From Gryllotalpicola protaetiae (GTDB taxonomy: Bacteria > Actinomycetota > Actinomycetes > Actinomycetales > Microbacteriaceae): a stretch of 64,000 nucleotides of DNA. This document shows positions 1 through 64,000 of the stretch, piece by piece; the first letter of the stretch is position 1, and each line of letters starts with the position of its first letter. Under the pieces are notes generated by a model. The model did not search any database. It had not been told where the DNA came from and saw only the letters and a program-made list of their open reading frames with translations. Made by a program: the position numbers and the translations under genes. The DNA is taken from the NCBI RefSeq assembly GCF_003627055.1, contig NZ_CP032624.1, forward strand, positions 3,224,001 to 3,288,000, in the 5' to 3' direction.

Positions 1-58
1 CGGTGTCGACGATCGTTCCGTCCATGTCGAAGAGGACGGCGGCGGGCAGCTGTGTCAC
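1..58 (-). CDS. HAD-family hydrolase, N-terminal fragment
   Basis: Only the first 19 codons are in the window; the gene continues past the left edge. From a GTG start the peptide contains the DMDGT box, which is motif I (DxDGT) of haloacid dehalogenase-like phosphohydrolases. Its first Asp is the nucleophile in that family. Substrate cannot be judged from this fragment. A TAGACT -10 box lies 8 nt upstream of the GTG, so the transcript may have almost no leader. It is divergent from the PAC2 gene. Confidence 0.75.
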   Translation of the reverse strand, partial: MTQLPAAVLFDMDGTIVDT

Positions 59-66
59 GGAGCCCG

Positions 67-72
67 AGTCTA
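67..72 (-). promoter_or_regulatory. -10 box of the HAD gene
   Basis: TAGACT on the minus strand, 8 nt before the GTG start. This spacing would give a leader of only 1-2 nt. I see no convincing -35 hexamer. Confidence 0.4.
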
Positions 73-145
73 TCGGGGGGCCGCGGCACGCCCGGGCCTA
101 TCCTGGTGAGACGCAATCGCTAGCTACGGAAGGGCGAGGTGGCGT

Positions 146-1111
146 TTGACTGACGGCGCTGACGGCAAGGGCATTCTGAGCGGTCGAATCCTGGTCGTTG
201 CCTTCGAGGGGTGGAACGACGCGGGCGAAGCCGCAACCGGCGCGGTCAGGGCTTTGAAGGATGTACTCGACGTCGTCGCGCTGCACGAGATCGACCCGGA
301 GGTGTTCTACGACTTCCAGTTCACCCGGCCGATCACGAAGCTCGACGACGACGGCACGCGGATTCTGCAGTGGCCGGGGGCCGTGCTGTACGGTCCTTCT
401 GAGCCGGGCCGGCAGCCGCGTGCGCTCGCCGCGGACGCCGAGCTGGGCGTCACAGGCGACAACGCCGGGAACATCTACCTGCTGCTCGGCACGGAGCCGT
501 CGCGGGCCTGGAAGGCATTCGCCGGTGAGCTGATCGACGCCGCGCTCGCCGCGGACATCGACGCGATCGTCTTCCTCGGCGCGCTGCTCGCCGACGTGCC
601 GCACACGCGACCGATCTCGGTCGGCGCCTCGAGCGACAACGCGGCCGTGCGGCGCGAGCTCGTGCTCGAGCGATCGACGTACGAGGGGCCGACCGGCATC
701 CTCGGGGTGCTCGGGCAGGCGGCAGAGGCCGTCGGCATCCCGACCATCTCGATCTGGGCGTCCGTGCCGCACTACGTGCACAACGCGCCGAGCCCCAAGG
801 CGACGCTCGCGATCATCGACAAGCTCGAGGAGCTCGTCGACGTGACCATCCCGCGCGGTGAGCTCGTCGACGAGTCCGCGGAGTGGGAGCGCGGCATCGA
901 CGAGCTCGCCGCCGAGGACGAGGACATGGCCGCGTACATCGAGCAGCTTGAGCAGGCGCGCGACACCGTCGACTCGCCAGAGGCGAGCGGCGAGGCGATA
1001 GCGCAGGAGTTCGAGCGCTACCTGCGCCGCAACCCCGACGGCCGCGATGGCCGCGACGGCGGCACCGCGGGCGGCGGCGGTCCCTCAGAGCCCTGGCGGC
1101 CGAACAGCTGA
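146..1111 (+). CDS. PAC2 family protein
   Basis: A 321-residue protein with the N-terminal pattern of actinobacterial PAC2-family proteins: VVAFEGWNDAGEAA at residues 18-31, then the segment FYDFQFTRP. PAC2 proteins are relatives of proteasome assembly chaperones; the role of this bacterial clade is not established. The start is a TTG preceded by GAAGGGCGAGG, a usable Shine-Dalgarno, and the conserved domain begins soon after it. The C-terminus (from about residue 225) is acidic and ends in a Gly/Asp/Arg-rich tail that is probably disordered. It converges on mshC with a gap of about 10 nt. Family assignment is from recognition of the motif. Confidence 0.8.
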   Translation: MTDGADGKGILSGRILVVAFEGWNDAGEAATGAVRALKDVLDVVALHEIDPEVFYDFQFTRPITKLDDDGTRILQWPGAVLYGPSEPGRQPRALAADAELGVTGDNAGNIYLLLGTEPSRAWKAFAGELIDAALAADIDAIVFLGALLADVPHTRPISVGASSDNAAVRRELVLERSTYEGPTGILGVLGQAAEAVGIPTISIWASVPHYVHNAPSPKATLAIIDKLEELVDVTIPRGELVDESAEWERGIDELAAEDEDMAAYIEQLEQARDTVDSPEASGEAIAQEFERYLRRNPDGRDGRDGGTAGGGGPSEPWRPNS

Positions 1112-1121
1112 GGCGCGCCCG

Positions 1122-2366
1122 TCAGCCCAGCTCGATGCCGAGCAGCAGGCGGATGCCTGCGCGCAGTTCGGGCGGCAGGCCGCCGGCCTTCACCGCCGTG
1201 TCGACGACCGCGAGGGCCGCCGGCGTGTCGAGGTCGCGGTGAAGCGCCTCGCGCAGCGCTGCGAGTGACGCCCCGCCGTCGTCGGTGACGGGCGCGTACC
1301 GCCAGCGCGCGAGCCTGTCGAGGGCGGCCGGCAGCGAAGCATCCGTCCACTCCCAGTCGTCGCGGTAGTGGTGCGCGAGCAGGGCGAGACGGATGCCGCG
1401 GGGGTCGGCCCCGCTCCTCCGCAGTTCGCTCACCTTGACGAGATTGCCGAGCGATTTCGACATCTTCTCGCCACGGTACGCGACCATGCCGGCGTGGGCA
1501 TATATCCGCGCGGCCGCCTCGCCGGTGAGTGCCGAGGCATGCGCGGCGCTGAACTCGTGGTGCGGGAAGACCAGATCCGAGCCGCCGCCGAGCACGGTGA
1601 CGGTCTCGCCCAGCTCGTCGAGCGCGATGACCGCGCACTCGATGTGCCAGCCGGGGCGGCCGGCGCCGACCGGCGACTCCCACGACGGCTCCCCGTTGCG
1701 CGCGGCGCGCCACAGCAGCGGGTCGAGCTCGTCGCGCTTGCCGTCTCGGTCCGGGTCGCCGCCGCGCTCGGCGAAGATCGGCAGCATCTCGTCGCGGGTG
1801 AGGCGGCTCTCCTGCCCGAGGCGCCACGGTGAGACGTCCGCCGCCGCCGTCGAATCGAAGTAGATGTCGACGCCATCGCTGCCCGCAGAGGCGTCTGAGG
1901 CAGGCACACGGTAGGCGACCCCCGCGGCGAGCAGCTCGGCGACGGCGACCGCCGTCGGCTCGATGCGCTCGGTCACGGCGACATATGCGTCCGGCGGAAT
2001 GACTCCGAGTGCCGTCATGTCGGCGCGGAATCCGTCGATCTCCGTCGCCGCGAGCTCGCGCCAGTCGACGCCGTCACGCGCCGCTCGCTCGAGCAGCGGG
2101 TCGTCGACATCGGTGATGTTCTGCGCATATCGCACCGCGAAGCCCGCGTCGCGCCACACCCGCTGCAGCGTGTCGAAGGCGAGGTAGGTGTTCGCGTGGC
2201 CGAGATGGGTCGCGTCGTATGGCGTGATGCCGCAGACGTAGAGCGTCGCGGTGCCGTCGGCCGGCTCGGCGACGACCAGCGCATCGCTTGCGCTGTCGTA
2301 GACGAGCGGGGGCAGGCTGTGCCCGGGCACCTGGGGAAGCTCAGGCTGCGGCCACGCGACCGCCAT
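1122..2366 (-). CDS. mshC: L-cysteine:1D-myo-inosityl 2-amino-2-deoxy-alpha-D-glucopyranoside ligase (MshC)
   Basis: MshC joins cysteine to GlcN-inositol using ATP, the penultimate step of mycothiol synthesis, the main low-molecular-weight thiol of Actinobacteria. The 414-residue protein resembles a class I cysteinyl-tRNA synthetase catalytic core without an anticodon-binding domain. It has Cys45 in YVCGITPYDATHLGHANTY, where HLGH (54-57) is the HIGH motif, and a KMSKS motif near residue 300. The length is close to known MshC proteins. The ATG overlaps the TGA of the upstream M20 peptidase by one base (TGATG), so translation is probably coupled. A true CysRS would be longer and carry a C-terminal helical domain, absent here. 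Confidence 0.93.
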   Translation of the reverse strand: MAVAWPQPELPQVPGHSLPPLVYDSASDALVVAEPADGTATLYVCGITPYDATHLGHANTYLAFDTLQRVWRDAGFAVRYAQNITDVDDPLLERAARDGVDWRELAATEIDGFRADMTALGVIPPDAYVAVTERIEPTAVAVAELLAAGVAYRVPASDASAGSDGVDIYFDSTAAADVSPWRLGQESRLTRDEMLPIFAERGGDPDRDGKRDELDPLLWRAARNGEPSWESPVGAGRPGWHIECAVIALDELGETVTVLGGGSDLVFPHHEFSAAHASALTGEAAARIYAHAGMVAYRGEKMSKSLGNLVKVSELRRSGADPRGIRLALLAHHYRDDWEWTDASLPAALDRLARWRYAPVTDDGGASLAALREALHRDLDTPAALAVVDTAVKAGGLPPELRAGIRLLLGIELG

Positions 2367-3676
2367 CAGTAGCTCGCCAGCAGGTCGGCGAGCACCGCGC
2401 GGCCGAAGGTGAGCGCCTCGAGCGGCACCCGCTCGTCGATGCCGTGGAACAGGGCGGGGAAGTCGAGCGTGGCCGGCAGCTTGAGCGGGGCGAATCCGTA
2501 GCCTCTGATGCCGAGCGTCGAGAGCGCCTTGTTATCGGTGCCTGCCGGCATCAGGTAGGGCAGCACCGGGACTCCGGGGTCGTGCCGCTCGATGACGGCG
2601 CCGATGGTGTCGACGAGCTCGCCTGTGGTCGGGTTCTCGAGACCGGTGTCCTTCACGACGAGCTCGATGCGCACGTTCTCGCCGATGAGCTCGTCGATGA
2701 GGGCGAGCACCTCGTCCTCCTGCCCGGGCAGGGGGCGGATGTCGAGGCGCGCCTCGGCCCGCTCGGGGATGACGTTCGACTTGTAGCCGGCCGTCAGCAT
2801 CGTCGGGTTGGCGGTGTTGCGCAGGGTCGCCGTGATGAAGCCGGCCGCCGATCCGGTGCGCAGCACGAGCTCGTCGGGCCCGACCTGCTGCGGGTCGGTG
2901 CCGAGGATGCGGCCGAGCTCGGCGATGAGCTCGCCCGTCGTCTCGGTGAGCTGCACGGGGAACTCGAGTCGGCCGATCTTCGCGACAGCCTCTGCGAGCT
3001 CGGTGACGGCATTGCGCTTCACGAGCCGCGAGCCGTGCCCCGGCGGCGCTTCGGCGACGAGCTTCGCCCAGATCATCGCCTTCTCGCCGGTCTGCAGCAG
3101 GTACGCGGGCTTTCCCTCGATGTCGATCGAGTAGCCGCCGACCTCGCTGATCGCCTCGGACGCGCCGGCGAACAGCTCGGGGTGCTCGCGGGCGAGGAAA
3201 TGCGAGCCGAAGCCGCCGCCGTTCTCCTCATCGGCGAAGAACGCGATGACGAGGTCGCGCTCGGGCTGGCCGCCGCCCTGCAGCACGTCGCCGAGGGCCG
3301 TCAGCATCATGGCGTCGACGTTCTTCATGTCGACGGCGCCGCGGCCCCACAGCATGCCGTCCTTGATCTCGCCCGCGAAGGGATCGACGCTCCACTGCGT
3401 CGCGTCGGCGGGCACGACGTCGAGGTGGCCGTGCATGACGAGCGCGGGCTTCGAGCTGTTGCGGCCGGGGACACGCGCGACGACGCTGGTGCGGCGCGGG
3501 GCCGAATCGAACAGCTGCGGTGCGAGGCCGAGGGCTTCGAGCTTCGCGGCCACGTACTCCGCGGCCTCGGTCTCGCCCTTCGACTTCCCCTCGCCGTAAT
3601 TGGTGGTGTCGAGGCGGATCAGCTCGCTCGCGATGATCGCGGTCTCGTCGAGTTCGGGGCGGGCGAGGTCGGTCAT
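2366..3676 (-). CDS. M20 family metallopeptidase / dipeptidase
   Basis: A 436-residue zinc peptidase of the M20/ArgE/DapE clan. It shows HGHLDVVPA with the ligand pair H84 and D86, GRGAVDMKN with the bridging Asp near residue 118, and DEENGG near 150 with the general-base Glu. A dimerisation lid domain occupies roughly residues 195-320. The substrate is not predictable; the clade includes dipeptidases and deacylases. It is the first gene of a two-gene unit with mshC. No Shine-Dalgarno precedes the ATG. A TAGCGT -10 box lies exactly 6 nt upstream, so the message is probably leaderless. Confidence 0.88.
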   Translation of the reverse strand: MTDLARPELDETAIIASELIRLDTTNYGEGKSKGETEAAEYVAAKLEALGLAPQLFDSAPRRTSVVARVPGRNSSKPALVMHGHLDVVPADATQWSVDPFAGEIKDGMLWGRGAVDMKNVDAMMLTALGDVLQGGGQPERDLVIAFFADEENGGGFGSHFLAREHPELFAGASEAISEVGGYSIDIEGKPAYLLQTGEKAMIWAKLVAEAPPGHGSRLVKRNAVTELAEAVAKIGRLEFPVQLTETTGELIAELGRILGTDPQQVGPDELVLRTGSAAGFITATLRNTANPTMLTAGYKSNVIPERAEARLDIRPLPGQEDEVLALIDELIGENVRIELVVKDTGLENPTTGELVDTIGAVIERHDPGVPVLPYLMPAGTDNKALSTLGIRGYGFAPLKLPATLDFPALFHGIDERVPLEALTFGRAVLADLLASY

Positions 3677-3682
3677 GTCCCT

Positions 3683-3688
3683 ACGCTA
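3683..3688 (-). promoter_or_regulatory. -10 box for the leaderless M20-mshC unit
   Basis: TAGCGT on the minus strand followed by 6 nt and the ATG of the M20 gene. With transcription starting about 7 nt after the box, the A of ATG is the predicted first base. Confidence 0.5.
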
Positions 3689-3807
3689 GACGAGTCGGCG
3701 GCGTGTACGGCGACTCGGCGTGCGCGCCGGGCGGGGACCGGCGTGCCATGGGCACAGCCGAGTCGGCGGCGGGTGGCCGCGTGCACGAGACACCCCGTAA
3801 CCCGTGC

Positions 3808-3813
3808 TAAGGT
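3808..3813 (+). promoter_or_regulatory. Extended -10 of the tRNA-Leu promoter
   Basis: TGCTAAGGT contains an extended -10 (TGN plus TAAGGT), about 40 nt before the mature tRNA 5' end. It is the only reasonable promoter in the 178-nt gap after the M20 gene. No clear -35. Confidence 0.45.
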
Positions 3814-3854
3814 TTTTCCTCGGCGGTCAAAGCAATTCGGGCCGCCGGAAGTGC

Positions 3855-3939
3855 GCGCGGGTGGCGGAATAGGCAGACGCGCTAGCTTGAGGTGCTAGTG
3901 CCCGTATAGGGCGTGGGGGTTCAAGTCCCCCCTCGCGCA
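3855..3939 (+). tRNA. tRNA-Leu (anticodon GAG)
   Basis: This 85-nt class II tRNA folds by hand. The acceptor stem GCGCGGG pairs with CTCGCGC (one G-U pair) with discriminator A. The anticodon stem CTAGC/GCTAG encloses the loop TTGAGGT, giving anticodon GAG for CUC codons. A long variable arm typical of tRNA-Leu follows, and the T stem is GGGGG/CCCCC around TTCAAGT. CCA is not encoded; the next bases are CAAC. CUC is a major leucine codon in the surrounding genes. Confidence 0.95.
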
Positions 3940-3946
3940 CAACAGA

Positions 3947-3976
3947 AAGAACCCCTGGGTGACCAGGGGTTCTTTT
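3947..3976 (+). terminator. Rho-independent terminator after tRNA-Leu
   Basis: A perfect 12-bp stem, AAGAACCCCTGG with CCAGGGGTTCTT, closes a GTGA loop and ends in TTTT. It starts 8 nt after the tRNA. Confidence 0.9.
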
Positions 3977-4000
3977 GCGTGTGGTGCCGCGGCCGCGGCC

Positions 4001-4089
4001 CGTAGGAACCGGGCGCAATGCGCGCGATCGGCCCTACGCGATCGCGCGCGTCGTAGGAACAATCGTGCGAATCAGGGCCGGTTCCTACG
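4001..4089. repeat. Nested inverted repeat between tRNA-Leu and uppP
   Basis: The outer arms CGTAGGAACCGG (4001-4012) and CCGGTTCCTACG (4078-4089) are perfect 12-bp complements. Inside lies a second perfect pair, CGCGCGATCG (4021-4030) and CGATCGCGCG (4039-4048). A third copy of CGTAGGAAC (4052-4060) could pair with the right arm instead. It sits between convergent units just after the uppP stop. It could be the uppP terminator (though it lacks a T-run) or a REP-like element. Confidence 0.6.
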
Positions 4090-4097
4090 CACTCGAG

Positions 4098-4931
4098 CTA
4101 CGTGGCGCTGATGACCCCGAAGCCGAGCAGCAGAGCGACCACGATGGCGACCGCGATGCGGTACCAGATGAACACGGTGATCGGGTGGCGCTGCACGAGA
4201 CGCAGCAGCCAGGCGATCGACACGTAGGCGACGATCAGGCTGACGAGCGTGCCGACGGCGGTGGCGCCCCAGCCGACCGTCGCCGAGATGTCGCTCGCCG
4301 AGGTGGCGGCCTCGAAGCCGCCCGCCGCGATGAGGGCCGGGATGGAGAGGAAGAACGAGATGCGCGTCGCCGCGACGCGGTCGAGGCCGCGCAGCAGGCC
4401 GGCGCTGATCGTGGCGCCCGAACGCGAGACGCCCGGCACGAGCGAGAAGCACTGCACGACGCCGATGAAGATGGCATCCGTCAGGTTCATCTTCGCTTCA
4501 CTGCGCTGCTTGAGCGCCACGCGCTCGGCGAACCACATGACGGCGCTCCAGACCACCAGCGCGACCACGACCACCCAGAGGTTGCGCAGGGGGCCCGCGA
4601 TGAAGTGGCGGCCGAGCAGGCCGATGATGCCGATCGGGATCGTGCCGATGATCACGAACCACGCGAGCCGGTAGTCCTGCCCGCGCGCGTTGCGGTTGGC
4701 GAGGCCACGGAACCACGCCCCCACGAGTCGCACGATGTCGCGCCAGAAATACACGATGACGGCGATGATCGCGCCCACCTGGATGATCGCGGTGAAGGCC
4801 GTGACCCCCTTGTCGTTCACGTGCAGCCCGAGCAGCTTCTCGACGATCGTCAAGTGGCCGGTGCTCGAGACGGGCAGGAACTCGGTGATGCCCTCGACGA
4901 TGCCGAGGATGATCGCTTGCAGGAGATTCAC
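4098..4931 (-). CDS. uppP: Undecaprenyl-diphosphatase (UppP/BacA)
   Basis: UppP removes a phosphate from undecaprenyl pyrophosphate, recycling the lipid carrier of peptidoglycan synthesis; high dose gives bacitracin resistance. The 277-residue membrane protein has both family signatures: EGITEFLPVSSTGHL at residues 13-27 and PGVSRSGATIS near 165-175, with several hydrophobic helices between. The length matches the family. The start is GTG with AAAGGA 8 nt before it. It lies 3' of the tRNA region in convergent orientation; the SulP gene is upstream on the same strand with a gap of about 55 nt. Confidence 0.95.
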   Translation of the reverse strand: MNLLQAIILGIVEGITEFLPVSSTGHLTIVEKLLGLHVNDKGVTAFTAIIQVGAIIAVIVYFWRDIVRLVGAWFRGLANRNARGQDYRLAWFVIIGTIPIGIIGLLGRHFIAGPLRNLWVVVVALVVWSAVMWFAERVALKQRSEAKMNLTDAIFIGVVQCFSLVPGVSRSGATISAGLLRGLDRVAATRISFFLSIPALIAAGGFEAATSASDISATVGWGATAVGTLVSLIVAYVSIAWLLRLVQRHPITVFIWYRIAVAIVVALLLGFGVISAT

Positions 4932-4985
4932 GCGGTGATCCTTTCGGGTGCGCCGTGAGAAACGGCACAGGCGGTCTCGGACAGG

Positions 4986-6647
4986 TTAGCGGGGGCCGAG
5001 TTCGTCGAGTGCTTCGCGACACGTTCGGAACACGTGACTGCCGCCGAGCAGGCCGTGGTGCTCGAGGTCGACGCGCAGCACCGCGCGCGCCCGGCAGTAG
5101 TCGACCGAGACGCCCCGTTCCGCCAGGTTCGCGAAGGCGCGGCGCAGCACGGCGGCGCCGGTCGCGTCGATGGCGGTGATGGCTTCGCCATCGACGACGA
5201 GATGGCGGATGCTCGGGTCGGCGCCGCGTGTTGCAAGGTCGATGCCCCGCGCCAGCGCTCCCGCCGTGGTCGCGTTGACGGGCGCGGCGAGGCGCACGAT
5301 GACGATGCCGGGTGCCGTCGTGCGCGGTGCCGGTGCGCCGGCGCGCAGCGGGGCGATGGGGCGCCCGTCGGCGTCGATCACGTCGAGCGGCGGGGCGGAT
5401 GCCGCGAGCAGCAGTCTCAGCAACCCGATGGCCGCCGCCGTCGCGAGCCCCCACAGCGGCCCGAACGCGAGCGTGACCGCGAAGGCGACGAGCGCGAGCA
5501 GGAATTCGCCCTTCGAGGTGCGCCAGAGCACGCGCGCCTCGCGCAGCCGCAGCAGCGGCCACGTCGCGAGCGCCGCGATGGCGCCGAACGCGGGGGTCGG
5601 CAGCTCGCCCAGGAATCCGCCCCCGAAGACGACCCCGGCGAGGATCAGCAGGGCGGCGACGAGCGCCGGCAGCTGCGAGTGCGATCGCAGCTCATCCAGA
5701 CGTGCGCGCCAGGCGGGCGACGGCCCGATCGCGAAGCCGCCTGAGACACCGCTCGCCGCGCTCGCCAGGCCGTAGACGATGCCGTCGCGGGCGCCGGCCG
5801 GCTGGTAGGCGGTGTCCTGGTCCTGGTGAAGGGCGAGCGCCGCGAAGGCGATGACGATCGCGCCGGGGGCGAGGGCGAGCCACTCCCCTGCGTCGAGCAG
5901 GGGAATCGCGAACGGCGGGCGTCCGCCGCCGACGCGGCCGACGGTCGCGACGCCGTGGCTCGCGAGCTCGAACACGCGATAGCTGGCGAACGCGGCGAGG
6001 TAGACGGCGAGCTCCCACGGCAGACGGCGGGCGATGCGCCGGCCGATGAGCAGTACGATCATGGCGCCTGCCGCGACCGCGATCGCCCAGACGTTCGCGG
6101 TGTCGAGCCGGGTGATCAGGGCGCGTGCATGCTGTGGGAAGCCGTCGGCTGCGGCATCCGTCACGGTCTTCGCCAGCTCGATGCCGAACATCCCGGCGAT
6201 CTCGCGCACCAGCAGGTCGAGCGCGACGGCGGCCGAGAAGCCGAGCAGCACCGGAGTCGGCAGGAGAACCGTCACACGGCTCAGCCGGAAGACGGCGATG
6301 ACCGCGTACGCGGCGGCCGCGACGAGCGCCTGCGCGGTCGCGAGCTCTGCATAGTTCGCGGTGCCCGGGTGCGCGAGCGGGGTGAGCGTCGCGGCGATGA
6401 GCGCGACGCCGACGGCGTCCGGGGCCGCGGTGAGGCGGCCGGTCGCGGCGAAGAAGGCGAACACGATGCCCGGCACGATCAGCGTGTAGAGGCCCATGGT
6501 CGGCGGCAGTCCGGCGAACTGGGCGAAGGCCATCGCAACCGGGGCCGACATGGCCGCGAGCGTGATGCCCATCAGGGCTTCGCCGCGCCAGTCGCCTCGG
6601 GTGGTGCCTGCGAGCAGTGCCATGGTGCCTATTGTGGTGGGGCTCAC
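4986..6647 (-). CDS. SulP family anion transporter with C-terminal STAS domain
   Basis: A 553-residue (GTG) or 545-residue (ATG at 6623) integral membrane protein. The N-terminal two thirds contain many hydrophobic helices and the SulP opening pattern (GDWRGEALMGITLAAMSAPVAMAFAQFAGLPP without the usual gaps). The last 110 residues form a soluble STAS domain (VVDGEAITAIDATGAAVLRRAF). SulP proteins carry sulfate, bicarbonate or dicarboxylates; the ion cannot be read here. Neither start has a strong Shine-Dalgarno; the internal ATG at 6623 fits the domain start better. No carbonic anhydrase or sulfate-assimilation gene adjoins. Confidence 0.85.
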   Translation of the reverse strand: MSPTTIGTMALLAGTTRGDWRGEALMGITLAAMSAPVAMAFAQFAGLPPTMGLYTLIVPGIVFAFFAATGRLTAAPDAVGVALIAATLTPLAHPGTANYAELATAQALVAAAAYAVIAVFRLSRVTVLLPTPVLLGFSAAVALDLLVREIAGMFGIELAKTVTDAAADGFPQHARALITRLDTANVWAIAVAAGAMIVLLIGRRIARRLPWELAVYLAAFASYRVFELASHGVATVGRVGGGRPPFAIPLLDAGEWLALAPGAIVIAFAALALHQDQDTAYQPAGARDGIVYGLASAASGVSGGFAIGPSPAWRARLDELRSHSQLPALVAALLILAGVVFGGGFLGELPTPAFGAIAALATWPLLRLREARVLWRTSKGEFLLALVAFAVTLAFGPLWGLATAAAIGLLRLLLAASAPPLDVIDADGRPIAPLRAGAPAPRTTAPGIVIVRLAAPVNATTAGALARGIDLATRGADPSIRHLVVDGEAITAIDATGAAVLRRAFANLAERGVSVDYCRARAVLRVDLEHHGLLGGSHVFRTCREALDELGPR

Positions 6648-6730
6648 GGGCCAGTGTCGGAGGCACGTGGAAGACTTGTGGGCGCTTGCTGGGTGTTCGA
6701 GGAGCCTTCGATGTGAGTGGATTCTTCACC

Positions 6731-6759
6731 TTGACATGTTCGAATGAGAGTTCGAATAT
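6731..6759 (+). promoter_or_regulatory. imuA' promoter (-35 TTGACA, -10 GAATAT)
   Basis: A perfect -35 TTGACA at 6731-6736 and a weak -10 GAATAT at 6754-6759 are spaced 17 nt. The -10 ends 6 nt before the GTG start, so the transcript is predicted to be leaderless. The LexA box fills the spacer and touches the -10. Confidence 0.7.
6740..6755 (+). promoter_or_regulatory. LexA (SOS) box
   Basis: TCGAATGAGAGTTCGA matches the actinobacterial SOS box TCGAAC-N4-GTTCGA at 11 of 12 fixed positions (C to T at position 6). It lies between the -35 and -10 of the imuA' promoter, where LexA binding would block polymerase. Its position before a mutasome cassette supports the call. Confidence 0.88.
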
Positions 6760-6765
6760 GGGTGA

Positions 6766-7521
6766 GTGGGGAATGCACTCCGATCCGATGCTCTCGAAAA
6801 GGGCAGTGTCTTTGAAAAAGGCAGTGTCTTTGAAAAGGCGCAAGCCGATCTCGAGCGCATCCGCGAGCTCAAGTCGCGCATCTCCGGAATGGAGCGCACG
6901 CGGCTCGACACCCGTGCGCTGCCCACTCTGCCCGCTTTCATGTCGTTGCTGCCCGGTGGGGCGCTGCAGGCAGGGTCCGTGTACTCCGTCGCGGGGTCGA
7001 TGACGCTGGTGATGGGGCTGCTCGCGGCCGCGAGCGCCGACGGCGCCTGGTGCGGGGTCGTCGGCGTCCCCGAGTTCGGGGCGGAGGCGGCGGCGCGCTT
7101 CGGCATCGAGCTCGGGCGGCTCGTGCTCGTGCGCGAGCCGGGCCGTTCCTGGCTGTCCGTCGCCGCCGCGCTCGCCGATGCGCTCGCGATCGTGGTCGTG
7201 CGGCCGGGCGATCGGGTGGGCGATGCGGAAGCGGCGAAGCTGGCCGCCCGCCTGCGCCAGCGCGGCGCCGTGCTGATCTCCCTGCTGCCGGAGGGGGCGC
7301 CGGCGTGGCCGGGCTCCGAGGCGGCACTCGCCGTGACCGAGAGCCGCTGGGCCGGCATCGGGCGCGGCCACGGCTACCCGCGCGAGCGTCTCGTCACGGT
7401 GCGCTCCGAGGTGCGCAGCGGCCGCCCGCGGGTCGCGCAGCTGCGGCTGCCCGGCGATTACGGTCGCGACGCGCGGCCGGCCGTCGCCGTGCCCGCGCTC
7501 CGATGGGAGCGGGTGTCGTGA
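6766..7521 (+). CDS. imuA': ImuA'-like SOS mutagenesis accessory protein
   Basis: A 251-residue protein at the ImuA' position of an imuA'-imuB-dnaE2 cassette. ImuA' proteins are RecA-fold-related partners that connect the inactive polymerase ImuB to other mutasome parts in translesion synthesis. The segment VYSVAGSMTLVMGLLAAASADGAWCGVVGVP (about residues 68-98, interrupted here only by description) resembles a degenerate RecA core without a good Walker A. The GTG start sits where transcription is predicted to begin, hence leaderless. An 18-bp in-frame duplication makes EKGSVFEKGSVFEK near residues 11-24. It overlaps imuB by 4 nt (GTGA). Identification leans partly on context. Confidence 0.75.
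   Translation: MGNALRSDALEKGSVFEKGSVFEKAQADLERIRELKSRISGMERTRLDTRALPTLPAFMSLLPGGALQAGSVYSVAGSMTLVMGLLAAASADGAWCGVVGVPEFGAEAAARFGIELGRLVLVREPGRSWLSVAAALADALAIVVVRPGDRVGDAEAAKLAARLRQRGAVLISLLPEGAPAWPGSEAALAVTESRWAGIGRGHGYPRERLVTVRSEVRSGRPRVAQLRLPGDYGRDARPAVAVPALRWERVS
6802..6836 (+). repeat. 18-bp in-frame tandem duplication in imuA'
   Basis: GGCAGTGTCTTTGAAAAA (6802-6819) is followed directly by a second copy missing only the last A (6820-6836). The unit is six codons and duplicates GSVFEK in the protein. The repeat is AT-richer than surrounding coding DNA. Confidence 0.9.
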
Positions 7522-9140
7522 GTGCCGCAGCGGAGCAGGGCGCGCTCACGCGCTCGATCGTGCTGTGGTGCCCCGACTGGCCGATCAGGGCGGCGCTGCT
7601 CAAATATCCATCGATCGCGGTCGGCAATGCGATCGCGCTGATCGAGAAGGGGCTCGTGTTCGCCTGCTCGGCCGAGGCTCGCACCGCAGGGGTGCGGCGG
7701 GGGCTGCGTGTGCGCGAGGCGCAGGCGAGATGCCCTGAGCTCGTGGTGCTGCCCTACGACCCGCAGGCCGACGCGCGGTTCTTCGAGCCGATCCTCGCCG
7801 CCGTCGAGCAGACCGTGCCCGGGGTGCAGCCGATCAGGCCCGGCATGTGCGCGCTGCGCTCGCGCGGGCCGGCGAGGTACTACGGCGGCGAGGCCGAGGC
7901 GGCCGAGGTGCTGCTCGGGGTGCTGGCAGAGCACGGCGTGCCCGACGCGCGCGTCGGGGTCGCCGACGGTCCCTTCGCAGCGGAGCAGGCGGCCAGGCAT
8001 CCGTCTGCCGGCGACGCTTCTGAGCCATCTGTCCTGATCGTCGCCGAGGGCGGCTCCCCCGCGTTCCTCGCCGCGCTGCCCGTCGACGTCATGGGCGACG
8101 ACGGGTTCACGGCGCTGTGCCGCCGGCTCGGGCTGCCGACGCTCGGGGCGCTCGCGGGCATGGCAGCCGACGAGCTCGTCGAGCGCTTCGGCTTCACCGG
8201 CGCGCGCGTGCACACGCTCGTGACCGGGCGCGACGCGCAGGTCGTCGTGCCGCGGTCGCCGCAGCGGGCGCTCGAGCGCCGGCTCGTCTTCGACGAGGGG
8301 CTCGACCGCGTCGACCAGCTCGCCTTCGCCGCCCGGCAGACCGCCGACGACGTCATCGCGGGGCTCACCGCGGCGAAGCTCGTGGCGACCGCCGTGACGG
8401 TGACGATCCAGACGGAGGACGGGGCGGAGAGCTCGCGCACCTGGCTGCATCCGCGGTGGTTCACTGCGGCTGACCTCGTCGACCGGCTGCGCTGGCAGCT
8501 GCAGGGCGTCGGGCCGGGAACGGGTGCGCTCACGGCACCTGTCGTGCAGCTCGTGTTCGCGCCCGAGAGCGTCGATGCGGCACACCACCATGAGCAGGGG
8601 CTGTGGGGCGACGCCCCCGACGAACGCGTGCACCATGCGCTCTCCCGGGTGCAGAGCATGCTCGGGCACGACGCCGTCGTGACCGCCGCGCTCGGCGGCG
8701 GCCGGCTGCTCGACGACCGGCAGGTGCTCGTGCCGTGGGGCGACCGCTCCCCCGCCGGAACAGCGGAGCGGGCCGGGCAGCCCTGGCCGGGCGCGCTGCC
8801 CGACCCCCTGCCGGCGACGGTGTTCCTGCCGCGCGTGCAGGTCGAGCTGCTGACGGATTCCGGTGAGCCGGTCGTCGTCTCAGACCGCGGCCTCGTCGAA
8901 GGCGAGCCCGCGCTGTTCGCGGCGGCGCCCGGTGCGCGACCCATCGGCTCGCACGGCGAGGCGCTGCGAGTCGCCCGCCCGATCGGCGGCTGGGCCGGCC
9001 CGTGGACCGTCGACGAGCGCTGGTGGGATGCGGCGACCGCGCGCCGTGTGCACCGCTTCAGCGTTGTCGACGCCGACGGCACCGCCTGGCTGCTGCTGTT
9101 CGACGGGGAGTCCTGGCTCGCCGAGGCGCGCTATGACTAG
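7518..9140 (+). CDS. imuB: ImuB, catalytically inactive Y-family polymerase homologue
   Basis: ImuB is the clamp-binding hub of the mutasome and recruits DnaE2 to lesions. The 540-residue protein has a Y-family layout: N-terminal palm/finger region (LWCPDWPIRAALL near residue 15), a helix-hairpin-helix thumb (LGLPTLGALAGMAADELVERFG in two parts) and a little-finger domain. The N-terminal acidic motif of active Y-family enzymes (DxDxF) is replaced by WCPDWP, as expected for ImuB. EQGLWGD near residue 359 resembles the beta-clamp-binding motif QLPLWG. The GTG at 7518 overlaps the imuA' TGA and has GGGAG 7 nt upstream, so it is preferred over the ATG at 7503. Confidence 0.88.
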   Translation: MSAAAEQGALTRSIVLWCPDWPIRAALLKYPSIAVGNAIALIEKGLVFACSAEARTAGVRRGLRVREAQARCPELVVLPYDPQADARFFEPILAAVEQTVPGVQPIRPGMCALRSRGPARYYGGEAEAAEVLLGVLAEHGVPDARVGVADGPFAAEQAARHPSAGDASEPSVLIVAEGGSPAFLAALPVDVMGDDGFTALCRRLGLPTLGALAGMAADELVERFGFTGARVHTLVTGRDAQVVVPRSPQRALERRLVFDEGLDRVDQLAFAARQTADDVIAGLTAAKLVATAVTVTIQTEDGAESSRTWLHPRWFTAADLVDRLRWQLQGVGPGTGALTAPVVQLVFAPESVDAAHHHEQGLWGDAPDERVHHALSRVQSMLGHDAVVTAALGGGRLLDDRQVLVPWGDRSPAGTAERAGQPWPGALPDPLPATVFLPRVQVELLTDSGEPVVVSDRGLVEGEPALFAAAPGARPIGSHGEALRVARPIGGWAGPWTVDERWWDAATARRVHRFSVVDADGTAWLLLFDGESWLAEARYD

Positions 9141-9148
9141 GGGGTCCT

Positions 9149-12100
9149 ATGGGCTTCAATAACCCGGCGATGCCGTGGTCCGAGTTCGAGCGGACTCTTT
9201 CCGGGCGCGCGAGGCCCGATCAGCCGGACGAGCTGGTCGAACGGCCGGGCTCGCGGAGGCGCGAGCCGATCGAGGCGCAGCCCCTCGAACTCGACGACGG
9301 GCCGTTCGTGCCCTACGCCGAGTTGCACGCGCACTCGCACTACAGCTTCCTCGACGGCGCGAGCTCACCGGCGGCACTCCTGCAGGAGGCGGCGAGGCTC
9401 CGGCTCTCCGCCCTCGCCATCACCGATCACGACGGGCTCTACGGCGCGGTGCAGCTGGCGGAGGCGGCAGCCGCCTACCGAAGAGACCGCATCGAGGTGA
9501 AGACCGTGTTCGGCGCCGAGCTGTCCCTCGGGCTCTCTGCCCCGCAGAACGGCGCGCCCGACCCGGAAGGGACGCATCTGCTCGTCCTCGCGCGCGGCCA
9601 GGCCGGCTACCACGCACTCGCCGGGGCCATCACCGAGGCTCAGCTCGCCGATGGCGCGGAGAAGGGTCGCCCCATCTACGAGCTCCCCGCGCTCGCCGGG
9701 GCGGCCGACGGCCAGTGGGCGGTCCTGACCGGGTGTCGGAAGGGAGCCGTCCGGCAGGCGCTGGCCTCTGCCGACGGAGGCACGGATGCCGCCGCCTGGG
9801 AGCTCGACCGGCTCGTCGACCTGTTCGGCCCCGGCAACGTCGTAGTGGAGCTGTTCGACCACGGCGACCCGCTCGCGAGCTCGTACAACGACGCACTGTA
9901 CGAGCTCGCCGAGAAGCGCGGGCTGCTGGTCGTCGCGACGGGGAATGTCCACTACGCGACCCCCGACGGTCGGCCGCTCGCCACCGCCGTCGCGGCCGTG
10001 CGCGCGCGACGGAGCCTCGACGAGCTCGACGGCTGGCTTCCGGCCGCGGGGAACGCCCATCTGCGCAGCGGGGCCGAGATGCACCGGCTGTTCGGGCGGT
10101 ACCCCGGTGCGATCGAGGCAACCGTGGAACTGGCATCCGATCTCGCCTTCGAACTGAACAGCGTCAAGCCAGGGCTGCCCGAACAGGAGATCCCGGAGGG
10201 CTACACGCAGATGAGCTACCTGCGCGAACTGGTCGCCGCAGGCATCGCAGAGCGCTATCCGGAGGGGCGGCGGCCCGTGCCCCTGGCAGAGATCGAGCAG
10301 CGCCTCGAAGACGAGCTCGCGGTCATCCAGAAGAAGGACTTCCCCGGTTACTTCCTGATCGTGCACGACCTTGTGCGAGAAGCGCGCACGCGCGGCATCC
10401 TCTGCCAAGGTCGCGGCTCGGCCGCCAACTCGGCTGTCTGCTACGTACTCGGCATCACGGCGATCGATGCGATCCGTTACCGGCTGCCGTTCCAGCGCTT
10501 CCTGTCCCATCTGCGCGACGAGGAGCCCGACATCGACGTCGACTTCGACTCCCGGCGGCGGGAGGAGATCATCCAGTACGCCTTCGAGAAGTACGGGCGG
10601 CGGAATGCCGCGCAGGTCGCCACTGTGATCAGCTATCGGCCGAAGGCGACCGTGCGCGACATGGCCAAGGCGCTCGGGTTCTCTCCCGGCCAGCAGGATG
10701 CCTGGGGCAGACGCATCGAGGACTGGGGAGGCGGCGTCTCGGCCGACGCCGACGGCATCCCCGACACCGTCCTCGGGCTCGCGCGTCAGCTCAGCAAGGC
10801 GCCGCGCCACCTCGGCATCCACTCCGGCGGCATGGTGCTGACCAAGCGGCCCGTCGGCGAGATCTGCCCCATCGAGCACGCACGCATGAAGGACCGCACC
10901 GTGCTGCAATGGGACAAGGGCGACGTCGAGTGGATGGGGCTCGTCAAGTTCGACATGCTCGGCCTGGGGATGCTCGAGGCGCTGCAGTACATCTTCGAGA
11001 TCGTCCGCGACGGCGTCGGCGAGGAGTGGGGTCTCGCGAGCCTGCCGAAGGAAGAGCCGGCCGTCTACGACATGCTGTGCCGGGCGGACGCGGTCGGCGT
11101 CTTCCAGGTCGAGTCGCGCGCGCAGCTCGCCACGCTCCCCCGTTTGCAGCCCCGCCGGTTCTATGACCTCGTCGTCGAGGTCGCGCTGATCCGACCGGGG
11201 CCGATCCAGGGCGGTGCGGTGCACCCCTATCTGCGGCGCCGGGAGCGGCTGCGAGGTGGCGACGGCGACCCGGTGAGCTACCCGCACCCGCTGCTCGAAT
11301 CCGTGCTGAAGCGCACCCTCGGCGTCCCGCTCTTCCAGGAGCAGATCATGCAGATGGCGATGGCGGTCGGCGGCTGCTCCCCCGAGGACGCCGACCTGCT
11401 GCGCCGGGCGATGGGCTCCAAGCGCGGGGTCGAGAAGATCGAGTCGCTCAAGAAGAAGCTCTTCGCCGGCATGGCGGAGAACGGCTTGACGGGGCAGGGC
11501 GCCGAGGCCATCTATGAGCAGATCCACGCCTTCGCCGACTTCGGCTTCGCCGAGAGCCACTCGCTCAGCTTCGCGCTGCTCGTCTACGCGAGCTCCTGGC
11601 TCAAGCTGCACTACCCCGCCGCCTTCCTGGCCGGGCTGCTGCGGGCGCAGCCGATGGGCTTCTACTCCGCGGAGACCCTCGTGCGGGATGCGCGGCGTCA
11701 CGGCGTCGAGGTCCGCGGCGTCGACATCCTCCGCTCCGATGCGCACGCGAGCCTCGAGCCGCTCGATGAGAAGGGGCCGTGGGGCGAGGCATCCGCACCC
11801 CGTCCTGGAATCACGGGGATGGACGAGTGCCTGGGCTGGCACGAGACCGGGGGAAATCCGGAAGACGTCGAAGAGAGCGAGCCGTTCGACCCGGCTGCTC
11901 CCGACGAGAGCGCCGCCCACCGCCGTGACGGCCGCTTCGCCGTGCGGCTCGGGCTCGCCGGGGTGAGGTCCATCGGCGAGAAGGTGGCTGAGCGCATCGT
12001 CGCTGCACGGAGGGAGAGCGGGCCCTATCTCGACCTGCACGATCTCGCGCGGCGCGCGGCGCTCAGCGAGCCGCAGCTCACCGCCCTCGCTGCGGCCGGC

Positions 12101-12640
12101 GCCTTCCAGTCGATGGGGATCGGGCGGCGTGAAGCGCTCTGGCAGGCGGGTCCCGCCGGGCGGGAGCGCGCCGACTATCTGCCCCACACCGCGGTCGTCG
12201 TCCAGCCGCCGCTATTGCCGGCGCCGAGCGAGGCGGATCGGCTCGCCTACGACATCTGGGCCATGGGCCTGTCCCCCGACGATCATCCGATGCGGTATCG
12301 GCGCGCGGTGCTGCGGGCGGGCGGGGTGCTGAGCGCCGCCGAGCTGGGGAGCGCGGAATCCGGGAGCCGGGTGTTCGTCGGCGGGGTCGTCACACACCGG
12401 CAGCGACCGACGACGGCCTCCGGCATCACCTTCCTCAACCTCGAGGACGAGACCGGCATGGTCAACGTCATCGTCTCCACCGGGGTCTGGAAGAGGCACC
12501 GGCGCGTCGCGCGGGAAGCGCAGGGAATGGTCGTGCGCGGCATCTTGGAGCGCAGCCCCGAGGGGGTCGTGAACATCGCCGCCGACCGGCTTCAGCTGCT
12601 CCAGCTGCCCGTCGAGATGAAGTCCCGGGATTTCCAGTGA
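9149..12640 (+). CDS. dnaE2: Error-prone DNA polymerase DnaE2
   Basis: DnaE2 is the C-family polymerase that performs mutagenic translesion synthesis with ImuA' and ImuB during the SOS response. The 1163-residue protein starts with a PHP domain ([16 protein letters not shown] from about residue 57). Its palm carries PDIDVDFDS near residue 460, two of the three catalytic aspartates. A helix-hairpin-helix region ([13 protein letters not shown]) and a C-terminal OB fold (about 1070-1145) follow. It lacks the tau-binding tail of replicative DnaE1. The ATG has AGGGGG 5 nt upstream and lies 8 nt after imuB. An internal acidic insert near residues 870-930 may be clade-specific. Confidence 0.95.
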
Positions 12641-12663
12641 CGTGAATCGGGCACGCGGCACGC

Positions 12664-12675
12664 GTTACATGTAAC
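12664..12675. promoter_or_regulatory. Palindromic operator of the mazEF-type module
   Basis: GTTACATGTAAC is a perfect 12-bp palindrome ending 9 nt before the antitoxin ATG. A partial echo (GTACATG) overlaps the start codon. The place where a -10 box would lie for a leaderless transcript (12672-12678) overlaps it, so antitoxin binding here would repress its own operon. Function is inferred from position and symmetry. Confidence 0.6.
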
Positions 12676-12684
12676 ACTGGGTAC

Positions 12685-12888
12685 ATGGGGACAAGAGACC
12701 GCGTGGCAAGTCATCGCGACAGGATGAGGAAGGCGGGGTATCGCCTGGTGCAGACCTGGGTCCCCGATGTGCGAACACCGGGTTTTGTCGATGAAGCGCG
12801 GAGGCAGGCGATCCTTGTCGCCGAGGCCGATCGTCGAGGTGAAGACCAGGACTTCATCGAAGCCATTTCTGCGCCGTGGGACGAATGA
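12685..12888 (+). CDS. MazE-like antitoxin (DUF3018 family)
   Basis: A 67-residue basic-then-acidic protein. The N-terminal half has the pattern RVxxHRDRMRKAGYRLVQTW (residues 6-25) followed by VPDVRTPGFVDEARRQ, which I recognise as the DUF3018 group of MazE-type antitoxins. The acidic C-terminus (about 46-67) is the likely toxin-neutralising tail. Its TGA overlaps the toxin ATG (ATGA), the usual coupling that keeps antitoxin in excess. No Shine-Dalgarno is visible at its own ATG. Confidence 0.85.
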   Translation: MGTRDRVASHRDRMRKAGYRLVQTWVPDVRTPGFVDEARRQAILVAEADRRGEDQDFIEAISAPWDE

Positions 12889-13211
12889 GGCGCGGCGAGC
12901 TCTGGACCGTTTCCGGTGACGTCTACGCATCGAAACCGCGCCCGGCGCTGATCCTTCAAGACGACCGCTTCGACGCAACCGAGTCGGTCACGGTTGCTCC
13001 TCTCACCACAACGGCGGTTGACGCACCCCTTCTCCGTTACCGACTTGACCCGGCGGGCGGGAACGGGCTCGACGCGACCAGCTTCATCATGGTCGACAAG
13101 CTCACCACGGTGCGCAGGAACAACATCGGCAAGCAGTTCGGCTCGCTCACCGGCAGCCAATTGATCGAGGTGGAGAGATTGGTGATCGTCTTCCTGGGGT
13201 TAGCAGGATGA
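12885..13211 (+). CDS. MazF/PemK-type endoribonuclease toxin
   Basis: A 108-residue toxin of the MazF/PemK fold, which cleaves mRNA at short sequences. Visible family features are RRGELWTVSG at the N-terminus, KPRPALILQDD (about 17-27) with the conserved RPALI strand, VAPLTTT near 40 and MVDKLTTVRRNNIG near 70, containing the conserved D-x-T-x5 turn. The ATG at 12885 overlaps the antitoxin stop; an upstream in-frame GTG at 12876 exists but fits coupling less well. No frameshift or stop is seen, so the module appears intact. Target sequence and present activity are unknown. Confidence 0.87.
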   Translation: MRRGELWTVSGDVYASKPRPALILQDDRFDATESVTVAPLTTTAVDAPLLRYRLDPAGGNGLDATSFIMVDKLTTVRRNNIGKQFGSLTGSQLIEVERLVIVFLGLAG

Positions 13212-13237
13212 GGCTTCGCAACGCACTGGCGTCATGA

Positions 13238-13948
13238 GTGCCCGACACGCAGACTGACCTCATGCGATTCGGTGGGCGGCTGAAGGCCGACGCGCCCGAT
13301 CCGGCGATCGAGCTGATCGAGAAGGCGAGGCGGATGCCGGTGCCCGTGATCGGCCTGGTGCCGCAGCGCCACCTCGAGGACTGGGATGCGTTCGGCGTCA
13401 GCTCCGGCACTCACAACGGGGTGTTCGACTCGTGCGACGTCTCGATCAGCTACACGCTGTGGCGGAACCCGCACAACATCCACGATCCGGTGAATCTCGC
13501 CGAGCTCGGCGACGAGCAGCGCGCGAGCCTCGACCGCCAGGTCCCGTCGGAGCGGCCGCCGTGGCTGCTCGAGCGCGTGCGCCGTACGCGTTACCCCCTT
13601 CTCTGGGAGTGCGTCATCACGCATTGGCGCTCCGAGCCGCGCGAGTACGACTCCGTCGAGGCGCGGCTCGCCGCGCATGTGAACCACATCCTCGAGAACG
13701 GATTCCGCGAGACGCGCGTGCGCGGCGAGCTGCCCGGTGACCTCGACAGCCCGGTCGACGAGCGTCATGTCGAGCATGGGGTGACCGTGCTTGTGAACGG
13801 GTTCGAGCGGTCGGGCATCCGCATCGACACGGACCCCGATGTCTACGGCGTCGGTGTCGCGCTCGCCAACAACAGCACGGTCACGGCAGTCCTCCCACGT
13901 GACGAGCTGCGCTTTGTCGACGTGGCCTTCGAGACGCGTCGCATCTAG
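13238..13948 (+). CDS. Hypothetical protein
   Basis: A 236-residue protein (GTG start) that I do not recognise. An alternative ATG at 13262 would give 228 residues. It is soluble, with no signal peptide or membrane helix, and rich in aromatic residues and His (GVSSGTHNGVFDSCDVSISYTLWRN near 50-75). A helical middle follows (LLERVRRTRYPLLWECVITHW), and the C-terminal 60 residues look beta-rich. GC-ending codon use matches neighbouring genes, so the frame is probably real. It begins 26 nt after the MazF gene and could be cotranscribed, but nothing in the protein suggests a toxin-antitoxin role. Confidence 0.6.
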   Translation: MPDTQTDLMRFGGRLKADAPDPAIELIEKARRMPVPVIGLVPQRHLEDWDAFGVSSGTHNGVFDSCDVSISYTLWRNPHNIHDPVNLAELGDEQRASLDRQVPSERPPWLLERVRRTRYPLLWECVITHWRSEPREYDSVEARLAAHVNHILENGFRETRVRGELPGDLDSPVDERHVEHGVTVLVNGFERSGIRIDTDPDVYGVGVALANNSTVTAVLPRDELRFVDVAFETRRI

Positions 13949-14042
13949 TTCCCATCCGACGAGTCGAGACCCCGTCGATTGCGAGGATTTGGCCTCTGTG
14001 CGCGGCGGCCAAGACCGGCAGCGGCATCCGCAGAGCCGGCCA

Positions 14043-14546
14043 TTAGGCGCTGCGACCCCGACGCTCGCGGCGCAGCATGTCGATCGGCAGCAGCACCCAG
14101 AGGCCGATGATCACGAGCGCGACCACGACGGCCGCGATGACTCCCGCCGTGAGGGACAGCACGAAGTAGAACAGGAACAGCGCGACGCCGATGATCAGCA
14201 GCGCGACCGCGATGAGGTTCACGCGCAGGATCCGGTTGCCGATCAGCACGGCGTCCTTCTTGGCGTGGTGCTGGAACAGCCACCGGTGCAGTGAGACGGG
14301 CGCGAGCGCGAGCAGCGTCGCCGTGCAGGCGAGGCCCACGAGCACGAGATAGATCGTGATGCCGACCGGCTCGAGCTCGTGGAAGCGCTGCTGGAAGGCG
14401 AGCGCGAGCAGGAAGCCCGTGAGGATCTGGTTGCCGGTCTGCGTGACGCGCAGCTCCTGCAGGATGTCCTCCCAGTTGCGGTCGTAGCGCTGAGCATCCG
14501 ACTCGCCGGGGCGGTTCAGGCTGCCGGATCGTGCGTCGTCGCTCAT
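14043..14546 (-). CDS. DUF6328 family membrane protein
   Basis: A 167-residue protein with a cytosolic N-terminus and four hydrophobic helices (roughly residues 41-52, 63-85, 109-128 and 132-154). The segment WEDILQELRVTQTGNQILTG just before the first helix is the signature I associate with DUF6328, an uncharacterised actinobacterial family. The C-terminus is short and basic (RRERRGRS). The 94 nt between its stop and the preceding hypothetical gene show no clear terminator. It is followed upstream by the helicase gene on the same strand, 16 nt away. Confidence 0.75.
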   Translation of the reverse strand: MSDDARSGSLNRPGESDAQRYDRNWEDILQELRVTQTGNQILTGFLLALAFQQRFHELEPVGITIYLVLVGLACTATLLALAPVSLHRWLFQHHAKKDAVLIGNRILRVNLIAVALLIIGVALFLFYFVLSLTAGVIAAVVVALVIIGLWVLLPIDMLRRERRGRSA

Positions 14547-14562
14547 GGTGTCAAACTACCGG

Positions 14563-16398
14563 TCAGGTGTGCCCCAGCCGCTTGCGCAGCAGCTGGATGC
14601 GCGCCTCGAGCTGCGTCATCGACGCCTTCGCGACGGCGGGGCCACCGCAGCTGCGGCGCAGCTCTGCGTGCACGAGGCCGTGCGGCTGGTCCTTCGACTT
14701 CGCATACAGCCCGACGAGCGAGTTGAGCAGCGAGCGCTGCTCCTTCAGGGTGCGGTAGAGCGGCAGCGGTTTGGCCGGCGATGGCTCGACGTCGGGCACA
14801 GGCTCCGGACGCGACGCGGCGCGCCGCGACTGCCTCGCCTGCCGGGTCATCAGCAGCTCGTGCACCTGCTCGGGCTCCAAGAGGCCCGGGATGCCGATGA
14901 AGTCCAGCTCCTCCTCGGTCTCCGGCTCGGCGTAGCCGCCGTAGTCCTGCCCGTCGAACAGCACGCGGTCGAACGCGGCGTGCGATCCGAGCGCCTGGTA
15001 CGAGAACTCGCCCTCCAAGGAATCCGACGCCTTGTCGTCCTTCTCGGCGGCCTGCATCATGGCGTCTTCGGGGTTGTAGAGGTCGCCCTCTTCGGAAGAC
15101 ACATCCCGGTCGAGCGCATGGTCGCGCTCCAGCTCGAGCGCGCCGGCCAGCGCGATCAGCGGCTCGACGTCGGGCAGGAACACCGATGCGGTCTCGCCGC
15201 GGCGCCGGGCGCGCACGAAACGGCCGATGGCCTGTGCGAAGAACAGCGGCGTCGACGAGTTGGTCGCGTACACGCCGACCGCGAGGCGTGGCACGTCGAC
15301 GCCCTCCGACACCATGCGCACGGCGACCATCCATTTCGAATCGGATGCCGCGAAGGCGCTGATCCTGTCGGAGGCCTCTTTCTCGTCCGAGAGCACGACG
15401 GTGGTCTTCTCGCCCGTCATGACGTCGAGGATCGCGGCATACGCCCGCGCCTGCTCCTTGTCGGTCGCGATGACGAGCCCCCCGGCATCCGGGATCTGCT
15501 GCCGCACCTCGTCGAGGCGCCGGGTCGCGGCCGAGAACACCGCGGGAATCCAGTCCCCCTCCGGGTCGAGCGCGGTACGCCACGCCTGCGAGGTGACGTC
15601 CTTCGTGTTGCCCTCGCCGAGCCGCGCCTCCATCTCTTCCCCGGCGCGGGTGCGCCAGCGCATGTGCCCCGCGTAGACCATGAACAGCACGGGGCGCACG
15701 ACGCCGTCGGCAAGCGCGCGCCCGTAGCCGTAGTTGTAGTCGGTCAGCGAGGTGCGGATGCCCTTGGCGTCGGGCAGATAGGTCACGAACGGGATCGGCG
15801 AGGTGTCCGACCGGAACGGCGTTCCGGTCAGCGACAGCCGCCGGGTCGCCCGTTCGAACGCCTCACGCACGGCGTCGCCCCACGACAGGGCGTCGCCGCC
15901 GTGGTGCACCTCGTCGAGGATCACGAGCGTGCGCCCGTCTTCGACGATGTCCTTGTGCAGCGACGCCTTCGCGGCGACCTGCGCGTAGGTGACCGCGATG
16001 CCGCGGTAATGGCGCGCGAAGCGGCGGTGGGCGTTCTTGAACTCGGCGTCGAGGTGGATGCCGACGCGTGCCGCCGCCTCTGCCCACTGCCGCTTCAGGT
16101 GGTCGGTCGGGGCGACCACGACGATGCGATCGATGGTGCGCCGGCCGAGCAGCTCTGAGGCGAGGCGCAGCGCGAAGGTCGTCTTGCCGGCGCCGGGCGT
16201 CGCCGAGGCGAGGAAGTCGCGCGGCTCGGTGCGGAAGTACTCATCGAGCGCTTCCTGCTGCCAGGCGCGCAGGCGGCTGACGGTGCCCCAGGGGGCGCGG
16301 GCCGGGAACGCGGGCGACAGGTGCTCGGCCGCGAAGGTGCCAGGGGTGTGCGCGGGTTCGCCGGGGCTCGGAATACCGACGAGGGGCGAATCAGTCAT
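14563..16398 (-). CDS. DEAD/DEAH-box superfamily 2 helicase
   Basis: A 611-residue SF2 ATPase. Motif I is ATPGAGKTTFALRLA (from about residue 65) and motif II is DEVH near 160. Motif III-like SLTGTPFRSD lies near 195 and motif VI is QAIGRFVRARRRGE near 390. Both RecA-like lobes are complete. The C-terminal 200 residues are acidic then basic and not recognisable. It resembles the helicase half of type III restriction enzymes, but no methylase or nuclease domain adjoins, so an RNA or DNA remodelling role is as likely. A TAGCAT -10 box lies 9 nt before the ATG, leaving a leader of 2-3 nt. Confidence 0.82.
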   Translation of the reverse strand: MTDSPLVGIPSPGEPAHTPGTFAAEHLSPAFPARAPWGTVSRLRAWQQEALDEYFRTEPRDFLASATPGAGKTTFALRLASELLGRRTIDRIVVVAPTDHLKRQWAEAAARVGIHLDAEFKNAHRRFARHYRGIAVTYAQVAAKASLHKDIVEDGRTLVILDEVHHGGDALSWGDAVREAFERATRRLSLTGTPFRSDTSPIPFVTYLPDAKGIRTSLTDYNYGYGRALADGVVRPVLFMVYAGHMRWRTRAGEEMEARLGEGNTKDVTSQAWRTALDPEGDWIPAVFSAATRRLDEVRQQIPDAGGLVIATDKEQARAYAAILDVMTGEKTTVVLSDEKEASDRISAFAASDSKWMVAVRMVSEGVDVPRLAVGVYATNSSTPLFFAQAIGRFVRARRRGETASVFLPDVEPLIALAGALELERDHALDRDVSSEEGDLYNPEDAMMQAAEKDDKASDSLEGEFSYQALGSHAAFDRVLFDGQDYGGYAEPETEEELDFIGIPGLLEPEQVHELLMTRQARQSRRAASRPEPVPDVEPSPAKPLPLYRTLKEQRSLLNSLVGLYAKSKDQPHGLVHAELRRSCGGPAVAKASMTQLEARIQLLRKRLGHT

Positions 16399-16407
16399 GG
16401 AGATGCG

Positions 16408-16413
16408 ATGCTA
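16408..16413 (-). promoter_or_regulatory. -10 box of the helicase gene
   Basis: TAGCAT in extended context (TGTTAGCAT) on the minus strand, 9 nt before the helicase ATG. Confidence 0.45.
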
Positions 16414-16483
16414 ACAAGAGGCAGTGACACCGCCGGGCGTGTCTCCACAGGCGCGCCACCGCGAGTGCACACGGAGTGGCAAA

Positions 16484-17302
16484 ATGGTTAACATGCCCGA
16501 ACTATCTACTTTCACGCGGTACGTAGCGCTCGGCGACAGCTTCACCGAGGGCCTCGGCGACCCCTACCCCGATGCCGCCGACGGATTCCGCGGCTGGGCC
16601 GACCGCGTCGCCGAGGTGCTGGCGGCGAAGACCTCCGATTTCGCCTACGCCAATCTCGCCGTGCGCGGGAAGCTGGTGCGTCAGATCCTCGCTGACCAGG
16701 TCGACGCCGCAGTCGCCCTGCGGCCCGACCTGATCACCATCTCGGCGGGCGGCAACGACGTCATCCGCCCCGGCACCGACCCCGACGAGATCGCCGCCAT
16801 CTTCGAGCAGGCGATCGCGCGGCTCGCGACGACCGGCGCCACGATCGTCGTGTTCACGGGTGTCGACGTCGGGTGGTCCGGAACCTTCAAGGCGATCCGT
16901 GGCAAGGTCGCGATCTACAACGAAGACGTGCGCAAGATCGCGGCGAAGTACGGATGCCTGGTTGCGGACCAGTGGTCGCTGACCGAGATCCAGGACATGC
17001 GCATGTGGTCGATCGACCGCCTGCACATGTCGCCGCTCGGCCACCAGGCGGTCGCGCGCCTCGTGCTGCGCACTCTGGGCGTTCCCAACGATCTGCCCGT
17101 GCTGACGCCCGCGCCGGTCCCCCCGCGCAGCTGGCGCGAGGCGCGCGTGCAGGACCTGCAGTGGGCGCGCGAGTACGCGTGGCCCTGGGTCGTCCGCCGT
17201 CTCAAGCACGTCTCGAGCGGCGACGGCCTGCCGCCGAAGCGGCCGGACCTCGCGCCCCTCGCGCCGCTGACCGCACCTGAGTCGGTCGACGACCCGAGCT
17301 AG
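16484..17302 (+). CDS. SGNH/GDSL-type hydrolase
   Basis: A 272-residue SGNH hydrolase. Block I is ALGDSFTEG with nucleophile Ser19. Block III is ISAGGNDVI near residue 87 with the oxyanion Gly-Asn pair, and block V is DRLHMSPLGHQ near 179-189 with the catalytic Asp and His. No signal peptide is seen, so it is probably cytoplasmic; substrate (lipid, acyl ester or sugar ester) is unknown. Of the in-frame starts, ATG 16484 has GGAG 7 nt upstream and is preferred; ATG 16493 is possible. Its stop codon overlaps that of the convergent carboxypeptidase within CTAG. Confidence 0.88.
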   Translation: MVNMPELSTFTRYVALGDSFTEGLGDPYPDAADGFRGWADRVAEVLAAKTSDFAYANLAVRGKLVRQILADQVDAAVALRPDLITISAGGNDVIRPGTDPDEIAAIFEQAIARLATTGATIVVFTGVDVGWSGTFKAIRGKVAIYNEDVRKIAAKYGCLVADQWSLTEIQDMRMWSIDRLHMSPLGHQAVARLVLRTLGVPNDLPVLTPAPVPPRSWREARVQDLQWAREYAWPWVVRRLKHVSSGDGLPPKRPDLAPLAPLTAPESVDDPS

Positions 17303-18660
17303 GAGCCGAGCAGGCTGCGCTTGTCGAACAGGTCGCGCCAGAGCTGCGAGTCCTGCCAGCCGAAGAGCACCTGGGGGTGGGTGAGCTTCCACCACGTGGT
17401 CGGCGCCTCGATCGCGCGCTCGGTGGTGAGGTCGGCGACGACGGCCTTGCCGCCGTAGCTGAAGGTGACGGTGCCGACCTTGGCCTTCGCGGCGACGGCG
17501 GCGAGTCTGTCTGCGGTGACCGTGATCGCGATCGAGCTGGCCGAGTAGATCTCGACGCTCGGGCGGCTGGCCGCGACAACCCGGGTCGAGCCGCCCCACG
17601 GGGTGCTGTACGTCGCGTAGACCATGCGCCCGGCATCCGTCAGATCCACCTGGTGGAAGGCCTTCTCGTAGCTCGCGAGCAGCGCGGGCACGCCCGACCA
17701 CAGCGCGTCGTAGGTCGGCTGGCCGACCATGACGCCGACCATCGTGCGCGGAGTGCCATTGATCGTCACCTTCGACGCGAACAGCAGGCAGTGGCCGGCC
17801 TGGTCGGTGAATCCGGTCTTGACGCCCTCGATGCCGTCCTTGCCGATGAGCGGGTCGGTGTTCTGGATCTCGCCGACCGGCGCGGGCATCGTCGCGCTCG
17901 TCGTGTTGACGACAGCGGCGAGCGCGGGGTTCGCGATCGCGAGCTCGCCGATGCCGACGAGGTCGGTCATGTTGCTCACGCTGCCGGGGTCGAGGCCCGA
18001 CGGGTCGGTCATGTGCGTGTGCGTGAAGCCGTGCTGGGCGAGCCACGCGTTGGCGGCGTCGACGAAGGCGTCTTGCGAACCGTATGACCACACCGCGAGA
18101 GACCGCGCGTAGTTGTTCGCGCTCTTCAGCATCATCACGGTCATGGCCTGGGTGAGCGTGAGCTGCTCCCCCGCCTGCACGGTCGCCCACGAGCCGTCTT
18201 CGGCCCATACCTGGTTCAGGATGTCGACATCGCCCTGGCCGAACGTGATGGTCGGGCCCGGGTCGCCGGCCTTCAGCGGGTACTTGTCGAGGAGCACGAG
18301 CGCCGTGATCGTCTTCGTGATGCTCGCGATCGGCACGCTCGCGTCGCTGCCGCTCGAGCCGAGCAGGCCGGCCTGCCCGACGAGTCCGACCGCGGCGCCG
18401 CCCTGCGTCGGCCATGCCGGCGCGACGGCGGCGGTTGTGATCGGCGTGATCGCCTCGGCGGGGATCACGGCCGCTGTGGTGGGCAGTGGGTGCAGCAGTG
18501 CTGCGCCCAGATAGGCGAGCAGGGCGAGTACGACGACGGATGCCGTGCTGACCGTCGCGATCGCGGCGCGGCGCCCTCGCCGAGGCTTCGGAGTGCTCGC
18601 CACGGCTGCCGTCGAGTCGCCCAGCTCGGGCTCTGGCTCAAGGTCGACGGCGGAGCTCAC
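17299..18660 (-). CDS. D-alanyl-D-alanine carboxypeptidase (S11, DacA/PBP5-like)
   Basis: A 453-residue low-molecular-weight penicillin-binding protein that trims the terminal D-Ala of peptidoglycan stem peptides outside the membrane. Active-site motifs are S113-I-T-K116, S180-A-N182 and K281-T-G. A basic cytoplasmic N-terminus followed by a hydrophobic helix (about residues 32-56) gives a membrane anchor or uncleaved signal, and a threonine/alanine-rich linker leads to the enzyme domain. The first motif region SIPIASITK-like is slightly altered (ASVPIASITK). The gene ends tail-to-tail with the SGNH hydrolase, sharing stop bases. Confidence 0.92.
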   Translation of the reverse strand: MSSAVDLEPEPELGDSTAAVASTPKPRRGRRAAIATVSTASVVVLALLAYLGAALLHPLPTTAAVIPAEAITPITTAAVAPAWPTQGGAAVGLVGQAGLLGSSGSDASVPIASITKTITALVLLDKYPLKAGDPGPTITFGQGDVDILNQVWAEDGSWATVQAGEQLTLTQAMTVMMLKSANNYARSLAVWSYGSQDAFVDAANAWLAQHGFTHTHMTDPSGLDPGSVSNMTDLVGIGELAIANPALAAVVNTTSATMPAPVGEIQNTDPLIGKDGIEGVKTGFTDQAGHCLLFASKVTINGTPRTMVGVMVGQPTYDALWSGVPALLASYEKAFHQVDLTDAGRMVYATYSTPWGGSTRVVAASRPSVEIYSASSIAITVTADRLAAVAAKAKVGTVTFSYGGKAVVADLTTERAIEAPTTWWKLTHPQVLFGWQDSQLWRDLFDKRSLLGS

Positions 18661-18677
18661 GAGGCGATGTTACGCAG

Positions 18678-19505
18678 TCAGGCTGTGCCTTTGGCGCGCA
18701 GCGCCCAGAGCGCGACCGCGCTCGCCGAAGCCACGTTGAGCGAGTCGACGCCGTGCAGCATCGGGATGGTCACGATGGTGTCGGCAGACGCCAGGGCGCG
18801 CCGCCCCAGCCCGTCGCCCTCTGCGCCCATGACCAGTGCGACGCGTTCCGGCGCGCTTGCCGCGAAACGATCGAGCGGCACGGCGTCGTCGGCGAGGGCG
18901 AGGGCGGCGATGTGGAATCCGCTCTCACGCAAGAGATCAGCTGCGCCATCCTTCCATTCGGGCAAGCGGGTCCACGGCACCTGCAGCACCGTTCCCATGG
19001 AGACGCGCACGCTGCGGCGGTAGAGCGGGTCGGCGCAGCTCGGCGTGACGAGCACCGCATCGGCGCCGAGGCCGGCGGCCGAGCGGAAGATCGCCCCGAC
19101 GTTGGTGTGATCGACGAGTCCGTCGAGGACGACGACACGTCGGGCGTCCGCCAGGACTTCGGGCACGCTCGGCAGCACGGGCCGGTGCATCGACGCGAGC
19201 GCGCCGCGGTGCAGGTGATAGCCGGTCAGCCGCTCGAGCAGAGGCGCCTCCCCGACGAAGACGGGCACGTCGGGGAATCCCTCGAGCAGTGGGGCCACGT
19301 CGTCGAGCCACTGCTCCTGCACGAGCACGGAGCGCGGGCGGTGCCCGGCCTCGATCGCGCGCGCGATCACCTTGGTCGACTCGGCGAGGTACAGGCCGCC
19401 CGCCGGCTCGGTGACGCGCCGCAGCGCGACATCGGTCAGCCGCGAGTAGTCGGCCAGGGCGGGGTCGTCGAGGTCGTCGATCGCGCGGACATCCATACGA
19501 AACAT
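18678..19505 (-). CDS. TrmH/SpoU family RNA 2'-O-methyltransferase
   Basis: A SPOUT-fold methyltransferase of about 275 residues acting on the 2'-OH of tRNA or rRNA. An N-terminal substrate-binding domain (YLAESTKVIARAI, residues about 36-48) precedes the SpoU catalytic domain. That domain carries VLDGLVDHTNVGAIFRSAAG (motif 1 with N and R), VMGAEGDGLG (motif 2) and IPMLHGVDSLNVASASAVALWA spread over motif 3. The longer upstream frame is not credible because it crosses the divergent sirtuin promoter. ATG 19505 or ATG 19496 is the likely start; neither has a strong Shine-Dalgarno. The exact RNA target is not predictable. Confidence 0.86.
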   Translation of the reverse strand: MFRMDVRAIDDLDDPALADYSRLTDVALRRVTEPAGGLYLAESTKVIARAIEAGHRPRSVLVQEQWLDDVAPLLEGFPDVPVFVGEAPLLERLTGYHLHRGALASMHRPVLPSVPEVLADARRVVVLDGLVDHTNVGAIFRSAAGLGADAVLVTPSCADPLYRRSVRVSMGTVLQVPWTRLPEWKDGAADLLRESGFHIAALALADDAVPLDRFAASAPERVALVMGAEGDGLGRRALASADTIVTIPMLHGVDSLNVASASAVALWALRAKGTA

Positions 19506-19513
19506 CTTGCCCG

Positions 19514-19519
19514 TAGCAT
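19514..19519 (+). promoter_or_regulatory. -10 box of the sirtuin gene
   Basis: TAGCAT, about 30 nt before the sirtuin ATG, giving a short leader that carries the AGGAGGT ribosome-binding site at 19536-19542. Confidence 0.45.
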
Positions 19520-19548
19520 TTGAGGAAGAACGCCGAGGAGGTGTGCGG

Positions 19549-20382
19549 ATGCTTGAACTGCAGTCGACCGACACCCAGCTCGACGCCGCCGTCGAAGCGC
19601 TCGCAGGCCGCACGATCACGGTGTTGACCGGGGCGGGAGTGAGCACCGACTCCGGCATCCCCGACTATCGCGGCGCAGGCGCCCCGCGTCGCAACCCGAT
19701 GACCATCGAGCAGTTCCTGGCGTCACCGCGGGCGCGGCAGCGGTACTGGGCCGGCTCGCACCTCGGCTACCCCCTGTTCAACTCCGCCCAGCCGAACGCC
19801 GGCCACCGCGCGCTCGCCGAGCTCGAGGCGCACGGCAACGTCGCCGGCGTCGTGACGCAGAACGTCGACGGGCTGCACGTGCGTGCGGGCTCCCGCCACG
19901 TCGTACCGCTGCACGGGGCGATGGACCGGGTCGTGTGCCTGAACTGCGGCCAGGTGTTCGCCCGCCCGGATATCGAGCTGCGCATCGACGCCGCGAACCC
20001 GTGGCTCGCCGCCCCCGAGGCCGTCGTGATCAACCCGGACGGCGATGCGGAGGTCGCCGAGGTCGACGAATTCGTCGTTCCGGAGTGCACGGTCTGCGGC
20101 GGCCCCCTCAAGCCCGACGTGGTGTTCTTCGGCGAGTTCGTGCCGGTCGACCGCTTCGCCGAGGCGAAGGCGCTCATCGCGGCATCCGACGCCCTGCTCG
20201 TCGCCGGCTCGTCGCTCGTCGTCAACACCGGCATCCGCCTCATCGAGCAGGCCCGCCGCCGCAAGCTGCCGATCGTCGTCATCAACCGCGGCGAGACCAA
20301 GGCCGACAGCCGCGCGACCGTGAAGATCGACGGCGGAGCATCCGAATACCTCACGGCACTGGCTGACAGACTGGAGCGGTGA
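19549..20382 (+). CDS. Sir2 family NAD-dependent protein deacylase
   Basis: A 277-residue sirtuin that removes acyl groups from lysines using NAD. Visible are GAGVSTDSGIPDYRG (NAD-binding, from residue 28), TQNVDGLH near 102, LHGAM with the catalytic His near 121 and a complete zinc knuckle (CLNC near 128 and CTVC near 181). FGEFVP and GSSLVVNTG complete the Rossmann side. ATG 19549 is chosen because AGGAGGT lies 6 nt upstream; the longer frame starts in the divergent promoter. The GTG of the next gene overlaps its TGA. Acyl preference cannot be determined. Confidence 0.92.
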   Translation: MLELQSTDTQLDAAVEALAGRTITVLTGAGVSTDSGIPDYRGAGAPRRNPMTIEQFLASPRARQRYWAGSHLGYPLFNSAQPNAGHRALAELEAHGNVAGVVTQNVDGLHVRAGSRHVVPLHGAMDRVVCLNCGQVFARPDIELRIDAANPWLAAPEAVVINPDGDAEVAEVDEFVVPECTVCGGPLKPDVVFFGEFVPVDRFAEAKALIAASDALLVAGSSLVVNTGIRLIEQARRRKLPIVVINRGETKADSRATVKIDGGASEYLTALADRLER

Positions 20383-20996
20383 CCCGCGTCTCCCTCGTCC
20401 GCCATGGCCAGACCGACTGGAACCGGGACGGGCTCCTTCAGGGTCGTACCGACATCCCTCTGAACGACACCGGTCGCGAGCAGGCGCATGAGACGGGGCG
20501 AGCGCTGCGGGTGCGCAGCTTCGACGGCATCTACGCCTCGCCGCTCGCGCGCGCGTTCGAGACGGCCGCGATCATCGCGGGCGAGCTGGGGTTGCCCGGA
20601 CCGGTCGCCGTTCCCGGGCTCGAGGAGCGCGGCTACGGCCGTGCGGAGGGCATGAACGGCCCCCAGATCCGAGCGGCGTTCGGCGACAACCGCGCCGACA
20701 TCCCCGAGTGGGAGAACGACGAGACGCTGCTCGCGCGCGTGCTGGGCGCGCTGTCGACGCTGGCTGCGCATCATGCGGGCGAGCGGATTCTCGTGGTGGT
20801 CCACGGCGGCGTCATCGGCGCCGTCGCGCGGCATCTCACCGGCGGCGAGCGGCCGGCGAAGGGCGAGTTCGTCGGCAACGCGTCGGTGCACGACTTGGAG
20901 GTCGTCGACGGCGAGCTGCAGCTCGTGACCTTCAACGTCGCGCTCGACGAGCTGACCGAGCTCGACGTCGACGTCGAGGTGGGCGCCGCGGACTGA
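20379..20996 (+). CDS. Histidine phosphatase family protein
   Basis: A 205-residue branch 1 histidine phosphatase (phosphoglycerate-mutase-like). The phospho-accepting His9 lies in LVRHGQTDWN. A second catalytic pattern is YASPLARAFETA near residues 50-61, and VVHGGVIGAV near 143-152 supplies the second His. Typical members dephosphorylate sugar phosphates or nucleotides; the cofactor-dependent mutase is usually longer. It is coupled to the sirtuin through a GTGA overlap. The last 20 residues are very acidic. Confidence 0.88.
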   Translation: MTRVSLVRHGQTDWNRDGLLQGRTDIPLNDTGREQAHETGRALRVRSFDGIYASPLARAFETAAIIAGELGLPGPVAVPGLEERGYGRAEGMNGPQIRAAFGDNRADIPEWENDETLLARVLGALSTLAAHHAGERILVVVHGGVIGAVARHLTGGERPAKGEFVGNASVHDLEVVDGELQLVTFNVALDELTELDVDVEVGAAD

Positions 20997-21024
20997 GCCG
21001 GGGCCGATCGGAAGTCGTCACGAG

Positions 21025-22110
21025 CTAATCGAGCGACTGCAGCATCTCGAAAAGAGCGCGCGCAGAGGCAGCCCAGTTGAAGGCGGCGGCCTGAACGAGC
21101 CCGGCGCGGCTTGCCGCGATCCAGGCATCCGGCGATTCGAGCGAGCGGATGCCGCGCGCGACGTCCGCCGGCGATGCGGGGTCGACGAACGCCGCGGCCT
21201 CTCCCCCGACCTCCCGGAAGATCGCGATGTCGCTGGCGACGACCGGCGTGCCGAGCCGCATCGCCTCGATCACCGGGATGCCGAAGCCTTCGTCCCACGA
21301 GGTCGTGACGAGCGCGTGCGCGCCGAGCAGCGCGGCCTCGTAGTCGGCGTCACTCGCGCCGTCGTGGAATACGAGCGCGGCGCCAGGGGCGAGGTCGGCG
21401 AGGCGGGTCCGCTCGGCAGCCGTCACCGGGCTCATCAGATGCAGCTCGTAGCCGCGCCCCAGCAGCGGCATCGCGCGCACCAGCGCATCGATGTTCTTGT
21501 ACGGCACGAACTGGCCCATGTGCACGAGCCTCAGCGGGGCATCCACGGGCGGGGTGCGGGCGGATGCCTGCGCGAGCGCCCCCGCCGAGGGCTCAGGCGC
21601 AGCGTTCGGGACGATGAAGACCGGCCGCCTCGTGAGGTGGTGCTCGGCGATGAGGTCCGCGGTCGTCTGCGACACCGAGACGACGGCGTCGCCGCCGTTC
21701 AGCAGCATCCGCTGCGGCCACCACGCCAGGTGGTACAGCCGCCACGCGATCTTCACGTACCAGGGCATCGTGCGCGGCGGCGTGCGGTGCACGTAGTAGA
21801 TGAGGTCGTGCACGGTCAGCACGAGCTTGTACTTCCGGCCCCGCGAGCCCATCGTCTGCATCGGCGTGAAGACGACGTCGGGGTGCAGGCGGTTGACCTC
21901 GCGGGCGCGCCACGGCTCCCCCGGGCCGGTCTGCGAGCCGATCAGGTGCCATGGCAGGCCGGCGGGCAGGTTCGCGAGCTGCGCCTCGTCGCTGATCAGC
22001 AGCTCGACCGGCGTCAGCTTCGCGAGCTCGCGCACCAGCTCGGCGCTGTAGCGGCTGATGCCGTCGTGCCGCCCCGTGCGCACGTAGCGGCAGTCGAACA
22101 GCACCCTCAC
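21025..22110 (-). CDS. Glycosyltransferase family 4-like protein
   Basis: A 361-residue GT-B glycosyltransferase. The N-terminal lobe starts RVLFDCRYVRTGRHDGISRY, and HDLIYYVHR follows near residue 105. The donor-binding lobe has WDEGFGIPVIEAMRLGTPVV near 270-290 with the E-x7-E pattern, then ASDIAIFREVGGEAA. This layout is typical of mannosyl- or rhamnosyl-transferases for surface glycans, but the sugar is not predictable. The GTG start overlaps the TGA of the alpha/beta hydrolase, so the two are coupled. Confidence 0.86.
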   Translation of the reverse strand: MRVLFDCRYVRTGRHDGISRYSAELVRELAKLTPVELLISDEAQLANLPAGLPWHLIGSQTGPGEPWRAREVNRLHPDVVFTPMQTMGSRGRKYKLVLTVHDLIYYVHRTPPRTMPWYVKIAWRLYHLAWWPQRMLLNGGDAVVSVSQTTADLIAEHHLTRRPVFIVPNAAPEPSAGALAQASARTPPVDAPLRLVHMGQFVPYKNIDALVRAMPLLGRGYELHLMSPVTAAERTRLADLAPGAALVFHDGASDADYEAALLGAHALVTTSWDEGFGIPVIEAMRLGTPVVASDIAIFREVGGEAAAFVDPASPADVARGIRSLESPDAWIAASRAGLVQAAAFNWAASARALFEMLQSLD

Positions 22111-22988
22111 GACGGTCGGCTCGCGTGGCTCGCGAGGAACCCATCGATGAGCGCGGCCGCCTCGGCGGGCTTCTCGTAGTGGATGAGGTGGCCGACTCCG
22201 TCGATCACCTCGAGCGTGCCGTCGGGCAGCAGCCCGGCGAGGCGGCGCTCGGCGGTGAGCGGTGTGATCTGGTCCTGCGCGGCGGCGACGAGCAGCACCG
22301 GCAATTCGAGCCGTGCCGCGTATTCGCTGACATCGTGCGACACCGACGCGCGGAACGCCTCGAGCAGCGACGAGCGATCGGCGAACAGCGAGAAGTAGGC
22401 GTCGTGCTGCGCATGGATCCAGCGGCGCAGCTCAGGCTCGCGCGTCGTCGCCATCATCACGCTCATCGTGCGCACGATCGCGGGGCTGCGCAGCAGCGCG
22501 TTCCCCGCCCGCGCGGGCAGGGCGCTCGCGAGCCAGTAGTAGAAGACGGCCGCGCCCGTGCCGACCGCTTTCGGACCCTTGAGCGCTGGCGCGCCGATCG
22601 GGTTCACGAGCACGGCGACGGATGCCTCGACCTGCCTCTGCGCCAGCGCTGCGGCCACCACGATCGAGCCGAAGGAGTGGCCGAGCAGCGTCACCGGGCG
22701 GTCGGGCACGACGGCCCGGCTGAACTCCCCCAGCCAGCGCGCGTAGCCGTCGATGTCGTGGGGGCGGTCGGTGAAGGCATCCGACGCCCCGAAGCCGGGC
22801 AGGTCGGGGGCGATCACATGCCGGCCCGCAAGACGCTCGACGACGGGCTCGAGTCCGTGGTGGTCGCCGCGGAAGCCGTGCACGGCGATCACGGGGCCCG
22901 CGCCGGCATCCGCCGCCTCGCCGGCTGTGTCCGTCACCCCGTAGGTGACCCAGCGCGTGACGCCACCGGGCAGCTCGATCTCGTGCAT
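22107..22988 (-). CDS. Alpha/beta-fold hydrolase
   Basis: A 293-residue hydrolase. HGFRGDHHG (oxyanion region) lies near residue 38 and the nucleophile elbow is LLGHSFGSIV near 96-105. An acid appears in VAAAQDQITPL near 232-242 and the catalytic His in VIDGVGHLIHYEKP near 262-275. Together these form a complete Ser-Asp-His triad, with a helical cap between about 130 and 210. Substrate is unknown. A TAGCCT -10 box 7 nt before the ATG indicates a leaderless transcript; the divergent exonuclease has the same arrangement. Confidence 0.87.
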   Translation of the reverse strand: MHEIELPGGVTRWVTYGVTDTAGEAADAGAGPVIAVHGFRGDHHGLEPVVERLAGRHVIAPDLPGFGASDAFTDRPHDIDGYARWLGEFSRAVVPDRPVTLLGHSFGSIVVAAALAQRQVEASVAVLVNPIGAPALKGPKAVGTGAAVFYYWLASALPARAGNALLRSPAIVRTMSVMMATTREPELRRWIHAQHDAYFSLFADRSSLLEAFRASVSHDVSEYAARLELPVLLVAAAQDQITPLTAERRLAGLLPDGTLEVIDGVGHLIHYEKPAEAAALIDGFLASHASRPS

Positions 22989-22995
22989 CGCTCCC

Positions 22996-23001
22996 AGGCT
23001 A
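22996..23001 (-). promoter_or_regulatory. -10 box, leaderless promoter of the alpha/beta hydrolase
   Basis: TAGCCT on the minus strand, 7 nt before the ATG; predicted transcription start at the initiation codon. Confidence 0.5.
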
Positions 23002-23038
23002 CCGAGCGTCGCAGTCGGCCCGTGTCAGGGGTGCCTCC

Positions 23039-23044
23039 TAACCT
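23039..23044 (+). promoter_or_regulatory. -10 box, leaderless promoter of the exonuclease gene
   Basis: TAACCT followed by GGAGCC and the ATG. The GGAG is only 2 nt from the ATG, too close to act as Shine-Dalgarno, which supports a leaderless start. Confidence 0.5.
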
Positions 23045-23050
23045 GGAGCC

Positions 23051-23746
23051 ATGAGCGGATGGCATGAGCAATTGGGCGTGTTCGACCTCGAGACGACCGG
23101 GGTCAACACCGAGACCGCGCGCATCGTCACGGCGCACGTCGGCGTGATCAACGAGCAGGGCATCACGGTCTCCCGACAGGACTGGGTGATCGACCCGATG
23201 GTCGAGATCCCCGAGGCCGCCGCCGCCGTTCACGGCTACACGACCGAGCGCGTGAGGCTCGAGGGTATGGACGCGGAGACGGGCGTCGCCGAGATCGTCG
23301 CCGCACTGCGCGTGCTCTTCGAGCGCGGTGTCCCGGTCGTGGCCTACAACGCGCCATATGACTTCACGGTGCTGAACCGCGAGGCCAAGCGCTTCGGCGT
23401 CGCGCCGCTCGAGAACCCCCTGCCCATCATCGACCCGCTGGTGATCGACAAGGCCGTCGACCGCTACCGCAAGGGGAAGCGCACCCTCGAGATCACCGCC
23501 CAGTTCTACGGCGTCGACCTCGGCGACGACGCGCACGACGCCGGCTTCGACGCCATCGCGGCCGGCCGCGTCGCGCAGGCGATCGCCGTCAAGTACCAGG
23601 CGCAGCTCGCGATGACGGCGGCCGAGCTGCACGCGCAGCAGATCGACTGGTTCCGCCAGCAGGAGGAGAGCTATGCGGAGTTCCGGCGCAACAAACTCGG
23701 CGACCTGAACTTCGTCGCGACGGGCACCTGGCCCGAGCGCTTCTGA
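23051..23746 (+). CDS. DEDDh 3'-5' exonuclease (DnaQ-like)
   Basis: A 231-residue exonuclease of the DnaQ/RNase T fold. The four acidic ligands and the general base are visible: D12 and E14 in FDLETTGVN, Asp in YNAPYDFTVL near residue 102, and His and Asp in HDAGFDAIAAG near 160-165. The enzyme removes nucleotides from 3' ends. Proofreading with DNA polymerase III, RNA turnover or nucleotide-pool roles are all possible because the gene stands alone. The C-terminal 50 residues form a charged helix rich in Gln and Glu. It ends at a bidirectional terminator shared with rpmE2. Confidence 0.9.
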   Translation: MSGWHEQLGVFDLETTGVNTETARIVTAHVGVINEQGITVSRQDWVIDPMVEIPEAAAAVHGYTTERVRLEGMDAETGVAEIVAALRVLFERGVPVVAYNAPYDFTVLNREAKRFGVAPLENPLPIIDPLVIDKAVDRYRKGKRTLEITAQFYGVDLGDDAHDAGFDAIAAGRVAQAIAVKYQAQLAMTAAELHAQQIDWFRQQEESYAEFRRNKLGDLNFVATGTWPERF

Positions 23747-23754
23747 GAATGCGA

Positions 23755-23784
23755 AAAGGCCCTGGGCGTGAGCCCAGGGCCTTT
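23755..23784. terminator. Bidirectional terminator between the exonuclease gene and rpmE2
   Basis: A 13-bp perfect stem, AAAGGCCCTGGGC with GCCCAGGGCCTTT, closes a GTGA loop. A-rich and T-rich flanks let it act on both convergent transcripts. Confidence 0.85.
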
Positions 23785-23797
23785 GTCGTAAGCCGAG

Positions 23798-24052
23798 TTA
23801 CTTCTTGGCACCGAAGTTCTTGAAGCGCTGGTTGAACTTCTCGACGCGGCCGGCGGAGTCCATGATGCGCTGCTTGCCCGTGTAGAACGGGTGCGACTCA
23901 GACGAGATCTCGACGTCGATCACCGGGTAGGTGGTGCCGTCGAGCTCGATCGTCTTGTCGCTCGTCACGGTCGAACGCGTGAGGAACGTCGCGCCCGAAG
24001 CCAGGTCGCGGAAGACCACGGGGGCGTAGTTCGGGTGGGTGTCAGCCTTCAT
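23798..24052 (-). CDS. rpmE2: 50S ribosomal protein L31 type B
   Basis: An 84-residue ribosomal protein. [20 protein letters not shown] at the N-terminus and SHPFYTGKQ in the middle identify the type B (YkgM-like) form. The zinc-binding CxxC pair of type A L31 is absent, so this form does not need zinc. Type B genes are often under Zur control, but I find no convincing Zur box here. The start ATG at 24052 matches the family; the longer frame is untranslated leader. The leader is about 80 nt from the TAGAAT promoter. Confidence 0.94.
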
Positions 24053-24139
24053 AGTGAGTTGCCTTTTGAACGTCGGTTGCGATTGGTGTGTGAAAAACGT
24101 CGGCCCGCTCCGGCGCAGAGCGCTGGGGGCCAAACACCG

Positions 24140-24145
24140 ATTCTA
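24140..24145 (-). promoter_or_regulatory. Extended -10 of rpmE2
   Basis: TGATAGAAT on the minus strand (TGN plus TAGAAT), the best -10 in the window; no good -35. Predicted start near 24133. Confidence 0.6.
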
Positions 24146-24162
24146 TCAGGTCGTCGGAGTGG

Positions 24163-24951
24163 TCACGACTTGGCGCGCGCCGTGAACCGACCGTCGCTCT
24201 CTTTGACCTTGATGGCGATGCCGAAGGCGGACGACAGCACGTCGGAGGTGAGTGTCTCGCGAATCGGGCCTGCGGCAGCGACCCTGCCGCCGGAGAGCAC
24301 GATTGCGTGGGTGAAGCCGACCGGCACCTCTTCGACGTGGTGGGTCACCATGATGATCGCGGGGGCCGACGGCGACCCGGCGTAGCCGCCGAGCAGCTGC
24401 ACGAGCTCTTCGCGGGCGCCGAGATCGAGCGATGCGGCCGGCTCGTCGAGCAGCAGCAGCTCGGGATCCGCCATGACCGAGCGGGCGATCTGCACGCGCT
24501 TCTGCTCGCCGTCGGAGAGCTCGCCGAACTTGCGGTCGGCGAGGTGGTCGACCTTCCACTCGGCGAGCACGCGGTGGGCTCGGCGTTCGTCGATGTCCTC
24601 GTACTCCTCCTTCCACCGCGCGGTGATGCCGTACGCGGCGGTGAGGACGATGTCGAGAACGGTCTCGCCGTAGGGCAGGCGGCGCGACAGGGCGCTCGAG
24701 GCGAAGCCGATGTGCGGGCGCAGCTCTGCCGGGTCGATCTCGGCCGTGTTCTCGTCGAGCAGCGTCACGGTGCCCGAGGTGGGGGCGAGCTGTGCGGCGG
24801 CGAGCTGCAGCAGGGTCGTCTTCCCCGCGCCGTTGGGGCCGAGAACGATCCAGCGCTGATCGCTCGTCACAGTCCAGTCGACGCCCTCGAGGATCGTGTT
24901 GCCTGACCGCTCGACGGCGGCGGACTGCATGCTGACGACGGTGCTCGACAT
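24163..24951 (-). CDS. ABC transporter ATP-binding protein (YlmA-like)
   Basis: A 262-residue single ATPase domain. Walker A is GPNGAGKTTLLQ near residue 38, the signature is LSDGEQKRVQIARSVM near 145, Walker B is LLLLDEPAASLDLG near 167, and the switch His lies in VTHHVEEVP. No permease or binding protein is encoded next to it. The architecture and lone context resemble YlmA/ModF-type soluble ABC proteins, whose role is unclear. It may serve a permease encoded elsewhere. Confidence 0.85.
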   Translation of the reverse strand: MSSTVVSMQSAAVERSGNTILEGVDWTVTSDQRWIVLGPNGAGKTTLLQLAAAQLAPTSGTVTLLDENTAEIDPAELRPHIGFASSALSRRLPYGETVLDIVLTAAYGITARWKEEYEDIDERRAHRVLAEWKVDHLADRKFGELSDGEQKRVQIARSVMADPELLLLDEPAASLDLGAREELVQLLGGYAGSPSAPAIIMVTHHVEEVPVGFTHAIVLSGGRVAAAGPIRETLTSDVLSSAFGIAIKVKESDGRFTARAKS

Positions 24952-24972
24952 GTCAACAACCCTATCGGGAGA

Positions 24973-26154
24973 TCACACCAGGCTCTCGTAGACGGTGAGC
25001 GTCTGTGAGGCGATCGACGACCACGAGAAGGCATCCCGTGCGCGCTCGTAGCCTGCCGCCCCCATGGCCGCAGCCCGTGCCGGGTCGCTCACCACCTCGA
25101 TGAGCGCGGTGGCGAGATCGGCGACGAACCTCTCGGGGTCGATCGGCGTCCCCGTGCCGTCCTGCGCCTGGTCGATCGGCACGAGCCGGCCGGTCACACC
25201 ATCGACGACGACCTCGGGGATTCCGCCGGTTGCGGTCCCGACGACGGGCAGCCGGCAGGCCATCGCCTCGAGGTTCACGATGCCGAGCGGCTCGTACACC
25301 GACGGGCACACGAACACGGTCGACGCCGACAGCACGGCGGTGAGCTTCTCGCGCGGCAGGATCTGCTCGATCCACACGACGCCCGAGCGCGCGGCCTGCA
25401 GCTCGGCGACGAGGCCCTGCACCTCGGTCATGATCTCGGGGGTGTCCGGTGCGCCGGCGCACAGCACCAGCTGAACCTCGGCGGGCAGCGCCTTGGCCGC
25501 GCGCAGCAGGTAGGGCAGCCCTTTCTGCCGGGTGATGCGGCCGACGAACACGACGGCGGGGCGATCGGGGTCGACGCCGAGCGACCGGGCGACCTCGCGA
25601 TCGGGGTTCGGTTGCCAGGCCGACAGGTCGATGCCGTTGTAGACCACGTGGGTCTTGGCCGGATCGATCGCCGGGTACGAGCGCAGGATGTCGCGGCGCA
25701 TGCCCTCCGACACGGCGATGACGGCATCCGCCGCCTCATACGCGGTCTTCTCGATCCAGCTGGAGACCCGGTAGCCGCCGCCCAGCTGCTCGGCCTTCCA
25801 CGGGCGCAGCGGCTCGAGGCTGTGCGCGGTCACGACGTGCGGGACGCCGTGCAGCAGCTTCGCGAGATGGCCCGCGCTGTTCGCGTACCAGGTGTGCGAG
25901 TGCACGAGATCGGCGCCCTGCGCGGTCTGGGCCATCTGCAGGTCGACGCCGAGGGTGGCGAGCGAGGGGTTGGCGGATGCCAGCTCGGAAGGCACCGCGT
26001 AGGAGAACACCTCCGCCTCGTCGCGCGGTTTTCCGAATGCGTGCACGCGCACCTCGGTGCGGGCGCGCAGGGCTTTCACGAGCTCGGCGACGTGCACCCC
26101 CGCGCCGCCGTACACCTCGGGCGGATACTCCCGTGTCATGAGGTCGACTCGCAT
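24973..26154 (-). CDS. glgA: Glycogen synthase / ADP-glucose-dependent GT4 glucosyltransferase (GlgA, actinobacterial type)
   Basis: A 393-residue GT4 glycosyltransferase. The N-terminal lobe has REYPPEVYGGAGVHVAELV, HSHTWYANSAGHLAKLL near 94 and a TAHSLEPLRPWK segment near 117. The donor lobe has FVGRITRQKGLPYL near 215 and CPSVYEPLGIVNLEAMAC near 300 with the E-x7-E acids. In mycobacteria the equivalent enzyme (GlgM) uses ADP-glucose and glucose-1-phosphate to make maltose-1-phosphate, so either glycogen elongation or that reaction is possible. ATG 26154 is chosen because TAGCGT lies 7 nt upstream. It is divergent from glgC, which supplies ADP-glucose. Confidence 0.9.
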   Translation of the reverse strand: MRVDLMTREYPPEVYGGAGVHVAELVKALRARTEVRVHAFGKPRDEAEVFSYAVPSELASANPSLATLGVDLQMAQTAQGADLVHSHTWYANSAGHLAKLLHGVPHVVTAHSLEPLRPWKAEQLGGGYRVSSWIEKTAYEAADAVIAVSEGMRRDILRSYPAIDPAKTHVVYNGIDLSAWQPNPDREVARSLGVDPDRPAVVFVGRITRQKGLPYLLRAAKALPAEVQLVLCAGAPDTPEIMTEVQGLVAELQAARSGVVWIEQILPREKLTAVLSASTVFVCPSVYEPLGIVNLEAMACRLPVVGTATGGIPEVVVDGVTGRLVPIDQAQDGTGTPIDPERFVADLATALIEVVSDPARAAAMGAAGYERARDAFSWSSIASQTLTVYESLV

Positions 26155-26161
26155 GGTCATG

Positions 26162-26167
26162 ACGCTA
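26162..26167 (-). promoter_or_regulatory. -10 box, leaderless promoter of glgA
   Basis: TAGCGT on the minus strand with 7 nt to the ATG at 26154. It lies where the -35 of the divergent glgC promoter should be. Confidence 0.5.
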
Positions 26168-26188
26168 GTACAGGCCCGTCGGGCCAAC

Positions 26189-26194
26189 TAATGT
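26189..26194 (+). promoter_or_regulatory. -10 box, leaderless promoter of glgC
   Basis: TAATGT with 7 nt to the ATG at 26202; no Shine-Dalgarno. It occupies the expected -35 zone of the divergent glgA promoter. Confidence 0.5.
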
Positions 26195-26201
26195 CGGTTG
26201 C

Positions 26202-27446
26202 ATGAGGGCGGGTAGGAAGATCTTCGGTGTGGTTCTGGCCGGCGGCGAGGGCAAGCGCCTCATGCCGCTCACGGCGGACCGTGCGAAGCCCGCCGTTCCG
26301 TTCGGCGGCCAGTACCGCCTCATCGACTTCGCCCTGTCGAACCTCGTCAACTCCGACCTGCGGCAGCTCGTCGTGCTCACGCAGTACAAGTCGCACTCGC
26401 TCGACCGGCACATCTCGCAGACCTGGCGCCTGCCCCAGCTGCTCAACTCGTACGTGTCGTCGGTGCCGGCCCAGCAGCGCCTCGGCAAGCGCTGGTTCTC
26501 CGGCTCGGCCGATGCGATCCTGCAGAACCTCAACCTGCTGCGCGACGCCAAGCCCGACATCGTCGTCGTGGTCGGCGCCGACCACGTCTACCGCATGGAC
26601 TTCGCCCAGATGATCGAGGCGCACATCGCGTCGGGGGCTCGGGCCACGGTCGCGGCGATCCGCCAGCCGATCGCGCTCGCGAATCAGTTCGGGGTCATCG
26701 AGGTCGACGCGAAGCAGCCGGACAAGATCGGCGCGTTCCGTGAGAAGCCGTCCGACCCGATCGGCCTGCCCGACTCGCCTCACGAGGTGTTCGCTTCGAT
26801 GGGCAACTACGTCTTCGACGTCGACGCGCTCGTCGAGGCGGTCGAGAGCGACGCGGAGCGGCCTGAGTCGAACCACGACATGGGCGGCGACATCGTGCCG
26901 TATTTCGTCGAACGCGGCGAGGCCGGCGTCTACGACTTCAAAGACAACGACGTGCCGGGGTCGACCGAGCGCGACCGCGCTTACTGGCGCGATGTGGGAA
27001 CCATCGAGTCGTTCTTCGAGGCCCACCAGGACCTGATCTCGGCGCTGCCGATCTTCAACCTCTACAACCGCGAGTGGCCGATCTACTCGCAGGAGCTCAA
27101 CTCGCCCCCCGCCAAGGTCGTGCGCGACGCCCGCGGCTCGATCGGGGCGACGATCGACTCGATCGTGTCCCTCGGCTCGGTCATCTCCGGCGCGCACGTC
27201 GAGCGCAGCGTGCTCGGCCCGTGGACCCTGATCGACTCGGGCGCGAACATCACGGACACCGTCGCGTTCGACCGCGTCACGATCGGCCCGGACGCGCACG
27301 TGCGCCGCGCCATCCTCGACAAGGACGTCGTCATCGAGCAAGGCGCAGAGGTCGGCATCGACTTGGCGCGCGACCGGGCGCGCGGGTTCACCGTCACCGA
27401 GTCCGGCCTGGTCGTGGTCGGAAAGGGAGTTCGCGTCCTTCCATGA
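26202..27446 (+). CDS. glgC: Glucose-1-phosphate adenylyltransferase (GlgC)
   Basis: GlgC makes ADP-glucose from ATP and glucose-1-phosphate, the committed step of bacterial glycogen synthesis. The 414-residue protein has the nucleotidyltransferase signature [26 protein letters not shown] near residues 11-36 (quoted only as start and key residues G14-G15, R19, K25). [13 protein letters not shown] near 120 holds the catalytic Asp, and FREKPSDP near 180 the sugar-phosphate Lys. A left-handed beta-helix with hexapeptide-like repeats fills the last 110 residues. The length is normal. The serB ATG overlaps its TGA. It is allosterically controlled in most species. Confidence 0.95.
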
Positions 27447-28105
27447 GCCTGCCTCTTGAGCAGACGGGCGCGGCCTTCCTCGTCGTCCTCGACGCCGACT
27501 CGACGCTGCTGCACGATGAGGTCATCGAGCTCATCGCCGATCACGCAGGCACGACCGCTCTGGTCGCCGACATCACGACGCGCGCGATGCTGGGCGAGCT
27601 CGATTTCGCCGAGTCGCTGCGCGAGCGGGTCGCGACCCTTGCGGGGCTTTCGACGGATGCCTTCGCCGAGGTGCGCTCACGGCTGACCGTCACCACCGGG
27701 GTGCGCGAGCTGATCGACGGCGTGCACGCCGCAGGCGGCAAGGTCGGCGTCGTCTCCGGCGGGTTCCATGAGGTGCTCGACCCGCTCGGCGCAGAGCTCG
27801 GGCTCGACTTCTGGCGGGCGAACCGCTTCGAGGTCGACGGCGGCCGGCTGACGGGCCGCGTCGACGGCGAGATCGTCGACGCGCTCGGCAAGGCAGAGGC
27901 TCTCAGGGAGTGGGCGGATGCCTCAGGCATCCGCGAATCGCGCACCGTCGCCGTCGGCGACGGCGCCAACGATCTCGAGATGATGGCGGTCGCCGGGCTC
28001 GCGGTCGCGTTCAACGCGAAGCCGCGGGTGCGCGCCACGGCCGACGTGATCGTCGACGTGCAGGACCTGTCGCAGCTGCTCCCGCTGCTGGGCCTGCGGG
28101 GCTAA
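27443..28105 (+). CDS. serB: Phosphoserine phosphatase (SerB)
   Basis: A 220-residue HAD phosphatase that hydrolyses phosphoserine in the last step of serine synthesis. Motif I is D17-A-D19-S-T (usually DMDST), motif II is VSGGF near residue 110, and motif III/IV is [11 protein letters not shown] near 171. The substrate-specificity region REVA-like is present as [10 protein letters not shown]. No ACT domain precedes it, unlike some SerB proteins. It is coupled to glgC by an ATGA overlap, an unusual partner. Its TAA overlaps the stop of the convergent fabG. Confidence 0.88.
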
Positions 28106-28821
28106 TGCCCCATTCCCAACCCGCCGTCGACGGGGATGACAGCGCCTGAGATGTAGCCGGCGTCGTCGCTCGCGACCCACGCGACCGCCTTCGCCACCTC
28201 GGCCGCCGTGCCATATCGACCCGCGGGGATCGCCTTCTTGTAGGCGGCCGTCTGCTCTTCGGGCAGCTCGGCGGTCATGTCGGTCTCGATGAAGCCGGGG
28301 GCGACGACGTTCGCCGTGATGCCGCGGCTGCCGAGCTCGCGCGTGATCGAGCGTGCCATGCCGACGAGGCCGGCCTTCGACGCCGAGTAGTTCGTCTGAC
28401 CCGGGTTGCCGTAGAGGCCGGAGACCGACGAGATGAACACGATGCGGCCGAACTTCGCCTTGAGGAATCCCTTGAGCGCGCGCTTCACGACGCGGAACGA
28501 GCCGCCGAGGTTGGTGTCGACGACGGCGTCGAAGTCCTCCTCGCTCATGCGCAGCATGAGGGTGTCGCGGGTGATGCCGGCGTTGGCCACCACGACCTCG
28601 ACGGGGCCGAGTGCCGCCTCGACCTCGCTGAACGCGGCGTCGACGGCCGCGGCATCCGTCACATCTGCGCGCACCGTGAGCGTGCCCTCCGGGCCCTCCC
28701 CCGAGCGCGCCGTGACGGCGACGCGATGGCCCTTGGCCACGAACTCCTGGGCGATGGCGAAGCCGATTCCGCGGTTTCCGCCGGTGACCAGCACGGTGCG
28801 GGGGGTGGTGATGTGAGGCAT
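28102..28821 (-). CDS. fabG: 3-oxoacyl-ACP reductase (FabG, SDR family)
   Basis: A 239-residue short-chain dehydrogenase. The cofactor motif is VTGGNRGIGFAIA near residue 12. ANAGITRDTLMLRM near 80 is a FabG hallmark, and the catalytic Ser-Tyr-Lys appear in FISSVSGLYGNPGQTNYSASKAG near 130-155. The protein ends in DGGLGMGH, typical of actinobacterial FabG1, which reduces 3-ketoacyl-ACP with NADPH in fatty acid synthesis. The ATG at 28821 follows a TACGAT box by 6 nt, so it is probably leaderless; the longer frame upstream is not coding. Confidence 0.92.
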   Translation of the reverse strand: MPHITTPRTVLVTGGNRGIGFAIAQEFVAKGHRVAVTARSGEGPEGTLTVRADVTDAAAVDAAFSEVEAALGPVEVVVANAGITRDTLMLRMSEEDFDAVVDTNLGGSFRVVKRALKGFLKAKFGRIVFISSVSGLYGNPGQTNYSASKAGLVGMARSITRELGSRGITANVVAPGFIETDMTAELPEEQTAAYKKAIPAGRYGTAAEVAKAVAWVASDDAGYISGAVIPVDGGLGMGH

Positions 28822-28827
28822 ACGGGA

Positions 28828-28833
28828 ATCGTA
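28828..28833 (-). promoter_or_regulatory. -10 box, leaderless promoter of fabG
   Basis: TACGAT on the minus strand with 6 nt to the fabG ATG. Confidence 0.5.
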
Positions 28834-28866
28834 TTGGCAGGCGAGACGTAGGCTTGACCGAAGCCC

Positions 28867-29139
28867 ATGAAAGCCACCGCGCATACCATCACCTCCCTGC
28901 CGCCGTCGCCCGACGCAGAGCGCCGCAAGCGCATGATCGAGTACTCGATCATGATGGGCGTCCGCGTGCTGTGCGTGCTCGCCTGCATCTGGGTGCGGGG
29001 CTGGTGGCTGCTCATTCCGGCGGTCGGTGCGATCTTCTTGCCGTATTTCGCCGTCGTCGTCGCGAACGCCGTGCAGGTGGGCGACGGCGGCCAGGTCGAG
29101 CGGCCCGGCGCGCTCGTGCGGCACGACGACCGGCGATGA
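28867..29139 (+). CDS. DUF3099 family membrane protein
   Basis: A 90-residue protein with two predicted membrane helices (about residues 30-45 and 48-66). ITSLPPSPDAERRKRMIEYS at residues 8-27 and WWLLIPAVGAIFLPYFAVVV at 47-66 are the conserved DUF3099 blocks of Actinobacteria. The family has no established function. It is divergent from fabG, and its TGA overlaps the ATG of the next small gene. Confidence 0.85.
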   Translation: MKATAHTITSLPPSPDAERRKRMIEYSIMMGVRVLCVLACIWVRGWWLLIPAVGAIFLPYFAVVVANAVQVGDGGQVERPGALVRHDDRR

Positions 29140-29375
29140 GCCTGTTCGGCGAGCCCGGCGCGCGCGAGTGCTCGCGGTCCGGGTGCCGTGAGGCCGCGGT
29201 CTGGCGCATCGACTGGCGGAATCCCCAGATCCATACGGGCGATCGCGGCAAGACCTGGCTCGCGTGCGACGAGCATCGCGAGTTCTTGAACGGATTCTTG
29301 AGCTCGCGCGGCTTCCCGGTGTCGGTCAGTCCGTTGAGTCAGGAGCCTGAGGCGCCTGCTCACTCGGCTGGATGA
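29136..29375 (+). CDS. Small conserved Cys-rich protein, function unknown
   Basis: A 79-residue protein coupled to the DUF3099 gene by an ATGA overlap. Cysteines and His are arranged as C12, C17, C44 and H47 (ECSRSGC then ACDEH), a likely zinc-binding site. WRIDWRNPQIH in the middle and FLSSRGFPVSV near the C-terminus look conserved by composition. I recall the same DUF3099 partner in other Micrococcales but know no function. The last 50 bp overlap the 3' end of the convergent SURF1 gene. Confidence 0.7.
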   Translation: MSLFGEPGARECSRSGCREAAVWRIDWRNPQIHTGDRGKTWLACDEHREFLNGFLSSRGFPVSVSPLSQEPEAPAHSAG

Positions 29376-30477
29376 CGATCACGTCGGGGCCGCTGCGCCT
29401 GGCAGGGCGCTCATTCGACTCGGGCGCGCTCGCATCGATCGACGCGCGCGGGCGTGGCCCTGGCGGCGCGATGGCGACCTTCCCCTCGATCCCCCAGCGG
29501 GAGAGGGGGATGAAGCCGTCGAGCAGCTCGTCTTCCACCTCGGCGTCGGTGAACTTCTTCTTCGCCGCCCGCTGACGCCGCTTGCGGGCGCGCTCGCGCT
29601 CTTCGGGGTGGTCGGCGTTGATGCGCCGGAACTCGGTGCGCATGCCATACCAGAGGCCCGCGAAGCCGATCATCGCGATCAGCACCCACTGCACCATGTA
29701 GGACCAGTGGATGACGGTGCCGACGGTGGGCGCACCGCTGATCACCGTCGTGAGCGCGGTCGCCGAGGCCGGCGTCTGCGTGTCGAGGAGGCCGTAGGCG
29801 CCGGTGTAGACCGCGCCGTCGCCGAGACGCTGTTTGATCTGGGCGAGGTCGATCGACTCGATCTGGTTCTTGATCGCCGGGGTCGAACCCTTGGTGGACT
29901 CCCCCGGCTCGATGCGCGCGACAAGCGACACCGTGCCGGCCGGAGGCTTCGGCTCGGCCTTCGGCCGCTGCGGGTCGGAGCCCGCGTCGATGCAGCCGCG
30001 GTCGACGATGAAGATCCTGCCGCTGTCGAGTCTGAGCGGGGTCAGCACCTCGAAGCCGGTGTCATCGCCGCACGGCCGGGTGCGCACGAACAGCTGGTCG
30101 CTCGCGAGGTACTCCCCCGTCACCGTGACCGGCTTCCAGATGTCGTGGGCGTCATAGGAGTCGAGGGTCGGCAGCACGCTGTCGAGCGTGACGGGAGTCG
30201 CATCGAAGTTGGCCGCGACCCGGGTGTTGTAACGGGTGGCCTGCTGGCCGCGGTCGTACTGCCAGTGCGACAGGAAGCCGCAGATCGCCGCGAACACGAC
30301 GGCGGCCACGATGTACAGAATCCACCGCCGCGTACGGGTGAACTCCCACCCGACCATGCCCTCGGTGGTCGTGTCGTAGACCGCCGCGGTCTTGCGCTCG
30401 AGTGCGCCGGGGCGTCGCCTCTCCACGGCGCCGCTCTGGCGGCGCTGCAGGGAGCCCTGAGGGCGACGATCGGACAC
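29326..30477 (-). CDS. SURF1-family cytochrome oxidase assembly protein
   Basis: SURF1 helps insert heme a and assemble cytochrome c oxidase. The 383-residue protein has an N-terminal transmembrane helix (about 49-66) with the family opening FLSHWQYDRGQQ and a central extracytoplasmic domain (about 70-260). That domain carries VTVTGEY and IFIVDRG, and a second helix follows (about 270-288). A charged tail of about 95 residues then follows and is longer than in typical SURF1. A 45-residue basic N-terminus also precedes helix 1; the ATG for MVGWEF is an alternative start. The placement downstream of ctaB and ctaA fits heme-copper oxidase biogenesis. Confidence 0.88.
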   Translation of the reverse strand: MSDRRPQGSLQRRQSGAVERRRPGALERKTAAVYDTTTEGMVGWEFTRTRRWILYIVAAVVFAAICGFLSHWQYDRGQQATRYNTRVAANFDATPVTLDSVLPTLDSYDAHDIWKPVTVTGEYLASDQLFVRTRPCGDDTGFEVLTPLRLDSGRIFIVDRGCIDAGSDPQRPKAEPKPPAGTVSLVARIEPGESTKGSTPAIKNQIESIDLAQIKQRLGDGAVYTGAYGLLDTQTPASATALTTVISGAPTVGTVIHWSYMVQWVLIAMIGFAGLWYGMRTEFRRINADHPEERERARKRRQRAAKKKFTDAEVEDELLDGFIPLSRWGIEGKVAIAPPGPRPRASIDASAPESNERPARRSGPDVIVIQPSEQAPQAPDSTD

Positions 30478-30512
30478 TGCGTAGATCTTCTCGCGAGTTG
30501 CTTGGCGGTTCC

Positions 30513-32111
30513 TTACGCCAGCTCGACGAGCTCCACGTAGTCGGGGGTCCAGAGGTCCTCGGTGCCCTCCGGCATGATCAGCACGCGCTCGGGATTCAGC
30601 GCCTCAATGGCACCCGGGTCGTGCGAGACCAGAACGACGGCGCCCGAGTAGTGCGCGAGCGCGTCGAGGATTTCCTCACGCGATGCGGGGTCGAGGTTGT
30701 TCGTCGGCTCGTCGAGCAGCAGCAGGTTCGCCGACGACACGACGAGCATCGCGAGCGCGAGACGCGTCTTCTCGCCGCCCGACAGCACGCCGGCCGGCTT
30801 GTGAACGTCGTCGCCGGAGAACAGGAACGAGCCGAGCACCTTGCGGGCCTCGGTCTCGGTGAGGTGCGACGACACCGACACCATGTTCTGCAGCACCGAG
30901 CGGGCGACATCGAGCGTCTCGTGCTCCTGTGCGTAGTACCCGATCTTCAGTCCGTGGCCCGGCTCGAGCTCGCCCGTGTCGGGCGCGTCGACGCCCGCCA
31001 GGATGCGCAACAGTGTCGTCTTCCCCGCCCCGTTGAGGCCGAGGATCACGACCTTCGACCCGCGGTCGATCGCGAGATCGACGGCGGTGAAGATCTCGAG
31101 CGACCCGTAGGACTTGGAGAGATCGGATGCCTTGAGCGGCGTGCGCCCGACCGGTGAAGGCTCCGGGAAGCGGAGCTTCGCGACCCGCTCGACCTGGCGC
31201 ACCTCGTCGAGGCCGGAGAGCAGCTTCTCGGCACGCGCCATCATCTGGTGCGCGGCGGCGGCCTTGGTCGCCTTCGCGCCGAACTTCGCGGCCTGCAGCT
31301 GCAGCGCGGACGCCTTCTTCTCGGCGCCTGCGCGCTCCTTCTTGCGACGCTCCTCGTCGGAGGCGCGCTGGGCGAGGTACTTCTTCCAGCCCATGTTGTA
31401 GATGTCGATGACGGCGCGGTTCGCGTCGAGGTAGAAGACCTTGTTGACGGCCTCCTCGACGAGGACGACGTCGTGCGAGATCACGATGAAGCCGCCCTGG
31501 TAGTTCTTGAGGAACTCCCGCAGCCACACGACGGAGTCGGCGTCGAGGTGGTTGGTCGGCTCGTCGAGGATCATCGTCTCGGCGTCGGAGAACAGGATGC
31601 GCGCGAGCTCGATGCGGCGCCGCTGACCGCCCGAGAGCGTCTTCAGCGGCTGGTCGAGGATGCGGTCGGGCAGGTTGAGATTGCTCGCGATCGAGGCGGC
31701 CTCGGCCTCGGCCGCGTAGCCGCCGAGCGCCTCGAAGCGCTCCTGAAGGGTGGCGTAGCGGCGCATCGCCTTGTCGGCGACCGCGGGGTCGGCATCCGAC
31801 ATCTTGAAGGTCTGCTCGTGGATCTGCAGATTCAGCGTGCCGAGACCTCGCGCGTCGAGGATGCGGGTGCGCGCGAGCATCTCGGGGTCGCCGGTGCGCG
31901 GGTCCTGCGGCAGGTAGCCGAGTTCGCCCGAGCGCGTCACGGTGCCGTCGGCGGGCGCGAGATCGCCGGCGAGCACCTTGGTGAGGGTGGTCTTGCCGGC
32001 GCCGTTGCGGCCGACGAGGCCGATCTTGTCACCCTTCTGAACACGGAAATCGACGCCCGACATGAGAGTGCGGGCGCCGACCTGGATTTCGAGGTTCGAA
32101 ACCGCCAGCAT
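30513..32111 (-). CDS. ABC-F family ribosome-associated ATPase (housekeeping type)
   Basis: A 532-residue soluble protein with two ABC domains and no membrane helices. Domain 1 has Walker A GRNGAGKTTLTK near residue 34, signature LSGGQRRRIELARI and DEPTNHLDADS. A charged linker (about 240-310) is rich in Lys, Arg and Ala. Domain 2 has GLNGAGKTTLLR, LSGGEKTRLALAM and DEPTNNLD. ABC-F proteins bind the ribosomal E site and affect elongation or antibiotic tolerance. It follows the DUF59 gene by 19 nt in the suf unit, a context I associate with general translation-factor members rather than resistance factors. Confidence 0.9.
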   Translation of the reverse strand: MLAVSNLEIQVGARTLMSGVDFRVQKGDKIGLVGRNGAGKTTLTKVLAGDLAPADGTVTRSGELGYLPQDPRTGDPEMLARTRILDARGLGTLNLQIHEQTFKMSDADPAVADKAMRRYATLQERFEALGGYAAEAEAASIASNLNLPDRILDQPLKTLSGGQRRRIELARILFSDAETMILDEPTNHLDADSVVWLREFLKNYQGGFIVISHDVVLVEEAVNKVFYLDANRAVIDIYNMGWKKYLAQRASDEERRKKERAGAEKKASALQLQAAKFGAKATKAAAAHQMMARAEKLLSGLDEVRQVERVAKLRFPEPSPVGRTPLKASDLSKSYGSLEIFTAVDLAIDRGSKVVILGLNGAGKTTLLRILAGVDAPDTGELEPGHGLKIGYYAQEHETLDVARSVLQNMVSVSSHLTETEARKVLGSFLFSGDDVHKPAGVLSGGEKTRLALAMLVVSSANLLLLDEPTNNLDPASREEILDALAHYSGAVVLVSHDPGAIEALNPERVLIMPEGTEDLWTPDYVELVELA

Positions 32112-32130
32112 CAGATCGCCATGGTCCTGC

Positions 32131-32460
32131 CTAAATAGAAAAGCCGAGCGCGCGCATCATGTCGCGCCCGTCGTCGGTGATCCGCTCGGGGCCCCACGGC
32201 GGCATCCACACCCAGTTGATTCGGAACCGCTCGACGACGCCGTCCAACGCCTCACCGGTCTGCTCTTCGAGCACGTCGGTGAGCGGGCAGCCGGCGCTGG
32301 TCAGCGTCATGGAGATGATGAGCGCGTCGTGCTCGTCGTCCCACGCGAGATCGTAGATGAGTCCGAGGTCGACGACGTTGACGCCGAGCTCGGGGTCCAT
32401 CACGTCCTTGAGCGATTCGACGACCTGGTCGAACTTCTCCGGAGCGAGTGCGGTGGCCAT
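32131..32460 (-). CDS. MIP18/DUF59 metal-sulfur cluster assembly factor (SufT-like)
   Basis: A 109-residue protein of the DUF59 (MIP18/PaaD-like) family, which helps mature Fe-S proteins. Visible signatures are VMDPELGVNVVDLGLIYD near residues 20-37, LTSAGCPL near 54-61 with the reactive Cys, and WVWMPPWGPERITDDGR near 83-99. The length is typical. It begins 2 nt after the sufC stop, so it belongs to the suf operon. The name SufT is used for such genes, but I do not assign the symbol firmly. Confidence 0.9.
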   Translation of the reverse strand: MATALAPEKFDQVVESLKDVMDPELGVNVVDLGLIYDLAWDDEHDALIISMTLTSAGCPLTDVLEEQTGEALDGVVERFRINWVWMPPWGPERITDDGRDMMRALGFSI

Positions 32461-32462
32461 GA

Positions 32463-33226
<764 letters not shown>

Positions 33227-33227
<1 letters not shown>

Positions 33228-33556
33228 TACGAATTCACTTTCTTCAGGCTGGGGTCGATGAGGATGTCGCCGTCGGCGATCTCGACCTCGAAAACTGGGA
33301 CCGGCTCGTACGCCGGCAGGTTGAGCGGCTTGCCGCTGGTGAGCGAGAACTGTGAGCCGTGCGCCCAGCACTCGATGGTGTCGCCCTCGACGAAGCCCTC
33401 GGCCAGCGAGATGTCGCCGTGCGTGCAGGTGTCGCCGATCGCGTAGACCTTGTCCGTCGCGTCGCGCACGACGGCGATCGGGACGCCCTCGACGACGACG
33501 CGCTTGGCCTGGTTCACGACCAGGTCATCGAAGGCGCAGACCTTGACGGATGCCAC
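33227..33556 (-). CDS. Rieske [2Fe-2S] ferredoxin (non-heme oxygenase ferredoxin type)
   Basis: A 109-residue soluble Rieske protein. Cluster ligands are in CTHGD (Cys and His, near residue 45) and CWAHGSQF (Cys and His, near 64), the CxH...CxxH pattern. It resembles NirD/oxygenase ferredoxin components. Its place between sufD and sufC is usual in Actinobacteria; it may deliver electrons for cluster assembly, though this is inference. The GTG start shares bases with the sufD TAG, and the stop overlaps sufC. Confidence 0.92.
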
Positions 33557-34710
33557 TAGCGAGCACCCCCGGCCAGCTCCTGCTCGATCGCGGCGTTCAG
33601 TCGCTCCTCGAGCGAGGCGACGCCGATCTGCTGGATGATCTCGACCAGGAATCCGCGGACGACCAGACGCCTCGCCTCGTCCTCCGTGATGCCGCGCGAT
33701 TGCAGGTAGAAGAGCTGCTCGTCGTCGAAGCGGCCGGTCGCGCTCGCGTGGCCGGCCCCGGCGATGTCGCCGGTCTCGATCTCGAGGTTCGGCACCGAGT
33801 CGGCGCGCGTGCCCTCGGTGAGCACGAGGTTGCGATTCTGCTCGTACGAGTCGGTGCCCACCGCGTCCGGCCCGATCAGCACGTCGCCGATCCACACGGT
33901 GTGCGCGGCCTCGCCCTGCAGCGCGCCCTTGTAGGTCACGCGACTCTTCCCGTTGGCGGCCTCATGGAACACATAGACCTGGTGCTCGAGGTGCTGACCC
34001 GCGTCGGCGAAGTACACGCCGAGCAGCTCGGTGTCGGCGCCGGGGCCGGCGAGTCGGGCGGACGGGTTGAGGCGCACGATCTTCCCGCCGAGCGAGACGA
34101 CGACGTGCTTGAGCTTCGCGTCGCGGCCCACCTTCGCGAAGTGCGCGGCGACGTGCTTCGAGGCATCCGACCAGTCCTGCACGCTCACAAGCGTGAGGTT
34201 CGCGCCGTCGCCGACCACGATCTCGACGTTCTCGGTGAGCAACGCGTCGCCGCGGTTCTCGAGCACGAGCGTCGCGTGCGTGTTGGGGGCGACCGACACG
34301 ATCGTGTGCGCGCCGCGCGCGGCGGTGCCGAGGGATGCCCTGGTCAGCGTGGCCTCGAAGCTGGTCTCGCTCGACAGCTCGATCAGCAGCGCGCGCTCGA
34401 AGTGCGTCCAGGCGTTGGCGCTGGCACGGTCCTCCGGCAGGCCGGCCGAGCCGACCAGCTTGTGGTCGCGGCCGACCCATGATGTGCGGATGCCGCCCGT
34501 GTTGACGACCGTGAAGTCATAGGACGCGCCGTTCAGCGCGCCCTCGGTGAGCTCGGTGAGCTCACCGACCGGGGTGTACTTCCACTGCACCTCGCGGCCG
34601 GTGACGGCGTCGAAGTCGTTGACATCGACGGAGGTCGGGCGCTCTGAGCGGGTCTGCACCGGCGCGCTGGGCAGCGCCGGGACCTCGGTCTCGGTGTATG
34701 TCGTGCTCAC
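33556..34710 (-). CDS. sufD: Fe-S cluster assembly protein SufD
   Basis: A 384-residue SufBD-family beta-helix protein. The conserved C-terminal block is SVPNLEIETGDIAGAGHAS near 315-335, followed by DDEQLFYLQSRGITEDEARRLVVRGF. That block includes the GAGHASATG segment with the His at the SufBD interface. The N-terminal 40 residues (TETEVPALPSAPVQTRSERP) are probably flexible. It forms the SufBC2D scaffold with SufB and SufC and is involved in iron acquisition. The GTG start lies 2 nt after the sufB TAA; the much longer frame upstream is the sufB shadow. Confidence 0.94.
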   Translation of the reverse strand: MSTTYTETEVPALPSAPVQTRSERPTSVDVNDFDAVTGREVQWKYTPVGELTELTEGALNGASYDFTVVNTGGIRTSWVGRDHKLVGSAGLPEDRASANAWTHFERALLIELSSETSFEATLTRASLGTAARGAHTIVSVAPNTHATLVLENRGDALLTENVEIVVGDGANLTLVSVQDWSDASKHVAAHFAKVGRDAKLKHVVVSLGGKIVRLNPSARLAGPGADTELLGVYFADAGQHLEHQVYVFHEAANGKSRVTYKGALQGEAAHTVWIGDVLIGPDAVGTDSYEQNRNLVLTEGTRADSVPNLEIETGDIAGAGHASATGRFDDEQLFYLQSRGITEDEARRLVVRGFLVEIIQQIGVASLEERLNAAIEQELAGGAR

Positions 34711-34712
34711 GC

Positions 34713-36131
<1,419 letters not shown>

Positions 36132-36274
36132 GTTTTAACCTCGCTATCTGCCGCCCGTGACCGGTTATCAGACCGGCTCGCCGCCATGAGCGCGACGGTC
36201 ACGAGTCCGTTGCAGTCGGCGATTGTGCGGATGGCTTGGGGGCACGCGGTGGCGCACCCATGAACCTTGCAAGT

Positions 36275-37258
36275 CTATCGAACTGCTGCGCGCGCCTGCG
36301 CTGAATCAGCCGTGACTGCGCCGGGACCGCCAATGTGCACGGACGGGAACAGGCCGGGCTGCACGTCGAGGATGAGGCGGACGGCGCCGATCCAGACGAG
36401 GCCGGCCCCGACGACATGGAGGATCACCAGCACGGCCGGCAGCCCGGTCGTCGCCTGCACGACGCCGATGACCCCCTGCACGACGACGGCCGCGACGAAG
36501 AACCAAGCCCGTTCGCGCGCCACCTTCTCGCCCGGTGCGCGCAGGATCAGGACGAGCAGGATGCCTAAGGCCAGCGTCGCTCCTGCGAGCAGGCCGTGCA
36601 CCCAGGTGACGGCCAGCCAGTCGAAGCCCATGCGCTGCACGGGTGAGCCGTCCGGCGCCTGGCCCGAGTGCGGGCCGGAGCCCGTCGCGAGGGTGCCCGC
36701 GCAGATCAGCACGAAGGTCACGGCGAGGGTGAGCCAGCTGAGCGACTTGGCGACGGACCGCACCTCGCGTGGCCGGTCCGGCTGCTCGTGCACGCGGTGC
36801 CAGGTCAGCGCGATCGCGGTCAGCAGCGCCATCGCCATGATGAAGTGCAGCGCGACGACGTAGGGATTGAGCTTCGCGAGCACGCTCACTCCCCCGACGA
36901 CGGCGTTGGCGACGACGAGCCAGAACTGGCTCCACGCGAGCCGCGTGATGCTGCGCACCCGCGGCTTCTGCAGGCGCGCGGCGATGATCACGCACGCGAC
37001 CGAGATGACCAGCACGTCGGTCAGGGTGCGGTTCGCGAACTCGATGAAGCCGTGGATGCCGAGCTCGGGCGTCGCCGTCAGCGAGCCGGCCTCGCATTCC
37101 GGCCAGGTGGGGCAGCCGAGGCCGGAGCCCGTGACGCGGACGATGCCGCCGCCGAGCACGATGAGCACGCCCATGACGAGGGCGAAGGTGGTCGCCCAGC
37201 GCAGCACGCGCGGGCTCAGGGTCCAGCGGTCAGCTGCCCAGCCGAGAGGAGTGCGCAT
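36275..37258 (-). CDS. ctaA: Heme A synthase CtaA
   Basis: CtaA oxidises heme O to heme A for cytochrome aa3 oxidase in the membrane. The 327-residue protein has eight hydrophobic helices in two four-helix halves. The first loop GSGLGCPTWPEC carries the paired cysteines (near residues 48 and 54) typical of the Bacillus/actinobacterial type, with EFANR following near 75. His residues in LHFIMAMAL and VTWVHGLLAG are candidate heme ligands. Its ATG shares one base with the ctaB stop (TGATG). The longer frame upstream lies over ctaB and is not coding. Confidence 0.93.
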   Translation of the reverse strand: MRTPLGWAADRWTLSPRVLRWATTFALVMGVLIVLGGGIVRVTGSGLGCPTWPECEAGSLTATPELGIHGFIEFANRTLTDVLVISVACVIIAARLQKPRVRSITRLAWSQFWLVVANAVVGGVSVLAKLNPYVVALHFIMAMALLTAIALTWHRVHEQPDRPREVRSVAKSLSWLTLAVTFVLICAGTLATGSGPHSGQAPDGSPVQRMGFDWLAVTWVHGLLAGATLALGILLVLILRAPGEKVARERAWFFVAAVVVQGVIGVVQATTGLPAVLVILHVVGAGLVWIGAVRLILDVQPGLFPSVHIGGPGAVTADSAQARAAVR

Positions 37259-38181
37259 CAGAGGTGGATGAGGGGATCTATCGCGACCGCGAGGAACAGG
37301 ATCGAGAGGTAGGTGATCGAACCGTGGAAGACGCGCATCGGCGAGACGTCTTCGTGCCGGATCGCCAGGTGGTAGAGGCGGTGCGTCTCGTAGATGAACC
37401 AGCCGCCGGAGGCCGCGGCGCCGATCGCGTAGACCCAGCCCATGTTCGCCACCGGGATGAGCAGAAGCGAGCACGCGACGGTCGCCCACGCGTACAGGAT
37501 GACCTGCAGGCCGACCTGCGCGCGGCCGCGCACGACGCCGAGCATCGGCACGCCGACCGCCTTGTAGTCGTCGCGGTACTTCATGGAGAGCGGCCAGTAG
37601 TGCGGCGGCGTCCACAGGAACACGACGAGGAACAGGATGACCGGCGCCCAGTCGAGGCTCGCGGTCACGGCCGACCAGCCGATGAGCACCGGGAAGCAGC
37701 CGGCGATGCCGCCCCAGATGATGTTCTGCGCGGTGCGGCGCTTGAGCCACAGCGTGTAGACGAAGACGTAGAACAGGATCGCGACGACCGACAGCGCGGC
37801 GGCCAGCAGGTTGGTCGTGAGCGCGAGCCACACGGTCGAGGCGATGCCGAGGAGCCAAGAGAAGACGTATGCCTCGCGCGGGCTCAGCTCACCCGTGACG
37901 AGCGGCCGGTTCTTGGTGCGCTTCATGACCGCGTCGATGTCGCGGTCGATGTACATGTTGAAGCTCGCGGCGCTGCCGGCGGACAGCGCGCCGCCGATGA
38001 CGGTCGCGATGATCAGCCAGACGCTCGGCAGCCCGTGCGCCGCCAGGATCATGACGGGAATCGTCGTGACGAGCAGCAGCTCCATCACGCGCGGCTTGGT
38101 CAGCGCGACGTAGGCCAGCGCCTTGCGCCTGAAGCCAATGCGGACCGGCGTCTCCGCCTGGTGCTCTACGGCAATGCCCAT
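37258..38181 (-). CDS. ctaB: Protoheme IX farnesyltransferase CtaB (heme O synthase)
   Basis: CtaB attaches a farnesyl group to heme B, giving heme O, the substrate of CtaA. The 307-residue UbiA-family membrane protein has the first aspartate-rich motif [15 protein letters not shown] near 72-86 and a second motif near [12 protein letters not shown] near 205. [16 protein letters not shown] near 27 is the family opening. The ATG has GAGGAG 3-8 nt upstream and a TAGACT -10 about 32 nt away. It is divergent from tkt. Confidence 0.95.
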
Positions 38182-38212
38182 GGCTCCTCGAAGGGGGTTT
38201 TGTTTCGCGTCG

Positions 38213-38218
38213 AGTCTA
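38213..38218 (-). promoter_or_regulatory. -10 box of ctaB
   Basis: TAGACT on the minus strand, giving a leader of about 25 nt that carries the GAGGAG ribosome-binding site. Confidence 0.45.
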
Positions 38219-38259
38219 GTTCACGCGCGAGGGGTGCCCTTGGGATGCACGGGCGCGAC

Positions 38260-38265
38260 TATGAT
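38260..38265 (+). promoter_or_regulatory. -10 box of the tkt operon
   Basis: TATGAT, a close -10 match, with no good -35. The predicted start near 38272 leaves a leader of about 170 nt before the preferred GTG. Confidence 0.55.
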
Positions 38266-38281
38266 GTTGGGTGCTCGCCTT

Positions 38282-38349
38282 CCGCGGCTTTCGACAGACG
38301 AATCAACATTCCAACCTTCCGGCTGGGAGAAGTCTGCGAGACGCCGCGG
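38282..38349 (+). other. Foldable 5' leader element upstream of tkt
   Basis: Three nested pairings can be drawn: CCGCGGC (38282-38288) with GCCGCGG (38343-38349), CAGAC (38295-38299) with GTCTG (38332-38336), and CTTCC with GGGAG in the apical part. They lie within the transcribed leader. It could be a cis-acting RNA, but I recognise no known riboswitch class. Confidence 0.4.
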
Positions 38350-38440
38350 TTGCCAATGAAGTCCGTGGCGGCACAACCGATACAAGCGGCGGGTGTGGAA
38401 ACAGGACCCGATCGCACTGAATAGTGAAGGGTCAGGTCCA

Positions 38441-40543
38441 GTGGCAGCTCTGCAATGGGATTCCATTGACAACAAGGCGGTCGACACGGTTCGCGTTCTC
38501 GCGGCCGACGCGGTGGAGAAGGTCGGAAACGGCCACCCCGGCACCGCCATGAGCCTGGCCCCCGCGGCCTACCTGCTGTGGCAGAAGATCATGCGCCGCG
38601 ACCCGAGCGACGACCAGTGGATCGGCCAGGACCGCTTCATCCTCTCGGTCGGCCACTCCTCCCTCACCCAGTACATCCAGCTCTACCTCGGCGGCTGGGG
38701 CCTCGAGCTCTCCGACATCGAGGCGCTGCGCACCTGGGGCTCCCTGACTCCCGGCCACCCCGAGTACCGCCACACCAAGGGCGTCGAGATCACGACCGGC
38801 CCGTTGGGGCAGGGATTGGCATCAGCCGTCGGCTTCGCCTTCGCGCAGCGCTACGAGCGCGGCCTGTTCGACCCGGAGACCCCGGCCGGCGAATCGCCGT
38901 TCGACCACCACGTGTACGTCATCGCCGGCGACGGCGACATCGAAGAGGGCGTCACGAGCGAGGCCGGCCAGCTCGCCGGCACCCAGCAACTCGGCAACCT
39001 CGTCGTCATCTACGACAAGAACCACATCTCCATCGAGGACAACACCGACATCGCCCTGTCCGAGGACACCGCGAAGCGCTACGAGGCGTACGGCTGGGAC
39101 GTCCACACGGTCGACTGGTTCAAGTCCGGCTCGTACCACGAAGACGTGCAGGAGCTGTTCGACACCATCGAGGCGGCCAAGGCCGTCACCGACAAGCCGT
39201 CGATCATCATCCTGAAGACCCTCATCGGCTACCCGTCGCCGACCAAGCAGGGCACCGGCAAGGTGCACGGCGCCAAGCTCGGCGCCGAAGAGGTCGCCGG
39301 GGTCAAGAAGGCCCTTGGCTTCGACCCCGAGAAGAGCTTCGACGTCGACCCCGAGGTGCTCGCGCACACCCGTGGCGCGATCGAGCGCGGCAAGGCGCAG
39401 CGCGCCGAGTGGCAGGTCGGCTTCGACGCATGGGCCGCCGCCAACCCTGAGCGCAAGGCGCTGTTCGACCGCCTAGAGGCGGGCGAGCTGCCCGAGGGCC
39501 TCGAGGCCGCGCTTCCCGTGTTCGAGGCCGGCAAGGACGTCTCGACCCGCGCGGCGAGCGGGAAGGCGATCAACGCCCTCGCCGCTCAGCTGCCCGAGCT
39601 GTGGGGCGGCTCGGCCGACCTCGCCGAGTCGAACCTCACCACCATCGAGGGCGGTGGCTCGTTCCTGCCGTCGTCGATCACCACTCCCGAGTGGGGCCAG
39701 GGCAACCCCTACGGCCGCATCCTCCACTTCGGCATCCGCGAGCACGCGATGGGCTCGATCCTGAACGGCATCACCCTGCATGGCAAGACCCGCTCCTACG
39801 GCGGCACCTTCCTGCAGTTCGCCGACTACATGCGCCCCGCCGTGCGCCTCGCGGCGCTCATGGACATCCCGTCGATCTTCGTGTGGACGCACGACTCGGT
39901 CGCCCTCGGCGAAGACGGCCCGACGCACCAGCCGGTCGAGCACCTCGCCGCGCTGCGCGCGATCCCGAACCTCGCGATCGTGCGCCCCGGTGACGCGAAC
40001 GAGACGGCGTATGCCTGGCTCGAGACCCTCTCGCGCCGCGGCGGCCCCGTCGGCCTCGCTCTCAGCCGGCAGAACCTGCCGGTGTTCGAGCGCGGCGCCG
40101 GCGAGGCGAGCGGCGACACCTTCGCGTCGGCGAAGTTCGTCGGCAAGGGCGCGTACGTGCTGGCCGAGGCGCCGAACGGCACCCCCGACATCATCCTGAT
40201 CGCGACCGGCTCCGAGCTCCAGATCGCCGTCGAGGCGCGCCAGGTGCTCGCAGGCGAGGGCATCAACGCGCGCGTCGTGTCGGTGCCGAGCCAGGAGTGG
40301 TTCGCCGAGCAGAGCGCCGAGTACAAGGAGTCGGTGCTCCCGGCATCCGTCACCGCCCGTGTCGCGGTCGAGGCGGGCATCGCGCTGCCGTGGCACACCT
40401 GGGTCGGCGACAGGGGCCGCATCGTCTCGATCGAGCACTTCGGTGCGTCGGCCGACTACAAGACCCTGTTCGAGAAGTTCGGCATGACGACGGAGTCCGT
40501 CGTCGCGGCGGCGAAGGAATCTCTCGCCGCCAACGAGAAGTAG
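38441..40543 (+). CDS. tkt: Transketolase
   Basis: Transketolase moves two-carbon units between sugar phosphates with thiamine diphosphate. The 700-residue protein has VGNGHPGTAMSLAPAAYLLW near residue 29 and the ThDP/Mg motif GDGDIEEGVTSEAG near 165-178 with NLVVIYDKNHISIE. The pyrimidine-domain segment IREHAMGSILNG near 430 follows, then a C-terminal transketolase domain. GTG 38441 is preferred because AAGGG lies about 9 nt upstream and the length matches the family; an earlier GTG at 38393 would add 16 residues. It heads tkt-tal-pgi-zwf-opcA-pgl, the actinobacterial pentose-phosphate operon. Confidence 0.95.
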   Translation: MAALQWDSIDNKAVDTVRVLAADAVEKVGNGHPGTAMSLAPAAYLLWQKIMRRDPSDDQWIGQDRFILSVGHSSLTQYIQLYLGGWGLELSDIEALRTWGSLTPGHPEYRHTKGVEITTGPLGQGLASAVGFAFAQRYERGLFDPETPAGESPFDHHVYVIAGDGDIEEGVTSEAGQLAGTQQLGNLVVIYDKNHISIEDNTDIALSEDTAKRYEAYGWDVHTVDWFKSGSYHEDVQELFDTIEAAKAVTDKPSIIILKTLIGYPSPTKQGTGKVHGAKLGAEEVAGVKKALGFDPEKSFDVDPEVLAHTRGAIERGKAQRAEWQVGFDAWAAANPERKALFDRLEAGELPEGLEAALPVFEAGKDVSTRAASGKAINALAAQLPELWGGSADLAESNLTTIEGGGSFLPSSITTPEWGQGNPYGRILHFGIREHAMGSILNGITLHGKTRSYGGTFLQFADYMRPAVRLAALMDIPSIFVWTHDSVALGEDGPTHQPVEHLAALRAIPNLAIVRPGDANETAYAWLETLSRRGGPVGLALSRQNLPVFERGAGEASGDTFASAKFVGKGAYVLAEAPNGTPDIILIATGSELQIAVEARQVLAGEGINARVVSVPSQEWFAEQSAEYKESVLPASVTARVAVEAGIALPWHTWVGDRGRIVSIEHFGASADYKTLFEKFGMTTESVVAAAKESLAANEK

Positions 40544-40555
40544 AGGAACGAGAAC

Positions 40556-41674
40556 ATGACTACTCCCACCGCACAGCTCTCCGCAGCGGGCGTCAGCATC
40601 TGGCTGGACGACCTGTCGCGCACCCGCATCAGCTCGGGCGGCCTTCAGAAGCTCATCGACGAGAAGAACGTCACGGGCGTCACCACGAACCCGACCATCT
40701 TCGCCGCCGCGATCGGCAAGGGCGAGGGCTACACCGAGAAGCTCGCCCAGCTCGCCGCCGCCGGCAAGTCGGCCACCGAGGCCATCTTCGAGCTGACCAC
40801 CGCCGACGTCGCCGACGCCTCCGACATCTTCAAGCCGGTCTACGACGCCACGAACGGCGTCGACGGCCGCGTCTCGATCGAGGTCGAGCCCCTGCTCGCC
40901 AACGACGCGGCCGGCACGATCGCACAGGCCGAGGAGCTGTGGGCGAAGGTCGGCAAAGAGAACGCGCTGATCAAGATCCCCGCCACCAAGGAGGGCCTCG
41001 AGGCCATCGCCGCGGTCATCGGCAAGGGCATCAGCGTCAACGTCACGCTGATCTTCTCGCTCGAGCGCTACCGCGAGGTCATCAACGCCTACCTGACCGG
41101 TCTCGAGACGGCGAAGGCAGCGGGCATCGACATCTCGAAGATCCAGTCGGTCGCGTCGTTCTTCGTCTCGCGCGTGGACACCGAGATCGACAAGCGCCTG
41201 ACCGCGGTCGGCACCGACGAGGCGCTCGCACTCAAGAGCAAGTCGGGCGTCGCCAACGCGGTGCTCGCGTACCAGCTCTTCGAGCAGGAGTTCGGCACCG
41301 AGCGCGCCCAGGGTCTGCTCGCCGCGGGCGGCAACCTGCAGCGCCCGCTGTGGGCCTCCACCGGCGTCAAGGACCCGAGCCTGCCCGACACCCTCTACGT
41401 GACCGGCCTGGTCGCCCCCGGCGTCGTGAACACGATGCCCGAGAAGACGCTCGAGGCCACCTTCGACCACGCGGTCGTCACGGGTGACACGATCACCGGC
41501 GCCTACACCGAGGCCGCCGCCGTGCTCGACGAGGTCGCCAAGGTCGGCGTCAGCTACGAGGATGTCGTCGCCGTGCTCGAGACCGAGGGTGTCGAGAAGT
41601 TCATCGCCTCGTGGAACGAGCTCGTCGCCTCGGTGCAGGGCGCGCTCGAGTCCTCGCTGGAGGCCGCCAAGTGA
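40556..41674 (+). CDS. tal: Transaldolase
   Basis: Transaldolase transfers dihydroxyacetone units between sedoheptulose-7-phosphate and glyceraldehyde-3-phosphate. The 372-residue protein has the family opening [19 protein letters not shown] and [15 protein letters not shown] near 40-55. The Schiff-base Lys lies in [10 protein letters not shown] near 137-146 and the [11 protein letters not shown] strand near 162. It belongs to the longer actinobacterial/plant TalB type. GAGGAACGAGAAC gives a Shine-Dalgarno before the ATG. The pgi GTG overlaps its TGA. Confidence 0.95.
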
Positions 41675-43272
41675 CGGTCCAGATCCACGTCAGCGGCGCG
41701 GTGAAGGAGGCCGTCGAGGCCGCCCTTCCCGCGCTCGTGACGGACCTCGTCGCGTCGGGCGTCTTCGCCCAGGACCCCACGCTGTGGGGCCCGGACGCCG
41801 AGTCAGAGGCGAGCAAGCGCCTCGGCTGGATCGACGCCGTGAACATCTCGCGGCCGCTCGTCGCCGACATCTACGCGCTGCGCGACAAGCTGCGCGCGGC
41901 CGGTGTGAACCACATCGTGCTCGGCGGCATGGGCGGCTCGTCGCTCGCCCCTGAGGTCATCACGAACACCGAGGGCGTCGAGCTCACGATCCTCGACACC
42001 ACGGACCCCGGCCAGGTGCTCGCCGCGATCGGCGACCGCCTCGCGACGACCGCCGTCGTGGTCTCGTCGAAGTCCGGCGGCACGCTCGAGACCGACAGCC
42101 ACAAGCGGATCTACGAGAAGTCGTTCCGCGACGCGGGCATCGACCCGCTCGAGCGCATCGCCATCGTGACCGACCCCGGCTCGCCGCTCGACGTGAGCGC
42201 CCGCGAGGCCGGCTACACGGTGTTCAACGCCGACCCCAACGTGGGCGGCCGCTACTCGGCTCTCACCGCCTTCGGCCTCGTGCCCTCCGGCCTCGCCGGC
42301 GTCGACCTCGACGAGCTGCTGCTCGAGGCGGAGGCCGTGCTGCGCGAGCTCGCCGTCGACGACGAGAAGAACCCGGGCCTCATCCTCGGCGCCGCGATGG
42401 CGTCGAAGGGCAAGCTCGGCATCGTCACCGACGGCAGCCCCCTGGTCGGCTTCGGCGACTGGGCCGAGCAGCTCATCGCGGAGTCCACGGGCAAGCTCGG
42501 CACCGGTGTCCTGCCGGTCGTCCTTGGCACGGAGGCGCCCGAGCTCGACGAGGGCCTCGCCGATCTGCAGATCGCCCGCCTCGTCGAGGACGCCACCGAG
42601 TTCCACCTGCTGCGCCGCGACCGCCACGAGGGCGAGATCCTCGTCTCGGGCTCCCTCGGCTCGCAGTTCGTGCTGTGGGAGTTCGCGACCGCCGTCGCGG
42701 GCCGGCTGCTCGGCATCAACCCGTTCGACCAGCCCGACGTCGAGGCCGCCAAGGTCGCCGCACGTGCGCTGCTCGACGCGACCCCCGAGCCCACGGCGCC
42801 CGTCTTCACGGACTCCGGCATCGAGGTCCGCGCGACGGAGGGGCTTCTCGCCCAGGCATCCGATCTCGACTCGGCCATCGGTGCGCTGCTCGCGCAGCTG
42901 CCCGACGGCGGGTACGTCGCGGTGCAGGCCTACGTCGACCGCCTCGCGCTGCCGCAGCTCGCGGGAATCCGCGACCTGATCGCGGCGCGCGCGAAGCGCC
43001 CGGTCACCTTCGGCTGGGGCCCGCGCTTCCTGCACTCCACCGGGCAGTTCCACAAGGGCGGCCCTGCGGTCGGCGTCTTCCTGCAGATCACCTCGACGCA
43101 CCCGCAGGACCTGCAGATCCCCGACCGCCCGTTCACCTTCGGCCAGCTGATCAACGCGCAGGCGGCCGGTGACGGCGCTGTGCTCGCTGAGCACGGCCGA
43201 CCGGTGCTGACCCTGAACCTGACCGACCCAGAGGCGAACATCACGACCCTCTTCAGCGCGGTCAACGAGTAG
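41671..43272 (+). CDS. pgi: Glucose-6-phosphate isomerase-type protein
   Basis: A 533-residue protein with two SIS-like halves. [13 protein letters not shown] near residue 85 and [21 protein letters not shown] near 130-150 match the isomerase SIS domain, with [16 protein letters not shown] near 190 typical of Pgi. It is shorter and more divergent than classical Pgi (about 550 with PS00174/PS00765 patterns). It matches the isomerase part found fused to transaldolase in some bacteria, which fits its place right after tal. It should interconvert glucose-6- and fructose-6-phosphate. GTG overlaps tal; CTGGAGG is the Shine-Dalgarno. Confidence 0.88.
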
Positions 43273-43284
43273 TAAGCGAGCTCA

Positions 43285-44826
43285 ATGTCTCCGGTGGAGA
43301 TCACCAAGGATCACAATCCTCTGCGCAGCCGCGACGATCAGCGGCTGAACCGTATCGCGGGCCCGTCCGGCCTCATCATCTTCGGTGTGACGGGTGACCT
43401 GTCCCGCAAGAAGCTGATGCCCGCGGTCTACGACCTGGCCAACCGCGGCCTGCTGCCCCCTGGCTTCGCCCTCGTCGGCTTCGCCCGGCGCGACTGGGTC
43501 GACCAGGACTTCGAGAAGGTCGTCTACGAGGCCGTCAAGCAGTACGCCCGCACCCCGTTCCACGACGAGGTGTGGCAGCAGCTGGCCCAGGGCATCCGCT
43601 TCGTCCCCGGCGAGTTCGATGACGACGCGGCGTTCCAGCGCCTCGCCGACACGATCCACACCCTCGACGAGGAGCGCGGCACCAACGGCAACCACGCGTT
43701 CTACCTGTCCATCCCGCCGAAGGCCTTCCCGCTCGTCACCGAGCAGCTGAAGAAGTCGAAGCTGGCTGAGCCGCAGGAGGGGCAGTGGCGCCGGGTCGTC
43801 ATCGAGAAGCCCTTCGGAAGCGACCTCAAGACGGCGCGCGAGCTGAACGCGGTCGTCGAGTCGGTGTTCCCCGCCGACTCGGTGTTCCGCATCGACCACT
43901 ACCTCGGCAAGGAGACGGTTCAGAACATCCTGGCGCTGCGCTTCGCCAACGAGCTGTACGAACCGATCTGGAACGCCAACTACGTCGACCACGTGCAGAT
44001 CACGATGGCCGAGGACATCGGCGTGGCCGGCCGCGCCGGCTACTACGACGGCATCGGCGCTGCCCGCGACGTCATCCAGAACCACCTGCTGCAGCTGCTC
44101 GCGCTCACCGCCATGGAGGAGCCGATCAGCTTCGACGCGCACGACCTGCGCACCGAGAAGGAGAAGGTGCTGGCGGCCGTGCGACTGCCTGCGGACCTGT
44201 CGCAGGCCACCGCGCGCGGCCAGTACGCAGGTGGCTGGCAGGGCGGCGAGAAGGTTCTCGGATTCCTCGACGAAGACGGCATGAACCCGCAGTCGACGAC
44301 CGAGACCTACGCAGCCGTCAAGCTCGAGATCGGCACCCGCCGCTGGGCGGGCGTCCCGTTCTACCTGCGCACCGGCAAGCGCCTCGGGCGCCGCGTCACC
44401 GAGATCGCGGTCGTGTTCAAGCGTGCGCCGCAGCAGCTGTTCGATGGCTCGCAGACCGAGGCGCTCGGCCAGAACGCCCTGGTGATCCGCGTGCAGCCCG
44501 ACGAGGGCGTCACGATCCGCTTCGGCTCCAAGGTGCCGGGGGCGGGCATGCAGGTGCGCGACGTCACGATGGACTTCGGCTACGGCCACTCGTTCACCGA
44601 GGCCAGCCCCGAGGCGTACGAGCGGCTCATCCTCGACGTGCTGCTCGGCGACCCGCCGCTGTTCCCACGCCACGAGGAGGTCGAGCTGTCCTGGAAGATC
44701 CTCGACCCGATCGAGGAGTTCTGGGCGAAGCAGGGCCAGCCGGAGCAGTACAAGCCGGGCTCATGGGGCCCGAAGTCCGCAGACGACATGATGGCCCGCG
44801 ACGGCCGAGTTTGGAGGCGTCCGTGA
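43285..44826 (+). CDS. zwf: Glucose-6-phosphate 1-dehydrogenase
   Basis: Zwf oxidises glucose-6-phosphate to 6-phosphogluconolactone with NADP, the entry to the oxidative pentose-phosphate branch. The 513-residue protein has the coenzyme motif GVTGDLSRKKLMPAVYDL near residue 33 and KPFGSDLKTA near 175. The active-site signature is RIDHYLGKETVQN near 200-212 with catalytic His nearby. Length is standard. The opcA GTG overlaps its TGA, matching the protein partnership. Confidence 0.97.
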   Translation: MSPVEITKDHNPLRSRDDQRLNRIAGPSGLIIFGVTGDLSRKKLMPAVYDLANRGLLPPGFALVGFARRDWVDQDFEKVVYEAVKQYARTPFHDEVWQQLAQGIRFVPGEFDDDAAFQRLADTIHTLDEERGTNGNHAFYLSIPPKAFPLVTEQLKKSKLAEPQEGQWRRVVIEKPFGSDLKTARELNAVVESVFPADSVFRIDHYLGKETVQNILALRFANELYEPIWNANYVDHVQITMAEDIGVAGRAGYYDGIGAARDVIQNHLLQLLALTAMEEPISFDAHDLRTEKEKVLAAVRLPADLSQATARGQYAGGWQGGEKVLGFLDEDGMNPQSTTETYAAVKLEIGTRRWAGVPFYLRTGKRLGRRVTEIAVVFKRAPQQLFDGSQTEALGQNALVIRVQPDEGVTIRFGSKVPGAGMQVRDVTMDFGYGHSFTEASPEAYERLILDVLLGDPPLFPRHEEVELSWKILDPIEEFWAKQGQPEQYKPGSWGPKSADDMMARDGRVWRRP

Positions 44827-45767
44827 TCGTCGACCTTTCCGACACCACGACGAACGGCGTCGCGAAGACGCTCGTCAAGATCCGCGACGAGGGCGGTGTT
44901 GTCACCCTCGGCCGCGTGCTCACCCTGGTCATCTCGACCGCGATGGGCGAAGAGGAAGAGGCCATCGAGGCCGCGAACGACGCCTCCCGCGAGCACCCGA
45001 TGCGCGTCATCGTGATCGCGAAGGCCGACGACGAGGACCCGGCGATCGCCGCCGTGGGCCACCGCCTCGATGCGCAGATCCGCGTGGGCGCCGACGCCGG
45101 CGCCTCCGAGGTCATCATCCTGCGCGCCTACGGCGACGTGGCGGACGACGAGGAGGGCCTGGTCACGGCGCTCCTGCTGCCCGACGCCCCCGTGGTCGCC
45201 TGGTGGCCCCGCAAGGCGCCGATCAAGGTGTCCGACTCGCCGCTCGGCCGCATCGCGACCAGGCGCATCACGGATGCCTCGAGCCAGCCCGACCCCGCAG
45301 CGGCGATCCGCCACAACTCGGTCACCTACGCGCCGGGCGACACCGACTTCGCCTGGACGCGGCTCACCCTGTGGCGCGCCCAGCTCGCCGCGGCGCTCGA
45401 CCAGGCGCCGTTCGAGCCGGTCACCCAGGTGCACGTGACCGGGGCGGAGGACTCCCCATCGACGTACCTGCTCGCGGCGTGGCTGCGCATGGCGCTCGAC
45501 GCTCCGGTGAACAAGGACATCACCACCCGTGCGAACGGTTCGAGCGGCATCCACGGCGTGCGCCTCACGCGCGCCTCAGGGGACATCGACCTCGAGCGGG
45601 ACGTTCCGGGCATCGCGACGCTGAAGCAGCCGAACCAGCCCACTCACGATCTGGCCCTGCCGCGCCGCAACCTGCGCGACTGCCTCGCCGAGGAGCTGCG
45701 CAGGCTCGACCCCGACGAGCTGTACGGCCAGGTCATCACCAAGGGCATCGCGCTTCTCGGCCACTAG
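44823..45767 (+). CDS. opcA: Glucose-6-phosphate dehydrogenase assembly protein OpcA
   Basis: OpcA is an actinobacterial and cyanobacterial accessory protein needed for full Zwf activity. The 314-residue sequence contains recognisable blocks: TLVISTAMGEEEEAIEAAN near 38, VTALLLPDAPVVAWWPRKAP near 117, and a long C-terminal region around CLAEELRRLDPDELYGQ. No catalytic motif is expected. The GTG start overlaps zwf. The C-terminal 100 residues are more divergent. Confidence 0.92.
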   Translation: MIVDLSDTTTNGVAKTLVKIRDEGGVVTLGRVLTLVISTAMGEEEEAIEAANDASREHPMRVIVIAKADDEDPAIAAVGHRLDAQIRVGADAGASEVIILRAYGDVADDEEGLVTALLLPDAPVVAWWPRKAPIKVSDSPLGRIATRRITDASSQPDPAAAIRHNSVTYAPGDTDFAWTRLTLWRAQLAAALDQAPFEPVTQVHVTGAEDSPSTYLLAAWLRMALDAPVNKDITTRANGSSGIHGVRLTRASGDIDLERDVPGIATLKQPNQPTHDLALPRRNLRDCLAEELRRLDPDELYGQVITKGIALLGH

Positions 45768-45790
45768 GTCGGAGCTAGTCTGAGAGAACT

Positions 45791-46564
45791 ATGACGACGA
45801 ACGAACGGCGGGTGCTTGTCCACCCCGATAAGCAAGCACTCGCCGCTTCGGTCGCGGCCCGGTTCCTCACCAAGGCGGCCGACATCATCGCCGAGCACGG
45901 CAGCGCGCACGTGGTCCTGACGGGCGGCACCATCGGCATCGGCTCGCTCGCCGCCGTGAACGAGTCGCCATCGCGCGACACCGTCGACTGGTCGAAGGTG
46001 CACTTCTGGTGGGGTGACGAGCGCTTCGTTCCCAAGGCGGACGGCGACCGCAACGAGCTGCAGGCGCGCCAGGCGCTGCTCGACCACATCGACGTCCCTG
46101 CGGAGAACATCCACGCCTTCGCGGCGAGCGACGAGGTTGCCTCGCTCGACGAGGGCGTCGCGGCGTATACCGCAGAGCTCGCCCGCCATTCCCCCGACGG
46201 CGGCCAGTGGCCGCGGTTCGACATCACCTTCCTCGGGGTCGGCCCCGACGGGCACATCGCGTCGCTGTTCCCGAATCTGCCCGGCATCCGCGTCACGGAT
46301 GTGCCCGTGATCTCGGTGCAGAACTCGCCGAAGCCGCCGCCCCTGCGCCTGTCGCTGACCCGGCCGGTGATCAATTCGTCCGAGCGCGTCTGGCTCGTGC
46401 TGGCGGGCGCCGACAAGGCATCAGCCCTCGGTCTCGCGCTCGCCGGCGCATCGTATTTCGAGGTGCCGGCCGCCGGCGCCAAGGGCCGCCGTCGTACCGC
46501 TTTCTTCGTCGACCAGGATGCTGCCGCCGAGGTCCCCGAGGACCTGATCGCCGAGAGCTACTGA
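45791..46564 (+). CDS. pgl: 6-phosphogluconolactonase
   Basis: Pgl hydrolyses 6-phosphogluconolactone made by Zwf. The 257-residue protein has the NagB/Pgl fold motifs VLTGGTIGIGSLAAV near residue 41, VHFWWGDERFVP near 70-82 and FLGVGPDGHIASLFPN near 147-162, where the catalytic His lies. A TAGTCT sequence 9 nt before the ATG could provide a secondary promoter. The last 7 bp overlap the end of the convergent membrane-protein gene. 6-phosphogluconate dehydrogenase is not in this operon. Confidence 0.94.
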   Translation: MTTNERRVLVHPDKQALAASVAARFLTKAADIIAEHGSAHVVLTGGTIGIGSLAAVNESPSRDTVDWSKVHFWWGDERFVPKADGDRNELQARQALLDHIDVPAENIHAFAASDEVASLDEGVAAYTAELARHSPDGGQWPRFDITFLGVGPDGHIASLFPNLPGIRVTDVPVISVQNSPKPPPLRLSLTRPVINSSERVWLVLAGADKASALGLALAGASYFEVPAAGAKGRRRTAFFVDQDAAAEVPEDLIAESY

Positions 46565-46953
46565 GCCGCGAGCTTCTCGGCTCTCGCACGCGGCCCCGCG
46601 TGCAGGAACAGCGCGACGATCTCGACCAGGGCCGCGGGGGCGAAGAAGATGCCGATGCTGAAGGCCCCGATCACCGCGAACGCAGCGAGCAGCACCGTGG
46701 CGGTGATCGAGACCGGGTGCCACGCGCGGCCCCTGGCGGCGACGGGGGCGACGGCGACGAGAAGCGGGATGCCCAACGGCACCAGCATGCCCGGCCCGTT
46801 GACGACCAGGGCGCTCACGACGAAATAGCTCGCGCCGTGGTCTGACGAGCTCGTCTCGATCGAATAGCTCGGAACGAACAGCACCGCCGCCACGGCGACG
46901 ACGGCGAGTGCGAGCGCGATCAGCTGGGCCACTCGGCGCGGGCTTGAGAGCAT
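46558..46953 (-). CDS. Small membrane protein, unknown function
   Basis: A 131-residue protein with four hydrophobic segments (about 8-28, 42-66, 83-100 and 103-118). The first loop contains SYSIETSSSDHGASYFV. I do not recognise a family. It ends with a short basic/acidic tail and overlaps the 3' end of pgl by 7 bp. It is a single gene; its upstream region faces the rbpA terminator. Confidence 0.65.
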   Translation of the reverse strand: MLSSPRRVAQLIALALAVVAVAAVLFVPSYSIETSSSDHGASYFVVSALVVNGPGMLVPLGIPLLVAVAPVAARGRAWHPVSITATVLLAAFAVIGAFSIGIFFAPAALVEIVALFLHAGPRARAEKLAAQ

Positions 46954-46991
46954 GTCCCAGCATCGCGCTCAGGGCGGATGCCGGCGCAAGA

Positions 46992-47019
46992 GAAAGCCCC
47001 CGCCGAAGCGGGGGCTTTC
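46992..47019 (-). terminator. Terminator after rbpA
   Basis: A 12-bp perfect stem, GAAAGCCCCCGC with GCGGGGGCTTTC around a CGAA loop. On the minus strand it is followed by a T-rich stretch (TCTCTT). It lies 13 nt after the rbpA stop. Confidence 0.85.
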
Positions 47020-47032
47020 CTCGTATCTGCTG

Positions 47033-47395
47033 CTAGCTCGCCAGCGTGCCGCGGCGGGCGCGGAGCTTGTCCAGCGCCTCCTGCAGAAGGGCCTCAGCCT
47101 CTTCCTCGGTGCGGCGCTCCTTCACGTAGGCGAGGTGCGTCTTGTACGGCTCGTTCTTTGCGACGGCCGGCGGGTTCTCACGGTCACGGCCGGCCGGGAG
47201 CCCGGATGACGGGCAGTCGATCGTGTCGGGGATCTCCTCGTCGGGCAGATTGGCCGCGAAGTAGCGGACGGTCTCGTTGCCGAGCGCGTCCCAGTACGAG
47301 ACGGCGATGCGGTCGGCGTGGTGACCGTGGTCCTGCTCGCCCATCGGACCCGCCCCGACGCGGGAACCGCGGATGGCGCTGCCTCCGGAAACCAT
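47033..47395 (-). CDS. rbpA: RNA polymerase-binding protein RbpA
   Basis: RbpA binds the sigma factor and beta subunit and stabilises the open promoter complex in Actinobacteria. The 120-residue protein has the basic N-terminal GGSAIRGSRVGAGPMGEQD and a core domain (IAVSYWDALGNETVRYFAANLP). The sigma-interaction helix is YVKERRTEEEAEALLQEALDKLR near the C-terminus. A strong GGAGGAG lies 3-9 nt before the ATG. It follows secG on the same strand after about 50 nt. Confidence 0.93.
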   Translation of the reverse strand: MVSGGSAIRGSRVGAGPMGEQDHGHHADRIAVSYWDALGNETVRYFAANLPDEEIPDTIDCPSSGLPAGRDRENPPAVAKNEPYKTHLAYVKERRTEEEAEALLQEALDKLRARRGTLAS

Positions 47396-47445
47396 TGCTC
47401 CTCCTAGATGTTCTGGTGTGCGTGTGCGTGTCGCGGCTGTGCGGG

Positions 47446-47691
47446 CTACGACGTGAAGCGCGTGATGAGGCCGAGGACCACGATGCAGACGATCCAGACC
47501 AGGCCGAGGATGACCGTGATGCGGTTCAGGTTGCGCTCTGCGACGCCCGAGGCGCCGAGGTTCGAGGTCATGCCGCCGCCGAACATGTCGGAGAGGCCGC
47601 CGCCGCGCCCCTTGTGGAGCAGGATCAGGAGGGTCAGCAGCAGGCTGGTGATGCCGAGGAGCACCTGCAGGACGACCTGGAGGATTTGCAC
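47446..47691 (-). CDS. secG: Preprotein translocase subunit SecG
   Basis: An 81-residue membrane protein, the small third subunit of the SecYEG channel. Two hydrophobic helices (about 3-25 and 58-77) flank the cytosolic loop HKGRGGGLSDMFGGG, the SecG signature. The GTG start has AAAGG about 9 nt upstream. It follows tpiA on the minus strand, a common actinobacterial arrangement. Confidence 0.93.
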   Translation of the reverse strand: MQILQVVLQVLLGITSLLLTLLILLHKGRGGGLSDMFGGGMTSNLGASGVAERNLNRITVILGLVWIVCIVVLGLITRFTS

Positions 47692-47786
47692 GGTGTGGGA
47701 CCTTTCGTGAGCGTGCGCGCGCGATACGGGTGCGCGGCACCGTCTGCCAGTATAAGCGAGCGCCGGTTCGTCACCCGCCCTGTCTG

Positions 47787-48575
47787 CTAGTACGTCGCGT
47801 GCTTCTTGTAGCGCGCGATCGCCGAGAACTCGTCGACGTCGAGGCTCGCTCCGCCGACCAGGACCCCGTCGACGTCCGGGCACTTCATGAACCCGACGAT
47901 GTTGTCGGACTTGACCGAGCCGCCGTAGAGGATGCGGGTCTTCGCGGCCGTCTCGTCACCGACCGCCTGACGCACGACCTCACGCAGAACTGATGCCACG
48001 TTCTGGGCCTGCTCGGGGGTCGCGGGCGACCCTGCGCCGATCGCCCATACGGGCTCGTACGCGACGACGAACTCGTCGCCGGGCTTGAAGTCGATGAGCG
48101 CGCCGCGCAGCTGGTTCGCTGGCACCGCGCTCGGCTCGTGCCGTTCGAGGTCCTTCGCGGTCTCGCCGACGCAGATGAGCGGCACGATGCCGCCGTCGCG
48201 CGCGGCCTTCGCCTTCGCCGCGATGGTCTCATCGGACTCGACGTGCCGGTAGCGACGCTCTGAGTGGCCCACGATGACGTACTCGGCGTCGAGCTTCTTC
48301 AGGAACGTCGCCGAGATCTCGCCCGTGAACGCGCCGGAGACGTGCGTCGACACGTCCTGGCCGCCGTATTTCAGCTCGAGCTTGTCGGCCTGCACGAGCG
48401 TCTGCACGCTGCGCAGGTCGGTGAACGGCGGGAACACCGCGACCTCGACGTCATCGAAGTCGTGCCGGGCGTCCCGCAGGCTCCATGCGAGCTTCTGCAC
48501 GAACGCGATCGCCTGCAGGTGGTCGAAGTTCATCTTCCAGTTGCCCGCGATGAGCGGGGTGCGCGCGTCGCTCAC
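47787..48575 (-). CDS. tpiA: Triosephosphate isomerase
   Basis: TpiA interconverts dihydroxyacetone phosphate and glyceraldehyde-3-phosphate. The 262-residue TIM barrel has the catalytic Lys14 in GNWKMN, the catalytic His in VIVGHSERR near 100, the catalytic Glu in AYEPVWAIG near 172 and the phosphate loop YGGSV near 218. The GTG start overlaps the pgk TGA (GTGA), so the two are translationally coupled. Confidence 0.96.
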
Positions 48576-49795
48576 TGCGAGGCCTCCCAGCCGAGGACTT
48601 CGAGGCCGGGAAGCCTCTTGCCTTCGAGGAACTCGAGGCTCGCGCCGCCGCCGGTGGAGATGTGGCCGAACTGGTCGTCGTCGAAGCCGAGCGCGCGCAC
48701 GGCGGCCGCCGAGTCGCCGCCGCCGACCACCGCGAGGCCGTCGACCTCGGTGAGCGCCTGCGCGACGGCCTTCGTGCCTGCCGCGAACGGCGCGAGCTCG
48801 AAGACGCCCATCGGGCCGTTCCAGAACACGGTCTTCGCCGAGGTGATCTTGGCGGCGAACGCTGCGGAGGTCTCGGGCCCGATGTCGAGGCCGAGCCCCG
48901 CGGAACCCCACGGCGAGCCCTCGATGTCGTCGGCGGCGCGCACCTCGTGCGCGGCGTCGGCGCCGAACTTCTCGGCGACCACGACGTCGGTGGGCAGCAC
49001 GATCTCGACGCCGAGCTCCTCGGCCTTGGCGAGATAGCCCTTCACGGTGTCGATCTGGTCCGCCTCGAGCAGGCTCGAGCCGACCTTGTGGCCCTGAGCC
49101 GCGAGGAACGTGAACAGCATGCCGCCGCCGATCGCGAGCGCGTCGACGCGCGGCAGCAGGTGCCCGATGACGCCGAGCTTGTCGCTGACCTTCGAGCCGC
49201 CGAGCACGACCGTGTACGGCCGCTCGGGGTTCTCGGTGAGGCGGTCGAGCACGTCGAGCTCGGCGGCGATCAGCAGGCCGGCTGCGCTCGGCAGCGCTTG
49301 CGCGAGCTCGTAGACGGATGCCTGCTTGCGGTGCACCACGCCGAAGCCGTCCGAGACGAAGACGTCGCCGAACGCGGCGAGCTTCGCGGCGAACGCGGCG
49401 CGGGTCGTCTCGTCCTTCGAGGTCTCCTCCGCGTTGAAGCGCAGGTTCTCGAGGACGAGCACGTCGCCGTCGGCGAGTGCGGCCACCTTCGCCTCGGCAT
49501 CCGCCCCGATTGTGTCGGACGCGAACGCGACGGGCGTGCCCAGCAATTCGGAGAGCCGCACGGCGACGGGCGCGAGCGAGTATTTGGGGTCCGGCGCGCC
49601 GTCGGGGCGCCCGAGGTGGCTGATCGCCACGACGCGGGCGCCCTGCGACAGCAGCGCGTTGAGGGTGGGCAGGGACGCTCGCACACGGCCGTCATCGGTG
49701 ATGACGCCGTCTTTCAACGGCACGTTCAGGTCGAGGCGCACCACGACCGTCTTGCCTGCGAGCGAGCCCAGGGAGTCCAGGGTGCGAAGCGCCAC
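48572..49795 (-). CDS. pgk: Phosphoglycerate kinase
   Basis: Pgk transfers phosphate from 1,3-bisphosphoglycerate to ADP. The 407-residue protein has [11 protein letters not shown] near residue 20, SHLGRPDG near 58-65 and the ATP site [10 protein letters not shown] near 360. The two-domain length is normal. The GTG start has GGAAGAG upstream, and gap lies 27 nt before it on the same strand. Confidence 0.96.
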
Positions 49796-49822
49796 TGCTC
49801 TTCCTCGGTCTTTCTGCCGCGC

Positions 49823-50929
<1,107 letters not shown>

Positions 50930-51553
50930 CTACGGAAGCAGCAGACCTGAGGTGGTGGTGCGCGCCTTCTCGAAGCGGGCATTCACGTCGGCCCAGTTCG
51001 CGATGTTCCAGAACGCCTTGACGTAGTCGGCCTTCACGTTGACGTAGTCGAGGTAGAACGCGTGCTCCCACATGTCGAGGAGCAGCAGCGGAACGGTCGC
51101 GGTGGCCAGGTTGCCCTGGTGGTCGTACAGCTGCTCGATGATGAGCTTCTGCCCGAGGGAATCCCACGCGAGAATCGACCAGCCGGAGCCCTGGATGCCG
51201 AGCGCCGAGGCGGTGAAGTGCGCCTGGAACTTGTCGAACGACCCGAAGAACTCGTCGACAGCAGCGGCAAGCTCACCCTCGGGCTTGTCACCGCCGTCCG
51301 GCGAGAGGTTGTTCCAGAACACGGTGTGGTTCACATGGCCGGCCAGGTTGAAGGCCAGGTCCTTCTGAAGCTTGTTGACGTTGGTGAGGTCGCCGGCGTC
51401 ACGGGCCTCGGCCAGCTTCGCGATGGCGGTGTTCGCGCCCGTCACGTAGGCGGCGTGGTGCTTGTCGTGATGCAGCTCCATGATGCGGCCCGAAATGTTC
51501 GGCTCGAGTGCCGAGTAGTCGTAGGGCAGCTCTGCGAGCGTGTAGTCAGCCAT
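50930..51553 (-). CDS. sodA: Superoxide dismutase (Mn/Fe family)
   Basis: A 207-residue cytoplasmic superoxide dismutase. Metal ligands appear as His in [14 protein letters not shown] near 24-37, His in [11 protein letters not shown] near 72-82, and Asp and His in [11 protein letters not shown] near 159-169. The residue pattern favours manganese but cambialistic use is possible. A strong GAGGAG precedes the ATG. It lies between whiA and gap in what is otherwise a conserved regulatory/glycolytic string. Confidence 0.95.
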
Positions 51554-51627
51554 TCACTCTTCTCCTCGTATCTTCTACAGACGATCTCAACTCTAGTGAC
51601 GCGAGAGCGCCCCGATAAGGCTCGAGG

Positions 51628-52605
51628 TCACTCTTCGAGATCAGGCGGAAGGTTCGCCTCTGTCCCCGGAATGCCCAGGTCGGTCGCCTTCTTGTCGGCC
51701 ATCGCGAGCAGGCGGCGGATGCGCCCGGCGACCGCGTCCTTGGTCATGGGCGGGTCGGCGTGGTGCCCCAGCTCGTCGAGGCTGGCATCACGGTGCGCGA
51801 GGCGCAGCTGCCCGGCGTACTTGAGGTGGTCGGGAAGGTCGGGGCCGAGGATCTCGAGCGCCCGCTCGACGCGTGCGCACGCGGCGACGGCGGCCTGCGC
51901 GCTGCGGCGCAGGTTGGCGTCGTCGAAGTTGACGAGCCGGTTCGCGGTCGCGCGCACCTCGCGGCGCTGGCGCAGCTCTTCCCAGCTGCGCACGGTGCCC
52001 ACGGCGCCCATCGCCGCAAGCATCCCGCTGATCGCCTCGCCGTCGCGGATGACCACCCGGTGCACGCCGCGGACCTCGCGGGCCTTCGCCGCGATGCCGA
52101 GGCGGCCGGCAGCGCCGACGAGCGCCATGGCGGTCTCGTTCCCGGGCGTCGTGATCTCGAGCGACGCGGAGCGGCCGGGGTCGGTGAGGGTGCCTGCGGC
52201 CAGGAAGGCGCCGCGCCACACGGCCGCGAGCTCGTCGCGGGCGCCGGTGGTGAGCTTGTTGGGCAGGCCGCGGATGGGCCGGCGGCGCGCGTCGAGCAGG
52301 CCGGTCTGGCGGGCGAGCGTCTCGCCGCCGTCGACGACGCGCACGACGAACTGGTCGGCGCGGCGTGTGCCGGACGCGGCGATCACGGTGCCCTCCGAGC
52401 GCACTCCGTAGAGCTCGGCGAGGGCGCGGGCGACGTGGCGGGCGAGCTGCGGGCTGTCGAGCTCGCTCTCGATCGCGATGCGGCCCGAGATGACGTGCAG
52501 GCCGCCGGCGAGCCGGAGGATGGTGGCGAGCTCAGCCGCACGTACCGTGGTCTTGCCCGCCGGGGCCGAGAGAAGCTCGTCCTTGACGTCCGCGGTCAGT
52601 GCCAC
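51628..52605 (-). CDS. whiA: DNA-binding regulator WhiA
   Basis: WhiA controls sporulation septation in Streptomyces and division-related processes elsewhere; it combines a degenerate LAGLIDADG domain with a C-terminal helix-turn-helix. The 325-residue protein begins [11 protein letters not shown], has the LAGLIDADG-like [13 protein letters not shown] near 120 and a C-terminal HTH ([33 protein letters not shown], about 270-305). GTG 52605 matches the family N-terminus; GTG 52632 overlaps the rapZ stop and would add nine residues. yvcK, normally between rapZ and whiA, is absent. Confidence 0.93.
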
Positions 52606-52628
52606 TGAGTTACGTCCAATCTGCCGCG

Positions 52629-53510
52629 TCACTCGCGGCCAAGGTCACGGTGCTTGACGTTGACGGCGACCCCGGGCAGGTCAGAAGCCCGCCGCGCCAG
52701 CTCCTCGACGATCGCGACGGAGCGGTGTTTGCCGCCGGTACAGCCTATCGCGATCAGGGCGTGCCGCTTGTTCTCGCGCTGGTAGCCGGCAAGCGCGACC
52801 GCAAGCATCCGCGACCACAGCTCGACGAACTCCTCGGCACCGTCCTGCGCGAAGACGTAGTCGCGCACCGCCTCGTCTGTTCCATCGAGCGCGCGCAGCT
52901 CCGGCACCCAGAACGGGTTCGGCAGGAAGCGCACATCGGCGATCATGTCGGCGTCGCTCGGCAGCCCGTACTTGAAGCCGAAGCTCGTCATCGTGACCTG
53001 CACACCCGGCGTCGTCTCGGTCTTGTACGCGTCGTGGATGCGGTTGGTGAGCTGGTGGACGTTCAGCTCGGAGGTGTCGATCAGCTGGTCGGCGAACTCG
53101 CGCAGCTGCTTGACCCGCGTGCGCTCCTCCATGATGCCGTCGAGGATCGTGCCGTTGCCCTGCAGCGGGTGGGGCCGGCGGACCGCCTCGTAGCGGCGCA
53201 CGAGCGCGGAATCCGACGCGTCGAGGAAAAGCACGGAGAGCCGTACGTTGTCGCGCAGCGACGGCAGCAGATCCTGCAGCTCCGTGAAGAAGTCGCGTCC
53301 GCGCACGTCGAGCACGGCGGCGATGCGCGGGGTGTCCTGCTCGGCTCGGCCGGCGAGGTCGAGCAGAGGCCGCAGCATCTGCGGCGGCAGGTTGTCGACG
53401 ACGAACCAGTCGAGGTCTTCGAGGGCTTTCGCCACCGTCGAGCGGCCGGCGCCGGACATGCCGGTGACGATCAGGACTTCCTGCTGCGGTGGTGGTGGCG
53501 CTGCCGTCAC
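52629..53510 (-). CDS. rapZ: RNase adapter protein RapZ (P-loop)
   Basis: RapZ-family proteins bind nucleotides and in enterobacteria guide RNase E to small RNAs; in Actinobacteria the role is less clear. The 293-residue protein has Walker [20 protein letters not shown] near residue 15, [12 protein letters not shown] near 35, and the C-terminal domain with [23 protein letters not shown] near 180. [11 protein letters not shown] near 257 is the C-terminal phosphate-binding motif. GTG 53510 lies 10 nt after the uvrC stop and fits the family; ATG 53540 would overlap uvrC by 20 nt. Confidence 0.92.
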
Positions 53511-53520
53511 ATCCGTAAGC

Positions 53521-55479
53521 CTATTCGCCGTCGGCGGCATGCAGGGTCTCGTGCACCGCCTGTGCGAGGGCGGGGCCGATTCCGCGGCTCTCGGCGATGG
53601 CTTCGACGGATGCCTCGCGCAGGCGCTTCACCGATCCGAAGTGGCCGAGCAGCTCTTTCACGCGGGCCGGCCCGAGCCCGGGCACGGTGCCGAGCACGCT
53701 CGAGATGTCGCGCTTACGAGTGGCGCGCTGGTAGGTGATCGCGAAGCGGTGCGCCTCGTCGCGGATGCGCTGGATGAGGAACAGTGCGTCCGAGTTGCGC
53801 GGCAGGATCACCGGGAAGTCGGAGTTCGGCAGCCAGACCTCTTCGAGGCGCTTGGCGATGCCGGCGAGCTGGATGCCCTGCACCCCCGACTCGTCGAGTG
53901 CGCGCTTCGCCGCGCTCACCTGCGGCTGGCCGCCGTCGACGAGCAGCAGCTGCGGGGCGTACGCGAACTTCTTGCGGCGGGTCTCGCCGGTCTCGTCGTC
54001 GCGTTCGGCGACCGGGGTCGCGGCTTCTTCTTTGAGGTAGGCGAGGCGGCGGGTGAGCACCTGGTAGATCGAGTCGGTGTCGTCCGTCGTCTCGGGGATC
54101 GAGAACCGGCGGTACTGGTCTTTGCGCGGCAGCCCGTCCTCCATGACGACCATGGACGCCACGACGTTCGTGCCGGAGAGATGCGAGACGTCGTAGCACT
54201 CGATGCGCAGCGGCGCGTCGGCCATGCCGAGCGCGTCTTGGATGACGTTCAGCGCCTGCGAGCGTGCCGTGAAGTCGGCGCTGCGGCGCGTCTTGTAGAG
54301 CGCGAGCGCGCCCTTGGCATTGAGCTCGGCGGTCTGCGCGAGCTGGGCCTTGTCGCCGCGCTGGGCTGTGCGCAGCGCCACCGCTCCCCCGCGGCTCGCG
54401 TCGTCGGTCTTCGTTCGACGATCTGTGAGCCACTGCTCGAGCACCTCGCTGTCTTCGGGCACCTCGGGCACGATGACCTCGCGCGGCGGCGCGAAGTCGC
54501 CGTCGTACGCGTTCTGCAGCACGGTGTCGACCAGGTCGGCGAGCTCGAGGTCGAGCTCCTTGTCGACGACCCAGCTGCGCGTTCCGCGGATGCGCCCGCC
54601 GCGCACGATGAACTGCTGCACCGCCGCTGCGAGCTCGTCGTGGGCGATTCCGAAGACGTCGGCGTCGACGTTGTCGGAGAGCACCACGGCCGTCTTCTCC
54701 ATCACGGCGGTGAGCGCCTGGATGCGGTCGCGGTAGCGGGCCGCCAGCTCGAAGTTCAGCTCGGCCGAGGCATCCGTCATCTCTTTCGTCAGCGTGCGCA
54801 GGTAGCGCTGGTCGCTGCCCGACATGAAGTCGACGAACTCGTTCGCGAGCTCGCGGTGCTCCTCGCGCGTGATGCGGCCGACGCACGGCGCAGCGCACTT
54901 GCCGATGTCCGCGAGCAGGCACGGACGGCCGGTCTGCTCGGCGCGACGGAACACCCCGTCTGAGCAGGAGCGCATCGGAAAGGCCTTCAGCATCAGGTCG
55001 AGCGTCTCGCGGATCGCCCAGACCTTCGTGTACGGGCCGAAGTAGCGGCTCGTCTTGTCCTTCCGGTTGCGCGTGACGAGCGCACGCGGCACGTTCTCGC
55101 CGAGGGTCACCGCCAGATACGGGTAGGACTTGTCGTCTTTGAAGACGACGTTGAACGGCGGGTTGAACTCTTTGATCCAGGTGTACTCGAGCTGCAGCGC
55201 CTCGAACTCGTTGCCGACGACCGTCCACTCGACGCTCGCCGCCGTCGTCACCATGCGCCGCGTGCGCTCGTGCAGGTTGCGTAACGGCTGGAAGTAGTTC
55301 GACAGCCGCGCGCGCAGGTTCTTCGCCTTGCCGACGTAGAGCACCCGTTGGGTCGCGTCGCGGAAGCGGTACACGCCAGGGGATGTCGGGATCTCGCCCG
55401 TCTTCGGCTTGTACGCCACGGTCTGCGACGGCACGTGACCGTTGGTGATTCCGCGTGCGGTCTCTGCGCTGGGTGCCAC
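53521..55479 (-). CDS. uvrC: Excinuclease ABC subunit UvrC
   Basis: UvrC makes both incisions in nucleotide excision repair. The 652-residue protein has the GIY-YIG nuclease domain ([27 protein letters not shown] from about residue 33), Cys cluster residues ([19 protein letters not shown] near 155) and a UVR motif near 215. The RNase H-like 5' nuclease has [15 protein letters not shown] and [11 protein letters not shown], and tandem helix-hairpin-helices form the C-terminus. The start is GTG 55479, 2 nt after the uvrA stop. The very long upstream frame is a uvrA shadow. Confidence 0.95.
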
Positions 55480-55481
55480 GG

Positions 55482-58412
<2,931 letters not shown>

Positions 58413-58415
58413 TCG

Positions 58416-58431
58416 TCGAGTCTAGATTCGA
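58416..58431 (-). promoter_or_regulatory. uvrA promoter with degenerate LexA box
   Basis: The plus-strand sequence TCGAGTCTAGATTCGA matches the LexA consensus at 9 of 12 fixed positions. It covers the minus-strand -10 TAGACT (58424 to 58419), which is 6 nt before the uvrA GTG, so the message is probably leaderless. uvrA is SOS-regulated in several Actinobacteria. Confidence 0.5.
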
Positions 58432-58493
58432 CTACCGACATTGCGCTGGGCGCGGCTGTCGGCCGGCCCGGCCCGGCATGTCACGATGGTCAG

Positions 58494-59534
58494 GTGCTGG
58501 CCTACCCGGACTACCTTCGGCTGCTCCCCAAGACCGAGCTGCACTGCCACTTCGTCTCCACCCTGAGTGCGGCCCGGCTCATCTCGCTCGCGGATCGGTA
58601 CGGAGTAGAGCTTCCGACGACCGACCCCGACGAGCTCTTCGACTACTCCGACCTCGCAGACTTCCTCGTCGCCTTCCGGGCGGCGACCGACGTGCTGCGC
58701 TCCCCAGATGATCTTGCGACGACCGCCTACGACGGCGTTCGCGCCGCGGTGATCGCCGGCAACCTGCGCTATCGCGAGTACGGCGTCAACCCGCAGTACT
58801 TCGCCACGCGCGGCATCGGCTACACCGAGCTCCTCGACCCCGTGATCGACGGGTTGCGGGCCGCGGAACGCGACCTCGGCGTCGGCTTCCGGATCGTCGT
58901 GGCGATCAACCGCCGCGAGTCGGCGCGCAGCGCCGTCGAGCTCGTCGAGCAGATGGTCAGGCATCCGTATGCCGAGGTCGTCGCGCTCGGCCAGGACGAT
59001 CTCACACCCGAGAACACGGAGGACCCTGGGCGCTTCGCCGAGGCGTACGCGCTCGCGAAACGGCACGGCTTCAAGACGACGGCGCACGCCGGCGAGACGG
59101 CGACCGCCTCCGCCGAAGATGTCCGGATCGCGGTCGATGTGCTGGGTGTCGATCGCATCGACCATGGCTACCGGGTCCTCGACGACGCAGAGCTGACCGC
59201 GCGCCTGCGCGATCGGCACCTGCCCTTCGCGACGACCCCGCTCTCGACGCGGGTGCTGTCGAAATGGGAGCTCGATGCCGACCATCGCATCGCGCACATG
59301 ATCCGCGCGGGGCTCAACGTCTCGGTCTCGACGGACGACGGCGTCTTCTTCCGCACGGACATCGGCCGCGAGTACAGCGAGGGCCTGCTCGACTTCGGCA
59401 TCGACGCGGCGGGCGCGCAGGCGATCGCGCTCGCCGGAATCGACGGCGCGTTCTGCGACGATGACGAGAAGGCGCGGCTGCGTGCGCGGTTCGCGGCGGA
59501 GTTCCTCGCGCTCGACGCGCTGCTCGAGCACTGA
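58494..59534 (+). CDS. Adenosine-deaminase-family amidohydrolase
   Basis: A 346-residue TIM-barrel deaminase. The metal-binding HxH occurs as ELHCHFVSTLS near residue 16-26; classical adenosine deaminases have HLDG or HLEG here. HAGETATASAEDV near 200 has the catalytic Glu, DHGYRVLDD near 222 the zinc/base His-Asp, and STDDGVFFRT near 280 the final Asp. Substrate may therefore be adenosine, a modified purine such as aminofutalosine, or another aminopurine. GTG 58494 is the only plausible start. It stands alone, with no purine genes nearby. Confidence 0.85.
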   Translation: MLAYPDYLRLLPKTELHCHFVSTLSAARLISLADRYGVELPTTDPDELFDYSDLADFLVAFRAATDVLRSPDDLATTAYDGVRAAVIAGNLRYREYGVNPQYFATRGIGYTELLDPVIDGLRAAERDLGVGFRIVVAINRRESARSAVELVEQMVRHPYAEVVALGQDDLTPENTEDPGRFAEAYALAKRHGFKTTAHAGETATASAEDVRIAVDVLGVDRIDHGYRVLDDAELTARLRDRHLPFATTPLSTRVLSKWELDADHRIAHMIRAGLNVSVSTDDGVFFRTDIGREYSEGLLDFGIDAAGAQAIALAGIDGAFCDDDEKARLRARFAAEFLALDALLEH

Positions 59535-59551
59535 CCGGACAGCGGCGGCAG

Positions 59552-61087
59552 TCATCGCGTCCCTCCCTGTGCTCTCAGCTGTGCGCGGATGCCCGACTTC
59601 GCGTGCAGCAGGACGGGATCCCGCCCGGGCCACAGCAGCCAGTACTGCGATCCGCGTCTCTCGATGCGCGCACCGTGGTTGTGGAGCATCAGGTGATGTC
59701 GTCTGCAGAACAGCGTGCCGTCTCGGGTCTCGGTCTTGTGGTTCGCAGAGCTCTCGGCCCAGGGATTGTCGTGGTGGCCCTCGCACGCATCGGGAGGCAT
59801 CGGGCAATCGGGCCAGAGGCAGCCGCCGTCACGTTTCGCCATCGCGCGCCGCTGTCTCAGCGTGAACAGCCGCTGGTCTTTCCCGACATCGATGGCCTGA
59901 CCCGTCTCGTCGAACAGCACGGGGGTGAAACCGCCGCCGCACAGCATCCGCACGGCATCCGTTGCAGTGATCGGGGTGTCTGACCCGTCGATCCAGGCGA
60001 TTCCCTGGTCGGGCCCTGCACAGTTCAGCCCCAATGCGGCGCCCGGGCAGTGCGAATGGTCGCCCGCGTGATGCGCCCGAAACACGGCCTGTGCCGCGCG
60101 CGCCTTCTTGAGGTCCGCAGCGGTCAGCGCGACCATCACCTGGGGCCGATGCCTCGCCAGCAGCACGTTGCTCTCCGACTGGCCGCCGCACTCCACCAGG
60201 TCGACGACCGTGTCGGCCATGAGCTGCTCGTTGCTGCGCGGGTCTTCATCGAGTTCACGGGCGCGTGCGATCTCGGCGGCGTCGCGGAAGCGCGGGCCGC
60301 CGAGTCGCGGCGACAGCATCGTGCGGATCGGGCCGTAGAAGCGCGCGTCGGATTCCGGATCGAGCTCGATGTCGTAGTGGACCATGCCGCTCGCACGCAC
60401 GAACCGCTTGAAGGATCGGAGTTCCTTGCAGTGCTCGGCCTCGCGCACGGCGGCAAGCGTGTCGAGCGAGGCGCGAACGCGCTTCGCGGCACGCGCGAGA
60501 TCTTCGGGAGTCCATTGCCCTGACCAGCAGTCGCCGATCAGCTCCAGCGCCGCCGCGCGCCACGCGGGCGCGAGCTCGGTCAGCTGGGGCGGGCCCAGCG
60601 ACTGCCTGAGGGCATCGCCCTGAGCGGCGCTGAGCCAACGATTCCGCACGGCGACCGCCACCGGCACGTCCCACGCGCCAGGAAGCGCGGCCAGGGCCGC
60701 GATCGACCGCTCGCCCGCGTCGAACGGCGGATCGTCACCCTTGTGCACCGGCGCGACGGCCTGCGCCGTCTCGAGCAGCCCGCCGACGCGGACGAGCCGC
60801 ACGGCCTCGTCGCGCCCGACCCCCGTGAGGTTCTGGACCAGCCCGACCCCGTCTTTGAACCCGCGCTTCTGTGCAAGACCCTCGGTGCCCAGCTCGCGCG
60901 CGGACTTCCGCTCGATGTCGGCGGCCAGCAGTGAAATCGTCGCGACGACGCTCGAGCGGATGCCGCCCAGCACCTGCGTCGCGCGCGCTTCATCTTCGGG
61001 TGTCAGGGTCGCGAGGTCGTCGGCGCACGGCAGCGCCCCGGCCACCGTGGCGGCGAGGCTCTCAAGCGAGGCGAGTACCGAAGACAT
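59552..61087 (-). CDS. DUF222 and HNH-endonuclease domain protein (13E12 type)
   Basis: A 511-residue protein with an N-terminal helical DUF222 domain (about 20-370) and a C-terminal HNH nuclease. The HNH has CLWPDCPMPPDACEGHHDNPW with zinc Cys pair and HH, and LFCRRHHLMLHNHG near 470. Such 13E12-repeat-related proteins are abundant in Micrococcales and mycobacteria; their role (mobile endonuclease, repair or defence) is unknown. No frameshift is visible. A TAGCCT -10 box lies 6 nt before the ATG. Confidence 0.88.
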   Translation of the reverse strand: MSSVLASLESLAATVAGALPCADDLATLTPEDEARATQVLGGIRSSVVATISLLAADIERKSARELGTEGLAQKRGFKDGVGLVQNLTGVGRDEAVRLVRVGGLLETAQAVAPVHKGDDPPFDAGERSIAALAALPGAWDVPVAVAVRNRWLSAAQGDALRQSLGPPQLTELAPAWRAAALELIGDCWSGQWTPEDLARAAKRVRASLDTLAAVREAEHCKELRSFKRFVRASGMVHYDIELDPESDARFYGPIRTMLSPRLGGPRFRDAAEIARARELDEDPRSNEQLMADTVVDLVECGGQSESNVLLARHRPQVMVALTAADLKKARAAQAVFRAHHAGDHSHCPGAALGLNCAGPDQGIAWIDGSDTPITATDAVRMLCGGGFTPVLFDETGQAIDVGKDQRLFTLRQRRAMAKRDGGCLWPDCPMPPDACEGHHDNPWAESSANHKTETRDGTLFCRRHHLMLHNHGARIERRGSQYWLLWPGRDPVLLHAKSGIRAQLRAQGGTR

Positions 61088-61093
61088 GCCAGC

Positions 61094-61099
61094 AGGCTA
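61094..61099 (-). promoter_or_regulatory. -10 box, leaderless promoter of the DUF222-HNH gene
   Basis: TAGCCT on the minus strand with 6 nt to the ATG. Confidence 0.5.
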
Positions 61100-61131
61100 C
61101 GACCCGCCATCGACATTGAGGGCGGTATAGA

Positions 61132-61150
61132 CGAATATGTGTACTATTCG
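61132..61150. repeat. AT-rich inverted repeat between kinase and HNH genes
   Basis: CGAATA and TATTCG are separated by 7 nt in an unusually AT-rich patch that spans the kinase stop codon. It may be an operator for the HNH gene, but it does not fit the LexA consensus. Confidence 0.35.
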
Positions 61151-61698
61151 GTGATGCGGGTACCTGTGGGCGGAAAGACCCGCGCAACGATCGCCCTGGC
61201 GGCCGCATCCGGCGACAACCGGGTGGTGTCGACGACGACCTCGTCCTTGAAGCCCGCGCGGTCCAGGATTCCGGCGAGCTCGGGGTGACGCCGCAGATGC
61301 CACTCCAGCCCGGCATCCTCGCCATGCCTGGCCTGAAGCCGCGCCGCGGCGACCACAGGGTCGAGAGTCAGCAGCACGTGAAGCATCCGCCGTGCCGCAA
61401 GTGCGTCAGAGACGAGACCAAGCTCGGCAGCCGCTTCGATCACGCCAGCCGACACGATCACCCGCGCTCCGTGCTCGCGGAAATTCGCCGCGATCGCGCG
61501 GATGTTCGCTCGCGCCAGAGCTTCGTTGAACCGGTCGCCGGCCGGTGCGGGCCACGCACGGCGCAGCCAGTCGACGTCGATCACGGCACCGGGCACGCCG
61601 AGCCGCTCGAGCTCGGCCCCCACTGCCTCGGCCGTGGTGGTCTTGCCGGTGCCGACGCTGCCGTTGATCCAGACGGCATCGAATTCGAGTGGGCGCAC
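61144..61698 (-). CDS. Small P-loop kinase / AAA ATPase
   Basis: A 184-residue nucleotide kinase-like protein. Walker A is INGSVGTGKTTTAEAV near residue 11-26, an Asp in VIDVDWLRRAWP near 40 could act as base, and RLQARHGEDAGLEWHLRRHPEL near 125-146 resembles a lid with Arg and His residues. It is related in outline to shikimate, gluconate or adenylylsulfate kinases; substrate is not predictable. The GTG start lies just before the divergent ABC-F promoter. Confidence 0.75.
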   Translation of the reverse strand: MRPLEFDAVWINGSVGTGKTTTAEAVGAELERLGVPGAVIDVDWLRRAWPAPAGDRFNEALARANIRAIAANFREHGARVIVSAGVIEAAAELGLVSDALAARRMLHVLLTLDPVVAAARLQARHGEDAGLEWHLRRHPELAGILDRAGFKDEVVVDTTRLSPDAAARAIVARVFPPTGTRITE

Positions 61699-61700
61699 GA

Positions 61701-61706
61701 TAAGAT
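61701..61706 (+). promoter_or_regulatory. -10 box of the ABC-F attenuator transcript
   Basis: TAAGAT, predicted to start transcription near 61713. This gives a leader of about 172 nt before the ABC-F ATG. Confidence 0.45.
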
Positions 61707-61713
61707 GATGGCC

Positions 61714-61747
61714 TGTTCCCGCGGATCACCCGCAATGCCAGGGAACA
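61714..61747 (+). other. Leader hairpin 1 of the ABC-F attenuator
   Basis: TGTTCCC (61714-61720) and GGGAACA (61741-61747) pair perfectly at the predicted 5' end of the transcript, with an inner GCGG/CCGC. It ends 5 nt before the leader ORF Shine-Dalgarno. Confidence 0.5.
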
Positions 61748-61763
61748 CGCAGAAGGACAGGGA

Positions 61764-61799
61764 ATGACGGACAGCACCGGTTTCGCGACCACTCGCTGA
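61764..61799 (+). CDS. Leader peptide of the ABC-F attenuator
   Basis: An 11-codon ORF encoding MTDSTGFATTR. AAGGA (61753-61757) lies 6 nt upstream, one of the best ribosome-binding sites in the window. The last codon and stop (CGCTGA, 61794-61799) form part of the sequence that can pair with the terminator 5' arm. The placement fits a ribosome-sensing attenuator. Confidence 0.72.
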   Translation: MTDSTGFATTR

Positions 61800-61852
61800 C
61801 ACCGCCTGCCCAACACGCTTCGCAAAGCACCCGGGGCTCCGCCGTGTCGGCG
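61794..61852 (+). promoter_or_regulatory. Antiterminator pairing of the ABC-F leader
   Basis: CGCTGACAC (61794-61802) can pair with GTGTCGGCG (61844-61852) in 9 contiguous base pairs including one G-U. The second strand contains most of the inner 5' arm of the downstream terminator, so the two structures are mutually exclusive. Confidence 0.6.
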
Positions 61853-61882
61853 TATCACTTTCGACACGAACCGGAGCCTTTT
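61835..61882 (+). terminator. Attenuator terminator upstream of the ABC-F gene
   Basis: The outer 7-bp stem is GGCTCCG (61835-61841) with CGGAGCC (61872-61878). The inner 7-bp stem is CGTGTCG (61843-61849) with CGACACG (61862-61868). TTTT follows at 61879-61882, 2 nt before the ABC-F ATG. The 3' arm contains GGAG (61873-61876), the probable ABC-F Shine-Dalgarno, so the hairpin may also block translation. Confidence 0.78.
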
Positions 61883-61884
61883 CC

Positions 61885-63453
<1,569 letters not shown>

Positions 63454-63466
63454 TGCGCCGCCAATG

Positions 63467-63958
63467 CTACGACCGCCGAGGCAGCAGCCTCACGAACAGC
63501 AGAGCGCCGAGTGCGAGCAGGGCGAGGGCGGCGACCAGCACGGCGGGCTGCCAGGTGGCGTGGGGCGTCGCGCGCAGCCAGAGCGCAAGCGCGAGCAGGC
63601 CCTCGCATGGCACGACAGCGGCAGCGATGACGCGCAACGGCCTGACGAAGACGCCGACCGCGACCCGGGCGCGTGGAGGGATCAGTGCGACGCGTGCTGC
63701 GAGCAGCTGTGCGAGCGCGACACCGGCGAGGATCACGTAGGGGCGCCAGTTCGCCGGGTCGGCCGGGGCGACGATCTCGCTCAGGGCGAGGCTCAGCATC
63801 GCCACCCACGCGAGCTGCACCCAGGGGGTCGCCACCGCCACGAGGGCGGCGACGGCCGCGATCCAGCCCCAGGCATCCCCCGCATGCACACCGGCGAGCA
63901 CGAGCAGCAGCACACCGAGCCCTGCGCGCGCGGCCCATGCAGGGATCTCCGTGCTCAC
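63467..63958 (-). CDS. Hypothetical membrane protein
   Basis: A 163-residue hydrophobic protein with about four to five helices (roughly 11-25, 31-60, 70-85, 105-120 and 136-158) and an Arg-rich loop. I recognise no family. Its GTG start overlaps the stop of an upstream gene that runs off the window (GTGA). The Ala-rich composition is typical for membrane proteins of this GC content. Confidence 0.6.
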   Translation of the reverse strand: MSTEIPAWAARAGLGVLLLVLAGVHAGDAWGWIAAVAALVAVATPWVQLAWVAMLSLALSEIVAPADPANWRPYVILAGVALAQLLAARVALIPPRARVAVGVFVRPLRVIAAAVVPCEGLLALALWLRATPHATWQPAVLVAALALLALGALLFVRLLPRRS

Positions 63959-64000
63959 CGCACGGCTCCGGCTCGCTGCTGCCGCGGCCTCGACAGAGAG
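63955..64000 (-). CDS. C-terminal fragment of an unidentified gene
   Basis: An open frame ending in LSRPRQQRAGAVR and a TGA that overlaps the GTG of the membrane-protein gene. The 4-nt overlap suggests a real coupled gene; 15 codons give no function. Confidence 0.4.
   Translation of the reverse strand, partial: SLSRPRQQRAGAVR

Follow-up and report, generated by a model that had tools for sequence, protein, structure and literature searches.

A short upstream reading frame and competing hairpins before an ABC-F gene of Gryllotalpicola protaetiae: a probable ribosome-mediated attenuator

Features of the ABC-F locus

The locus was analyzed in a window of 64,000 nucleotides, i.e. the whole stretch of DNA considered, taken from contig NZ_CP032624.1 of Gryllotalpicola protaetiae; positions are those of the window. 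An ABC-F gene of 522 aa is present on the plus strand, from its ATG at 61885 to 63453. It was identified from its best match among NCBIfam models, the ribosomal-protection-like ABC-F model NF000355 (294.7 bits, under the cut-off of 380), and from its place in a tree of homologues. Sequence comparison with proteins of solved structure gives as relatives, among others, a lincosamide-streptogramin A resistance protein, PoxtA, Lsa(A) and EttA.

The leader of this gene, on the same strand, starts with a candidate -10 box recognized by eye (TAAGAT, 61701-61706), from which RNA synthesis would begin near 61713. A 5' hairpin (61715-61746) that forms in folds of the window is followed by a Shine-Dalgarno sequence (SD), AAGGA, at 61753-61757, located 6 nt 5' of an ATG, and by an upstream ORF (uORF) of 11 codons at 61764-61799, which encodes MTDSTGFATTR and stops on TGA (61797-61799). 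Further downstream, a two-part hairpin extends over 61833-61880, and TTTT, possibly a weak terminator tract, lies at 61879-61882 between the SD and the ATG of the ABC-F gene. A first, sequence-only reading of this DNA had reported the hairpin, the uORF SD, the 11-codon ORF and TTTT, and direct reading finds all of them at the same positions. It had also named a -10 box and a terminator: TAAGAT, the two-part hairpin and TTTT are indeed there, but consensus scans of 61400-62100 returned no sigma-70 promoter and no canonical intrinsic terminator (GC stem, then at least 5 T in 8), and therefore both labels rest on inspection by eye. On the other side of the leader, a divergent small P-loop kinase-like ORF (61144-61698, minus strand, matches below cut-off only) starts at 61698, so that a promoter of the leader would have its -35 region inside this ORF. 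The 5' hairpin (GTTCCC...GGGAAC) recurs with altered stem letters in the window's genus and in an Isoptericola-type group, the lower-stem letters being changed in L002-L004, L033, L203, L204, L206 and L225.

Four segments of the leader can pair in competing ways. Segment 1 (61778-61788; CGGT and TCGCGA, within uORF codons 5-9) pairs in minimum-energy folds with segment 2 (61793-61804), which comprises the uORF end, the stop codon and the next bases. Positions 61794-61802 of segment 2, CGCTGACAC, can instead form 9 bp, one of them G-U, with GTGTCGGCG at 61844-61852, in segment 3 (61843-61852). Segment 3 pairs in turn, through 61843-61850, with segment 4, which is made of an inner arm (61861-61868) and an outer arm (61872-61880). 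An anti-SD arm at 61833-61841 contributes the outer part of this 3:4 hairpin; its limits, like those of segment 4, come from folds and helix pair counts. The ABC-F SD, GGAG at 61873-61876, sits in the outer arm of segment 4. The two pairings put forward in the sequence-only reading, i.e. the 9-bp helix between the stop-codon region and a downstream hairpin arm and the burial of the ABC-F SD in the 3' arm of the hairpin, are thus read directly in the window, and both recur among relatives.

Position of the gene among ABC-F homologues

The gene is present in 3 of the 4 genomes searched of the window's genus, the window's own included. At E<=1e-90, orthologues were found in 107 of 398 family genomes and in 96 of 396 order genomes, the two sets overlapping. 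In a FastTree phylogeny of 125 homologues with midpoint root, the window gene belongs to a group of 76 rows (support 91). All 45 leaders of the present type, a class to which five leaders were added by hand (92 in all), are in this group, as are the 7 of an EIDR type. Genes with GDDDISG-type leaders (11) or with three-codon leaders (17, from a hand-made list) fall elsewhere in the tree. The window clade adjoins, one branch away, genes with TiaA- and Are5sc-type leaders, in a tree that holds no named ARE5 reference. This position, taken with the leader peptides published for the ARE5 genes tiaA and are5sc, places the window ABC-F close to ARE5 as judged from sequence. Its own leader peptide is neither xGDDDISG nor MLV, the peptides of the tiaA/are5sc class.

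Two further observations were made around these homologues. A second leader class with acidic uORFs (e.g. MEIEVDRA, MLIDEIDRA, MLTLEIDKA), a class of which we have seen no description, precedes ABC-F homologues at 16 loci identified by pattern (L011, L038, L040, L144, L156, L157, L166, L169, L193, L194, L196, L197, L211-L213 and L218); several of these uORFs end, by eye, on TAG and are immediately followed by a GCCACCG...CGGTGGC hairpin. At L039, a Microbacterium, a Cfr/RlmN-like radical-SAM methyltransferase gene (1358-2479) ends about 20 nt before an ABC-F match starting at 2501, which suggests a two-gene resistance operon. The tail of a Cfr/RlmN-like methyltransferase gene also precedes, by eye, the ABC-F gene of L150.

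Recurrence of the leader layout

Upstream regions were taken from 240 loci, and 232 were kept after dropping two without start codon (L083 and L238) and 6 duplicates. The homologous leaders are the 172 loci with a protein identity of at least 46%. A uORF of 7-18 codons with Arg or His before TGA is present in 105 of them. At 78 of these 105 loci, downstream sequence can pair with the stop-codon region in a helix scoring at least 16; with the downstream part shuffled 100 times, 61 of the 105 reach p<=0.05. If the helix is required to lie at a set place with respect to the start of the gene, 75 of the 172 leaders combine uORF and stop pairing, as compared to none of 253 control windows. These controls are SD-ATG-ORF starts elsewhere in loci of at least 3 kb (mechanical ORFs of at least 100 aa, not curated genes), and 11 of them hold a uORF of such kind. 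The layout is not due to chance. Conservation in homologous ABC-F leaders had been proposed as a check of the sequence-only reading, and these counts confirm it for both the ORF and the stop pairing.

Before the helix analyses below, 18 of the 105 uORF loci were removed, 17 by hand as probable chance ORFs and L159 for an in-frame stop; nine of the 18 had a helix score of at least 16. Curation left 87 leaders with related uORFs, 78 of them unique. The 78 unique uORFs are 9-17 codons long; they start with GTG (38), ATG (23) or TTG (17), and their last codon is CGC (71) or CAC (7). Leader peptides differ from one locus to another, e.g. MTDSTGFATTR in the window, MTEIHGAATRR, MKFFDGFAPQSAR, MLSITGSAQPTR and MRISTGTASTTQTLPSH. 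When counted from the start of these uORFs of varying length, position 6 is Gly in 43 of 78 and position 8 is Ala in 51 of 78. The Gly codon is GGT in 34 of the 43 cases, suggesting a constraint on the RNA. The leader therefore contains a conserved uORF with its own SD, as in ribosome-mediated ABC-F attenuators, the SD of the window being recognized by eye. At six loci (L032, L035, L115, L119, L232 and L237) the uORF seems by eye to end earlier (e.g. MKGFDAAL, MEIIDATAQ), and a CGCGCTGA-like element is still found downstream, as if uncoupled from the stop codon.

Pairing and covariation of the three helices

Among the leaders listed, individual folds often show a helix between the middle of the uORF and the region formed by its end and the nucleotides that follow the stop. 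Several leaders pair TCGACG with CGTCGA in this way, a different group uses ATCAC and GTGAT, and L165 has TCTTCGAG opposite CTCGAAGA. RNAalifold, applied unprompted to 32 leaders, returned 2:3 as the only helix. In the 32 aligned leaders, the proportion of cells paired is 76.0% for 1:2 (25-41% for slid versions), 93.9% for 2:3 (18-46%) and 83.6% for 3:4 (32-45%), a comparison which favours the scored structures, since they derive from the L007 fold and the consensus; the choice of the best helix among candidate stops also favours 2:3 somewhat.

Two-sided changes were observed at 6 pairs of 1:2, 2 pairs of 2:3 and 7 pairs of 3:4. Covariation is clearest in 3:4, with 21 cells and a score of 0.190 that none of 500 shuffles reaches; it is the only helix that beats every slid version (at most 0.098), and one of its pairs alternates between U-A (13) and C-G (9), with 9 unpaired. 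The score of 1:2 (0.103, 7 cells) is likewise reached by 0 of 500 shuffles, but it is not above the slid controls, slide -1 giving 7 pairs, 16 cells and 0.129. For 2:3 (4 cells), slide +1 yields 2 pairs and 6 cells at a lower score, and shuffles equal it in 43 of 500 cases on score, in 182 on pairs and in 140 on types; its variation is mostly from G-C to G-U. Over the 78 leaders, 1:2 has a mean z of -1.1 when compared with synonymous recodings of the uORF, and 2:3 and 3:4 each have -2.1 when compared with shuffles; p<=0.05 is obtained in 20/78, 43/78 and 43/78 leaders respectively. The least well supported of the three helices is 1:2. Covariation had been suggested as a check for both stems: it stands beyond slid controls in 3:4, and in 2:3 it is matched in part by slides and shuffles. 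What the computations show is the presence and recurrence of the sequence elements and that three helices can form; these helices are mutually exclusive and link the uORF to the SD/terminator region, with covariation beyond slid controls in 3:4 only.

Folding and ribosome position

Folding the leader was another check suggested from the sequence-only reading. Over bases 61701-61890 the energy is -69.8 kcal/mol (z -2.32), and 3 of 200 shuffles are as stable, the leader thus folding better than shuffled sequence. When the footprint of a ribosome is closed to pairing, the minimum-energy fold in the window has 2:3 for a ribosome at codon 3 or codon 5; it contains 3:4 for the free leader and for a ribosome at codon 1 or on the stop codon. 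The footprint was assumed to reach 15 nt past the P site. Segment 2 starts 24-52 nt after the uORF start in the 62 leaders whose helix is at least 7 bp long, and a ribosome on the start codon, with its assumed +15 footprint, would not reach it. With the same footprint, stalls up to codons 3-7 leave segment 2 free (up to codons 11-12 in five long-uORF leaders).

Two calculations were made on the effect of a stall, SD openness first and the cost of 2:3 afterwards; both are given here. In the 78 leaders, equilibrium SD openness is not consistently raised by a stall: its mean is 0.20 in free leaders, 0.22 at codon 1, 0.27 at codon 3 and 0.20 at the stop. At codon 1 it is higher than in the free leader by more than 0.1 in 16/78 cases and lower in 8/78; relative to the stop position it is higher in 21 and lower in 12. 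The median cost of 2:3 over the 62 leaders is 4.0 kcal/mol in the free RNA and 1.9, 1.0 and 0.85 kcal/mol with the ribosome at codons 1, 3 and 5, the footprint being cut where it reaches segment 2. A simple reversible translational switch is not supported by the energies by themselves. Since SD openness hardly changes, either the decision would be kinetic and taken during RNA synthesis, or the energies are too inaccurate. We also considered that codon 6 (CCGGTT) might pair directly with the SD region (AACCGG), and dropped the idea, as such a pairing is absent by eye from other leaders.

Proposed mechanism and alternatives

We propose, with a probability of about 0.7, that the leader is a ribosome-mediated attenuator of a resistance-type ABC-F gene, sensing stalls in the first few uORF codons. 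Four RNA segments would compete, 1:2 together with 3:4 being the OFF state and 2:3 the ON state. With no ribosome on the uORF, 1:2 and 3:4 would pair and the ABC-F SD would be buried. A ribosome reaching the stop codon would cover segment 2, so that 3:4 would form and the gene would again be OFF. The trigger is likely a ribosome stalled within the first few codons: arrested by a drug shortly after initiating on the uORF, it would cover segment 1 and leave segment 2 exposed, 2:3 would form while RNA polymerase proceeds, 3:4 would be blocked and the SD freed (ON), perhaps with passage past a weak terminator as well in the window's genus. This scheme assumes a kinetic, co-transcriptional decision, and we infer that the RNA is made and the uORF translated, as well as the order of co-transcriptional folding and the drugs involved. 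The inducing drugs are most likely lincosamides, streptogramin A and pleuromutilins, by analogy; these classes are put first because they are published to stall ribosomes at the start codon of the tiaA/are5sc uORFs (PMC12421871). Several results go against the scheme: equilibrium SD openness is not consistently raised by a stall, slid controls equal the covariation of 1:2 and in part that of 2:3, 1:2 reaches p<=0.05 in only 20/78 leaders, the promoter and terminator scans were negative, and in the window a ribosome exactly at codon 1, the stall site of the related uORFs, still favours 3:4.

The sequence-only reading had the same switch logic, with the stop segment opposed to the hairpin arm and an early stall giving expression, but counted three segments. 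The leader folds add the fourth, i.e. the uORF middle pairing with the stop-codon segment. Without it an untranslated RNA would stay ON in that reading, whereas with segment 1 it folds OFF. As to the output, GGAG, GAGG, AGGA or GGGA is found 3-10 nt before the gene start in 73 of the 78 unique leaders, and an SD-like site is paired locally in 58 of 78. TTTT is present in 2 of 78, both from the window's genus, whose third member has TTCT. As SD motifs are widespread and TTTT is confined to the window's genus, SD burial would be the conserved output. The terminator of the sequence-only reading would thereby be restricted to that genus, where termination is possible, and its observation on SD burial extends to the relatives.

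These data also bear on a transcription attenuator with three segments, in which 3:4 and TTTT would form an intrinsic terminator, a stall would cause read-through, SD burial would be secondary and 1:2 incidental. We regard it as unlikely, if not by far. It accounts for the tract that follows the hairpin immediately, TTTT in the window and one sister genome and TTCT in the other, and for the weakness of 1:2, and the equilibrium SD-openness result favours a decision during transcription. The lmrC gene of Streptomyces lincolnensis is described as using a premature terminator and as becoming constitutive on loss of the uORF2 start, which such a scheme predicts (PMC8546547). The scarcity of TTTT among the unique leaders, the negative terminator scan and the pairing of 1:2 in three quarters of the cells, well over its slid versions, argue against it.

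Macrolide- or phenicol-sensing leaders use programmed nascent-peptide arrest, and the frequent G-x-A at codons 6-8 could be a signal of this kind. This is improbable: the preference for GGT points to the RNA, the bases concerned lie within segment 1, and a ribosome past codon 7 (+15) reaches segment 2 in 57 of 62 leaders, which would give OFF. Still less probable is a hairpin that simply hides the SD, or a switch responding to a small molecule or to temperature, the uORF playing no part in either case. It would suit the stability of 3:4 by itself and its covariation, the best of the three, but the uORF stop codon is itself the recurrent partner of segment 3, 87 curated leaders carry such a uORF, and no Rfam family matches. 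Chance pairing in GC-rich DNA, which readily forms hairpins and in which uORFs of this kind do occur among the controls, has practically no probability left, as the full rule separates leaders from controls completely (0/253).

Because the switching helix contains the stop codon and the energies are nearly balanced, the four-segment logic lends itself to direct testing. If it is true, expression of a group of resistance-type genes in actinobacteria would depend on induction and would not be constitutive; these genes could then be under-called by tests that include no earlier exposure to the drug.

Genome searches and other resistance genes

A covariance model was built from 32 leaders and used on 398 family genomes, the best eight candidates per genome being scored. 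It gave 47 matches at E<=2e-4, of which 29 are model seeds that match by construction. By coordinates, 44 of the 47 lie directly before an ABC-F orthologue, and one more (G114) does by inspection. The 18 non-seed matches are distributed as follows: 16 precede ABC-F genes and 2 precede other ribosome-resistance-type genes. The first of these two (G019, L271; E 8.8e-9) is located before a 671-aa protein of the tetracycline ribosomal-protection type, with tet_protect and Otr(A) as best models. The second (G142, L272; E 9.6e-8) is upstream of a Cfr-family methyltransferase gene, whose ATG is separated from the predicted start by a 69-aa ORF and 206 nt. Both proteins score below the cut-off of the corresponding tetracycline-protection or Cfr model. 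The two are single cases, homologues at E<=1e-60 being present in 1 of 150 genomes for Cfr and 2 of 150 for Tet; by eye, the leader is not seen at the second tetracycline-protection homologue (L285).

Among family matches weaker than 2e-4, nine were inspected (L274-L282) and none was recognized before a resistance-type gene; at least two more (G146, G254) precede ABC-F genes by coordinates. The search of the order yielded 8 matches under 1e-4, including two seeds, all before ABC-F genes (at about 200 nt for L287), and two of nine weak order matches (L293-L301) also precede ABC-F genes (L296, L299). At L288 (G065:C6), one of these 8, an ABC-F homologue with a leader of the present type has an in-frame TAG, and another ABC-F match in the same genome has no such stop; the interrupted gene is possibly a decaying copy.

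Tentatively, and at somewhat less than even odds, actinobacteria may have in this leader a portable sensor of early elongation stalls that no fewer than three unrelated ribosome-resistance families have taken up (ABC-F, Otr(A)-like tetracycline protection and Cfr-family 23S rRNA methyltransferase). What it senses would be set by the position at which the ribosome stops, not by the peptide. If this were confirmed beyond the single Tet-protection- and Cfr-type cases, one RNA logic would serve several resistance mechanisms.

Comparison with known systems

No Rfam family matches the leader at gathering score, and the search with E up to 10 gave one chance-level match only (E 2.6). We found no description of this leader class in searches of open-licence PMC papers, and the main text of a 2024 survey of noncoding RNA (PMC11109978) does not contain the term ABC-F. 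The sequence-only reading had not recognized the leader, which agrees with these searches, but related attenuation of actinobacterial ABC-F genes has been published (PMC12421871, PMC8546547).

One of the closest likenesses is with tiaA (MVGDDDISG) and are5sc (MLV), described as uORF attenuators of ARE5 ABC-F genes of Streptomyces coelicolor, the regulation of tiaA being apparent only in translational fusions (PMC12421871). The leader peptides are different, and in the window type the uORF is 9-17 codons long and has the 1:2 hairpin inside it. In tiaA and are5sc it is the uORF ribosome-binding sites that overlap the alternative pairing (PMC12421871), whereas in the window type it is the uORF stop codon. 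The antibiotic-inducible ABC-F gene lmrC of S. lincolnensis, for which a transcription terminator is reported, also has a uORF overlapping the OFF hairpin region; compared by description, its constitutive expression after uORF2 start loss differs from the four-segment model, which predicts OFF without translation (PMC8546547). In cplR of Clostridioides difficile, as described, a hairpin also buries the main SD with a U tract at the start codon, and translational and transcriptional attenuation act together; it differs by its three-codon uORF (MRI) and its ARE1 subfamily (PMC10201436).

The kind of system is therefore known, while the architecture and the leader class appear new. In erm and trp-type attenuators, four segments compete and the position of the ribosome decides between 2:3 and 3:4. 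In comparison, the signal in the window leader would be early stalling, and the stop codon of the uORF lies within segment 2.
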